Virus record (IMG/VR): IMGVR_UViG_3300035001_000007
Span: 1-38,350 of that record
Strand: one strand, 5' to 3'
Length of the DNA stretch: 38,350 nucleotides
From: a virus
The position numbers and the translations under genes are program-made. This document shows, in pieces, positions 1 to 38,350 of this stretch (position 1 is the first letter of the stretch; each line of letters opens with the position of its first letter). Under the pieces are notes generated by a model. It had not been told where the DNA came from, searched no databases, and worked only from the letters and a program-made list of their open reading frames with translations.

Positions 1-1272
1 ATGCCTTCGTCTTCTTCCACCGTGGTTCCGATCCAGCCCGCGCCGCAGGCCGGCGCGCCACAGGCCAACGACGTGCTGCACTGGATGCGGCCCGGCCCGC
101 TGCAGCTCGCGGCGCTGCCGCCGCTGTCGCTCTACATCCATCTGCCCTGGTGCCTGCGCAAGTGCCCGTACTGCGACTTCAACTCGCACGAGTGGCGCGC
201 CGCGAGCGCCGCCGAGGTCGACGGCATTCCCGAAGCCGCGTACATCGACGCGCTCGTTGCCGACCTCGACGCCGCGCTGCCGCTCATCTGGGGCCGCAGC
301 GTCCACACCATCTTCATCGGCGGCGGAACCCCGAGCCTCTTTTCGCCGCAGGCCATCGACCGCCTGATCGGCGACGTGCGCGCCCGCCTCAAGCTCGCGC
401 CCGACTGCGAGATCACGCTCGAGGCCAACCCCGGCACCTTCGAGCGCAACCGCTTTCGCGCTTATCGCGCCGCCGGCGTCACGCGCCTGTCGGTGGGCGT
501 GCAGAGCTTCAACGACGAGCACCTGAAGGCGCTCGGCCGCGTGCACGACCGCGCGCAAGCCATTGCCGCCGCCGAAGAGGCCGCGAGCGCATTCGACACC
601 TTCAACCTCGACCTGATGTACGCGCTGCCGGGCCAGACCCTCGAGGGGCTCGACACCGATCTGTCGCAGGCGCTCGCGCTCGCGCCGCCGCACCTGTCGG
701 TGTATCACCTCACCATCGAGCCCAACACCTGGTTCGCCAAGTTTCCGCCGACGCTGCCCGAGGACGACATGGCCTACGCCATGCTCGACCGCATCACCGA
801 GCGCACGGCCGCGGTGGGCATGCAGCGCTACGAGGTGTCGGCCTATGCAAAGAGCGGCCATGTATGCGCGCACAACCTCAACTACTGGCAGTTCGGCGAC
901 TACCTCGGCATCGGCGCCGGCGCGCACAGCAAGCTCAGCTTCGCCCACCGCATCGTGCGCCAGGTGCGCTTTCGCGAGCCGCGCCTCTACATGGAGAACG
1001 CCCGCGCCGGCACGGCCGTGTCGCAGAGCGACGAGGTCGGCCTGGCCGATCTGCCGTTCGAGTTCATGCTCAATGCGCTGCGGCTGAAGGAGGGCTTCAC
1101 CCTGCCGCAGTTCAGCGAGCGCACCGGGCTTGCGATGACGAGCATCCAGAAAGGCCTGGAAGAAGCCGAGCGCAAGGGTTTGGTCGCGCGCGACCTGCAC
1201 CGCGTGTGGCCCACCGAGCGCGGGCTGGATTTTTTGAGCGACCTGCAGTCATTGTTCCTGCCTGAGGACTGA
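1..1272 (+). CDS. hemW: HemW-like radical SAM heme chaperone
   Basis: A 423-residue radical SAM protein of the HemW/HemN family. The iron-sulfur binding CX3CX2C motif is Cys51, Cys55 and Cys58, preceded by YIHLPW, and the SAM-binding GGGTPS motif is at about 107-112. The family inserts or handles heme and was long annotated as oxygen-independent coproporphyrinogen III oxidase; the CX3CX2C spacing and the GIGAGAHS segment near 302-309 are shared by HemN and HemW, and the length fits HemW rather than the longer HemN. The start is the first base of the window, so its upstream signals are not visible. This is a chromosomal gene and defines the left flank of the prophage; it ends 35 bp before a tRNA gene. 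Codon use is high-GC and uniform. Confidence 0.95.
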   Translation: MPSSSSTVVPIQPAPQAGAPQANDVLHWMRPGPLQLAALPPLSLYIHLPWCLRKCPYCDFNSHEWRAASAAEVDGIPEAAYIDALVADLDAALPLIWGRSVHTIFIGGGTPSLFSPQAIDRLIGDVRARLKLAPDCEITLEANPGTFERNRFRAYRAAGVTRLSVGVQSFNDEHLKALGRVHDRAQAIAAAEEAASAFDTFNLDLMYALPGQTLEGLDTDLSQALALAPPHLSVYHLTIEPNTWFAKFPPTLPEDDMAYAMLDRITERTAAVGMQRYEVSAYAKSGHVCAHNLNYWQFGDYLGIGAGAHSKLSFAHRIVRQVRFREPRLYMENARAGTAVSQSDEVGLADLPFEFMLNALRLKEGFTLPQFSERTGLAMTSIQKGLEEAERKGLVARDLHRVWPTERGLDFLSDLQSLFLPED

Positions 1273-1281
1273 ATGACTTCG

Positions 1282-1304
1282 GCCGGCGGCGTAAAATCGC
1301 CGGC
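1282..1304 (+). promoter_or_regulatory. Hairpin and -10-like box before tRNA-Ser
   Basis: GCCGGCG (1282-1288) and CGCCGGC (1298-1304) form a 7-bp perfect stem. The loop contains TAAAAT (1292-1297), a near-consensus -10 box 10 bp before the tRNA 5' end. No good -35 box lies at the right distance. It may be the tRNA promoter, a weak terminator for hemW, or both; the sequence cannot separate these. Confidence 0.35.
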
Positions 1305-1307
1305 TCC

Positions 1308-1395
1308 GGAGAGTTGGGTGAGTGGTTTAAACCAGCAGTCTTGAAAACTGCCGACGTGAAAGCGTCCGTGAGTTCGAATCTCACACTCTCCGCCA
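1308..1395 (+). tRNA. tRNA-Ser (anticodon TGA)
   Basis: An 88-base gene including the encoded CCA. The acceptor stem is GGAGAGT (1308-1314) against ACTCTCC (1385-1391), with discriminator G1392 and CCA at 1393-1395. The anticodon stem-loop reads GCAGT-CTTGAAA-ACTGC, giving anticodon TGA for Ser codon UCA. A long variable arm and the T-loop TTCGAAT are visible, as expected for a class II tRNA. tRNA genes of this class are common integration targets, and the integrase gene begins 160 bp downstream in the same direction. Confidence 0.96.
1370..1395 (+). other. Candidate attL (tRNA-Ser 3' end)
   Basis: The T-arm and acceptor 3' strand of the tRNA form the expected left attachment site because the integrase lies directly downstream. 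This is inferred from position only: no second copy of this 3' end was found anywhere to the right in the window, so the core sequence cannot be delimited. Confidence 0.35.
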
Positions 1396-1418
1396 GAATC
1401 CGTCTGTGGCAATTTTTT

Positions 1419-1452
1419 AAAGTCCCGCGCAGTCCATGCGACGGGACTTTTT
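1419..1452 (+). terminator. Rho-independent terminator after tRNA-Ser
   Basis: AAAGTCCCG (1419-1427) pairs perfectly with CGGGACTTT (1442-1450), followed by a run of T to 1452. It ends the tRNA transcript before the integrase. If the element recombines within the tRNA, this terminator lies on the element side of the junction. Confidence 0.8.
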
Positions 1453-1519
1453 CATTGGGGAAAGCGTCCATTTGCATCCAGAAGGGTCTGCCTCAGACCA
1501 TCCCTAGCCAGCTCCCGAT

Positions 1520-1557
1520 CATGGTATCAATCGTGGTATTTTCAAGCCGATACCATG
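1520..1557. promoter_or_regulatory. Inverted repeat over the integrase start (arm-type or autoregulatory site)
   Basis: CATGGTATC (1520-1528) and GATACCATG (1549-1557) are a perfect 9-bp inverted repeat, and a third TGGTAT lies between them at 1534-1539. The right arm contains the integrase ATG (1555). TGGTAT-type repeats in front of integrases with this N-terminal domain are plausibly arm-binding sites of the integrase; binding here would also block its own expression. The function is inferred. Confidence 0.45.
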
Positions 1558-2697
1558 ACCCTCACCGTAAAAGCTGTTGACGCTGCCAAACCGCGAGAGA
1601 AGGCCTACAAGCTGGCCGACGCGCACGGCCTTTATTTGTTCGTCTCGCCGACTGGGGCGAAGAGTTGGCGTGCCAACTTCATCGCCGGCGGGAAGCAGAA
1701 GACGAAGACTTACGGGCTCTACCCTGCGTTGAGCCTGGCCGACGCACGGAAAGAGCATGCTGCCGCCCGAGAAGGGCCGCCGGTCGCCGCGGCGGCGCCC
1801 ACCTTTGAGGTGGTCGCTCGCGATTGGCTCAAGGCGAAGCTGCCTACCCTTTCCAATGGCAAGCATCAGATTCAGGTAGAGAACACCTTGGAGCGGTATG
1901 CATTTCCACTGCTTGGCTCGCGTCCCATCGATGCCATACCGCGTTCGGAGCTGGTCGCGGTGGTACGCGCTGCGCAGGCGGGCGGGAAGATCGAAACCGG
2001 CCATCGCGTGGCGAGCCGCATATCGGCGGTCTTCGACTTCGCGCAAGACACTGGCCTACTTCAGCAGCACGGCGCGGCTGGGTTAACGCGCGTGCTCATC
2101 GCGCGCAAGACGAAGAAGCCTATGGCGAGCATCCCGGCGGAAGATGCCGGCGAGCTGATGCGCGCCATCGATGGCTATGAAGACTCGGTGACTCGACTCG
2201 GTCTGCAGCTACTGGCTCACACGTTCGTTCGGGTCGGCGAGCTGCGGGGCATGCTGTGGGGCGAGCTGAAAGAAAAGGGGGCAGTTTGGGTGGTGCCAGA
2301 GGTGCGCATGAAGATGCGCATTCCGCATGTGGTGCCCCTTTCGCGGCAGGCTCAAGCAATCCTTGCAACGCTGCGCGAGATGAGCGGAGACGGCGCGCTC
2401 GTGCTCGACTCACCGATCCATCCCGGTCATCCGCTGTCGGAGAACACGTTTTTGTTCGCTTTGTACCGCCTGGGTTACCGTGGACGCATGACGGCGCACG
2501 GCTTCCGGGCGTTGGCCTCGACGGTGCTGAATGAGCAATCAGGCTTCCCTCATGACGTCATTGAGCGGCAGCTCGCGCATAAGGAGACCGATGCAGTTCG
2601 CGCGGCATACAACCGCGCGGAATACCTCACCCAGCGCCGTGAACTCATGCAGTGGTGGTCGGACTGGCTCGAATCGGCTCATGGCGGGAGTCGATAG
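1555..2697 (+). CDS. int: Tyrosine integrase (DUF4102-type arm domain)
   Basis: A 380-residue site-specific recombinase. Residues 1-75 match the arm-DNA-binding domain of P4/prophage integrases (KAYKLADAHGLYLFVSPTG, then KTYGLYPALSLADAR). A core-binding SAM-like domain follows at about 83-180. The catalytic residues are present: Arg226 in VRVGELR, His315 and Arg318 in HGFR, His342 in LAHKE and nucleophile Tyr352 in AAYNRAEY. The ATG at 1555 lies in an inverted repeat and lacks a clear ribosome binding site. The position beside tRNA-Ser identifies it as the integrase of this prophage. The candidate excisionase is not adjacent but ends the opposing early operon (4990-5211). Confidence 0.96.
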   Translation: MTLTVKAVDAAKPREKAYKLADAHGLYLFVSPTGAKSWRANFIAGGKQKTKTYGLYPALSLADARKEHAAAREGPPVAAAAPTFEVVARDWLKAKLPTLSNGKHQIQVENTLERYAFPLLGSRPIDAIPRSELVAVVRAAQAGGKIETGHRVASRISAVFDFAQDTGLLQQHGAAGLTRVLIARKTKKPMASIPAEDAGELMRAIDGYEDSVTRLGLQLLAHTFVRVGELRGMLWGELKEKGAVWVVPEVRMKMRIPHVVPLSRQAQAILATLREMSGDGALVLDSPIHPGHPLSENTFLFALYRLGYRGRMTAHGFRALASTVLNEQSGFPHDVIERQLAHKETDAVRAAYNRAEYLTQRRELMQWWSDWLESAHGGSR

Positions 2698-2740
2698 ACC
2701 TGAAAGGCTTACGCATTGGGCTACCGCTCGAATCGTGCCG

Positions 2741-3424
2741 CTATTTTTCGGCCGCTGCTTTGGCCGCCCGCTTCTTTCCCGCCTTCGAGGTGACGCCGCT
2801 TGCGTCCTTTGGATCAACGTGCAACTGCACGCAGATGTGCCATGTCTGGTATTGAAAGCCCGTTGATTGATGGTCGTGTTCGGACATGAATGCAAAAGGC
2901 GCCATGCGTGTGCAATCCGAAAATTGGACATTCGTAGCCTCTGGCAGGGTGCCAATGGTTCGCTTCCATTCCTCTATAAGATGCTTAGAGTCGGGCCTGC
3001 GTAAATAGCCGATGAGCGCACCGTACCCCTTGCCATTTTGGTCGGTGCCAATCGAATACCGGGTTGTTAGCTGTTTAAATCCTTCGGCAATGCTGGTGAC
3101 CGAATCGTACTTTTTGGCTTCACCGATCCATTTATAACCATGCTCTAGATTTTCAATGTAGATATCTACATTCCCACCGGCCGATTGCTGCCGTGCCTTG
3201 AAGCCTGCACCTTCCAAGAACATGATGATTCTTGTGGTGGTCGCATCTTCCGATTCATTTTCAATGATGTGTTTATGGTTTTCTAACGACCCGATGCATC
3301 TCTGTATTTGATCGTACAAGCCATTCACAAAATCTTCGTAAGATGAAACTGTTAGCTTGGCTACGTAGCCGGCCAACATAGCATCTAAGGCTTGAAGACG
3401 TAGCGCGTCCGCCACCGTTGTCAT
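2741..3424 (-). CDS. Unknown protein with PD-(D/E)XK nuclease motifs (cassette gene C)
   Basis: A 227-residue protein, third gene of an unrecognised operon. Residues 50-122 carry the pattern of a restriction-endonuclease-like fold: acidic helix residues Glu55/57/59, a predicted strand with Asp87 in GNVDIYI, GEAK with Glu102 and Lys104, and a following helix with Gln118 in FKQL. This spacing fits PD-(D/E)XK nucleases, so DNA or RNA cleavage is a reasonable inference. The C-terminal half (125-205) is unrecognised. The last 15 residues are a Lys/Ala-rich tail encoded by abruptly GC-rich DNA, unlike the lower-GC body. The start overlaps the stop of gene B by 4 bp (ATGA), so the two are translationally coupled. 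It converges on the integrase with a 43-bp gap. An Mrr-like or toxin role cannot be told apart. Confidence 0.75.
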   Translation of the reverse strand: MTTVADALRLQALDAMLAGYVAKLTVSSYEDFVNGLYDQIQRCIGSLENHKHIIENESEDATTTRIIMFLEGAGFKARQQSAGGNVDIYIENLEHGYKWIGEAKKYDSVTSIAEGFKQLTTRYSIGTDQNGKGYGALIGYLRRPDSKHLIEEWKRTIGTLPEATNVQFSDCTRMAPFAFMSEHDHQSTGFQYQTWHICVQLHVDPKDASGVTSKAGKKRAAKAAAEK

Positions 3425-3837
3425 TCGTGGATCAAGCGCTTCGGGAATGATTCGTCGGGGTAATAGAAGATTAATACGCGTCCAGCAAGATCTTGGGCGG
3501 GCTCGCCGCTGAAAGGGTCAATGCTGTTTTGTATTGCATCTACAAATGCTGTGCGCGAAATGTTGTGAATTTCTTCATTTTCATCCACGTATTCAAATCC
3601 AACACTTAGGTATCCAATAGCATCACCTGATAAAGCCTGCAACGTCTTCAGAATAGCAACGTCTGATTTTTCGTTGTGGGGTAACTTGCAGAGCTGTTTT
3701 ACGAAGCCGAGATTAATGTGGCGAACATTCCTGTGTTCATCCACATAGCCAAAAATGGACGCAGCAATGCTCGGTTCAAGCGCATCTTCTCCGAAGATGG
3801 CTCGTACCTTGTCAAGTGCTATGTTCAAGTAGCTCAT
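3421..3837 (-). CDS. Unknown small protein (cassette gene B)
   Basis: A 138-residue protein that I do not recognise. It is mixed alpha/beta and acidic, with no membrane segment, signal peptide or Walker motif. Repeated short strands such as GYLSVGFEYVDENEEI and the ending GRVLIFYYPDESF suggest a compact soluble domain. It lies 17 bp after gene A and overlaps gene C by 4 bp, so the three are almost certainly one transcript. Base composition is visibly lower in GC than the phage genes around it, which points to transfer as a unit. By position it could be the adaptor, immunity or regulatory member of a three-component system, but this is only inference from context. Confidence 0.7.
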   Translation of the reverse strand: MSYLNIALDKVRAIFGEDALEPSIAASIFGYVDEHRNVRHINLGFVKQLCKLPHNEKSDVAILKTLQALSGDAIGYLSVGFEYVDENEEIHNISRTAFVDAIQNSIDPFSGEPAQDLAGRVLIFYYPDESFPKRLIHE

Positions 3838-3854
3838 CTCGTGAAGTAGACACC

Positions 3855-4928
3855 CTACGTGGTGCTGTGCGCAACTAGCTTATTGGCTATGACTGTTACT
3901 GCGCTGTCAGTAGTGCAAAAAATTTCAGCGTACCTAACGTAGGCGCCTTGGTTGGAAAGATCACCGACATTGATTTTTATGCGCGCCTTCGCTTCGCCAG
4001 CTCCGCCGGGAAGCGTTGCCCAATGTAGACTAATGTCGTGAACAGTAATGACCCCAACCTTTAAAACTCCCGCCGCGTGAAAGTCCTCTGTTCTTAAGTC
4101 ATCCTCAGAGGTTAATTGCTCCTTCTTTTGGGATTGTGACGGTGCGCGAAAAGCCAAACGCTTAATCTTTCCCTCATTCGCATCTAAGTACATCGAGTTA
4201 ATGCAGCTGTATAAATTCAGCGGGCTATTGTTTTCGTAGACTGAAAGGAGTTGGCCGCAGCGATTCGCGACCATGGCTAGAATCGCTGTACATCTCTCTT
4301 CAGAATCCTCGTCGCTGCTCATCCGGTTTGGCTGATCTACTAAAACTTCGATTCGCTTCAAACCGGGACGAAAATTAAAAACGTCGAAAATTTGATAAGG
4401 CGATCTTTTGATGGCTACAACGCGGTCATACCCCTCAAACGCAGTTTGAACCGCCTGATTGAAATGGTTGATTTCATAGGGCGTCTTGTCATACTCGATT
4501 CTTGTCGCGCAAAACACAAGCGAAACGTCTGAGTTTTCTCGATAAATTACGTTTGAAAGAAACAGCTCGCCGGTTTTTCCTGACAGTTGAGTGGGTGTCA
4601 GCGGAAGAGGAAAAGTCGCGGCATACGGTCCAGCCGCGGCGAGGCCCAATAGCCCACTGGAGATCGCTGCAATTTCGTCATCTTCGAGATGGAAAATATG
4701 CAAATCTTTTTGTCCCGCTACTGCTCGGTTAAGAATTAGCTTTGACAACTGCGCGCCGATGGCGGCTTGATCTTCTGCGGAGTAGTCGCCGATTTTGTCG
4801 GGCAGCTTGTCCCAACCTCCACCGGCTTCTTTATCGACGCGAGCGAGAGCTTCCCGAACTGCCGCAAAAGGATGTTTCTGTTCCCGCAGGGCGGAAAGCA
4901 ATCTGCCTAGTTCTGTTGATAGCGCCAC
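3855..4928 (-). CDS. Unknown protein (cassette gene A)
   Basis: First gene of the three-gene minus-strand cassette, about 357 residues. I do not recognise the family. The first 85 residues are predicted helical and basic/acidic. The middle (about 120-240) alternates strands and helices (SLVFCATRIEYD, YDRVVAIKRSPYQIFDVFNF, KRIEVLVDQPNR). The C-terminal 90 residues look like a beta domain. No P-loop, helicase, TIR or obvious nuclease motif is seen. The start is uncertain: a GTG at 4928 has GGAGG four bases upstream and is chosen here; a TTG at 4949 is in frame but has no ribosome binding site. The gene begins 61 bp after the AlpA-like gene, with no convincing own promoter. GC is below that of the surrounding phage genes. 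Confidence 0.7.
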   Translation of the reverse strand: MALSTELGRLLSALREQKHPFAAVREALARVDKEAGGGWDKLPDKIGDYSAEDQAAIGAQLSKLILNRAVAGQKDLHIFHLEDDEIAAISSGLLGLAAAGPYAATFPLPLTPTQLSGKTGELFLSNVIYRENSDVSLVFCATRIEYDKTPYEINHFNQAVQTAFEGYDRVVAIKRSPYQIFDVFNFRPGLKRIEVLVDQPNRMSSDEDSEERCTAILAMVANRCGQLLSVYENNSPLNLYSCINSMYLDANEGKIKRLAFRAPSQSQKKEQLTSEDDLRTEDFHAAGVLKVGVITVHDISLHWATLPGGAGEAKARIKINVGDLSNQGAYVRYAEIFCTTDSAVTVIANKLVAHSTT

Positions 4929-4989
4929 GACTCCTCCATTTGTAAACAATCGTAGCAGGCCTCCGAGCGTGGCGCTATCTGGGGTCCAC

Positions 4990-5211
4990 CTAGGAGGCTT
5001 CGTCCTGAGCGGTTTGGGTTGATCGGAGAGAGTCCGAGTCGACGAAATTTCTGAGGTCTACGACTCGCCACCGGGTAAGGCCGGCGACCCTGACGGGCTG
5101 CGGGAGTTGGTTCAGCTTAACTTTGCTCCAGAAGGTGGACCGCCCCATCGAAAGCATCCTTGCTGCCTCTAGTGCTGGTACTAGAAGTCTCTCACTGGCT
5201 GTGTTGTTCAT
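4990..5211 (-). CDS. AlpA-like DNA-binding protein / putative excisionase
   Basis: A 73-residue protein of the AlpA/MerR-like excisionase type. Residues 11-33 (LVPALEAARMLSMGRSTFWS region) form a helix-turn-helix, followed by the typical LPQPVRVAGLTRWRVVDLRNFV wing with conserved arginine and tryptophan. Proteins of this family regulate prophage integrases or act as recombination directionality factors. The ATG at 5211 overlaps the preceding stop by 4 bp (ATGA). It is the last gene of the early-left operon, where a directionality factor is expected in lambdoid phages. An upstream in-frame extension to 5439 exists but overlaps the previous gene fully and is not protein-like. Confidence 0.85.
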   Translation of the reverse strand: MNNTASERLLVPALEAARMLSMGRSTFWSKVKLNQLPQPVRVAGLTRWRVVDLRNFVDSDSLRSTQTAQDEAS

Positions 5212-5654
5212 GCGGTGGTTCCTGCTTCTTCGCGTTGGCGATAGGTGCGCGCGATTGATTCGCCGAAGGCATCGAACATCTGTTTTGGCGAGCTGTTGCG
5301 GATGATTTCTTCGCAGACTTCGAGGCCGGCCGCCATGGCCTGCAGGCCCGGACCGTCGAAGCCGTAGCGGCCATGCCGGCCGCGGATCGCATCGCAGCGG
5401 TGTAGCGCATCGGCGGCGTCTTGCAGCGGTGCGAGGCACAGCTCGTCGATGCTCTCGGCGCGGATCAGCGCGGCGTTGAAGGTCGAGGCGAGCCGGTCGA
5501 ATAGCTCGTCATCGGTGCTGCCTGCTTTCAGATCTGCGAAGGCGCTGTAGAGCTTGGCTGTGATGTCGTCGCCCCTGGCGTTCGGATGCACCTGGCGCGC
5601 TGCGAGTGTGGCGCCGAAGGTGGCCGCGCTGGCGCGGCGGCTGTTTCGCTTCAT
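5208..5654 (-). CDS. Unknown early phage protein
   Basis: A 148-residue protein without a recognised domain. Its N-terminus is basic (MKRNSRRAS), and the rest is predicted largely helical with an acidic C-terminal half (CEEIIRN, MFDAFGESIARTYRQREE). It overlaps the methyltransferase stop by 4 bp at its start and the AlpA-like gene by 4 bp at its end, so it is translationally coupled on both sides. Phage early operons often carry such small regulatory or host-takeover proteins. There is no sign of a membrane segment. Function is unknown. Confidence 0.75.
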   Translation of the reverse strand: MKRNSRRASAATFGATLAARQVHPNARGDDITAKLYSAFADLKAGSTDDELFDRLASTFNAALIRAESIDELCLAPLQDAADALHRCDAIRGRHGRYGFDGPGLQAMAAGLEVCEEIIRNSSPKQMFDAFGESIARTYRQREEAGTTA

Positions 5655-6565
5655 GCGGCCTCCAGGATTCCGGCGATCACGTCGCGCGCAACCGGCGGGC
5701 ATACGGCATTGCCGAGCATGTGGACCGCTTGGCGGTGTTGCTCGGGGAGCTTGTAGCTTGCGGGGAAACCCATTGCGTCGCGGTTCTCGGCGGCCGTAAG
5801 CATCCGCATGCGCGAGCCATCGACGACAGCCCAACGGTCCACGGTGGTGACGGTCCCCAGTGGCCGCGATAGGCACCGGCCGGTGAGGCCCGACCCGCTG
5901 CCGTAGTACGGCATGAGAAAGCGCTCGCCGAAGCGTGCTCGACCGGCCGCTACGCGCGCAAGGGTTGCGGCGCTGCGGCCTGGCCGATGGATGTCCGCCC
6001 ATTTGCCCGTCTCGAAATTGATGAATCGGTTTGCACCGACGTGTGCGCGCGGTTCGAAGCGGAGCTGCAGTGGGTTCTTGCTGCGCGTGCAGACGATGAA
6101 GAGCCGGCGGCGATGCTGTGGAACCCCATGGTCCGCGGCGTCGATGACGTGCAGCGCTAGCGAATAGCCGAGGGCTTCTATTGCTTGGCGCCACGCAGGG
6201 AAGAGCGCCCATTTCAGGAACTCGGGTACGTTCTCGGCGACCCCTGCGGCGGGCCGATGGAATTCGAGTGCGGATACCACCGCCCATGCCGTGCTCCGTA
6301 GTGCATCATGGTGCGGCTTCTCTTTGCCGCGCGCCGGTGTGTGGCCTTGGCATGCCGGCGACGCAAGCAAGAGGTCGTGCGCCGGCACATCGCGCCAATC
6401 TGCTTGATGCAGATCCTGGCATGCGTGGGCGGTTTCGGGATGGTTGGCCGCGTGAACATCGACCGCGGCCTGCCAGTGGTTGGCCGCCCATACGACGGTG
6501 CAGCCTGCCTGTTCTGCGCCCGTGGAAAAGCCGCCGGCGCCAGCGAAAAGATCAGCGGCGTTCAT
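5651..6565 (-). CDS. DNA (cytosine-5-)-methyltransferase
   Basis: A 304-residue C5 methyltransferase that transfers a methyl group from SAM to cytosine in DNA. Motif I is DLFAGAGGFSTG (5-16), motif IV with the catalytic cysteine is SPACQGH (Cys72, with Ala in place of the usual second Pro), motif VI is ENV (111-113) and motif VIII is QHRRR (Q150, R152, R154). The target-recognition region is short, at about 170-240, and the C-terminal motif X (GNAVCPPVA) is present. No cognate restriction gene is adjacent, so it is most simply a solitary phage enzyme protecting its DNA or altering regulation. It overlaps both neighbours by 4 bp. Confidence 0.93.
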   Translation of the reverse strand: MNAADLFAGAGGFSTGAEQAGCTVVWAANHWQAAVDVHAANHPETAHACQDLHQADWRDVPAHDLLLASPACQGHTPARGKEKPHHDALRSTAWAVVSALEFHRPAAGVAENVPEFLKWALFPAWRQAIEALGYSLALHVIDAADHGVPQHRRRLFIVCTRSKNPLQLRFEPRAHVGANRFINFETGKWADIHRPGRSAATLARVAAGRARFGERFLMPYYGSGSGLTGRCLSRPLGTVTTVDRWAVVDGSRMRMLTAAENRDAMGFPASYKLPEQHRQAVHMLGNAVCPPVARDVIAGILEAA

Positions 6566-7290
6566 GCGGTCACCGTCACTTGCACGCGCGAACGGTCGAG
6601 GCCGAAGTCACGGGCGACGAATTCGGAGAGCACCAAGCCCTGCAGATGCCGCACGTCGTGCGCGTTGTTGATGACCGCGACCGGCTCGAAGCGTGCGCCA
6701 TCGGTCGCGCTGACGTGCGCGTTCTCCGCCTGGCCTGAGTAGCCGGGCCGGATCACTTGCCAGATTGCGCCGCCAGCCATGCGCAGCGAGTCGGCCTCGT
6801 TGTCGAATCGCACGTCAGTGACGACGAAGCGGGTTTCTCCCTCGCGCCGGTAGTAGGCGAGGCCGTTGATGAGCTGCTGAGTCCAATAGCGGGGCGACTG
6901 AGCGCGACGGTATTCCGTGCCCCACCACTGCATGATCTGCCGAGGGCTTCGCGGCTGATCGAGCCATGCGTCGCTGAGCGGCGTGCGGTGGTCGGGTGCT
7001 GCGGCGGAAAGCGACAGAACGACCGCAGCGAGGAAGTCGCGCGGGGCAAGGCGCATGCGAAGCCCGACTCTCTCAACGTTCTTGAGATGCGGGGTGCTGA
7101 GGTCGTCGAGCGAGAGGCTGAAGGCGGTCGCAATTTCGCCGCGCAGTGCGTCGGCGAAGGCCAATTTGCGGAAGCGCGCGTGCGCGACAAGAAGGTCGGC
7201 TACGGTGTCTTTGCCGACGCCGGCGTGGCCCGCAAGCCCGAGAAGGTGGTGAGGGCTGGTGCGCCTCACCGGCAGAGTGTTGTTGGTCAT
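6562..7290 (-). CDS. Putative deoxynucleoside monophosphate kinase (P-loop)
   Basis: A 242-residue P-loop protein. GLAGHAGVGKDTVA contains Walker A (G21-x4-G26-K27-D28-T29). The following FRKLAFADALR segment and the later TRFVVTDVRFDNEAD segment are typical of phage deoxynucleoside monophosphate kinases and related adenylate-kinase-like proteins. It would phosphorylate dNMPs for phage replication. Start at 7290 is chosen because the upstream frame is proline-rich and not protein-like; no clear ribosome binding site is seen, and it begins 10 bp after the preceding stop. It overlaps the methyltransferase start by 4 bp. Whether it acts with the methyltransferase in a base-modification route is unknown. 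Confidence 0.8.
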   Translation of the reverse strand: MTNNTLPVRRTSPHHLLGLAGHAGVGKDTVADLLVAHARFRKLAFADALRGEIATAFSLSLDDLSTPHLKNVERVGLRMRLAPRDFLAAVVLSLSAAAPDHRTPLSDAWLDQPRSPRQIMQWWGTEYRRAQSPRYWTQQLINGLAYYRREGETRFVVTDVRFDNEADSLRMAGGAIWQVIRPGYSGQAENAHVSATDGARFEPVAVINNAHDVRHLQGLVLSEFVARDFGLDRSRVQVTVTA

Positions 7291-7300
7291 GGTGTGGGTG

Positions 7301-7642
7301 CTAAGCGGGTTGGGCGGATGCGGGCGAGCGTGCGGGCAGCAGCTCGCATGAGGTGATGGCGGCGTGGGTTTCCGGCGACATGGCGCCGGGCATCGCGCGA
7401 GGGTTGGTGAGCACCAGGCGAAGGGCATCGCCGGCCTTGAGGTCGCGGTGCTGAGCGCGCCACGCCGCAGCGGCAGAGCCGATCCAGCGCGTCACGTAGA
7501 CCTCGACGGCGCGCGGTCCTTGGTTGTCGATGAGGCGCATCTTCAGAACGAACTCGCCCGCATCGTTCGTGTGCTGGCTGACCGCGGGGCGCCCTGGGCG
7601 GTCCTTGCTAACGAAGAAAACGCCGGTCGTGGTGGTGGTCAT
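7301..7642 (-). CDS. Unknown small early protein, possible OB-fold
   Basis: A 113-residue protein. It starts at 7642 with GAGG nine bases upstream and overlaps the preceding small gene by 4 bp. The alternating hydrophobic pattern (GVFFVSKD, EFVLKMRLIDNQ, RAVEVYVTRWIG, DALRLVLTNPRAM) suggests a small beta barrel, as in single-stranded DNA binding or related nucleic-acid proteins; this is a weak structural guess. The C-terminal 25 residues are low-complexity Ala/Pro/Ser. It lies in the early-left operon beside the nucleotide kinase, which fits a DNA-metabolism role. Confidence 0.7.
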   Translation of the reverse strand: MTTTTTGVFFVSKDRPGRPAVSQHTNDAGEFVLKMRLIDNQGPRAVEVYVTRWIGSAAAAWRAQHRDLKAGDALRLVLTNPRAMPGAMSPETHAAITSCELLPARSPASAQPA

Positions 7643-7806
7643 GGCCGCGCACCTCGCTGCTCGGCGCGGATGCGCTTGAACGTCTTGCGTATGTCGGTCG
7701 CGACTGCCGGCGTGTACTGGAAGCGGCCGTCGATGAGGCCGCCGATGGGGCCACTGCGTTGCGGCTGCTTGGGGCGCCGTGGGCGAGGGGAAACGATCAT
7801 GATCAT
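7639..7806 (-). CDS. Small basic early protein
   Basis: A 55-residue, strongly basic protein with a Pro/Arg/Lys-rich N-terminus and a C-terminal helix (TDIRKTFKRIRAEQR). Start at 7806 is supported by GGAG six bases upstream and by the 4-bp overlap with the 40-residue membrane gene before it. It overlaps the next gene by 4 bp. The family is not recognised; nucleic-acid binding is a possibility from charge only. Confidence 0.6.
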   Translation of the reverse strand: MIMIVSPRPRRPKQPQRSGPIGGLIDGRFQYTPAVATDIRKTFKRIRAEQRGARP

Positions 7807-7925
7807 GGTGTGCTCCAGCCGTAGACACACATCGCGGCAAGCACGATGGGCAGGACGATGAAGGCCGCCAGCGCGGCGGCGGTCGCGAGGAAGCCCGGGA
7901 CGGGCTTGACGGGCGATGTCCTCAT
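7803..7925 (-). CDS. Small single-pass membrane protein (40 aa)
   Basis: A 40-codon frame starting ATG at 7925 and ending TGA at 7803. Residues 11-35 form one hydrophobic segment rich in Ala, Leu, Ile and Val, after a short basic N-terminus (MRTSPVKPVPG). Its stop overlaps the next start as ATGA, matching the coupling used throughout this operon, which supports it being real. No strong ribosome binding site is seen. It fills what would otherwise be an empty gap in the operon. Possible roles are superinfection exclusion or membrane targeting; nothing in the sequence decides. Confidence 0.55.
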   Translation of the reverse strand: MRTSPVKPVPGFLATAAALAAFIVLPIVLAAMCVYGWSTP

Positions 7926-7974
7926 GAGACCAACGCCGGTTTCTTGGAATGAGGTCGAGCGCATGGCCGGCCTT

Positions 7975-8247
7975 TCAAAAAGGGCAGCGCAGGGCAGGGC
8001 GCCCGCGCGTGCTCAGGACGATTTCGAGCGCGATGTCCGTCACCTCTTCGTCGGAGGCGCCGTATCGGCTTGCGAGCAGCGCCGCGCTCATGGGGTTTCG
8101 CTCGCAGAAGGGCGAACCCGGGCGGTGCTCGTAGTGGTATCCGCCGCACCGGCACAGCCGATGGCCGGTTTCGCGCAGGTGCTGCGTGAACAGGCCATAA
8201 CTGCGACGCCGCGTGCGGCACTCGGGGCAGCGGAAGAGGAAGGCCAT
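7975..8247 (-). CDS. Zinc-ribbon-like early protein
   Basis: A 90-residue protein with an N-terminal CPEC (8-11) followed by cysteines and histidines (LRETGHRLCRCGGYHYEHRP, then FCER) that could bind one or two zinc ions. The C-terminal half is helical and resembles short phage segments with a possible helix-turn-helix (GASDEEVTDIALE). It starts on a TAATG overlap with the preceding gene's stop. A role in transcription or host-protein binding is plausible but unproven. Confidence 0.7.
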   Translation of the reverse strand: MAFLFRCPECRTRRRSYGLFTQHLRETGHRLCRCGGYHYEHRPGSPFCERNPMSAALLASRYGASDEEVTDIALEIVLSTRGRPALRCPF

Positions 8248-8450
8248 TAGGAGGCGCTTCCTGCCGCTGAGAGCAGGGCGTCGATGCGCGCACGTTCGAA
8301 GGCTTCGATTTCCTTCGAGAGCGACGGGTGCTCGGACGAGAGGAAACCGGCCACGTAGTGCCAGCTAAAGTGGCCGCGCTCTTGGGCGGACTTCATCGCA
8401 CGGGCGAATGCCTGGGCTGCGGGCGTGCGACGAACGTGCGCGGTCCTCAT
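8247..8450 (-). CDS. Unknown small early protein
   Basis: A 67-residue, mostly helical protein (QAFARAMKSAQERGHFSW, then KEIEAFERARIDALLSAAG). It has no recognised domain. Its start overlaps the previous stop by 4 bp and its stop shares bases with the next start (TAATG), so it sits firmly in the coupled early-left operon. Confidence 0.65.
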   Translation of the reverse strand: MRTAHVRRTPAAQAFARAMKSAQERGHFSWHYVAGFLSSEHPSLSKEIEAFERARIDALLSAAGSAS

Positions 8451-8797
8451 CCTTCGCCTCGCGCCGAGCCGTTGAGGGCGTCGATGTCGTAACTGAGCGC
8501 GCGAGCGCGCTCGGCAAACCCGGCGGCCATGGGGTGCGCCGGTGCGGACTCGGTGTATGCGGCGACCTTGGCGTCGGCGATTCCCGGCAGGCTGATGCTG
8601 CCGAGCTTCAGAGCCTTGTTTGCGAGCGGCACGCCCATGGCTTGCCAGTTCGGCACGCCTGCCGCGCGGCAGCGATAGAACGCTTGGCGACGCGCGCCGG
8701 TCGTGCGAATCCAGATGTCTACGCGCGCCGAGCTGGTGGCCGCCTGGCGCGATGCGGCGCGGTCGTCGGTGGCGTGGTTGATTTGAGCGCGGGCCAT
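8447..8797 (-). CDS. Unknown early protein
   Basis: A 116-residue protein without a recognised domain. The middle is basic and includes WIRTTGARRQAFYRCRAAGVPNW. GAGGG eight bases before the ATG at 8797 supports the start. It begins 4 bp after the stop of the first operon gene and overlaps the next gene by 4 bp. Function unknown. Confidence 0.65.
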   Translation of the reverse strand: MARAQINHATDDRAASRQAATSSARVDIWIRTTGARRQAFYRCRAAGVPNWQAMGVPLANKALKLGSISLPGIADAKVAAYTESAPAHPMAAGFAERARALSYDIDALNGSARGEG

Positions 8798-8801
8798 CGC
8801 A

Positions 8802-9011
8802 TTAGCCCTCGATGCGGGTCGCTTCGATCACCGGGCAGCCGGTGACGTGCTGAGCCATGCCTATGGCCTGCTCTGCGTTGGCCGCACGGATCTGCACGAA
8901 CGGCGCGGCGCCGGTGTCCGAGGGGTTCAAGTGCCCGAGAGCGTCGCGCGGCGTGTAACTGCAGCGATAACGGCGCGAAGCCACTTGGCGAGATTGGGTA
9001 GATTGCTTCAA
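8802..9011 (-). CDS. First gene of the early-left operon, unknown
   Basis: A 69-residue protein. The TTG at 9011 is chosen because GGAG lies six bases upstream; the frame stays open to 9071 but that extension runs through two operator copies. The protein is basic at the N-terminus and contains a small alpha/beta pattern (FVQIRAANAEQAIGMAQHVTG) resembling short phage host-interaction proteins. It is the promoter-proximal gene and so would be the first product made on induction. Function unknown. Confidence 0.65.
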   Translation of the reverse strand: MKQSTQSRQVASRRYRCSYTPRDALGHLNPSDTGAAPFVQIRAANAEQAIGMAQHVTGCPVIEATRIEG

Positions 9012-9022
9012 GTCGAACTCCA

Positions 9023-9103
9023 GTAAGTGAACTGACTGGGCGACTGTAAGCGTACTAACTTGCCGAGGCAAGTGGGCTAACAGAGATATTTAAGCGTACT
9101 AAC
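9023..9103. promoter_or_regulatory. Four-site operator array at the early-left promoter
   Basis: Four copies of a 14-bp semi-palindrome, all in the same orientation: 9023-9036 (GTAAGTGAACTGAC), 9046-9059 (GTAAGCGTACTAAC), 9068-9081 (GCAAGTGGGCTAAC) and 9090-9103 (TTAAGCGTACTAAC). The start-to-start distances are 23, 22 and 22 bp, about two helical turns, which suits cooperative binding on one DNA face. The same motif occurs at the repressor/Cro boundary, which identifies it as the phage operator. A minus-strand promoter is possible with TTGCCT and TTACAG about 16 bp apart within the array. Confidence 0.75.
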
Positions 9104-9110
9104 GAGAAGG

Positions 9111-9138
9111 GCGCAAAAAAACCCGCTCAGGCGGGTTT
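9111..9138 (-). terminator. Rho-independent terminator of the repressor transcript
   Basis: AAACCCGC (9119-9126) and GCGGGTTT (9131-9138) form an 8-bp stem with loop TCAG. Read on minus the stem is followed by a run of seven T, ending before the operator array. It separates repressor transcription from the early-left operon. Confidence 0.85.
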
Positions 9139-9158
9139 GTTCGGTCGGGGTGGTCCGG

Positions 9159-9827
9159 CTAGTCAGGACGCCATTTGCTGGAGGAAACCACCGCTGCGAC
9201 TGCGTGAATGGCGTCGATCTCGGAAAGATCGAAGGTCAGCCGCTCTTGGGTGTTCACGCTCAGCACTTCGACCGATGTCGAGCGACGCACCAACAGCTCT
9301 TTGACCATCTTCCTGCCATCGCGGAGCTTCAGCAGCACGTACTCTCCGGTCTGGGGGGTGCCGTTCGGCTCTACGAGCACATACCAACCATCACGAATCG
9401 CGGGGAACATACTTTGCCCTCGCACGCGCAAGCCGTAGGCGTTTGGGTCTTCTGTGGCTATTTCGATGTGCCCATCTCCCGCGCCCACGACGGAGCTAAT
9501 TTCCTCATAGTAGCCGTCGTCCCCCATCTTGGCTGTGCCAACGACGGGAACGAACCTGGCTCGCTTTGCGCGCCCCGCGAACTCGTGGTCGTCCTGCAAT
9601 CCGGGGGCATCGACCTTCTTTTGCCCTTTGCCCTTGGCGAGCCATAGGGCGCTGAACCCCGTATAGCGCTCCAGCAGCACTGCCGGCTCAATTTTCAAGC
9701 TCTGTGTTTCTCCACTGAGCCATTGCGAGACTGCGGAGTGTGAAACGCCGGCTTTGCCGCTGATTTCGCCGACGGTCCATCCCGTCTCGCGGACGAGTTC
9801 CTGCATGCGTTCTTGAAGAGTGCTCAT
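9159..9827 (-). CDS. CI-like repressor (HTH plus S24/LexA peptidase)
   Basis: A 222-residue prophage repressor. A Cro/CI helix-turn-helix spans about 18-38 (VGEISGKAGVSHSAVSQWLSG). The S24 peptidase domain follows from about 92, with catalytic Ser139 (RGQSMFP) and Lys176 (MVKELL), 37 residues apart as in LexA. The region where Ala-Gly or Cys-Gly cleavage is expected reads GTAKMGDDGYYEE (97-109), without a standard Ala-Gly pair, so self-cleavage may use another bond or be lost. The ATG at 9827 is chosen; the frame upstream lies in the operator region. A -10-like TGTAAT on minus lies nine bases before the ATG, implying a nearly leaderless message. It should bind the GTAAGYGNRCTAAC operators on both sides. 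Confidence 0.92.
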   Translation of the reverse strand: MSTLQERMQELVRETGWTVGEISGKAGVSHSAVSQWLSGETQSLKIEPAVLLERYTGFSALWLAKGKGQKKVDAPGLQDDHEFAGRAKRARFVPVVGTAKMGDDGYYEEISSVVGAGDGHIEIATEDPNAYGLRVRGQSMFPAIRDGWYVLVEPNGTPQTGEYVLLKLRDGRKMVKELLVRRSTSVEVLSVNTQERLTFDLSEIDAIHAVAAVVSSSKWRPD

Positions 9828-9893
9828 GTAAGTGCAATTACAGCTTAGGACGCCGTAAGTGTCCTTTGACCGTTCCGGTAAGCGTGCTAACAT
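9828..9893. promoter_or_regulatory. Divergent repressor/Cro promoter region with three operators
   Basis: Three copies of the operator motif lie at 9828-9841 (GTAAGTGCAATTAC), 9855-9868 (GTAAGTGTCCTTTG, weakest) and 9878-9891 (GTAAGCGTGCTAAC, strongest). A rightward promoter is visible as TTGACC (9866-9871), 16 bp, TAACAT (9888-9893), so the third operator covers its spacer and -10 box. Transcription would begin at about 9900, at the cro ATG. The layout resembles the three-site right operator of lambda. Confidence 0.75.
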
Positions 9894-9900
9894 TTCGCCG

Positions 9901-10131
9901 ATGAAGAAATCTCGCGCGCTTGAGTTGTTGGGCGGGTCCGTTGGTGCAGCGGCTAAATCCATTGGCCGCATCTCTTCGGCCGCCATATCTCAGTGGCCAG
10001 AAGAATTGCCGCCGCGCATCGAGGACCGGGTGCTCGCCGCCCTCGCTCGAAAGCACCTGCCTCCCGAAATGATCGGCGAGGCCAGCGCGGCTTCTGTTGA
10101 TGGTCGCGAGGTGAGGGGGGCGCGTGCATAG
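9901..10131 (+). CDS. Cro-like / YdaS-like regulator
   Basis: A 76-residue DNA-binding protein. Residues 8-35 (ELLGGSVGAAAKSIGRISSAAISQW) fit the helix-turn-helix of Cro and YdaS-type proteins, which begin with MKKSRALELLGG-like helices. It is transcribed divergently from the repressor across shared operators, the classical Cro position. No ribosome binding site precedes the ATG, and the promoter -10 box ends only seven bases before it, so the message is probably leaderless. It should repress the same operators and favour lytic growth. Confidence 0.85.
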   Translation: MKKSRALELLGGSVGAAAKSIGRISSAAISQWPEELPPRIEDRVLAALARKHLPPEMIGEASAASVDGREVRGARA

Positions 10132-10154
10132 CGCCCGGCGAGCGCGGGCTCGCA

Positions 10155-10448
10155 CTACGACGGCCTTCCGGCCGCCGGCCGTAGCACGTCTACGGCGGGG
10201 GAAAGCACGCGCTCGCAAAGTTGTGCCATCGCTTCGCGCTGACGCAGCGCCTGCAGCCCTTGGGCGCCTGCGCTTGCCGTCGTTATCTCAATCCACGCCG
10301 CGATGTTCTCGCGGCTCAAGTCTGGTTCGACTTCCAGCAGTTGCACGAGCTGCTGCAGGAATTGCTCGATGGCGTCGATGCGCTCCGCCAGCGTCGGAGC
10401 AGGACTCGCTTCGGCGAGGCATTGGCTGTTTTTCTCTGAGGTCTGCAT
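10155..10448 (-). CDS. Possible unknown protein, antisense between cro and cII
   Basis: A 97-residue minus-strand frame in an otherwise gene-free stretch of 315 bp. The product looks protein-like: helical with regular heptads (LAERIDAIEQFLQQLVQLLEV, then AMAQLCERVLSP) and high GC at third positions. Its ATG (10448-10446) overlaps the ATG of the plus-strand CII-like gene, and no clear ribosome binding site is present. It is convergent with cro. It may be a real regulator or toxin-like gene, or chance coding bias; the plus strand has a shorter frame that looks less like protein. Confidence 0.45.
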   Translation of the reverse strand: MQTSEKNSQCLAEASPAPTLAERIDAIEQFLQQLVQLLEVEPDLSRENIAAWIEITTASAGAQGLQALRQREAMAQLCERVLSPAVDVLRPAAGRPS

Positions 10449-10977
10449 GAGAACGAATATCTCAATTGACGAGGCGCACGGCTATGGCGCCGACGAGCCC
10501 GTGCCCGACAAGCTGCGCGGTCAGGATGCCGCGGTCGCCGCCTATGACACCGCGCACGGCTACGACGGCGGCATCGTGGCGCTTGCCAAGCGCATGGGCC
10601 ACAACCCCAACACGTTGACTCACAAGGTCAACCTGCAAAACACGTCCCATCACCTCACGCTGCGCGACGCCATCGAGCTGCAGTGGCAGAGCCGGGACTA
10701 TCGAATCTTGCATGCCATGGCCGACGAGCTGCAGCACGTCTGCATCCGCGCGACGCCAGCGCATTCCGAGGGCGATCCGCTCGATACGTTGATGCGGCTG
10801 CAGATGGACTTCGCCGACTACGTGCAGTCGCTCGGCGAGGCACTGACGCATCGCGCCGGTGGCGTGTCTCGCAATCAGATGCGCAAGGCCGAGCACCACG
10901 CGGCGGAAGCGATAGCCAGCGTGGGCCACGCGCTGGCGATGCTGCGTGGCCTTATGCGGGAGGAACCAAAGGTATGA
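10447..10977 (+). CDS. CII-like phage regulatory protein (Cp76/Phage_CII_2 type)
   Basis: A 176-residue protein. Residues 35-90 (YDGGIVALAKRMGHNPNTL, then VNLQNTSHHLTLRDAIELQ) match the pattern of the phage regulatory protein CII family found in P2-like and betaproteobacterial prophages: a lambda-type helix-turn-helix followed by a helical C-terminal region. The ATG at 10447 has GAGG five bases upstream. It is the second gene of the rightward early operon and is coupled by ATGA to a 15-codon frame before the replication gene. It probably controls lysogeny establishment or replication. Confidence 0.8.
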   Translation: MRTNISIDEAHGYGADEPVPDKLRGQDAAVAAYDTAHGYDGGIVALAKRMGHNPNTLTHKVNLQNTSHHLTLRDAIELQWQSRDYRILHAMADELQHVCIRATPAHSEGDPLDTLMRLQMDFADYVQSLGEALTHRAGGVSRNQMRKAEHHAAEAIASVGHALAMLRGLMREEPKV

Positions 10978-11021
10978 GCGCAGCGGTTCAACCTGGCCGG
11001 GGAGGGCGCGCGACGCCATGA
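10974..11021 (+). CDS. 15-codon coupling ORF
   Basis: ATG at 10974 overlaps the CII-like stop (ATGA), and its own TGA at 11019-11021 overlaps the ATG of the replication gene (ATGA). GGGAGG lies shortly upstream. The 15-residue product is Gly/Arg-rich and probably unimportant; the frame would carry ribosomes from the CII-like gene to the replication gene start. It is called from its precise double overlap only. Confidence 0.4.
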   Translation: MSAAVQPGRGGRATP

Positions 11022-11965
11022 GCATCCGGCTAATGACGATGGTTTTCGACCGCTATCCCGAGGGTGGCAGCGAGATGCTGCTCGCTCTGGCGATGGTCGA
11101 TCACGCGCGCGACGACGGCACGAGCATATGGCCCTCGGTCGATGAACTGGCGCGCAAGACACGGCAGAGCCGCCGCACGGTGCAGCGCCAGATCGCCAAG
11201 ATGGTGTCGTCGGGCTGGCTTGAGCAGGTCCGCACTGCCACCGGTCGGCGCGGCCTCACGAACGAGTACCGCGTATGTGCGGCGTGGGTGGCCGGCGAAG
11301 CGCTGCCCGCAACGGGTGCCAATTTGACACCCGTCGAAGACGCCGCTGAAAACGCCACGGGTGGCAGATTGGCACCCGTGCAAACACCCGAAGTTATCCA
11401 CACGGGTGACAGATTGACGCCCCATGAGAAGGGGTCGAGGGGTGACGCCAGTGACGCGAGGGGTGTCACCGGTGACGCGAGGGGTGACACAGCTATGACA
11501 CCCGAATCTTCAGGAACCATCAATAACCATACCCCCCTACCCCCCGGCGGGGAGGCGACCGGGTTCGATGAGCTTTTTGCGATCTACCCGAATCACGACA
11601 ACCGGATGAAGGCAGAACGCCGATACCTTCGTCTTGCGCCGAGCGCCGCGCTGCAGCAAACGATGCGCTCGGCCATCGAGGCCCAAAGGCTTAGCAAGAG
11701 GTGGACAAAGGACGGCGGTGAGTTCGTGCCCGAGTTCGCCACCTGGCTTCGCAATGAGCGGTGGCGCGATGCACCGCGTGTGACGGTCGCGACTGCTGGC
11801 GCATGGCACGAGACGCGCAGCGGCATCGATGCGATGGCGCGCGGACTGGGCCTCGATGCATGGGATGAGGCTGCGTTTTCGATGGGGCGGGGCGAGAGCT
11901 ACATCGCCTTCACCGCACGGGTGCGGCGTGCCGCAGAGAAGGCGGGGGAGGCGGTATGCGCGTGA
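11018..11965 (+). CDS. Replication initiation-like protein with winged helix
   Basis: A 315-residue protein. Residues 15-75 form a winged helix-turn-helix (WPSVDELARKTRQSRRTVQ, then LEQVRTATGRRGLTNEYRV), as in phage O-type replication proteins. The middle (about 100-145) holds three 15-residue repeats of the type ATGxxLTPxxx, which are the translation of DNA iterons. The C-terminal third (FDELFAIYPNHDNRMKAERR onward) resembles the domain found at the end of many phage replication proteins. It follows the CII-like gene through a 15-codon coupling frame. An adjacent helicase or DnaC-like gene is not present, so host helicase loading would be needed. It overlaps the next gene by 10 bp. Confidence 0.78.
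   Translation: MSIRLMTMVFDRYPEGGSEMLLALAMVDHARDDGTSIWPSVDELARKTRQSRRTVQRQIAKMVSSGWLEQVRTATGRRGLTNEYRVCAAWVAGEALPATGANLTPVEDAAENATGGRLAPVQTPEVIHTGDRLTPHEKGSRGDASDARGVTGDARGDTAMTPESSGTINNHTPLPPGGEATGFDELFAIYPNHDNRMKAERRYLRLAPSAALQQTMRSAIEAQRLSKRWTKDGGEFVPEFATWLRNERWRDAPRVTVATAGAWHETRSGIDAMARGLGLDAWDEAAFSMGRGESYIAFTARVRRAAEKAGEAVCA
11312..11486. other. Candidate phage replication origin (iterons and DnaA box)
   Basis: Inside the replication gene. Three near-palindromic iterons ACGGGTG-N9-CACCCGT start at 11312, 11357 and 11402, exactly 45 bp apart (the third has degenerate right arm CGCCCCA). A perfect DnaA box TTATCCACA lies at 11394-11402, abutting the third. Then GAGGGGTG repeats start at 11437, 11458 and 11479, exactly 21 bp apart. 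A less GC-rich stretch follows at about 11505-11535. An origin within the initiator gene is the arrangement of lambda. Confidence 0.7.
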
Positions 11966-12741
11966 CCGTGAGTTTCGATGGCGCCGGCCTTGCGAGTGTG
12001 CAGGCGCAGCTCGCCAAGCTGTCGGGCAGGGAGGCTAAGCAGGCCTATGCGAACGGGTTGAGCGACGGTGGCTTTCGCGCGCGGCGCGAGTGGCAGCGGG
12101 AGATGCGCGAGCAGTTCGACCGACCCACGCCCTACATCATCAAGAGCGTGTACGTGCGCAAGGCCACGCCCGAGCGGTTGAGTGTGGACATCGAGCCGAC
12201 CTACTTCGGCGGCAAGGGCGTGGACCCGCAGAAGATCCTACAGGCGCAAGAGTTCGGCGGCACACGTCGAGACAAGCGCAGCGAGGCGGCACTGCGCCGC
12301 ATCGGCATCCTGCCCGCCGGGTATCAGACGGTCATCCCTGCCACGGCATTTCCGGGCAGCGACGATGGGCGCGGCAATGTGCGCGGTGGCTTCCTCGTGC
12401 GCCTGCTGTCCTACTTTCAAGCTCTGGGCGAGCAGGGCTACAGGGCCAACATGACGGAAAAGCGCAAGGCCCGTCTGCACAAGGGGAACAAGGGCCGCGA
12501 GGGCGTGCGCTTCTTCATCTCATACGGGCGCCTTCGCAGTGGTCCGGCCGAGCACCTTGCGCCTGGCATCTGGGCGGCGACCGGGCAAGACGGGTTCATT
12601 GTTCGGCCCGTGCTGATGTTCGTGCATGGCGGCTACTACGAATCACGGATCAACCGCGAGCGCGTGGCCGAGCGTGCCGACCTTGAGCCGTACATCGAGC
12701 GGCGTATTCGATACCACGTCCGAAAGCTGGCAGGCCAATGA
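11956..12741 (+). CDS. Minor tail protein Z-like / tail-completion protein
   Basis: A 261-residue protein. The N-terminal part (QAQLAKLSGREAKQAYANGL, then RREWQREMREQFDRPTPYI) resembles prophage minor tail protein Z and related tail-completion proteins. The C-terminal part contains GVRFFISYGR and repeated basic motifs. No membrane segment is seen. It lies upstream of the terminase genes, not in the tail module, which is unusual for such a protein. It overlaps the replication gene by 10 bp and the next small gene by 4 bp. Assignment rests on remembered family likeness. Confidence 0.65.
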   Translation: MRVTVSFDGAGLASVQAQLAKLSGREAKQAYANGLSDGGFRARREWQREMREQFDRPTPYIIKSVYVRKATPERLSVDIEPTYFGGKGVDPQKILQAQEFGGTRRDKRSEAALRRIGILPAGYQTVIPATAFPGSDDGRGNVRGGFLVRLLSYFQALGEQGYRANMTEKRKARLHKGNKGREGVRFFISYGRLRSGPAEHLAPGIWAATGQDGFIVRPVLMFVHGGYYESRINRERVAERADLEPYIERRIRYHVRKLAGQ

Positions 12742-12905
12742 CGAACGGCAACGCAACGCCGCCCGCCGAGGCCGGCCCCCTCATGCACCGGCGCGGGGCG
12801 TTGCACGCGCACAACGGCACGGGTCCTTCCGCAGAGGTGTGCTTTACGGGTAATTCGAACCCCGAGCTCGGACTGTTCGGCGGTACTGCTAAGGGGGTTA
12901 AGTGA
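12738..12905 (+). CDS. Small unknown protein (55 aa)
   Basis: A 55-codon frame beginning on an ATGA overlap with the preceding gene and ending on a GTGA overlap with the terminase small subunit. The product is Gly/Asn/Pro-rich with no clear secondary structure. The double overlap and the lack of any gap argue that it is translated; it may only serve coupling. Not recognised. Confidence 0.5.
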   Translation: MTNGNATPPAEAGPLMHRRGALHAHNGTGPSAEVCFTGNSNPELGLFGGTAKGVK

Positions 12906-13432
12906 AAGCAGTCGAAGCAATGAGGCAGGCGATTTCGCAGGCCGAGTTCGGTGCGTGGGTCGGGATCAGCGAAGCGCGCGTGAGCCAGCTCATGGCTGAG
13001 GGCGTGCTGACCCGCGGCGAGACAGGCCACGAATGGCTGATTGCCTACTGCGAGCGGATGCGCGACATTGCCGCCGGCCGTGCGTCGTCGGAGACGGGCG
13101 GTCTCGACCTCGTGCAAGAGCGCGCGGCACTCGCGCGCGAGCAGCGCCTCGGCATCGCGATAAAGAACGCCGTCGCCCGGGGCGAATACGCGCCCATCAC
13201 GCTCTTGGCGGAAGTGCTCGCGACCGCCAGCCAATCCGTGTCCGAGCGCTTCGAGCAGTTGCCCGGCCTGCTGCGGAAGGTCTGCCCGGAGCTGCCCGAC
13301 ACCGCGCGCGACAAGCTGATGTCTGCCATCGCCGATGCACGCAACCAATGGGTGCGCGCAACGGCCCGGCTCGTGACAGAGGCGGTGGTGCAGCCCGAGG
13401 AAGATCCCGCCGAGGAAGGCGAGCCGCTGTGA
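12902..13432 (+). CDS. terS: Terminase small subunit (Nu1-like)
   Basis: A 176-residue protein. The N-terminal 45 residues (ISQAEFGAWVGISEARVSQLMAEGVL) form the winged helix-turn-helix of Nu1-type small terminases, which bind the cos or pac site. The helical middle (LVQERAALAREQRLGIAIKN) fits the oligomerisation region with the usual QERARLAKEQAD-like motif. The start is GTG at 12902, with AAGGGGG upstream. The stop overlaps the large subunit start by 4 bp. It selects phage DNA for packaging with the large subunit. Confidence 0.85.
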   Translation: MKAVEAMRQAISQAEFGAWVGISEARVSQLMAEGVLTRGETGHEWLIAYCERMRDIAAGRASSETGGLDLVQERAALAREQRLGIAIKNAVARGEYAPITLLAEVLATASQSVSERFEQLPGLLRKVCPELPDTARDKLMSAIADARNQWVRATARLVTEAVVQPEEDPAEEGEPL

Positions 13433-15558
13433 GCCAGGCGCCTACCGAAACGCTGCGCGCGGTTGTCAATGCCGTGGTGTCCGGCCTCGTGCCGCTCAAG
13501 ATGGAGCGACCGCAGCCCTTGAGCACCTGGGCCGAATCGAACTTCTACCTGTCGCCGGAGGCGAGCCACACGCAGGGGGAATGGAAGGCCTATCCGTTTC
13601 AGCGCGGATGGATGGATGCCTTCAGCAATGACGACATCGAAGAGGTGACGGTGCGCAAGGCGAAGCGCGTCGGCTATACGAAGACTCTGCTCGCCTTCAT
13701 CGCGTACAACGCGGCGCACCGCCGGCGGAAGCAGGCGCTGTGGATGCCGACCGACGATGACCGCGACAGCTTCGTGAAGTCGGAGATCGAGCCCATGCTG
13801 CGCGACGTGGCGGCGCTGAAGACGGTCATCGTGCCGGGCAAGGAAGACACGATGAAGCTGAAGAGCTTCTTCGGGTCGGTCCTGCATCTGCTCGGCGGCA
13901 AGGCCGCGCGTGCGTATCGCCGCATCACGGTGGCCGTCGCCGTGCTCGACGAAGCATCGGCCTTCGATCAGAAAATCGAGAAGTCGGCCGACCCGATCAC
14001 GCTCGCACGCGGCCGACTCGAAGGCGCGCCGTTCCCGAAGCTGGTCGCCGGAAGCACCGTGCGCATCAAGGACTTCGACCACATCGAGACGCGCGAGAAG
14101 AACGCCGACGCGCGCATGCGCTACCACGTCGTGTGCCCGCACTGCGATGCAGAGCACCCGCTCATCTGGGGCAGCAAGAAGGTGCGGCACGGCTTCAAGT
14201 GGGACGGCCACGACTACAACACCGTGCGGCATGTCTGCCCGCATTGCCACGAGTCGGTCACGCAAGCCGACTACCTGCGGATCTGGGATGACCGGGCAAT
14301 GTGGGTCAGCGAGTGCGGGCGGTATCGCTACAACCACCATCTGCACGTCTGGACCGATGCGCAGGGCGTCGTCATCCGCCCGCCGCGGCATGTGGCCTTT
14401 GTCGAGATGTGGAGCGCGTACAGCCCGCAACGCGCATGGTCCGACATCGTGCGGGAGTTCCTCGAAGCCACTATCAAGGCAAAGGCAGGGGACACGGCCC
14501 CGCTTGAAGGTTTCGTGAATGAGACGCTCGCGCAGTACTGGGAGGCTGTCGTCGAGCGCGCAGACGAGCACGCGCTCTCGCGCCGGGCAGAGGACTACCG
14601 TCGCTTCACGGTGCCCTATGGCGGCCTCGTGCTGGTCACGGGGGTGGACGTGCAAGACAACCGCTTCGAGCTGGTGACCTGGGCCATTGGCCGCGGCGAA
14701 GAGATGTGGTGCATCGACTACAGCGTCATCATGGCGAACCCCGCAGACGAGCGCGACTGGTCGCATCTCGATGCGTACCGCAAGACGATCTTCCAGCACG
14801 AGAGCGGGCAGGCGATGAAGATCGAAGCGATGGCCGTGGACACCGGCGGCCACTTCACGCACCAAGCCTACAACTACTGCCGCCAGCGCGAGCGGGATCG
14901 GGTGTTTGCCGTGCGCGGCGATCCGCAGCCGAGCAAGATGGTCAAGAGCAAGGCCACTGTGCAGGACGTGAACTGGGGCGGCAAGATCATCAAGCGTGGC
15001 GTCCGCCTTTGGTACGTCGGCACCGACACGGCGAAGGATTTGATGTACGGGCGTCTGTGCGTGGAACGCAAGGGCGCCGGCTTCGTTCACTTCAGCAATG
15101 ACCTGCCGCCGGAGTTCTACACCCAACTGACCTCTGAGGCGCGCGTGCCGCAGCGCGTCGCCGGCGGTGAGGCCTATCGGTGGATGAAGTCGCCAGGCGC
15201 ACGCAACGAGGCGTTGGACTGCACCGTCTACGCGATCTTCTGCACCCACATGCTTGGGCTGCACCTCTACACCGGAAAGATGTGGGAGCGGTTGGAGTCC
15301 ATCGTGCAGCCGCCGAACGGGGATTTGTTTCGCGTGGAACGGTCGCAAGAGGTTCCACCGATGGATGTTCCACGCGAAACGCAATCGGACGCACCGCCGG
15401 GACAGGCAAGCGTCGCGCCGTCCGCTGAGCTAGAAAAACTGCCACTCCCGCCTGCCAAGGAGACCCCGCCGCCGCCGGCCTTGCCTTCGAAAGTGGCACT
15501 GCCGCGTCGCACCATCCACCGCCCCTCCCGTCCATCTCAATCCGCTAGATCATGGTGA
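13429..15558 (+). CDS. terL: Terminase large subunit (lambda GpA family)
   Basis: A 709-residue packaging motor and nuclease. The ATPase region has the GpA-type Walker A variant KRVGYTKT (79-86) and Walker B VAVLDEAS (about 170-177). A zinc-finger-like insertion with Cys236/Cys239 and Cys270/Cys273 (two CPHC motifs) follows. The nuclease domain includes VTGVDVQDNRFEL with Asp407. The last 90 residues are Pro-rich and low-complexity, an extension beyond the core family. Start is GTG 13429 overlapping the small subunit stop (GTGA); the frame upstream is not protein-like. It cuts concatemers and drives DNA into the prohead. Confidence 0.95.
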   Translation: MSQAPTETLRAVVNAVVSGLVPLKMERPQPLSTWAESNFYLSPEASHTQGEWKAYPFQRGWMDAFSNDDIEEVTVRKAKRVGYTKTLLAFIAYNAAHRRRKQALWMPTDDDRDSFVKSEIEPMLRDVAALKTVIVPGKEDTMKLKSFFGSVLHLLGGKAARAYRRITVAVAVLDEASAFDQKIEKSADPITLARGRLEGAPFPKLVAGSTVRIKDFDHIETREKNADARMRYHVVCPHCDAEHPLIWGSKKVRHGFKWDGHDYNTVRHVCPHCHESVTQADYLRIWDDRAMWVSECGRYRYNHHLHVWTDAQGVVIRPPRHVAFVEMWSAYSPQRAWSDIVREFLEATIKAKAGDTAPLEGFVNETLAQYWEAVVERADEHALSRRAEDYRRFTVPYGGLVLVTGVDVQDNRFELVTWAIGRGEEMWCIDYSVIMANPADERDWSHLDAYRKTIFQHESGQAMKIEAMAVDTGGHFTHQAYNYCRQRERDRVFAVRGDPQPSKMVKSKATVQDVNWGGKIIKRGVRLWYVGTDTAKDLMYGRLCVERKGAGFVHFSNDLPPEFYTQLTSEARVPQRVAGGEAYRWMKSPGARNEALDCTVYAIFCTHMLGLHLYTGKMWERLESIVQPPNGDLFRVERSQEVPPMDVPRETQSDAPPGQASVAPSAELEKLPLPPAKETPPPPALPSKVALPRRTIHRPSRPSQSARSW

Positions 15559-15854
15559 ATACCAGCAACCGAAACGACATCGTTCTTGACATTCTCGGCC
15601 GCGTGCAGGAAGCGCTCGCTGAAGCCAGAGGCGAGCTGACCCCCGAGCTTGTGAAGAGCGTTGAGGCAGGGGTCCGCGCCGACTGGGGAGGTGATCGCGT
15701 ATTCATCGCGAAGCGACGCGGCGAGGGGCATAGCAGCCGCAATAGCCGCATCTTCCGTGACTACCTGGCCGGCGAGCGGGTCAAGCTACTTTCGCGCCGG
15801 TACGAGTTGTCCGAGCGGCAGGTGCTGCGCATCATCAAGGCGCCCACGAGATAG
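15552..15854 (+). CDS. Mor-like transcription activator
   Basis: A 100-residue protein that fits the Mor/C family of Mu-type phages: an N-terminal helical dimerisation region (DILGRVQEALAEARGELTPE), then RADWGGDRVFIAKRRGEG and a C-terminal helix-turn-helix (RNSRIFRDYLAGERVKLLSRRYELSERQVLRI in part). Mor activates middle transcription in Mu. Here it starts inside the end of the terminase gene (7-bp overlap) and is followed by a moron, so it may activate late genes or the moron. No Mu-type transposase is present, so it was recruited into a lambda-like genome. Confidence 0.85.
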   Translation: MVNTSNRNDIVLDILGRVQEALAEARGELTPELVKSVEAGVRADWGGDRVFIAKRRGEGHSSRNSRIFRDYLAGERVKLLSRRYELSERQVLRIIKAPTR

Positions 15855-15898
15855 CCGAACTCTGCTAGAAGTCGTCCTTCCAACAGTAGGAGGACACA

Positions 15899-16558
15899 AT
15901 GCCGGATTTGACTTTTCTGAATCAAATATCAACCTTCATAGCTATCTGCACCGCAATCTATGGGTTGAATTCCTGGCGACGCGAACATCGTGGGAAGCGG
16001 CAGGCCGAGCTATGCGAAGACGCGTTGACGCTCTTCTACGAGGCAAAGTCTGTCATAGGGTACGTTAGAAGTCCGGCGAGCTTTACGAGCGAGACTGATG
16101 AAATCGTCCGCCAAGAAGCTGAGTCGATCCAGAAGTACCAAGCGAGAAAGGCCGCATTTGTGGTTTTCAAGAGATTCCGCGACCACAAAGAACTCTTCGC
16201 GAAAATTCATGCGATGCGGTATCGATTCATGGCCCAGATCGGCAAGGAGCAAGCGGAGCCATTTGAAGAGCTTCGACGTGTTCAGAACGAGATCCAACTC
16301 GCAGCTGAGATGCTGTCCCACCTGTGGGCCAAAACATACTATCGAACCGAGGATCAACTCGAGTCCGATCGAACGATGGTTAAGAAATACGAGAGCATCT
16401 TTTGGGAGGGCATGGCGGAGGCGTACGGCTTGAAGGATGACATACCCGAGAGGATCGATGCATTGATCTCGAATCTAGAAAAAACCTCCAAAACAATCAT
16501 TGAAGGACGCGGTTGGATCAGCGGTTTTCTGGACCGGAAGCTCGGCCGCGAGAGATAG
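15899..16558 (+). CDS. Membrane-anchored unknown protein (moron)
   Basis: A 219-residue protein. Residues 8-24 (NQISTFIAICTAIYGLNSW) form one membrane segment, followed by a basic stop-transfer (RREHRGKR) and a long helical cytoplasmic domain. There is no signal peptidase site. A strong AGGAGG lies six bases before the ATG. The gene is clearly lower in GC than the flanking phage genes and interrupts the terminase-portal module with gaps on both sides, which are signs of an inserted moron. Such genes often act in superinfection exclusion or defence; the family is not recognised. Confidence 0.75.
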   Translation: MPDLTFLNQISTFIAICTAIYGLNSWRREHRGKRQAELCEDALTLFYEAKSVIGYVRSPASFTSETDEIVRQEAESIQKYQARKAAFVVFKRFRDHKELFAKIHAMRYRFMAQIGKEQAEPFEELRRVQNEIQLAAEMLSHLWAKTYYRTEDQLESDRTMVKKYESIFWEGMAEAYGLKDDIPERIDALISNLEKTSKTIIEGRGWISGFLDRKLGRER

Positions 16559-16650
16559 CCATCCGGGGCGGCGCAATGTGACACGACTCGCCTTGTCGAT
16601 GTCATCTGATGCCTTCGATAGTGCGGTCAACACTGACCAAAGGTCCGACC

Positions 16651-17196
16651 GTGTCTATCGATACTTCCAACCCCGAACCCATCTCCATCATTCCCGGCGA
16701 CACCGTTAAATGGACGCGGTCGCTAGCGGACAATCCGGCTTCGGCCGGCTGGGCGTTGAGCTACGAGTTGCTCAATGCACAGCATAGATACCAGATTGCC
16801 GCGTCCGCTGACGGCGACGCGCATCGCGTCGTCATCCCCGCGTCGACGACGGAGACCTATGCGCCCGGGGCCTACGATTGGCGTGCTCGCGTCACAAACG
16901 CAGACGAGGTGTACACGGTCGCCACCGGCCGCTTGACCGTTGCACCATCGTTTGGCGCGGCTGCTGACGTTCGGTCGCACGCTCGGCGGACGCTCGACGC
17001 CATCGAGGCAGTACTCGAAGGCAGGGCCTCCAGCGCAACCGCAGAATACGAGATCAACGGCAGGCGCTTAAAGTACATCCCGCTCAACGAACTGCACGCA
17101 ATGCGCTCGAAGTATCAGCGCGAGGTCGCGGCGGAAGAGGGCAAGAGCGGGTCGCGCGGCGTGTCGGGCCGCATCATGGTGAGGTTCGGCCAATGA
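16651..17196 (+). CDS. Head-tail joining protein (gpW-like) with N-terminal beta domain
   Basis: About 181 residues. The C-terminal region (RRTLDAIEAVLEGRASSATA, then EINGRRLKYIPLNELHAMR) has the pattern of short head-tail joining proteins of the gpW type in lambdoid phages. The N-terminal 100 residues are a beta-rich, Ig-like domain. The GTG at 16651 is chosen because AAGG lies seven bases upstream; an ATG at 16609 is in frame but lacks a ribosome site. It ends on an ATGA overlap with the portal gene, where gpW lies in lambda-like genomes. Confidence 0.7.
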   Translation: MSIDTSNPEPISIIPGDTVKWTRSLADNPASAGWALSYELLNAQHRYQIAASADGDAHRVVIPASTTETYAPGAYDWRARVTNADEVYTVATGRLTVAPSFGAAADVRSHARRTLDAIEAVLEGRASSATAEYEINGRRLKYIPLNELHAMRSKYQREVAAEEGKSGSRGVSGRIMVRFGQ

Positions 17197-18737
17197 AGGC
17201 GCCGGCATTCCTTCGGAGCATCTTCCGCGGCAAGCCCGAAGCGAAGAAGAAGCAGGTTCGACGGTTTCAGGCGGCGCGCATCGATCGGCTGTCGGCCGAC
17301 TGGATCGCGACCTATTCGAGCATCAACGAAGAGCTGCGCGGAGACCTCGACCGGCTTCGGGCACGCGGTCGGGAGCTGCGCAACAACAACGACTATGCCC
17401 GCAAGTTCTGCGGCATGGTCGAAACCAACATGGTGGGTCCGGCGGGTTTCGTCATGCAGGCGCGCGTCGAGAACGCTCCGGGCAAGGCTGACAAGCTCGC
17501 GAACGATGCCATCGAAGCGGCCTTCATCCGCTGGCAGGCTGTCTGCGATGTCACCGGCAGGCAGTCGCTGCGCGACATGTGCGAAACGCTGGTCGGCGGC
17601 CTCCCATGCGATGGTGAGTTTCTAGTGCGGCTCGTGCGCGGTGCCGACGCGCGCAACGAGTTCAACTTCGCACTGCAGCTCATCGACGTGGACCGGATCG
17701 ACACGACATTCAACGGCATCGAGCACTCGACGGGAAACACCGTCATCATGGGCGTGGAGGTGGATGCGTACCGCCGAACCGTTGCGGTCCACATCTTCGA
17801 GGCACATCCGAATGATGGTCCGCGCACGTCGCGGCGGCGCGTGCGCCTGCCTGCGGAAGACATCATTCATGGCTTCAAGGTGGAACGCGCCGAGCAGGTT
17901 CGCGGCATCCCATGGATGGCGCCTGGCATGCTGAGCTTGCACCACCTGGGCGGCTTCATGCTCGCCGCGGTGCTGGCGGCTGAACACGGCGCCAACCACT
18001 TCGGCTTCTTCACCCAGAACCAGGATGCAGCGCCCGGCACGCTGCCCATTGGTCAGCAGGAAGGCGAGGGCGACGCGATCACAACGAGTCAGCCCGGTGT
18101 GTACGACACGCTGCCGCCTGGCTACGACTTCAAGCCGCACGAGAGCAAGTACCCGAACGAAGTCTTCGGCCCCTTCGTGAAGACCGCGCTGCAGCGCGTG
18201 GCGAGCGGCTGGCGTGTGTCCTATCACGCGCTTGCCAACGATCTCGAAGGCGTCAACTTCTCCAGCATCCGCAGCGGCACGCTGGACGAGCGCGACCGCT
18301 GGGCGTCCGATCAACAGTGGTTCATCGACATCCTGCTCAAGCGCGTGCGTGCCGAATGGATGGTGATGTCGCTGCTATCGAATGCGATCACTATGCCGAA
18401 CGGCAGTCCGCTTCCCGCGGCGAAGGTGGCGAAGTTCGCCACGCATGACTGGCTCGGCCGCCGCTGGGAGTGGGTCGACCCGCTCAAGGACATGAACGCG
18501 CGCATTGCCGGCGTCGGCGCAGGGTTGGTTGCGCCGCAGGACTTGAGCGCGCAGATGGGCCGCGACTTCTACGACACGATGGTGAAGATCAAGGAAGCGC
18601 AAGACCTCGCGAAGCAGCTCGGCATCGTGCTGCCTGCCTATGCGACAAAGGTCGCGGCACCGGCGCCGAAGGCTGCACCGAAGGGCCAGCCTGTGGATGC
18701 CGAAGAGGACGAAGAGGAAGAAGAAGCCGCGACATAG
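17193..18737 (+). CDS. Portal protein (lambda GpB family)
   Basis: A 514-residue portal protein. The family features are RELRNNNDYARKFCGMVETN near 62-85, LVGGLPCDGEFLVRLVRG near 130-150, the LIDVDRIDT strand, and the EGVNFSSIRSGTLDERD segment near 350-367. It forms the dodecameric ring through which DNA enters the capsid and to which the tail joins. The last 30 residues are acidic and low-complexity. The ATG overlaps the previous stop by 4 bp. Codon use is like its neighbours. Confidence 0.95.
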   Translation: MKAPAFLRSIFRGKPEAKKKQVRRFQAARIDRLSADWIATYSSINEELRGDLDRLRARGRELRNNNDYARKFCGMVETNMVGPAGFVMQARVENAPGKADKLANDAIEAAFIRWQAVCDVTGRQSLRDMCETLVGGLPCDGEFLVRLVRGADARNEFNFALQLIDVDRIDTTFNGIEHSTGNTVIMGVEVDAYRRTVAVHIFEAHPNDGPRTSRRRVRLPAEDIIHGFKVERAEQVRGIPWMAPGMLSLHHLGGFMLAAVLAAEHGANHFGFFTQNQDAAPGTLPIGQQEGEGDAITTSQPGVYDTLPPGYDFKPHESKYPNEVFGPFVKTALQRVASGWRVSYHALANDLEGVNFSSIRSGTLDERDRWASDQQWFIDILLKRVRAEWMVMSLLSNAITMPNGSPLPAAKVAKFATHDWLGRRWEWVDPLKDMNARIAGVGAGLVAPQDLSAQMGRDFYDTMVKIKEAQDLAKQLGIVLPAYATKVAAPAPKAAPKGQPVDAEEDEEEEEAAT

Positions 18738-18787
18738 TGACATCGCGCGCCTTATGAATGTCAGTGCCGCGAAGTTGCAATAGCGGC

Positions 18788-20653
18788 ATGACTTCAAGTC
18801 TTCCTCAAGCTCTTCGCGAGCAACTGCCAACGGGTCAACTCAAGCGCGCTTTCGTTGTGGAGCGTGCTTCCATCGACGAAGAGGCGCGCACCGTGAAGCT
18901 CGCCTTCGCGAGCGAAACGCCGGTAGATCGCGGCTGGTTCATCGAGGTGCTGGACCTCAGTCGCAAGTCAATGCGCATCGGCCGTCTCACGGCCGGCGCC
19001 AACCTCCTTTGTGACCACGACACACGAGATGTCGTCGCGGTTGTCGAGTCTGTGGAAATCGGTTCGGACAAGGTAGCCCGTGCCGTGGTGCGCTTCGGTC
19101 GAAGCGTGCGCGCAGAGGAAGTCTTCCGCGACGTGATCGACGGAATCCGCGTCAACGTGTCGGTGGGCTACATCATCCACGAAGCCATTCTGGAAGGCAC
19201 GAGGGACGGGTCTGACACCTACCGCGTGACCGACTGGGAGCCCTTCGAGTTGTCTCTGGTCAGCGTGCAAGCGGACGCGACTGTCGGTGTCGGCCGCAGT
19301 CTCCCCGCCGATCTGCCGGCCGTTCCTTCCCTTCCTTCCATTTCCCCATCTTCTTCGGAGAACCGCGCCATGACGACGCCTGCAACCACGCCCGCCGCTA
19401 TCCCGGCACCCACCATCGAAACGCCCGTGCAGCGCAACCACGCTGCCGAGATCAGCAAGATCGCCGCCGCCATGCCTGGCGGTGCCGAGCTGGCAATGCG
19501 TTCCATCCAGGCCGGCCATACGGTCGAGCAATTCCAAGCTGAGGCGATTCGCGCCCTCGCTTCCAAGCCCGTGCCCACCGCCGACATCGGCATGACGCCG
19601 AAGGAAACCCGCCGCTTCAGCATGGTGCGTGCGCTCAACGCGCTGGCGAACCCGGGCGATGTCGCGGCGCGCAATGCCGCGGCCTTCGAATTCGAATGCT
19701 CGAATGCGACGGCGACGAAGCTCGGCAAGACCTCCCGGGGCATCCTGATTCCGTTCGACGTGCAGAAGCGCGACATGGTGGTCGGCACGCCGACCGCTGG
19801 CGGCAACCTCGTTGCCACGGATCTGCTGTCGGGCGACTTCATCACCATCCTGCGCGACGCGATGGTGCTCAACACCCTGGGCGTTCGCTTCCTGTCCGGG
19901 CTGGTGGGCAACATCGCGATTCCGAAGCAAACCGGCTCGGGTAGCGCCTACTGGGTGGCGGAAGGCCAGGCGCCCGACGAGAGCAGCGCCGCCATCGGCC
20001 AAGTGGCAATGTCGCCGAAGACGGTCGGTGCCTTCACCGACATCAGCCGCAAGCTGCTGCTGCAGTCGAGCATCGACGTGGAGAGCTTCGTCTCGGCTGA
20101 CCTGGCGATGGTGCTCGGCCTTGCCATCCAACGCGCAGCCATCGCCGGCGGCACCGTCGCGAACGAGCCGAGCGGCATCCTCGCGAAGATCGCAGCGAGT
20201 GTCGTCGGCGGCGTCGATGGCGGCGCGCCGGACTGGGACAGCGTCGTGGACCTCGAAACGGCGGTCTCGGTCGCGAATGCCGACGTGGGCACGCTCGCCT
20301 ATCTCACCAATGCGAAGGTTCGCGGCAAGCTGAAGAAGACCTTCGTGGATGGCCCGGGCGCGGGCGAGCGCGTGTGGCAGAAGGGCAGCGAGCCGTTGAA
20401 CGGTTACCGCGCGGCCGTGACCAACGCCGTTCCGAGCAATCTCGCGAAGGGTGCCGGCACGAACCTGTCTGCCCTCATCTTCGGCAACTTCGCGGATCTC
20501 GTGATCGGCATGTGGGGCGGCCTCGACCTGATGGTCGATCCGTACACGCACAGCACCACGGGCACCGTGCGCGTGACGGCACTGCAGGACGTGGATGTCG
20601 CCGTGCGCAACGTCGAGAGCTTCGCCACGATGGAAGACGCGGAGACCGCGTAA
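18788..20653 (+). CDS. Fused HK97-type prohead protease and major capsid protein
   Basis: A 621-residue fusion. Residues 20-175 are an S78/U35-type prohead protease with candidate catalytic His77 (LLCDHD) and Ser125 (VNVSVGY). A Pro/Thr/Ala-rich linker and helical scaffold-like region follow (about 180-290), then an HK97-fold capsid domain from about 310 (FDVQKRDMVVGT, GGNLVATDLL, AVTNAVPSNL). An in-frame ATG at 19370 (Met195) has GGAG nine bases upstream and could give the scaffold-capsid part alone. The 18788 start is chosen over ATG 18758 by family likeness; neither has a good ribosome site. Fused forms are known in NCBI annotation of betaproteobacterial phages. Confidence 0.93.
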   Translation: MTSSLPQALREQLPTGQLKRAFVVERASIDEEARTVKLAFASETPVDRGWFIEVLDLSRKSMRIGRLTAGANLLCDHDTRDVVAVVESVEIGSDKVARAVVRFGRSVRAEEVFRDVIDGIRVNVSVGYIIHEAILEGTRDGSDTYRVTDWEPFELSLVSVQADATVGVGRSLPADLPAVPSLPSISPSSSENRAMTTPATTPAAIPAPTIETPVQRNHAAEISKIAAAMPGGAELAMRSIQAGHTVEQFQAEAIRALASKPVPTADIGMTPKETRRFSMVRALNALANPGDVAARNAAAFEFECSNATATKLGKTSRGILIPFDVQKRDMVVGTPTAGGNLVATDLLSGDFITILRDAMVLNTLGVRFLSGLVGNIAIPKQTGSGSAYWVAEGQAPDESSAAIGQVAMSPKTVGAFTDISRKLLLQSSIDVESFVSADLAMVLGLAIQRAAIAGGTVANEPSGILAKIAASVVGGVDGGAPDWDSVVDLETAVSVANADVGTLAYLTNAKVRGKLKKTFVDGPGAGERVWQKGSEPLNGYRAAVTNAVPSNLAKGAGTNLSALIFGNFADLVIGMWGGLDLMVDPYTHSTTGTVRVTALQDVDVAVRNVESFATMEDAETA

Positions 20654-20657
20654 GCCC

Positions 20658-20942
20658 ATGTTCGCCGAAGACCTGTCCGTTTTCTTCAGCGACTTTGCGA
20701 TGGACGCTTCGTTCACCGTCGAAGGCGTGCAGAGGACCGCGCGCGTCATCTTCGACCGCCCCTATGCGGCGCCGTTCGGCGTGCAGGTTGATGCGGATGC
20801 ACCGGCATGCCAAGGCGCGACCGAAGCGCTCGCCGGCCTGCAGCGCGATGACGCGATCACCGTCGATGGGAAACCGTTCGAAGTGGTGCGTGCGGAGGCG
20901 GATGGGACCGGCGTGACGAACCTCATCCTGCGGAGCGCCTGA
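20658..20942 (+). CDS. Head-tail attachment protein
   Basis: A 94-residue protein starting four bases after the capsid stop, with GGAG upstream. It is beta-rich (AMDASFTVEGVQRTARVIFDRP, then DAITVDGKPFEVVRAEAD) and resembles short lambda FII-like head-tail attachment proteins. Position after the capsid and before the tail genes supports this. Residue-level identity cannot be verified here. Confidence 0.7.
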   Translation: MFAEDLSVFFSDFAMDASFTVEGVQRTARVIFDRPYAAPFGVQVDADAPACQGATEALAGLQRDDAITVDGKPFEVVRAEADGTGVTNLILRSA

Positions 20943-20944
20943 CC

Positions 20945-21352
20945 GTGCTTCTTCTCGAACCCAACATTGTCGAACGGTTGCGCGGCGTGCTGCCTGCCTG
21001 GGAAGTCATGGGCTTCTCGACGGGCAAGGGCAATCGTGACGCTGCTGCGCTGGTGTCGGTCATGTTCGCCGCGGGGGCGCTGGCGGACGTGAAGGAGGGC
21101 GCTGTCGGCCTGTCGCCCGGCTGGAGCGTCCTGCTCTCGGTCAAGCGCGGCCCGGCGGCGGCGGCGCTGCTCGACACGGCGATTGCGACGGTGATCGAGG
21201 GGCTTCACAACTGGGCGCCCGGTGCAGCCGGCGGCCGGACCTGGGGCGCGCTGAAGCTGGCGCGCTTCGGCCCGCCCGACTTCCCGGACAGCGGCCTCAT
21301 CGGCATCGAACTTCTCTTCTCCACGACGGGCCGCTACTTCGGCCAAGAGTGA
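20945..21352 (+). CDS. Tail completion/terminator-like protein
   Basis: A 135-residue protein starting at GTG 20945, two bases after the preceding stop. Its pattern (a first helix IVERLRGVLP, a strand ALVSVMFAAGALADVKEGAV, then helix AAALLDTAIATVIEGLHNW) fits the small alpha/beta tail-terminator or Gp37-type proteins that lie just before the tail tube gene. The location supports this. Function is inferred from position and fold pattern. Confidence 0.65.
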   Translation: MLLLEPNIVERLRGVLPAWEVMGFSTGKGNRDAAALVSVMFAAGALADVKEGAVGLSPGWSVLLSVKRGPAAAALLDTAIATVIEGLHNWAPGAAGGRTWGALKLARFGPPDFPDSGLIGIELLFSTTGRYFGQE

Positions 21353-21372
21353 ACCCAACCTACGGAGCCACC

Positions 21373-22161
21373 ATGGCAAACATCTTCGAAAAGAGTCAGT
21401 ACATCATCCCGCGTGGCCGCGTCTTCTTCGACGTGCTCGACGCGGCCGATCAGCTCACGGGCGAGCGCCACCTCGGCAACTGCCCCACCGTCACGCTCAA
21501 CATCGCGACGGAGAAGGCGCCGCACTACAGCGCTGAGACGGGACCCGGCGTCAAGGATGCGAACCGCGTCGTTCGCATCGACCGAACCGGAAAGATCACC
21601 TGCGACAACATGAGCGCAGACAACCGCGCGATGTTCATCTCGGGGGAGAAGTCCACGGTCACGCAAGCGACCGGCGCCGTTGCCGCCGAAGAGATCGTCG
21701 TCATTCCGGGCCGGTTCTATCAGCTCGGCCGGACCGACGCGAATCCGGCAGGGGCGCGCAAGGTGTCGGCGGTGGTGGTGACGCCCGAAGCGGGCGGCGA
21801 GCCCTACGAGCTGGGCACGGACTACACCGTCGATGCTGCGCTGGGCCGGCTGCAGATCCTGGCGGGCGGTTCCATCCCGGCCGGGAAGATCAACGTCGCC
21901 TATTCGAAGCCGGCCACCACTTGGCTGAGCATCAAGTCCGGCGACAAGGCCGAGCTGCGCGGCGCGCTGCGCGTTCTTTCGAACGTGGCTGAGGGCGAGC
22001 AGAGCGACACCTATTGCCCGCTCGTGACGCTCGCACCCACCGGTGACATGTCGCTCATCACGAGCGATGACGGCTATGTGCAGATGGAATTCGACATCGA
22101 GGTGCTGACGCCGCCCAACGGCGTCGCGATCTTTGTCGACGGCCGCCCGCTGGAGGTCTGA
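21373..22161 (+). CDS. Major tail (tube) protein
   Basis: About 262 residues. The start ATG 21373 has GGAG five bases upstream; the frame is open further upstream but without a start signal. The N-terminal half (FFDVLDAADQLTGERHLGNCPTVTLNIATE in part) is a beta-sandwich like siphovirus tail tube proteins. Residues about 150-190 carry an extra repeat (YELGTDYTVDAALGRLQIL) that recurs in the tail proteins downstream. The position directly before the tape measure confirms the role. Confidence 0.8.
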   Translation: MANIFEKSQYIIPRGRVFFDVLDAADQLTGERHLGNCPTVTLNIATEKAPHYSAETGPGVKDANRVVRIDRTGKITCDNMSADNRAMFISGEKSTVTQATGAVAAEEIVVIPGRFYQLGRTDANPAGARKVSAVVVTPEAGGEPYELGTDYTVDAALGRLQILAGGSIPAGKINVAYSKPATTWLSIKSGDKAELRGALRVLSNVAEGEQSDTYCPLVTLAPTGDMSLITSDDGYVQMEFDIEVLTPPNGVAIFVDGRPLEV

Positions 22162-22172
22162 CCTTCGTACTT

Positions 22173-22198
22173 CGCCGCCGCTCTTCTGAGCGGCGGCG
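22173..22198 (+). other. Strong hairpin between tail tube and tape measure genes
   Basis: CGCCGCCGCTC (22173-22183) pairs perfectly with GAGCGGCGGCG (22188-22198) around loop TTCT: an 11-bp stem with no T run after it. It lies in the 112-bp gap where lambda-like phages usually have tail assembly chaperone genes; none is found here. It may stabilise the upstream tail-tube message or attenuate tape-measure expression. Confidence 0.6.
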
Positions 22199-22273
22199 GC
22201 GCCTGGCGCTTCGATCAGAGTCGCCAACCGTCGCCGCACCGGCCCCTCCCACCGTCTCATCAAAGGTTCCCCA

Positions 22274-24991
22274 TTGGCCTTCAAGCCGATTCAGATCGTT
22301 ATCAATGCCAAGGACGATGCGTCCAAGGTATTCGACAAGCTGCAGACACGCCTTGCGGCCTTTGCGGCCGTCGTGCTCGGCTACTTCGGCATTCAGGCGT
22401 TCGCCGGCTGGGTGAAGGGTGGCGCGGACTTCGAGCAGGCCCTGAGCCGCGTGCAGGCCGCCACCGGCGCCACCGCAGCCGAGATGCGGGCGCTGCGCAA
22501 GGCGGCGCAGGAAGCCGCGGCCGATGCGCGCTATGGATTCACCGAGCTGGAAGCCGCCGGCGCGCTGGAGAACCTCGCGAAAGCTGGTCTCAGTGTGCGG
22601 GATGCCATCGCCACGTTGCCCGCTGCGATGCAGCTCGCGCGCGCCGGCGACATCGAACTTGCGACTTCCGCCGAGTACCTGACGAAGATCGTCAACGGCC
22701 TGGGCCTCGCGTTCACCGACTCGGGGCGGGTGGCCGACGTGCTCGCGAAGGGCGCGAACGCCACGAACACCAGTGTCACCGGCCTTGCGCAAGCCCTCAG
22801 CTATGCCGCGCCGCTCGCGAACTCGCTCGGCCTCGGCCTTGAGACCACCGTCGCGATCATCGGCAAATTCGCCGATGCGGGTATCGACGCGAGCCGCGCC
22901 GGCACGGCGTTGAACAGCATCCTCGCGCAGTTCTCGGACCCGGCCAGCAAATTCCGCTCGGAGCTGGCCGCGGCGGGCATCACGACCGGCAACTTCGAGA
23001 AGATGCTGCACGAGCTGGCGGCGGCCGGGCCGGCAGGGCAGCGGGCGATTGCGGCCGTGGGTCAGGAAGCCGGGCCGGCTTTGCGCGCGCTGCTGAATCA
23101 GGGCGTTGACAAGCTCGAAGAGCTGAAGAAGGCGCTGCAGGGCGCGGCAGGGAGCGCCGCCGATACGGCAGCGGTCATGCAGTCGAACCTCAATGGCGCG
23201 CTCAATGGACTGCGCACCGCGTGGGATTCGACCATCAACGCCCTGACGACGCCCATTCTCCCGGTGCTGAAGGATGGAGTCGATCAACTGTCCGGGGCGC
23301 TTCGCACGGCGGTGTCCGATGGCACGGTCGGGAAGTTCGGTGCGGCGCTGGCCTCGGCGTTCCAGAACGGCATCAAGTGGGTGCAAGCCTTCATCGCGAG
23401 CGTCGATGTCCCCGCACTGCTGGCGAAGGCGCAGGCGCTCGCAGATCGTGCGGGCGCACTGCTCGACAGCTTCGGGCAGAAGGCGCAAACGACGGGCAGC
23501 ATCGTGCAGGCGGTCTGGGGTGTCATGGCCGCCGGCGCGAACGTCGTTCTCTCTGCCATGTTCAAGATGGCCGAGGGCATGGCAAACGTGGTCAGCGCGG
23601 TGCAGACCGGGCTTGCCACCATCATTTCCGGGCTGGCGAAGATCACGTTCGGTGATCTGTCGGCTGCGTTCAAGGCGGCGGCCGAAGAGGTGCGGTTCTC
23701 GGCCGAGGCAACCGGTGCCGTGGCCGATGCATTCGGAGAGAAAGCCGGTGAAGCTTTCGACCGAGCGGCCGAGGGCGCCGAGCAGGCGCGGGCCGGATGG
23801 GCGGGCCTGACCGACAGCGCGGTGGCCGCGACCGCCGCAGCCGGCAGCAGTGCTGCGGCATTCGCGAACATGGCCGCGGAGATGAGCGCCGCCGGCGACA
23901 GCGCGCAGGAAGCCGGGCAGAAGGCCGCTGCTGCATCGGAGGCGCAGCGTGCGAAGGCGGAGGAAGCGCGGGCCACGGTTGAGCGTCTGCGCGGCGAATA
24001 CAGCCAGGCCATCGCAACGGGAAATCTTCAGGTCGCGGTGCAGAAGCTCGACGAGCTGAAGAAGGCCAATCTTGCTGCGGCCGATTCGGCGGGCGCCAAT
24101 AGCAAGGCGCAAGCCGAAGCAGCGGCCGAGATCGAAGCGGCGTTTCGGCGCGCGGGTGTCGAGACCAAAGCGCAGTTGGAAACCATGGCGAAGACCGCGC
24201 TGCGCGACTTCGAGCTGATCCGCGACAGCGGGCAGGCGACCGCCATCGGCCTGGGCGAAGCATGGAAGCGCGCCGCGGAGGCGGCCATCGCAGCAGGCAA
24301 CGGCGTGGCGCCGGGCTGGGTGCAGGCGCAGGCTGCGATGCGCGGCTTCGAGGTGGTGCTCGACAGCGCAGGGCGCTCCACGCTCAAGCTGCGCGACGCG
24401 CAGAACGAGGCAATGCAGTCGGCATTCGGCCTGGCCGGCGCGCTGCGTGAAGTCGCCGACGCACGCGAGCGGGACATCGAGACGCGCGAGAAGGCCATCT
24501 CGCTGAAGGAGCGGGAGAACGCGCTCGAAGACAAGCGCCTCGGCCGCGATGCGAGCGGCTTCTCGACCGACAAGACCGGCAAGACCATCAACGCTGGCAG
24601 CGAGCTGGGCACCCTGACCGGCATTGCCGCGTTCCTGAAAGCCGCGGGCGTGAGCGATGAAAAACGGGCGCGCGCCATCGCCATGGAGTTCGCCGACGCA
24701 AAGGGCGACATCCCATTTTTCAACAACCCCGGCCAGAAGAAGTACGCGGACGGCGGCACGCTGAGCCACGCACTGCTCAAGGCGGCCGAGAAAGAAACGT
24801 TCTTCGGCAAGGGGAAGTCGCCGACCTCAATCCCTGAGCCGGAAAACAACCGCACGGTGAACCTGCACCTGAACCTCAACGGCCGCGAGTACGGCACGGT
24901 CCGCACCGACGCGGCCGGTGCCAACGCCATCGAAGACCTGCTCTCGCAACTCGGCGCCGCGGCCGGCACGTCGTCATTCCGCCCGAACTGA
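22274..24991 (+). CDS. Tail tape measure protein
   Basis: A 905-residue tail-length protein. The N-terminal 200 residues match the TP901-type tape measure core (FEQALSRVQAATGATAAEMR, TKIVNGLGLAFTDSGRVADV, GTALNSILAQF). A hydrophobic helix lies at about 30-50. Long Ala-rich coiled-coil stretches occupy 440-720. Start is TTG 22274 with AAAGG seven bases upstream. A tape measure of this size would set a tail of roughly 135 nm at the usual 0.15 nm per residue; this is inference. Confidence 0.92.
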   Translation: MAFKPIQIVINAKDDASKVFDKLQTRLAAFAAVVLGYFGIQAFAGWVKGGADFEQALSRVQAATGATAAEMRALRKAAQEAAADARYGFTELEAAGALENLAKAGLSVRDAIATLPAAMQLARAGDIELATSAEYLTKIVNGLGLAFTDSGRVADVLAKGANATNTSVTGLAQALSYAAPLANSLGLGLETTVAIIGKFADAGIDASRAGTALNSILAQFSDPASKFRSELAAAGITTGNFEKMLHELAAAGPAGQRAIAAVGQEAGPALRALLNQGVDKLEELKKALQGAAGSAADTAAVMQSNLNGALNGLRTAWDSTINALTTPILPVLKDGVDQLSGALRTAVSDGTVGKFGAALASAFQNGIKWVQAFIASVDVPALLAKAQALADRAGALLDSFGQKAQTTGSIVQAVWGVMAAGANVVLSAMFKMAEGMANVVSAVQTGLATIISGLAKITFGDLSAAFKAAAEEVRFSAEATGAVADAFGEKAGEAFDRAAEGAEQARAGWAGLTDSAVAATAAAGSSAAAFANMAAEMSAAGDSAQEAGQKAAAASEAQRAKAEEARATVERLRGEYSQAIATGNLQVAVQKLDELKKANLAAADSAGANSKAQAEAAAEIEAAFRRAGVETKAQLETMAKTALRDFELIRDSGQATAIGLGEAWKRAAEAAIAAGNGVAPGWVQAQAAMRGFEVVLDSAGRSTLKLRDAQNEAMQSAFGLAGALREVADARERDIETREKAISLKERENALEDKRLGRDASGFSTDKTGKTINAGSELGTLTGIAAFLKAAGVSDEKRARAIAMEFADAKGDIPFFNNPGQKKYADGGTLSHALLKAAEKETFFGKGKSPTSIPEPENNRTVNLHLNLNGREYGTVRTDAAGANAIEDLLSQLGAAAGTSSFRPN

Positions 24992-24993
24992 AC

Positions 24994-25392
24994 ATGCCAG
25001 CACCCAAATTTCACACCCTCGGCGGCCTGCCCATTCCTCGGGGCATGGTCTGGTCCGACGAGTTCGCTTGGAGCCGCGTGCAGAAGGGACTCGAGTACTC
25101 GCTGACCGGTGCTGCCTTGATCGACGTGGGCGTGCGCCTGGCGGGCCGGCCGATCACGCTGCTGGGCGAAGTCGATGCCGGATGGATCAAGCGCGGTGCG
25201 CTGGTGGCCTTGCAGACGCTTGCCGAGGCACAGCCCGAGGGCGAGCACCTGCTCGTCCTGGCAGACGGGCGCACGTTCAACGTGCAGTTTGCTCCCGCCG
25301 ATCTGCCCATCGAAGCCCGACCGATTGCACGACCCGAGCTGCCCGCTGAAGACTGCCCCTACATCGCCACCGTGCGACTCATCGAGATCTGA
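24994..25392 (+). CDS. Tail protein, unknown
   Basis: A 132-residue beta-rich protein (EYSLTGAALIDVGVRLAGRP, EVDAGWIKRGALVALQ, LADGRTFNVQFA) following the tape measure by 2 bp. The motif of a short carrier loop with YSLTG and DGR resembles small tail proteins at the start of the tail-tip module in Pseudomonas siphoviruses. No enzymatic motif is seen. It is coupled to the neighbouring tail genes by very short gaps. Confidence 0.65.
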   Translation: MPAPKFHTLGGLPIPRGMVWSDEFAWSRVQKGLEYSLTGAALIDVGVRLAGRPITLLGEVDAGWIKRGALVALQTLAEAQPEGEHLLVLADGRTFNVQFAPADLPIEARPIARPELPAEDCPYIATVRLIEI

Positions 25393-25395
25393 CCC

Positions 25396-27447
25396 ATGAC
25401 CATTCACGCAGCCGATCTGAAGCTGGTTAAGTCCCAAGTGATGGACGACGTGCCCGAGGGCGGCGGCGCCCCGACCAACACCGTCATCATCGACGGCGCC
25501 AGCAATGAGATCTTCCCGGACATTTCCGAGCTGGACCGCGCCGGCGGGCGGGTGAAGTTGCGCAAGATCGCGGTGCGCGTGGACACGCCGAACCGCGATA
25601 TGTTCCAGGGCGCGAATGTGATCGTGGCTGAGCCACCAGACGATCCGAACATCTCGGCGACGCTGTTCAACACCGGGAACTACTTCGACCGCCGGGCGGA
25701 TGCGGTCTCGCGCGTCGAGTCGTATCTGTCCATCGGTGTGCAGTATCCCGGTTACCTGTACGGTAACCACATTTCCGGGCAAGACACCTTGCTCGTGTAC
25801 CAGCGCACGAACGATCTGCCGGGCATCGGTGACACGCTGGTTCTGACGAAGCGCGAGGGCTTCGCCGACCAATTCCAGCAGTACGTGCGGATCACCGAGG
25901 CCTCGGCCGAAGAGCGCACCTTCGAAGACGACAAGGGCGTTTACACCCGCTGGGTGCTGGAGCTGAGGCTTGCCAACACGCTGGTGCAGGATTTCCCGGG
26001 CTTCGACATCTCGCGCTACGAGTTCACGAAGTCGCAGATTGCGCAGCTCACGAAGCTGAGCGATACCGTCGTGGCAGACGCGGCGCGCTACTACGGTGTT
26101 GCCAAGCTCGCCGAGGTGGGAAACATCGGCGACTTCTCCATCAAGGCTGATTCCATCTTCACGCAGCTCGTGCCGAGCGCGCAGATTGAGACCACGCTCG
26201 CCGACAGCCGGACCAATGCGCTGAAAGCCGGTGTCGTTGCCGCGGGCAACAAGATCACGCTTGCGCTGAATGCGGTGTTCACGACCGCGCAGAACCTCTT
26301 CATCGGCGGTGCTGTCGCGCCCGGCACGATGGCGCTCACGGGCAGCGGCGTGACCCTCACGGACAGCGGCGGGCGCCTGATGAACGCCGGGCTTCAGGTC
26401 GGAACCATCGACTATGAAAACGGTGTGCTGCAGCTCATCGTCAACGTGTTCGGGCTTGCCGGCGTGGCCTTCAGTCTCGAATATGCGCCCGCTGCGGCGC
26501 CGCAGGCGGTCACGCAGTCGCAGGGTTTCGAGGTGAAGATCGCCACGCAATCGCGCAGCTACGTGCGGACCATCGAGCCGGCGCCGGAACCTGGCACGCT
26601 GAGTATCAGCTACATGGCGCAGGGGCGCTGGTATGTGCTGCGTGAGCAAGGGGATGGCGCGATCCGCGGCGCTGATAGCTCCATCGGTTCCGGCATGCTC
26701 AATCCGAGCACCGGCACCATCTCGACCACCTTCGGCGCGCTGCCGGATGTGGGTTCGTTCGTGATCTACCAGTGGGTTGCACCTGGCGCGTCGCGCGCCG
26801 CCGATCAGCTGAAGCTCGACAACGACGGCAAGTTCTATTGGCCGTTCAACACGTCGGGCGAGTCGTCGCTCGTGGCGGGGGCCAAGGCGATCACGCCCGG
26901 CGAGTTGGTCATTGCTTGGGACGATGCCGGCACACCGAGGACCGCGACCGATGACGGCCTCGGCAACTTGACCGGCGATGCATCCGGCCGCGTGGCGTAT
27001 GCCCGGGGCGTCATCCGCGTGAGCCCGAATGTCCTGCCGGCACCTGGCACAACGTTCAATGTGTCCATCGGCAGCACCGCCAAGACCGCCGCCACCCTCA
27101 CCATCGCGTCAGGGAGCGGCAGCTTCGGCATGACCGGCATCACGCCGGGGTCGGTCGAGTTCGTGGTCGAAGGGCAATTGCGTGGGCAATACCTCCTGAC
27201 TGGCGTCGTCAACTGGGGGCCGGCCGCCAGCTATCGCATCAGCGACAACGGCAACGGCGTGCTGCGCGCGCACTTCGGGGACCGGACGGTGAACGTCGGG
27301 ACCATCAACTACGCGGCCGGCACGTTCGTGCTCGACGCAAACACCGTCATCCCTTCCGACATCGCGGCGCAGGTTGTCGCCTGGGACAACGTCTATCTGC
27401 TGATGGACGAAGACACCCCGCCGCTTTGGCAGTACGACGCGGCCTGA
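25396..27447 (+). CDS. Large tail structural protein
   Basis: A 683-residue, beta-rich virion protein. The N-terminal third resembles the first tail-tip proteins of some Pseudomonas and Burkholderia siphoviruses (KSQVMDDVPEGGG, then NDLPGIGDTLVL). The C-terminal two thirds contain repeats with a GTIxYxxG turn: VGTIDYENGVLQL near 337 and VGTINYAAGTFVL near 637. No cysteine cluster or enzyme motif is seen. It is separated by 3 bp from the gene before and 12 bp from the next. It probably forms the distal tail. Confidence 0.75.
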   Translation: MTIHAADLKLVKSQVMDDVPEGGGAPTNTVIIDGASNEIFPDISELDRAGGRVKLRKIAVRVDTPNRDMFQGANVIVAEPPDDPNISATLFNTGNYFDRRADAVSRVESYLSIGVQYPGYLYGNHISGQDTLLVYQRTNDLPGIGDTLVLTKREGFADQFQQYVRITEASAEERTFEDDKGVYTRWVLELRLANTLVQDFPGFDISRYEFTKSQIAQLTKLSDTVVADAARYYGVAKLAEVGNIGDFSIKADSIFTQLVPSAQIETTLADSRTNALKAGVVAAGNKITLALNAVFTTAQNLFIGGAVAPGTMALTGSGVTLTDSGGRLMNAGLQVGTIDYENGVLQLIVNVFGLAGVAFSLEYAPAAAPQAVTQSQGFEVKIATQSRSYVRTIEPAPEPGTLSISYMAQGRWYVLREQGDGAIRGADSSIGSGMLNPSTGTISTTFGALPDVGSFVIYQWVAPGASRAADQLKLDNDGKFYWPFNTSGESSLVAGAKAITPGELVIAWDDAGTPRTATDDGLGNLTGDASGRVAYARGVIRVSPNVLPAPGTTFNVSIGSTAKTAATLTIASGSGSFGMTGITPGSVEFVVEGQLRGQYLLTGVVNWGPAASYRISDNGNGVLRAHFGDRTVNVGTINYAAGTFVLDANTVIPSDIAAQVVAWDNVYLLMDEDTPPLWQYDAA

Positions 27448-27459
27448 CGAGGAAATCCA

Positions 27460-29085
27460 ATGCCTGACGTTCTCATCCCCTACAGCCCGACCGGCAAGAG
27501 CAAAAAGCTCGTGCCCTTCGGCTTCATCGCCGCCGGGACGGTGATCTCTCTCAACCTCGGCGCCGTCTCGTCGGCCGCGGCCACGTTCTCCACCACCACC
27601 GCCGCAACCGATCTGCTCGCGGGCGACATGGATCAACTGCACCTGAAGACCAATGTCGCGAATGCCTTCTCGCTGTCGGGTGCCCGATTCAAGCGGGCAG
27701 GGCAAGACTACATCGTGAAGGCCGATGGCAGCGTGCAGGTCGATCCGTCGCCCGTGACCGGCAACGGCACGACCGTGGGGACGATGACGCCGGCGCAGGG
27801 CGAAGTAGTGCTGACATCGTGGACCGCGGGCGGCTCGCCCGCCGTGAGCGACTGGCGCGGCGTGGCCGCTGCACCGATCAACGGACCGGACACACCGTAC
27901 ACGTCCTATGCGGTGACCTTCCGCACGCCGGTGGCGCCGCTGCGCACGGGGAGCCTGTCGGTGCTCGGCACGATGCAGGACGGGACCACGTTCAACGTGA
28001 CCGCGGACAGCAACGGCTATATCAACACGGCCCGCATCAAGGGGCGCGTGAATTTCACGACCGGCGTTGTCACCCTCGTGGGCGTGACGCCCTCGGGCGC
28101 CGGCGGCCAGACGGAAACGGATCTGTCTTTCCTTGGCATTCCCGGGGTGGGCAATGCCTACATCGACCTGATTCGGCAAGAGACCTTGCGCTTCAACGCG
28201 GTGGCATTTACCTATCTGCCGCTCGATGCGCAGTTGCTCGGCATCAATCCGGTGCGCTTGCCGAGCGATGGGCGGGTGCCCATCTTCAAGCCGGCCGGGT
28301 TCATCGTGGTGGGCCACAAGGCCACGACGGCGCCGGCGCCGGCCATCAACGGCGAAACCGTGAATGTCGGGCGGACGCGGCTCTCTCGTGTGCGGGTCAT
28401 CGGCGCGGACGGTGCCACCATCGAGACGGGCTACACGGTCGACCGCGAGGCCGGGATCGTGACGTGGGTCGACGTGACGGGCTACTCGCAGCCGGTGCGA
28501 GTAGAGCACCGCATCGAGGACATGGCGCAGCTTCGCGAGGCGGGCATCGACGGCACGCTCGTGATGCTCAAGGCGCTGAGCCACAACTATCCGTTGGGCT
28601 CCTACATCTCCAGCGCATTCGTAGCGGGAGACATGCGCGCGCGCGTCTCGCTGATGTTCGATCAGGCGACATGGAATCCGCAGACCTTCACCGATGCGCT
28701 GAGCGGCGCTGAAGCGTCGGCTTCGTACAACGACATCGGCTATCCGGTCGAGGTGCTCAACGAGGGTGCCGTCACCGAGCGCTGGGTGCTGATCTTCAAG
28801 ACCAATCAGACGGTCGATGTGATCGGTGAACACCTCGGCAACTTGGGCAACTTCACGATCAATGCGGACATCGCGCCCATCGATGGCATCACCGGCAAGC
28901 CGTATTTCCGCATCCCCTATCAGGGCTGGGGCAGCGGCTGGGCGCCGGGCAACCTCGTGCGCATCAACACCGTGGCTGCCATTGCGCCTTTCTGGCTCGC
29001 GCAAACCATCAAGCAGGGACCGGCGGCGGGCGAGGACTACACGTTCTCGGTGCTCGTGCGCGGAAACATCGACAACCCAATTTGA
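27460..29085 (+). CDS. Tail structural protein
   Basis: A 541-residue beta-rich protein. The N-terminus (PDVLIPYSPTGKSKKLVPFG) leads into repeated beta elements similar to those of the protein before: KGRVNFTTGVVTLVG near 195 and GYTVDREAGIVTWVD near 328. The C-terminal part (QTVDVIGEHLGNLGNFTI, then PYFRIPYQGWGSGWAPGNL) is globular. It is part of the same tail-tip cluster and likely co-assembles with it. Specific role unknown. Confidence 0.75.
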   Translation: MPDVLIPYSPTGKSKKLVPFGFIAAGTVISLNLGAVSSAAATFSTTTAATDLLAGDMDQLHLKTNVANAFSLSGARFKRAGQDYIVKADGSVQVDPSPVTGNGTTVGTMTPAQGEVVLTSWTAGGSPAVSDWRGVAAAPINGPDTPYTSYAVTFRTPVAPLRTGSLSVLGTMQDGTTFNVTADSNGYINTARIKGRVNFTTGVVTLVGVTPSGAGGQTETDLSFLGIPGVGNAYIDLIRQETLRFNAVAFTYLPLDAQLLGINPVRLPSDGRVPIFKPAGFIVVGHKATTAPAPAINGETVNVGRTRLSRVRVIGADGATIETGYTVDREAGIVTWVDVTGYSQPVRVEHRIEDMAQLREAGIDGTLVMLKALSHNYPLGSYISSAFVAGDMRARVSLMFDQATWNPQTFTDALSGAEASASYNDIGYPVEVLNEGAVTERWVLIFKTNQTVDVIGEHLGNLGNFTINADIAPIDGITGKPYFRIPYQGWGSGWAPGNLVRINTVAAIAPFWLAQTIKQGPAAGEDYTFSVLVRGNIDNPI

Positions 29086-29094
29086 GACTGACCC

Positions 29095-30291
29095 ATGACT
29101 TCCCCAGTGAATACCAGCGTTAAATTCTTCAGCAGCCTGATGCCGAACGCGCCCGTGCTGTCGGGTGCCGCCGGCGCCGGCATCGCGGTGCTCGATGCGT
29201 GTTTGAAGGATGGCTTCGACACGAAGGGCGCGACCATCGCAGTCGCCGGCGGCGTGGCGACGGTCACATGGTCGGGCGTGCACAGCGCCGTCCCGGAAAG
29301 CGTGATTCAGGTGACGGGTGCGACCGGCGCATGGACGGCGCTTAACGGCGAGCAGAAGGTTGTGACGAAGCCCAATGCCACGTCGTGCACGTTCGCTACG
29401 GCCGCACCAGACGGCGCGGTGACCGGCACGATCACGATCAAGATGGCGCCCCTCGGCTGGGCTAAGCCATTCAGCGGCACGAACCTGGCCGCCTACCAGA
29501 GCCAGAGCGTCCTAAGTCCCAAGCATCTTCTGCGCGTCGATGACAGCAGTGCCACTCTCATGCGGGTGGTGGGTTACGAATCGATGACCGACATCAATAC
29601 GGGCGTCGGGGCGTTTCCGAGCAATGCGCAAATCTCGGGCGGGGGCATGTGGCCGAAGCGCCAGGCAGCTTCTGCAACCGGCGTCGTGTGGTTCGTCATC
29701 GGCGACGAACGCATGTTCTATTTTGTGGTGGTGCCGTATGCATCGGGCCCGACTGCGTATGCGGCTGGAAGCACGATCCGCGGGTTCGGTGACCCGATCC
29801 CCTACAAGCCGAGCGGAGACGCCTATGCGACGGTCTTGAACATGTACCACGGGACCACCGTGAGCGCGGCTGGCGAAGGCGATTTTGCAAACCCAAACGT
29901 CTCGAACATGTACTCGCCGCGGTCCTTCACCGCGCTCGGTGCCCCGGTCGCTCAATATGCAAACACGTTCACTGGAGGCAGCGTTTCCGGCATTCAGGCT
30001 TCGCTCGGGGCCTTTCCCAATGCGATCGATGGCGCGCTGTACATGGCTAAGAAGTTCGTGGCTCTCTCGGGTGGCGATGGCTCGCCACGGGCGGAGATAC
30101 CCGGCATCAGACACGTTCCTCAATCCGTTTCTGTGAACCAGTTCGTCCCTGGAGAGGTGTGGCCCGGTGCGGGAAGCGATGCTGGCAAGAGCATGCTCGT
30201 TGTCCGATGCACGAATGCGGCGCTGAGTACCGCGCCCACGGACGCGAACACGGGCGTGTTGTTCTTCGACGTGACCGGGCCTTGGCGGTAA
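29095..30291 (+). CDS. Tail structural protein
   Basis: A 398-residue protein in the tail-tip cluster. The N-terminal region contains an Ig-like module (TIAVAGGVATVTWSGVHSAV, TGTITIKMAPLGW). The middle has a long mixed domain (VVWFVIGDERMFYFVVVPYA) and Tyr/Gly-rich segments. It resembles large structural proteins near the tail tip of Mu-like and lambda-like Pseudomonas phages. No adhesin-type collagen or pectate-lyase repeats are obvious. Confidence 0.7.
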   Translation: MTSPVNTSVKFFSSLMPNAPVLSGAAGAGIAVLDACLKDGFDTKGATIAVAGGVATVTWSGVHSAVPESVIQVTGATGAWTALNGEQKVVTKPNATSCTFATAAPDGAVTGTITIKMAPLGWAKPFSGTNLAAYQSQSVLSPKHLLRVDDSSATLMRVVGYESMTDINTGVGAFPSNAQISGGGMWPKRQAASATGVVWFVIGDERMFYFVVVPYASGPTAYAAGSTIRGFGDPIPYKPSGDAYATVLNMYHGTTVSAAGEGDFANPNVSNMYSPRSFTALGAPVAQYANTFTGGSVSGIQASLGAFPNAIDGALYMAKKFVALSGGDGSPRAEIPGIRHVPQSVSVNQFVPGEVWPGAGSDAGKSMLVVRCTNAALSTAPTDANTGVLFFDVTGPWR

Positions 30292-30294
30292 TCC

Positions 30295-31764
30295 ATGCCA
30301 GCACACCGCTACTGGCGCGCTCGCAACATCTACCCTGCCGGGGGCGCTGGACTTGAACTGACGGAGTTCCAGCTACTGGACGGCACGACACGCGCAGATG
30401 CTGGCGCGACGATCACGGCCAGCGTTGCGCCGAGCTCGGGCGCACTTTCGAGCTTGTCCGACGATCTCACGTCCGCGACGGTCGTATGGGACAGCGCCGA
30501 AGGCGTGGTGATTTCCTGGGACCTCGGCGCAGCCGTGGAAGTGAACAACTTTCTGCTTGGTGCTGCGGGGGACGCGCAGAAGTTTCCTGCGACCCTCACG
30601 CTGCTCTGGTCGGACGATGGTGTGACGTACACCATCGCGCGGCGAGACGACTGGTATGCGTTCCCGGGGAGTTTCCAGAAGACGAGAAACGTCCATGCAC
30701 CGGTCGTCGTACGCTCATCCGGCACGATGACATCGTCGGGCTCACTTCCGCCCACGATGGCCTGTGTGCCGCCACCAATGGTGGAGCTTGGGGATTTTCT
30801 GGTCGTTGCTGCTGTCGCGAACAGCGATGGGGCCACCGCGCCGGCAGGGTTTTCGCGGCAGGCGGTGGGTGGTCCCGCCGGGACCAACAACGCCTACTCG
30901 GAACTGTGGACCCGCCCGGTCCGAACGGACGCGGATAAGGACCCGGGGACATGGGGCAACGTCACCAATGTGATTGCGATGGCTGTCAGTGCCGGTGTCC
31001 GCGGGCCGGAAGTCGAGAGCTACAACGCCATCGGCACCGGGGTTGCCAACATTTCGTCGCAAGCAGTGCCTACCGTTACCGCTGCAGGCGATGGGCGGCT
31101 CGGGGTCTCGGCGGCGTACTGGGCGCTTGCATTCACCGGAACGAATTCGACGGACATGAGCATCGAGCCTCGTCCGCCATGGGTGAAGCATTTCAGCGCC
31201 ATCGCGCAGCTGCGACTCGGGCTAGCGACGACCCCCCTTGCTTCGGGGCAGTCGATGACGGGCACATGGTCGAGCGATGCCACCAATGCGAGCCCGATTG
31301 GCGGCTGGGGCATCATCGCGTTGATCTTGCGAGGCGCAGCACAGATCGAAACTCGGGGCACGAAGGCGCTGACTCGGTTGGCCTTCACGCCTGGCCGTTT
31401 GCTTCCCCTGCAGCCGGCGCCGGCCTACGCGGACTTCACCACGAAGCGTGGCCTCGGCATCGGCAAACTGCGACGCAAGTTCGCAGAGGATATTCGAGGC
31501 GCCGGGATCGGTCGTGTGCGAGGCGCGACGAAGGACAAAGGCACGCCGAACGTGCCGGTGTCGGAGCGCACGATGTTGTTCCGTCAGGTTGATGGAATGC
31601 TCATTCGCACGACGTGGAGCGAGGCCGGGACCGGTGTCTACTCGTTCGACTACATCGACGAGACCGAGACCTACTTTGTCGTGGCGTTCGACCACGACGG
31701 GGTTTTCCGCGCAGTGATCGCGGACGGCCTACGCCTTGGCAGTGGATTGGAGTTGATGGCATGA
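30295..31764 (+). CDS. Tail tip protein with discoidin-like domain
   Basis: A 489-residue protein. The first 125 residues (HRYWRARNIYPAGGAGLELTE, then VVISWDLGAAVEVNNFLLG, LLWSDDGVTY) have the pattern of a discoidin or F5/8 type C carbohydrate-binding domain. Residues 140-350 form a second beta domain (VELGDFLVVAAVANSDGATA). A basic segment with Lys/Arg-Gly repeats follows (400-425). The last 60 residues form another beta unit. It is a good candidate for binding surface sugar. The stop overlaps the next ATG by 4 bp. Confidence 0.7.
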   Translation: MPAHRYWRARNIYPAGGAGLELTEFQLLDGTTRADAGATITASVAPSSGALSSLSDDLTSATVVWDSAEGVVISWDLGAAVEVNNFLLGAAGDAQKFPATLTLLWSDDGVTYTIARRDDWYAFPGSFQKTRNVHAPVVVRSSGTMTSSGSLPPTMACVPPPMVELGDFLVVAAVANSDGATAPAGFSRQAVGGPAGTNNAYSELWTRPVRTDADKDPGTWGNVTNVIAMAVSAGVRGPEVESYNAIGTGVANISSQAVPTVTAAGDGRLGVSAAYWALAFTGTNSTDMSIEPRPPWVKHFSAIAQLRLGLATTPLASGQSMTGTWSSDATNASPIGGWGIIALILRGAAQIETRGTKALTRLAFTPGRLLPLQPAPAYADFTTKRGLGIGKLRRKFAEDIRGAGIGRVRGATKDKGTPNVPVSERTMLFRQVDGMLIRTTWSEAGTGVYSFDYIDETETYFVVAFDHDGVFRAVIADGLRLGSGLELMA

Positions 31765-32141
31765 CCTTTGCGCAAACCGTGGAGGTCGATGACGCGATGC
31801 TGCTGGGCATTGCCGCTTTGCTCGACGCGCACCCGAACCCTGCCTATGCGGTCCTGTTCGACAGCGCCGACGTGGCGCTCGTGACGATGGTTTTCGCGAA
31901 GCCTGCGGCATCGCTCGTTGCGCACGAACTGGTGTTCGCGCAGGGGCAAGCCGGGGGCGACATGATCCTCGTGCAAGGCAGCGCCGCGAAGTTCGAGCTG
32001 CGCAACGGCGCCGGCGTGCTGCTCGGCTCTGGCGACGTATCGGACATGAATGGGGCCGGAACCCTCAAGGTCGGCGGCACAACGGGAACGCTGCTCTACG
32101 AGGGCGCTCGTGCGATCCTCGGCGAGCTGAAGATGGTGTGA
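31761..32141 (+). CDS. Small tail protein, unknown
   Basis: A 126-residue, beta-rich protein (YAVLFDSADVALVTMVFAKP, DMILVQGSAAKFELRNG) with Gly-rich turns. It starts on an ATGA overlap with the discoidin-like protein. Its fold pattern is like small tail-tip adaptor proteins; no specific family is recognised. It ends one base before the next gene. Confidence 0.65.
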   Translation: MTFAQTVEVDDAMLLGIAALLDAHPNPAYAVLFDSADVALVTMVFAKPAASLVAHELVFAQGQAGGDMILVQGSAAKFELRNGAGVLLGSGDVSDMNGAGTLKVGGTTGTLLYEGARAILGELKMV

Positions 32142-32142
32142 T

Positions 32143-34014
32143 GTGGCGGCTGCAGATCTTGTCTTTCAGGCGGTCCGTGCCACTTCTGGCGATCTCGTCT
32201 TTGGCGACGATGGCGGTGCGCCCGTGTCCGATGCAGTGGTCAGTGGTGTTGTCGCGCTGTCAAAGCCAACGCTCTCCGCCCGCGTTGCGCTGGGCTCCGT
32301 GGCCTCGGGTGTCATCGTGCTTTCGCGGCCGACCCTTGTCGGGGAGGTGGTCTACAACAGCGACACGCAGCGTCCGCTTGTCGCGCGCAGCGCCGTGCGC
32401 TTTCAAGAATCTCACCCCGTCGAGTCAGGGGTGCAAGACACTGCGCGCGGCGCGGTTCGTTTGGATGCTGAGTGGCGTGTCGGACTTCAGCAGGGCGTCG
32501 CGCTACAGCTCGGTGCCTCTGCTCGGATTGCGGATGGGTCGCCGCTTCGCGTGCATGCCGGGGTGCGATTCCAGAACGGACTACACGAGCGCGTCGGACT
32601 CGATTCGAGCTATGCAGACTCTTTGCCGCTCTACACCTGGCGCACTGCGAGGCTGCAGGAAGCCTCAAAGCTCGACGGGCGTCTCGCACGGATGCGGTTT
32701 CAGGATGGCACTGTCATTCGGCAAGCGGCCATCGCTCGCTTTCAAGAGGCAATGCTGCTGCAGCTTGGTATTGCGCAGCCCGATGGCGATGGGCTCTTGC
32801 TTGAAGTCGGAAAGACGACGCGCTTTCAGGACGCCATCCACCCCCCGCCTGGGCGCAGCGGCAATCCCGAACCGCCTAAGCCCGATCCCTGCTATGTCCC
32901 CGATCCGCATCTCGTGTTCTCCGATGGGTGGGCTGCAGACGCGCATCTCGTCTTCGCATGTGAGCGGCATGCAGGCGCTCCCACCATCGTTGTTCCAGTT
33001 CGAAGGGCGTACATCGTGCAAAACAGCGTGACTCTCGTGCGGGTCGATACGGGTGATGTCATTCAGGCGTCGGGCTTCAGTATGAGCTTGTCCGCGAGCT
33101 CGTGGACGTGGCAATGGAGCGCCACGCTTCAAGCTGCTGCGTTGGCGCTGCTGCGCCCCGGCGGGGATGGCCTGCCCGTTGACGTGCTCGCGACCGTCAA
33201 CGGCGTGGACTTCCGGCTTTGCGTCGAGAAGTATGGACGCGACCGCCGATTCGGTTCCTCGACTTTGAGCATCCAAGGTCGAGGGCGTGCGGCGGTGCTC
33301 GATGCGCCTTATGCGCCCACCTTGAACCATGTCGGGGAGGAACCGCTCACCATCGAGCAGTTGATGGCGAAGGCGCTCACGATCAACGGCGTGGGCATCG
33401 GGTGGGACCTCGAATTCGGGCTCTCGAACTGGCAGGTGCCTGGCGGCACGTGGACCTATCAGGGTAGCTATATCGGGGCCATCCTCGACATCGCGAACGC
33501 TGCCGGCGCCATCGTGCAGCCGCACCGCTCGGCCCCCACCCTGCGCATCCTGCCGCGGTATCCGTCCGCGCCCTGGGCATGGGACGCGCAGACGCCTGAC
33601 TTCGAGCTGCCTGCCGCGGTGGTGTCGGTCGAGGGCATCGAGTGGCAGAGCAAGCCTGCATACAACCGGGTGTTTGTGGCCGGCGTCACGAGCGCTGGCG
33701 TGCTTGCGGACGTTGTCCGCGGGGGCACTGCCGGCGATCAGGTGGCCCCGATGGTTACGCATGCGCTGATGACTGATGCCATCGGCGCGAGGCAGCGTGG
33801 CATCGCCGAACTGTCGGACACCGGCAAGCAGGCCGAAGTGAGCCTGCGTCTGCCGGTGCTGCCCGAAACCGGCTTGATTCTGCCCAACTCGATGGTTCGC
33901 TATGTCGATCCGAACGAAGGGCCGCGCCTCGGGCTTGTGCGCAATACCTCGCTCGACTGGCAGCGGCCCGTCATGCGGCAGACCCTGCAGCTCGAAACAC
34001 ACGAAGGCGTCTAA
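32143..34014 (+). CDS. Tail tip hub/central protein with N-terminal RFQ repeats
   Basis: A 623-residue protein starting at GTG 32143. The N-terminal 240 residues hold six degenerate repeats around the core [AT]RFQ[ED] (AVRFQESH, GVRFQNGL, TARLQEAS, RMRFQDGT, IARFQEAM, TTRFQDAI), about 15-40 residues apart, plus LVF strands at both ends. The C-terminal 330 residues (VRRAYIVQNSVTLVR, SVEGIEWQSKPAYNRVFVAG, LIQP-like strands) resemble tail hub proteins. The repeats may form a beta-helical or fibre-like extension. No lysozyme motif is seen. Confidence 0.7.
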   Translation: MAAADLVFQAVRATSGDLVFGDDGGAPVSDAVVSGVVALSKPTLSARVALGSVASGVIVLSRPTLVGEVVYNSDTQRPLVARSAVRFQESHPVESGVQDTARGAVRLDAEWRVGLQQGVALQLGASARIADGSPLRVHAGVRFQNGLHERVGLDSSYADSLPLYTWRTARLQEASKLDGRLARMRFQDGTVIRQAAIARFQEAMLLQLGIAQPDGDGLLLEVGKTTRFQDAIHPPPGRSGNPEPPKPDPCYVPDPHLVFSDGWAADAHLVFACERHAGAPTIVVPVRRAYIVQNSVTLVRVDTGDVIQASGFSMSLSASSWTWQWSATLQAAALALLRPGGDGLPVDVLATVNGVDFRLCVEKYGRDRRFGSSTLSIQGRGRAAVLDAPYAPTLNHVGEEPLTIEQLMAKALTINGVGIGWDLEFGLSNWQVPGGTWTYQGSYIGAILDIANAAGAIVQPHRSAPTLRILPRYPSAPWAWDAQTPDFELPAAVVSVEGIEWQSKPAYNRVFVAGVTSAGVLADVVRGGTAGDQVAPMVTHALMTDAIGARQRGIAELSDTGKQAEVSLRLPVLPETGLILPNSMVRYVDPNEGPRLGLVRNTSLDWQRPVMRQTLQLETHEGV

Positions 34015-34016
34015 CC

Positions 34017-34241
34017 ATGGCCGGAAATATCTATCAACAGTTCCTCTGCCTGCTGCCGCGTCGCCCGCGTCAGGTGGCGACCGTCATTGCGATGGAGGGC
34101 GATGTCGCAACCGTTCAACTGCCCGGAGGCGGACTGTTGACCGTCGTCGGAGCGGGCGCGGTGGGCGATCAGGTCTTTGTGCGCGACGGGGTCATCGAAG
34201 GCGAGGCCCCCGCGATGACGCCCGTCCAGATCGAAATCTAA
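34017..34241 (+). CDS. Small tail protein, unknown
   Basis: A 74-residue protein beginning two bases after the preceding stop. Its beta pattern (RQVATVIAMEGDVATVQLPG, then GDQVFVRDGVIEGEA) suggests an OB-like barrel as found in small baseplate or tail-spike hub proteins. It is the last gene of the tail module. AGAGAAGAGG after it is the ribosome site of the next gene. Confidence 0.65.
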   Translation: MAGNIYQQFLCLLPRRPRQVATVIAMEGDVATVQLPGGGLLTVVGAGAVGDQVFVRDGVIEGEAPAMTPVQIEI

Positions 34242-34263
34242 AGAGAAAGAGAAGAGGCACTTC

Positions 34264-34674
34264 ATGGACATGGGCGACATCGCCAGCAATCCGATTGCGC
34301 AGCTCGCCTTCCTCATCCTGTCGGCCGCCGGTGGCTATCAGGTTTGGCGCAAGCAGCAGCCCAACGACGCCAAAGAGCGTGCAGACAGCGAGGGACAGAT
34401 CGCGGCGCTCGGAACGTGGAAGGAGTTGCTCGAAGGCGAGCGGGCCGCGCGGCTGCGGTCGGATGAGCGCGCCGACAAGTTCGCTGCCGAGCGCAACGAA
34501 GCCCGTGAAGAGCTTTGGGAGCTGAGGGGGCAGATGCGCGCAATGAGCGAGACGCTCGCGGCGCAGGCCGCCGAGGTCGCGAAGTTGCGCGAGGTCCTGG
34601 CTGCGCAAGCCGCCGAAGCCGCGCATCTGCGCGAGCAGTTGCAACAACTGAAGGAGCAAATCCATGCACAGTGA
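34264..34674 (+). CDS. Membrane protein with coiled coil, holin candidate
   Basis: A 136-residue protein. Residues 9-26 (NPIAQLAFLILSAAGGYQVW) form one membrane segment, followed by a long charged coiled coil with repeats of AAQAAE-LREQL (60-136). The start has GAGAAGAGG upstream. A single membrane span with a cytoplasmic coiled coil is compatible with a holin or antiholin-like protein, but the coiled coil is long for a holin. It overlaps the next membrane protein by 11 bp. Confidence 0.6.
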   Translation: MDMGDIASNPIAQLAFLILSAAGGYQVWRKQQPNDAKERADSEGQIAALGTWKELLEGERAARLRSDERADKFAAERNEAREELWELRGQMRAMSETLAAQAAEVAKLREVLAAQAAEAAHLREQLQQLKEQIHAQ

Positions 34675-35149
34675 TTCCGACAGTATTCCGTTCGAAGACC
34701 TGCCGCGCGTTCGTCCGCCTCGTCAATGGCGGCGGATGTTCGAAACCGTGTGCGTCATCGGCAGTCTCTTTCTCGGAGGCTTTGGCTCGGGCTATTTCTG
34801 GGCCGCGCGCAATGCCGACGCACAGATGCTGCGACAGCGCGGTGATCACCTGAGCGAGATTTCTCGCCTGCAGTTGGCTTGGGGGCAGCGCATCGACCGT
34901 GCCGCCGGCGCGGTAACCGATGCGGCGGTGGCCACGACGAACGCTGCAGTCGCCACCACGAGCGCGGCCGAAGCGGTCGGCGAGGCGGCCGACCAGGTGG
35001 GCACCGCGGCGAAGACCGCGACCTCTGCCGCGATCACGGCCAAGGCGGCAGCGAAGGCGACGGCCGCCGCGCCTGCGCAGGCGCCAGCGACGGCGGTCAA
35101 TAACACCATCAAGCGCGCCAACGAGAAGCTGCAAGGGGCGCGCCCATGA
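34664..35149 (+). CDS. Membrane protein with Ala-rich tail, holin candidate
   Basis: A 161-residue protein. A cytoplasmic acidic and basic start (SDSIPFEDLPRVRPPRQWRR) leads to a membrane segment at about 26-48 (TVCVIGSLFLGGFGSGYFWA). The C-terminal 90 residues are an Ala/Thr-rich helix. It lies directly before the lipoprotein and endolysin genes, so it is part of the lysis cassette. Two adjacent single-span proteins could be holin and antiholin; which is which cannot be said. It overlaps the next gene by 4 bp. Confidence 0.6.
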   Translation: MHSDSDSIPFEDLPRVRPPRQWRRMFETVCVIGSLFLGGFGSGYFWAARNADAQMLRQRGDHLSEISRLQLAWGQRIDRAAGAVTDAAVATTNAAVATTSAAEAVGEAADQVGTAAKTATSAAITAKAAAKATAAAPAQAPATAVNNTIKRANEKLQGARP

Positions 35150-35328
35150 GGACCGCCGCCGTCTTTGTGCTGTTGCTGCTGCTGCAGGCCTGCGCGGCAC
35201 CGGCGGCGCCCGTGGGTGACTGCCCGCCCATCCCGGTGCTTCCCGCCAAACCCACTCCAGCGCAGCGAGGCCAGCACACCGAGGCGCTCGTGGCGCTGTA
35301 TCTGCGATGCGCAGGCGTCACCGAATGA
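35146..35328 (+). CDS. Small lipoprotein in lysis cassette
   Basis: A 60-residue lipoprotein. The signal sequence MRTAAVFVLLLLLQAC ends in a lipobox-like LQAC with Cys16. The mature part is Pro-rich with a further Cys26 and Cys56. It lies between the membrane proteins and the endolysin and overlaps both neighbours by 4 bp. It is a second lipoprotein besides the Rz1-like one; it could be an extra outer-membrane spanin part or a lysogenic conversion lipoprotein. Confidence 0.65.
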   Translation: MRTAAVFVLLLLLQACAAPAAPVGDCPPIPVLPAKPTPAQRGQHTEALVALYLRCAGVTE

Positions 35329-35942
35329 CCGAACGAACCACCGGAACCCAACACACCATGATCGACACACAGACCCTTATCGATTGCACCGGCGCCGCGC
35401 GCGGCGATGCTGAGCGCTACACGTTGCACCTTGCGGACGGGATGAACCGCTTCGGGATTCATTCCGCCAACACGATGGCCGTCTTCCTCGGGCAGCTCGC
35501 CATTGAATCCGACGAGCTGCAGAAGGTTGAAGAGAACCTCAACTACACCACGCCGGGGCGGCTGCGCGAGATCTTTCCCAGCCTCTTCGTCAAGGGCGGC
35601 TATAGGGCCGAAGAGTACGTGCGCAATCCCCGCGGGCTGAGCATGCTTCGCTACAAAGGCTTTCACGGCCGTGGCCTCATCCAGTTGACCTGGGAGGATG
35701 CTTACATCGCTGCCGGCCATGCACTGGGCGCTGACTTCCGCCGCAATCCCGAGCTGCTGCTGCAGCCGCACTACGCGGCGCAGTCGGCGTGTTGGTTTTT
35801 TGCGGTGTTCAAGAACTGCCTGCCCGCGGCGGAGCGCGGCGATGTGTACGACGTGACGGGGCGCGTGAACGGCCCGGCACGGCTGAAACTGGCGGAGCGC
35901 AAGGCAAATACCGCGCGCGCGTACAAGGTGCTGAGCCAATGA
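35325..35942 (+). CDS. Endolysin, glycoside hydrolase family 19
   Basis: About 205 residues. The catalytic region has FLGQLAIESDELQKVEENLN, where the usual His-Glu-Ser is Ile-Glu-Ser and Glu61 is kept, and KGFHGRGLIQLTWEDAY, the GH19 substrate-binding signature. The enzyme would cut the sugar backbone of peptidoglycan. There is no signal peptide, so it needs a holin. ATG 35325 overlaps the lipoprotein stop (ATGA) and is reported; the ATG at 35358 (MIDTQTLI) matches the family start better and may be used. It overlaps the Rz-like gene by 4 bp. Confidence 0.9.
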   Translation: MTERTTGTQHTMIDTQTLIDCTGAARGDAERYTLHLADGMNRFGIHSANTMAVFLGQLAIESDELQKVEENLNYTTPGRLREIFPSLFVKGGYRAEEYVRNPRGLSMLRYKGFHGRGLIQLTWEDAYIAAGHALGADFRRNPELLLQPHYAAQSACWFFAVFKNCLPAAERGDVYDVTGRVNGPARLKLAERKANTARAYKVLSQ

Positions 35943-36292
35943 GCCTCATACAAGCCTTGTTGGTTGCACTCGGCGTGAGTGTGGCCGGAAATGCCGTGCT
36001 CGGTTGGGCGTGGGTGGGGGCGCGAGAGAGGGCCGCGACGACAATCGTCGAGCGAGACAGCGCACGCTCGGCCGCCTCTGCGTGCAGCGACGCGACCGAT
36101 GACCTTCGAGAGCTGGCAGACAAGCGCGGCGCCGAAGCGAAGAAAGCGCAAGCCGCGGCCCGCGTCGCGGCAGCGGGGCGACAGCAGGCCGCTCGCGCCA
36201 TCCTGAGCGCCCCGCCGGCGGTGCCTGGGGACGCCTGCGCAAGCGCGCAGGTCCGCATTGATGCGTGGCTGAGGGGGAGGGTGCGACCATGA
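35939..36292 (+). CDS. Rz-like inner-membrane spanin
   Basis: A 117-residue protein. A membrane anchor at 4-24 (IQALLVALGVSVAGNAVLGW) is followed by a periplasmic helix rich in Ala, Arg and Glu. This is the i-spanin layout. The ATG at 35939 overlaps the endolysin stop by 4 bp, and the gene overlaps the Rz1-like gene by 4 bp; the frame is open further upstream inside the endolysin gene but without a signal peptide. With the Rz1-like lipoprotein it would fuse the two membranes in lysis. Confidence 0.78.
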   Translation: MSLIQALLVALGVSVAGNAVLGWAWVGARERAATTIVERDSARSAASACSDATDDLRELADKRGAEAKKAQAAARVAAAGRQQAARAILSAPPAVPGDACASAQVRIDAWLRGRVRP

Positions 36293-36558
36293 GGCGTTAC
36301 GCGCTCCTGGCGGCTGTCGTGACCCTTGCCGGGTCACTTGCGGCGTGTGGGGTGGTCCCGATCCAGACGGTTAAGGTGCCGGTCCCTGTGGAATGTCGCG
36401 CAGAGTCGCCGACGCGGCCGGCTATGCCGACCGAAGCGCTTTCGCCTGGCGTGGACCCGGACCGGTTCACTGCCTCGGCGATGGCCGAGATCGAGCTTCG
36501 CGAGGGTTACGAGGGAGAGCTTCGGGCGGCGCTGGAGGCGTGCACCTCGCCCCTCTGA
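36289..36558 (+). CDS. Rz1-like outer-membrane spanin lipoprotein
   Basis: An 89-residue lipoprotein. The signal sequence ends in LAAC with lipid-attachment Cys20. The mature part is short and begins with Pro/Val-rich IQTVKVPVPVECR, a common o-spanin feature. Its ATG overlaps the Rz-like stop by 4 bp. It is the last certain phage gene; a convergent gene ends only 7 bp beyond it, with no visible terminator between. Confidence 0.75.
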   Translation: MRRYALLAAVVTLAGSLAACGVVPIQTVKVPVPVECRAESPTRPAMPTEALSPGVDPDRFTASAMAEIELREGYEGELRAALEACTSPL

Positions 36559-36565
36559 GCAAGGG

Positions 36566-37030
36566 TCACGGCCGAAGGGTGGAGCGTTTGATGGATTCCA
36601 TCTGGTGCTGGGCGATCGCATGCCCAGCTTCAGCGGCTCGAGCGAGCCAACTTAATCCCATGTTCTCGCTCTTGGGTACGCCGTGCCCGCCAAAGTGGCA
36701 GGTGCCGAGCCAATGCATCGCGTCAGCGTTCTTCTGGGCTGCTGCCGCGCTCAGCCAGTAGACCGCTGCCCCAAATTCGCCAGCGGTGTAGAACATTTCT
36801 CCCACGTCCGCTTGAGCATCGGACTGACCAGCGTCAGCCCGGATCAGCATCTCTAGATCCTCATCGTCGAGCGGAAACGAGATGAGGTCTACGACGGCAG
36901 AGAGGGACAGCATCGCCCGTCCGCGATCTTCTTCTCGCTTCGGTATGGTGCCTTCGGTAACCCTTCGCCAGAGCGTTCTTCGGCTGAGCCCGGTCATCGC
37001 CACGGCTGCTTCAAGGCTTATCGCGTCCAT
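36566..37030 (-). CDS. HTH and Sel1-repeat protein
   Basis: About 154 residues. Residues 5-25 (SLEAAVAMTGLSRRTLWRRV) form a helix-turn-helix. The C-terminal half (about 70-150) carries Sel1/TPR repeats (AQADVGEMFYTAGEFGAAVYW, then AMHWLGTCHFGGHGVPKSEN), which mediate protein contacts. Start at 37030 is chosen because AGGAAA lies six bases upstream; ATG 37036 and 37102 are in frame but poorly placed. It is divergent from the pilin gene across an intergenic region with repeated TGGCAC elements, so it may regulate the pilin. It may be host or the last gene of the element. Confidence 0.75.
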   Translation of the reverse strand: MDAISLEAAVAMTGLSRRTLWRRVTEGTIPKREEDRGRAMLSLSAVVDLISFPLDDEDLEMLIRADAGQSDAQADVGEMFYTAGEFGAAVYWLSAAAAQKNADAMHWLGTCHFGGHGVPKSENMGLSWLARAAEAGHAIAQHQMESIKRSTLRP

Positions 37031-37249
37031 TCCCATTTTCCTATCGTAACGTTTTGGCACAATCAGTTGCATGCCGTGGCACTCTACTTTGCGTGCCACC
37101 ATCCAAATGGCACGGTGTTTTCATGCGCTGCGGCGACGATATAGAGCCCTAAAGTTCTCAGTTGTCCATGGACATGAGCTGGTCTATTCATTGCAAGAAG
37201 TATCACGCACTGCGCAGCAGGCAAGTTTTTCCAACCAGGAGTTTTTCAC
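37031..37249. promoter_or_regulatory. Divergent promoter region with TGGCAC repeats
   Basis: A 219-bp region between the HTH-Sel1 and pilin genes. TGGCAC occurs at 37055, 37077 and 37108, and its inverse GTGCCA at 37093-37098. The first two are each followed by six bases and TTGC, 22 bp apart. TGGCAC is the -24 element of sigma-54 promoters, but the spacing to the GC element is one base too long, so this may instead be a regulator binding array. AGGAG precedes the pilin start. Confidence 0.5.
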
Positions 37250-37753
37250 ATGAATCGTCGTAACTTCGCTCGCCGCGCTCAGGCCGGCTTCACCCTTATC
37301 GAACTGATGATCGTCGTGGCGATCATCGGCATCTTGGCCGCCATCGCTATCCCACAGTACCAAACTTACGTCGCCAAGTCGCAGGTCTCGCGCGTGATTG
37401 GTGAGACGGGTACCCAAAAGACTGCCGTGGAAGACTGCGTGAACAATGGCAAGCTGGCGACCGGTGCGACGGCATGTGCTGGTACGGCCACGGGCTCGAA
37501 TCTCATCGTGACGACCGGCAGCAACACCGTCAATGGCGGCGCACCTGGAACGGGTCTTGGCGCACCGATTCTGGCTTTCACCGGCACGGACGGCACGGCG
37601 AGCCTCACCTCGGAGTTTGGCAACAGCGCCGCAGCTGTGATCGCCGGCAAGAAGATCGTCTGGAACCGTACTACTGACGGCACGTGGACCTGCACGTCGG
37701 ACGTCCCGAAGAAGTACGAACAAGTGTCCTGCCCGACGACTTCGACGACCTAA
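37250..37753 (+). CDS. pilA: Type IV major pilin
   Basis: A 167-residue type IVa pilin. A 13-residue leader ends in Gly13, followed by [20 protein letters not shown]: the cut by prepilin peptidase leaves N-methyl-Phe, and Glu18 is the conserved Glu5 of the mature form. The variable beta domain has cysteines near the C-terminus ([18 protein letters not shown]) that form the usual D-region disulfide. AGGAG lies nine bases before the ATG. The protein forms surface pili for twitching, adhesion and as phage receptor. It is followed by a good terminator and stands alone as a single-gene unit. Confidence 0.93.
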
Positions 37754-37771
37754 GTCTCTCGGTCGTTCGCC

Positions 37772-37794
37772 AAGCCGCCTTCGGGCGGCTTTTT
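37772..37794 (+). terminator. Rho-independent terminator of pilA
   Basis: AAGCCGCC (37772-37779) and GGCGGCTT (37784-37791) form an 8-bp stem with loop TTCG and a following T run to 37794. The inverse side would also serve the convergent gene. Confidence 0.9.
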
Positions 37795-37813
37795 CATTGT
37801 GCGCTCCTGCTTC

Positions 37814-38350
37814 TTAGTGGAAGGGCTTCTGTTCGAGGTCACCGAACAACGCGGCAAGCGCTGCTAGTGCTTTTTCGGCCGTGTCCTCGATCCGCACCGA
37901 GCATGCAAGCATCAGGTTCAGCGGCAGGTCGAAGTCCTCAACCACGTAGTTCTTCGGGTCACGCAGCACACCGTTCGTGCGCACGACCCTCATGAGCTGA
38001 CGCACACGCGCCGCATAGGTGTTGCTGACGCCATAAGCCACCACGGGCAGTCCCATCGCGACCGCCACGCCGACTTCGAATACGGTGCCGGAGTCGGGTT
38101 CGGTGCCTCGGAACGGCTCCAGATTGGCGATGACCCCGTCGGCCTGGCTGAGCCTAGTCATGTTCGTGTCGAAGATGTACTGGGCCTCTTTGCCGATGGC
38201 TGTGATGGGCGGCATTCCGTCGGAGGGCGGCAGCGCCTCCAGCCCCGCCGCTTCGCAGAACAGCACCAAGCTATGCATGTGCGCCGCGGCATCGAGCCGG
38301 AAGACATCCGGGCCGGCGAGATAGATGCGCGGACGGGCGGGAATGACCAT
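37814..38350 (-). CDS. Nucleoside 2-deoxyribosyltransferase
   Basis: A 178-residue enzyme of the nucleoside 2-deoxyribosyltransferase family, which exchanges bases on deoxyribose. The family motifs are IYLAGPDVF (9-17), DGVIANLEPFRGTEPDSGT (71-89) and FEVGVAVAMGLPVVAY with candidate catalytic Glu92. Length is typical. It begins at the last base of the window, so its upstream region is not visible. It converges on pilA. It is probably a chromosomal salvage gene on the right flank. Confidence 0.88.
   Translation of the reverse strand: MVIPARPRIYLAGPDVFRLDAAAHMHSLVLFCEAAGLEALPPSDGMPPITAIGKEAQYIFDTNMTRLSQADGVIANLEPFRGTEPDSGTVFEVGVAVAMGLPVVAYGVSNTYAARVRQLMRVVRTNGVLRDPKNYVVEDFDLPLNLMLACSVRIEDTAEKALAALAALFGDLEQKPFH

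Follow-up and report, generated by a model that had tools for sequence, protein, structure and literature searches.

TGGCAC inverted repeats between a divergent HTH-Sel1 gene and a prophage pilin gene form a candidate enhancer of a sigma-54-type pilin promoter

Between a gene for a small helix-turn-helix protein with Sel1 repeats (HTH-Sel1) and a divergently transcribed type IV pilin gene (pilA), a viral DNA carries a cluster of TGGCAC hexamers, which raises the question of which protein reads them and which of the two genes they serve. The window analyzed is the whole of an IMG/VR virus record, 38,350 bases long. As the sequence-only reading had located them, the hexamers lie at 37055, 37077, and 37108 on the plus strand and at 37093 on the minus strand. 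TGGCAC occurs 24 times in the whole window (24.8 expected), and with uniform placement the probability that four of the 24 copies fall inside 59 bp is approximately 1.2e-4, which ruled out chance clustering.

The array consists of two tandem 22-bp inverted repeats, 37055-37098, plus one half-site. Operator 1 (37055-37076, plus strand) has the form TGGCAC-N10-ATGCCG and shares its 22-bp tandem form with locus L199; operator 2 (37077-37098, plus strand) is a perfect inverted repeat, TGGCAC-N10-GTGCCA; the third TGGCAC (37108-37113, plus strand) is a single half-site. The left arms of the tandem repeats account for the two direct copies spaced by 22 bp, and the right arm of operator 2 for the inverted copy at 37093. 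Elsewhere in the window, at 11312-11379, two nearly palindromic arms of 23 bp, ACGGGTGCCAATTTGACACCCGT and a close variant of it, are separated by 22 bp and resemble the operator pair of a phage repressor.

Another virus record, L003, repeats the order of lysis genes, HTH-Sel1, pilA, and a nucleoside 2-deoxyribosyltransferase gene (NDT), with protein identities to the window of 89% for HTH-Sel1 and 56% for the pilin. All four hexamers, the loss of which was to count against their being regulatory, are present in this record, the only close relative found. Repeat 1 is identical at 21 of 22 positions, repeat 2 at 17 of 22 with both 6-bp arms intact and a different spacer, and the third hexamer at 6 of 6; identity is 1 of 9 in the 9 bp before the third hexamer and 30 of 66 in the 66 bp after it. 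The proposal of an operator array held up. Within the pilin gene, DNA identity to L003 fell from 86% in the first 150 bases to 51% in the remainder; set beside 84% for the regulator gene and 95% for operator 1, the 51% of the variable part (37400-37750) fits, as expected, a surface protein under changing selection.

The hexamers had also been read as sigma-54 elements with one extra base. TGGCAC-N6-TTGC does occur twice, at 37055 and 37077, and a search of the whole window for TGGCAC-N5or6-TTGC returned these two matches, both N6, where 0.20 were expected. We give this explanation hardly any credence and rejected it, since the second TTGC is lost in L003 while the inverted arms are kept, and a correctly spaced promoter lies downstream. 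This pilA -24/-12 element, TGGTCTATTCATTGC (37180-37194, plus strand), has the normal GG-N10-GC spacing; it reads TGGTCT-N5-TTGCA (37180-37195) in the window and TGGCCC-N5-TTGCA in L003, and is situated 70-115 bp downstream of the TGGCAC array. A standard sigma-70 promoter downstream of the hexamers, named beforehand as evidence against a regulatory array, was not seen, no sigma-70-like site being found in 36950-37300. With the sigma-54 consensus taken from general knowledge and a permissive pattern, a sigma-54-like element was found between HTH-Sel1 and the pilin gene in 37 of 38 loci, prevailingly of the form TGGCA(C/T)-N5-nTGC, compared with a mean of 0.8 loci and a maximum of 4 when the 110 bp in question were shuffled by mononucleotide. 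Elements resembling TGGCA(C/T)-N5-nTGC also precede pilin genes in the virus records L002, L004, L005, L009, L011, L014, and L017; L002 has two pilin genes in tandem and, just upstream, a different regulator-like gene (HTH_3 plus NinX domain). A pilin carried as cargo together with a local regulator may have more than one origin.

The HTH-Sel1 gene (36566-37030, minus strand) encodes 154 residues in a reading frame open to 37102. The long start at 37102 was rejected because of an in-frame TGA in L003, and since the start at 37030 (MDAISLEA...) fits, the array is intergenic; operator 1 begins 25 bp from this start codon, and the repeats span 25-68 bp upstream of it. The AlphaFold model of the protein (pLDDT 94.7) comprised a winged HTH at approximately residues 3-47 and Sel1 helices at 56-152. 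The Sel1 repeat (PF08238) scored 39.6 bits against a cut-off of 30.7, and the best fold matches were Sel1 proteins. HTH_17 (PF12728) scored 17.6 bits for the window protein, below the cut-off of 27, and matched 6 of 15 members at E<=0.1; MerR-type folds matched the model only at E ~0.1, and no NCBIfam match was found for the window protein. The N-terminal position of the HTH is shared with small winged HTH (HTH_17) proteins of the AlpA, excisionase, and MerR types, from which HTH-Sel1 differs in its fused Sel1 repeats and in that no effector or recombination role was seen. The domains found were the winged HTH and the Sel1 repeats only; because it has no AAA+ sigma-54-interaction domain, HTH-Sel1 cannot itself open a sigma-54 promoter.

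The two genes most probably lie within the prophage. At the left end of the window (attL side), a hemN-like gene is found with a tRNA-Ser and a tyrosine integrase gene (1308-2697, plus strand, the tRNA-Ser itself at 1308-1395). At the right end, the phage lysis cassette (35307-36558, plus strand), consisting of an endolysin gene (Glyco_hydro_19 by Pfam) and two genes named Rz-like and outer spanin-like by position and by eye, borders the pilin cassette; HTH-Sel1 on the minus strand, pilA (37250-37753, plus strand, PF07963 and PF00114), and NDT, a phage accessory gene (37814-38350, minus strand), follow in that order. The hemN-like protein was nearest to that of genome G111 (73% identity) and then G001 (70%), which contains the Rhodoferax MAG locus L144, among 185 genomes of one class, which suggests a host in the Burkholderiales.

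Two readings of the right end were weighed, host flank beyond attR and phage cargo. No repeat of at least 12 bp was found between 1250-1560 and 35900-38350, and attR therefore probably lies beyond the window. NDT relatives in the related phages L243 (55% identity) and L247 (57%) are located between the lysis genes and the integrase gene (Pfam-confirmed in both, partial in L243), which is the order of the window prophage once circularized. Given this NDT position and the lack of an end repeat, a host flank is unlikely, and the cassette is most probably phage cargo in this window, attR itself being out of view; the suspected link between the pilin locus and the prophage thereby gained substance, as the cassette, between the lysis cassette and NDT, most probably lies inside the prophage. 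The hemN neighborhoods of two relatives contained no HTH-Sel1, pilA, or NDT gene, a weak comparison as no tRNA was found there either (ARAGORN), and the far end of the L003 record (L248) yielded no tRNA and no match to the window integrase, hemN, or the other proteins tested.

Of 27 endolysin relatives found, the seven inspected on the right side have different cargo behind the lysis genes, including NDT in L243. The stretch behind the lysis genes varies in the phage group L225, L239, L240, L243, and L247: L225 carries a UmuC-type polymerase (IMS) and a TIR/DnaB-like protein, L240 SRAP, and L243 and L247 NDT, the remaining cargo being named by eye only. In L163 the pilin cassette adjoins an endolysin and an Rz-like gene, and in L008 it lies approximately 3 kb from replication genes. 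Its position between lysis genes and accessory NDT resembles that of lysogenic-conversion genes (morons), from which it differs in carrying a type IV pilin together with a dedicated regulator.

Linkage of the two genes extends well beyond the window. Searches by HTH-Sel1 alone gave 52 loci, and in 50 of them HTH-Sel1 adjoins a pilin gene, recognized by a GFTLIE-type N-terminal motif (7 of 8, 23 of 24, and 20 of 20 in the separate batches), divergently in 44 (6, 21, and 17). The exceptions were L184, with no pilin within ~1.5 kb, and the truncated L207; in L172 the pilin lies at 1.05 kb. Distribution of HTH-Sel1 is patchy, with at least 5 of 369 genomes in one class, at least 23 of 399 in one family, and at least 21 of 343 in another, counts that include the center genome and, for three of the last 21, rest on Sel1-only matches; the sample of the order of G326 comprised only 4 genomes. 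Sel1-domain-only matches (L271-L273) and weaker Sel1-only matches were dropped, as were L254, L276, and L278, which repeat known loci. HTH-Sel1 is rare in virus records: an alignment search of 2.9 million IMG/VR contigs gave 11 usable matches (12 contigs matched, and L173, a 31-residue match, was dropped), and the named phage collection gave no full-length match and 4 partial ones. In 11 of 24 HTH-Sel1 genomes no PF00114 pilin other than the linked one was found, so the latter is not merely accessory.

The repeats travel with this gene pair. The pattern TGNCRC-N7-11-GYGNCA, which was written after viewing the loci and matched 17 of 21 in the later-found set, occurred in 28 of 38 divergent HTH-Sel1 loci and in 1 of 58 control pilin promoters (Fisher 9e-15; related loci, including the near-identical L201-L203, L211/L212, and L071/L172, are not independent). 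The 38 comprise 17 loci from early searches, many found via the pilin, and 21 found later; L042 (same intergenic sequence as L043), L164, L184, L192, L196, and L207 are outside this set. The 58 controls are those of 95 candidate loci with a sigma-54-like element and 190 clean bases, and their lack of HTH-Sel1 was judged on the available flanks only. The repeats as a general feature of pilin promoters were rejected on the control count; 10 of the 38 HTH-Sel1 loci have no 6-mer repeat. Perfect inverted repeats with 6-bp arms of any sequence, counted with overlapping registers and compared with shuffles, numbered 117 against 20.8 expected in HTH-Sel1 loci and 73 against 31.2 in controls. The operator repeats lie a median of 96 bp upstream of the -24 element (~60-145 bp from the 10th to the 90th percentile).

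In a second HTH-Sel1 family, that of G002, the 6-mer pattern matched 3 of 20 loci. A 5-mer pattern chosen after this failure was seen, TGNCR-N11-13-YGNCA, matched 13 of 17 divergent loci of that family (shuffle mean 0.34), with 22 of 28 spacings at 12-13, compared with 6 of 58 controls (shuffle mean 1.7) and 27 of 38 loci of the first set.

The identity of the binder is suggested by co-variation. When alignment columns of HTH-Sel1 were ranked by association with the half-site class of each locus, residue 21 came first of 148 (z 10.9, 31 loci; classes assigned by eye from counts, with ties or near-ties in L043, L144, and L200). Left out of the 31 were L117 and L182, which have no clear class, and the near copies L023, L172, L202, L203, and L212. 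Residue 21 also ranked first after thinning to 24 loci (z 5.4), without the TGTCCA class, and with automatic majority classes in which TGTCAC and TGACAC were merged (z 10.8). Loci with W21 have TGGCAC (11), TGTCAC (5), or TGACAC (1) half-sites, those with Q21 TGTCGC (8) or TGTCAC (2), those with R21 TGTCCA (3), and the one with M21 TGTCAC; all 11 TGGCAC loci have W21 and all 8 TGTCGC loci have Q21. The residue lies in the second helix (17-26), the predicted recognition helix of the winged HTH in the AlphaFold model, and columns 17-26 outscored the rest in four versions of the comparison (p 0.017, 0.0018, 0.028, and 0.029). Some Sel1-domain columns, e.g. 92, score high too; because shared ancestry raises all columns, the ranking and not the z-value is what counts here. 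Six divergent W loci of the second family carry at least two TGGCAC and none is of the TGTCGC class, and R-type loci have mostly TGNCAG-like arms. Since half-site type tracks residue 21, HTH-Sel1 very probably binds the TGGCAC repeats, which strengthens its earlier nomination as the candidate regulator.

Which promoter the bound protein would serve was addressed with loci in which the two genes are not divergent. On the plasmids pA6H3, pA62H1, and pA46H2 (L249-L251), HTH-Sel1 and the pilin gene are in tandem, and the sites lie just upstream of the sigma-54-like element of the pilin gene: two plasmids have a perfect TGGCAC-N10-GTGCCA and the third has one mismatch, and no TGKCRC half-site was found in the 260 bp upstream of HTH-Sel1 in any of them. 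In L192, three TGGCAC precede the pilin gene without a pattern repeat, and one isolated match lies in the 350 bp before HTH-Sel1. Of the tandem loci in the second family, L265 and L267 have TGGCAG-N11-CTGCCA and L269 a GTGCCA/TGGCAC pair upstream of the pilin gene, and no 6-mer pattern repeat was found upstream of HTH-Sel1 in these three. Neither gene is preceded by a repeat in L164 (tandem) or L196 (convergent). The divergent arrangement recurs on a fourth plasmid (Aquincola), there with TGTCAC-N10-GTGACA. On the whole, these loci point to the pilin promoter as the one that the array serves. The start of operator 1 so near the HTH-Sel1 start codon in the window would also suit sites that serve HTH-Sel1 autoregulation only; this is very improbable given L249-L251, L192, L265, and L267, where the sites are upstream of the pilin gene and the HTH-Sel1 side has at most isolated half-sites.

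The array may take the place of another site. Unexpectedly, the palindrome TGAC[AG]-N5-[CT]GTCA (TGACR-N5-YGTCA) was found in 33 of 58 control pilin promoters, Pseudomonas cerasi among them, approximately 90 bp upstream of -24, and in none of 55 HTH-Sel1 loci, the window included (Fisher on exact matches 5e-13); with one mismatch allowed, the counts were 40 of 58 and 4 of 55. In the control set (L002-L161), it is a candidate general PilR enhancer motif, and its position suggests that PilR binds it. The hallmarks given for P. aeruginosa in excerpts of PMC6058289, TGT-N11-AGA and GTCT, differ from it. Of eight stretches read in search of unlinked pilins, two contained no pilin motif. A second, unlinked pilin has the palindrome in G001, G446, and G566 (in G566 without a sigma-54-like match); G504 and G506, with a normal PilR HTH, have a readable unlinked pilin without it, and the second pilin of G597, with a degenerate PilR HTH, has neither palindrome nor sigma-54-like element.

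Divergent regulators are often autorepressors. HTH-Sel1 could thus bind the array as a local repressor, turning off its own promoter and keeping a PilR-type activator from the pilin enhancer region; the repeats lie close upstream of its start and, by their median distance from -24, where an enhancer is expected. We regard repression as unlikely, although it is the most serious of the rivals: with no palindrome in 55 of 55 HTH-Sel1 loci there is no obvious competitor site, the tandem arrangements lack a repeat upstream of HTH-Sel1, and the PilR HTH decays in HTH-Sel1 genomes.

This decay was seen in the AAA+ gene beside a PilS-type sensor gene, taken as PilR. PilS-type sensor domains were found in 23 of 24 HTH-Sel1 genomes, 20 over the cut-off, and PilS-type and AAA+ genes are close together in all 22 genomes read (the 24 minus G002 and G541, the latter without a PilS match). 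A C-terminal HTH signature, set after reading the sequences (a shorter-gap version matched 0 of 20 and 1 of 22), was present in 20 of 20 controls and 12 of 22 HTH-Sel1 genomes (Fisher 6e-4), the HTH being degenerate in 0 and 10, respectively; the controls were 20 of 45 genomes in one family sample, with PilS and without an HTH-Sel1 match. Among 18 and 17 proteins compared, HTH scores were lower in HTH-Sel1 genomes (p 0.003) and AAA+ scores were alike (p 0.67). The AAA+ tree implies 5 changes between the canonical and the degenerate state, of which well-supported branches force at least 3. In 9 of 10 genomes with a degenerate PilR HTH, compared with 6 of 12 others, every pilin found was linked to HTH-Sel1. 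Such decay would be expected if HTH-Sel1 brings PilR to the promoter.

The presence of PilS-type sensors, and repeats at enhancer distance from a sigma-54 promoter, would also agree with PilR or another host activator binding the array while HTH-Sel1 is a passenger. That is quite improbable, since such repeats occur in only 1 of 58 pilin promoters without HTH-Sel1 and residue 21 of HTH-Sel1 tracks the half-site class best of all 148 columns.

The reading that we favor, with slightly more confidence than doubt, is that the array is a sigma-54 pilin enhancer at which HTH-Sel1 acts as an adaptor for a PilR-type activator, replacing the usual palindrome. The divergently encoded HTH-Sel1 would bind the array, its recognition helix reading the TGGCAC half-sites in the 22-bp inverted repeats, and the array would act as the enhancer (operator array) of the sigma-54-dependent pilin promoter. 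The Sel1 repeats would hold the PilR-type AAA+ activator there, directly or through a partner, and this enhancer would stand in for the palindrome that other pilin promoters often carry. The repeats, their conservation, pilin linkage, co-variation of HTH and operator, exclusion of the palindrome, and decay of the PilR HTH (10 of 22) are well supported at the sequence level; from them we infer that HTH-Sel1 binds the array, that it contacts PilR, that it activates and does not repress, and any benefit to the phage. An adaptor is unneeded in 12 of 22 HTH-Sel1 genomes, because the PilR HTH is normal there. Sigma-54 enhancer-binding activators normally carry their own DNA-binding domain. A tentative extension, which we hold somewhat less likely to be right than wrong, is a split activator, the DNA-binding part of PilR having moved to the HTH-Sel1 adaptor and the PilR HTH having decayed on several independent occasions, chiefly in genomes in which no pilin other than an HTH-Sel1-linked one was found.

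Compared with PilS/PilR-sigma-54 control of pilA, the proposed arrangement shares the sigma-54-like element with sites ~60-145 bp upstream; it differs in lacking the palindrome, in its likely binder, a small HTH protein encoded separately, and in the HTH of the AAA+ protein, which is degenerate in 10 of 22. The closest described systems are the PIL modules of the Antarctic Pseudomonas plasmids pA6H3, pA46H2, and pA62H1, which have a like HTH-Sel1 gene, a pilin gene, and a sigma-54-like element and differ from the window in that the genes are in tandem and on a plasmid. A PilSR system is not expected in E. coli. Against the adaptor stands the finding that adherence of E. coli rose with two of three plasmid PIL modules, according to excerpts of PMC6896180. 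Vector promoters may explain this effect. The plasmids are nearly identical outside the module, with pilins 44-70% identical (same excerpts of PMC6896180); the word Sel1 is absent from the main text of that paper, in which the regulator of the module and its sites appear undescribed. In open-licence literature, no paper on a phage-encoded pilin was found with exact phrases and no evident match for Sel1-type pilin regulators, and a pilin search of 50,697 named phage records gave two matches, both 'Acinetobacter phage MD-2021a' (240 kb, 43% identity).

The cassette thus seems widespread and mobile, as prophage cargo here and on plasmids elsewhere, with the usual pilin switch replaced. Regulator, enhancer, promoter, and pilin would form one cassette inside the prophage, and a lysogen would therefore gain a separately controlled pilin. 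If true, DNA binding passed on repeatedly to a small adaptor protein would rewire a textbook system in a new way; regulator evolution would have run its own natural experiment, and residue 21 would supply a specificity code open to direct testing. With enhancer, adaptor, and pilin moving as one unit, a phage or plasmid could plug a foreign pilin into the PilSR of a new host while addressing only its own promoter. The mobile cassette would then alter the host pilus, a common phage receptor, and a phage- or plasmid-borne pilin with its own enhancer would be a concrete route by which mobile elements change it.
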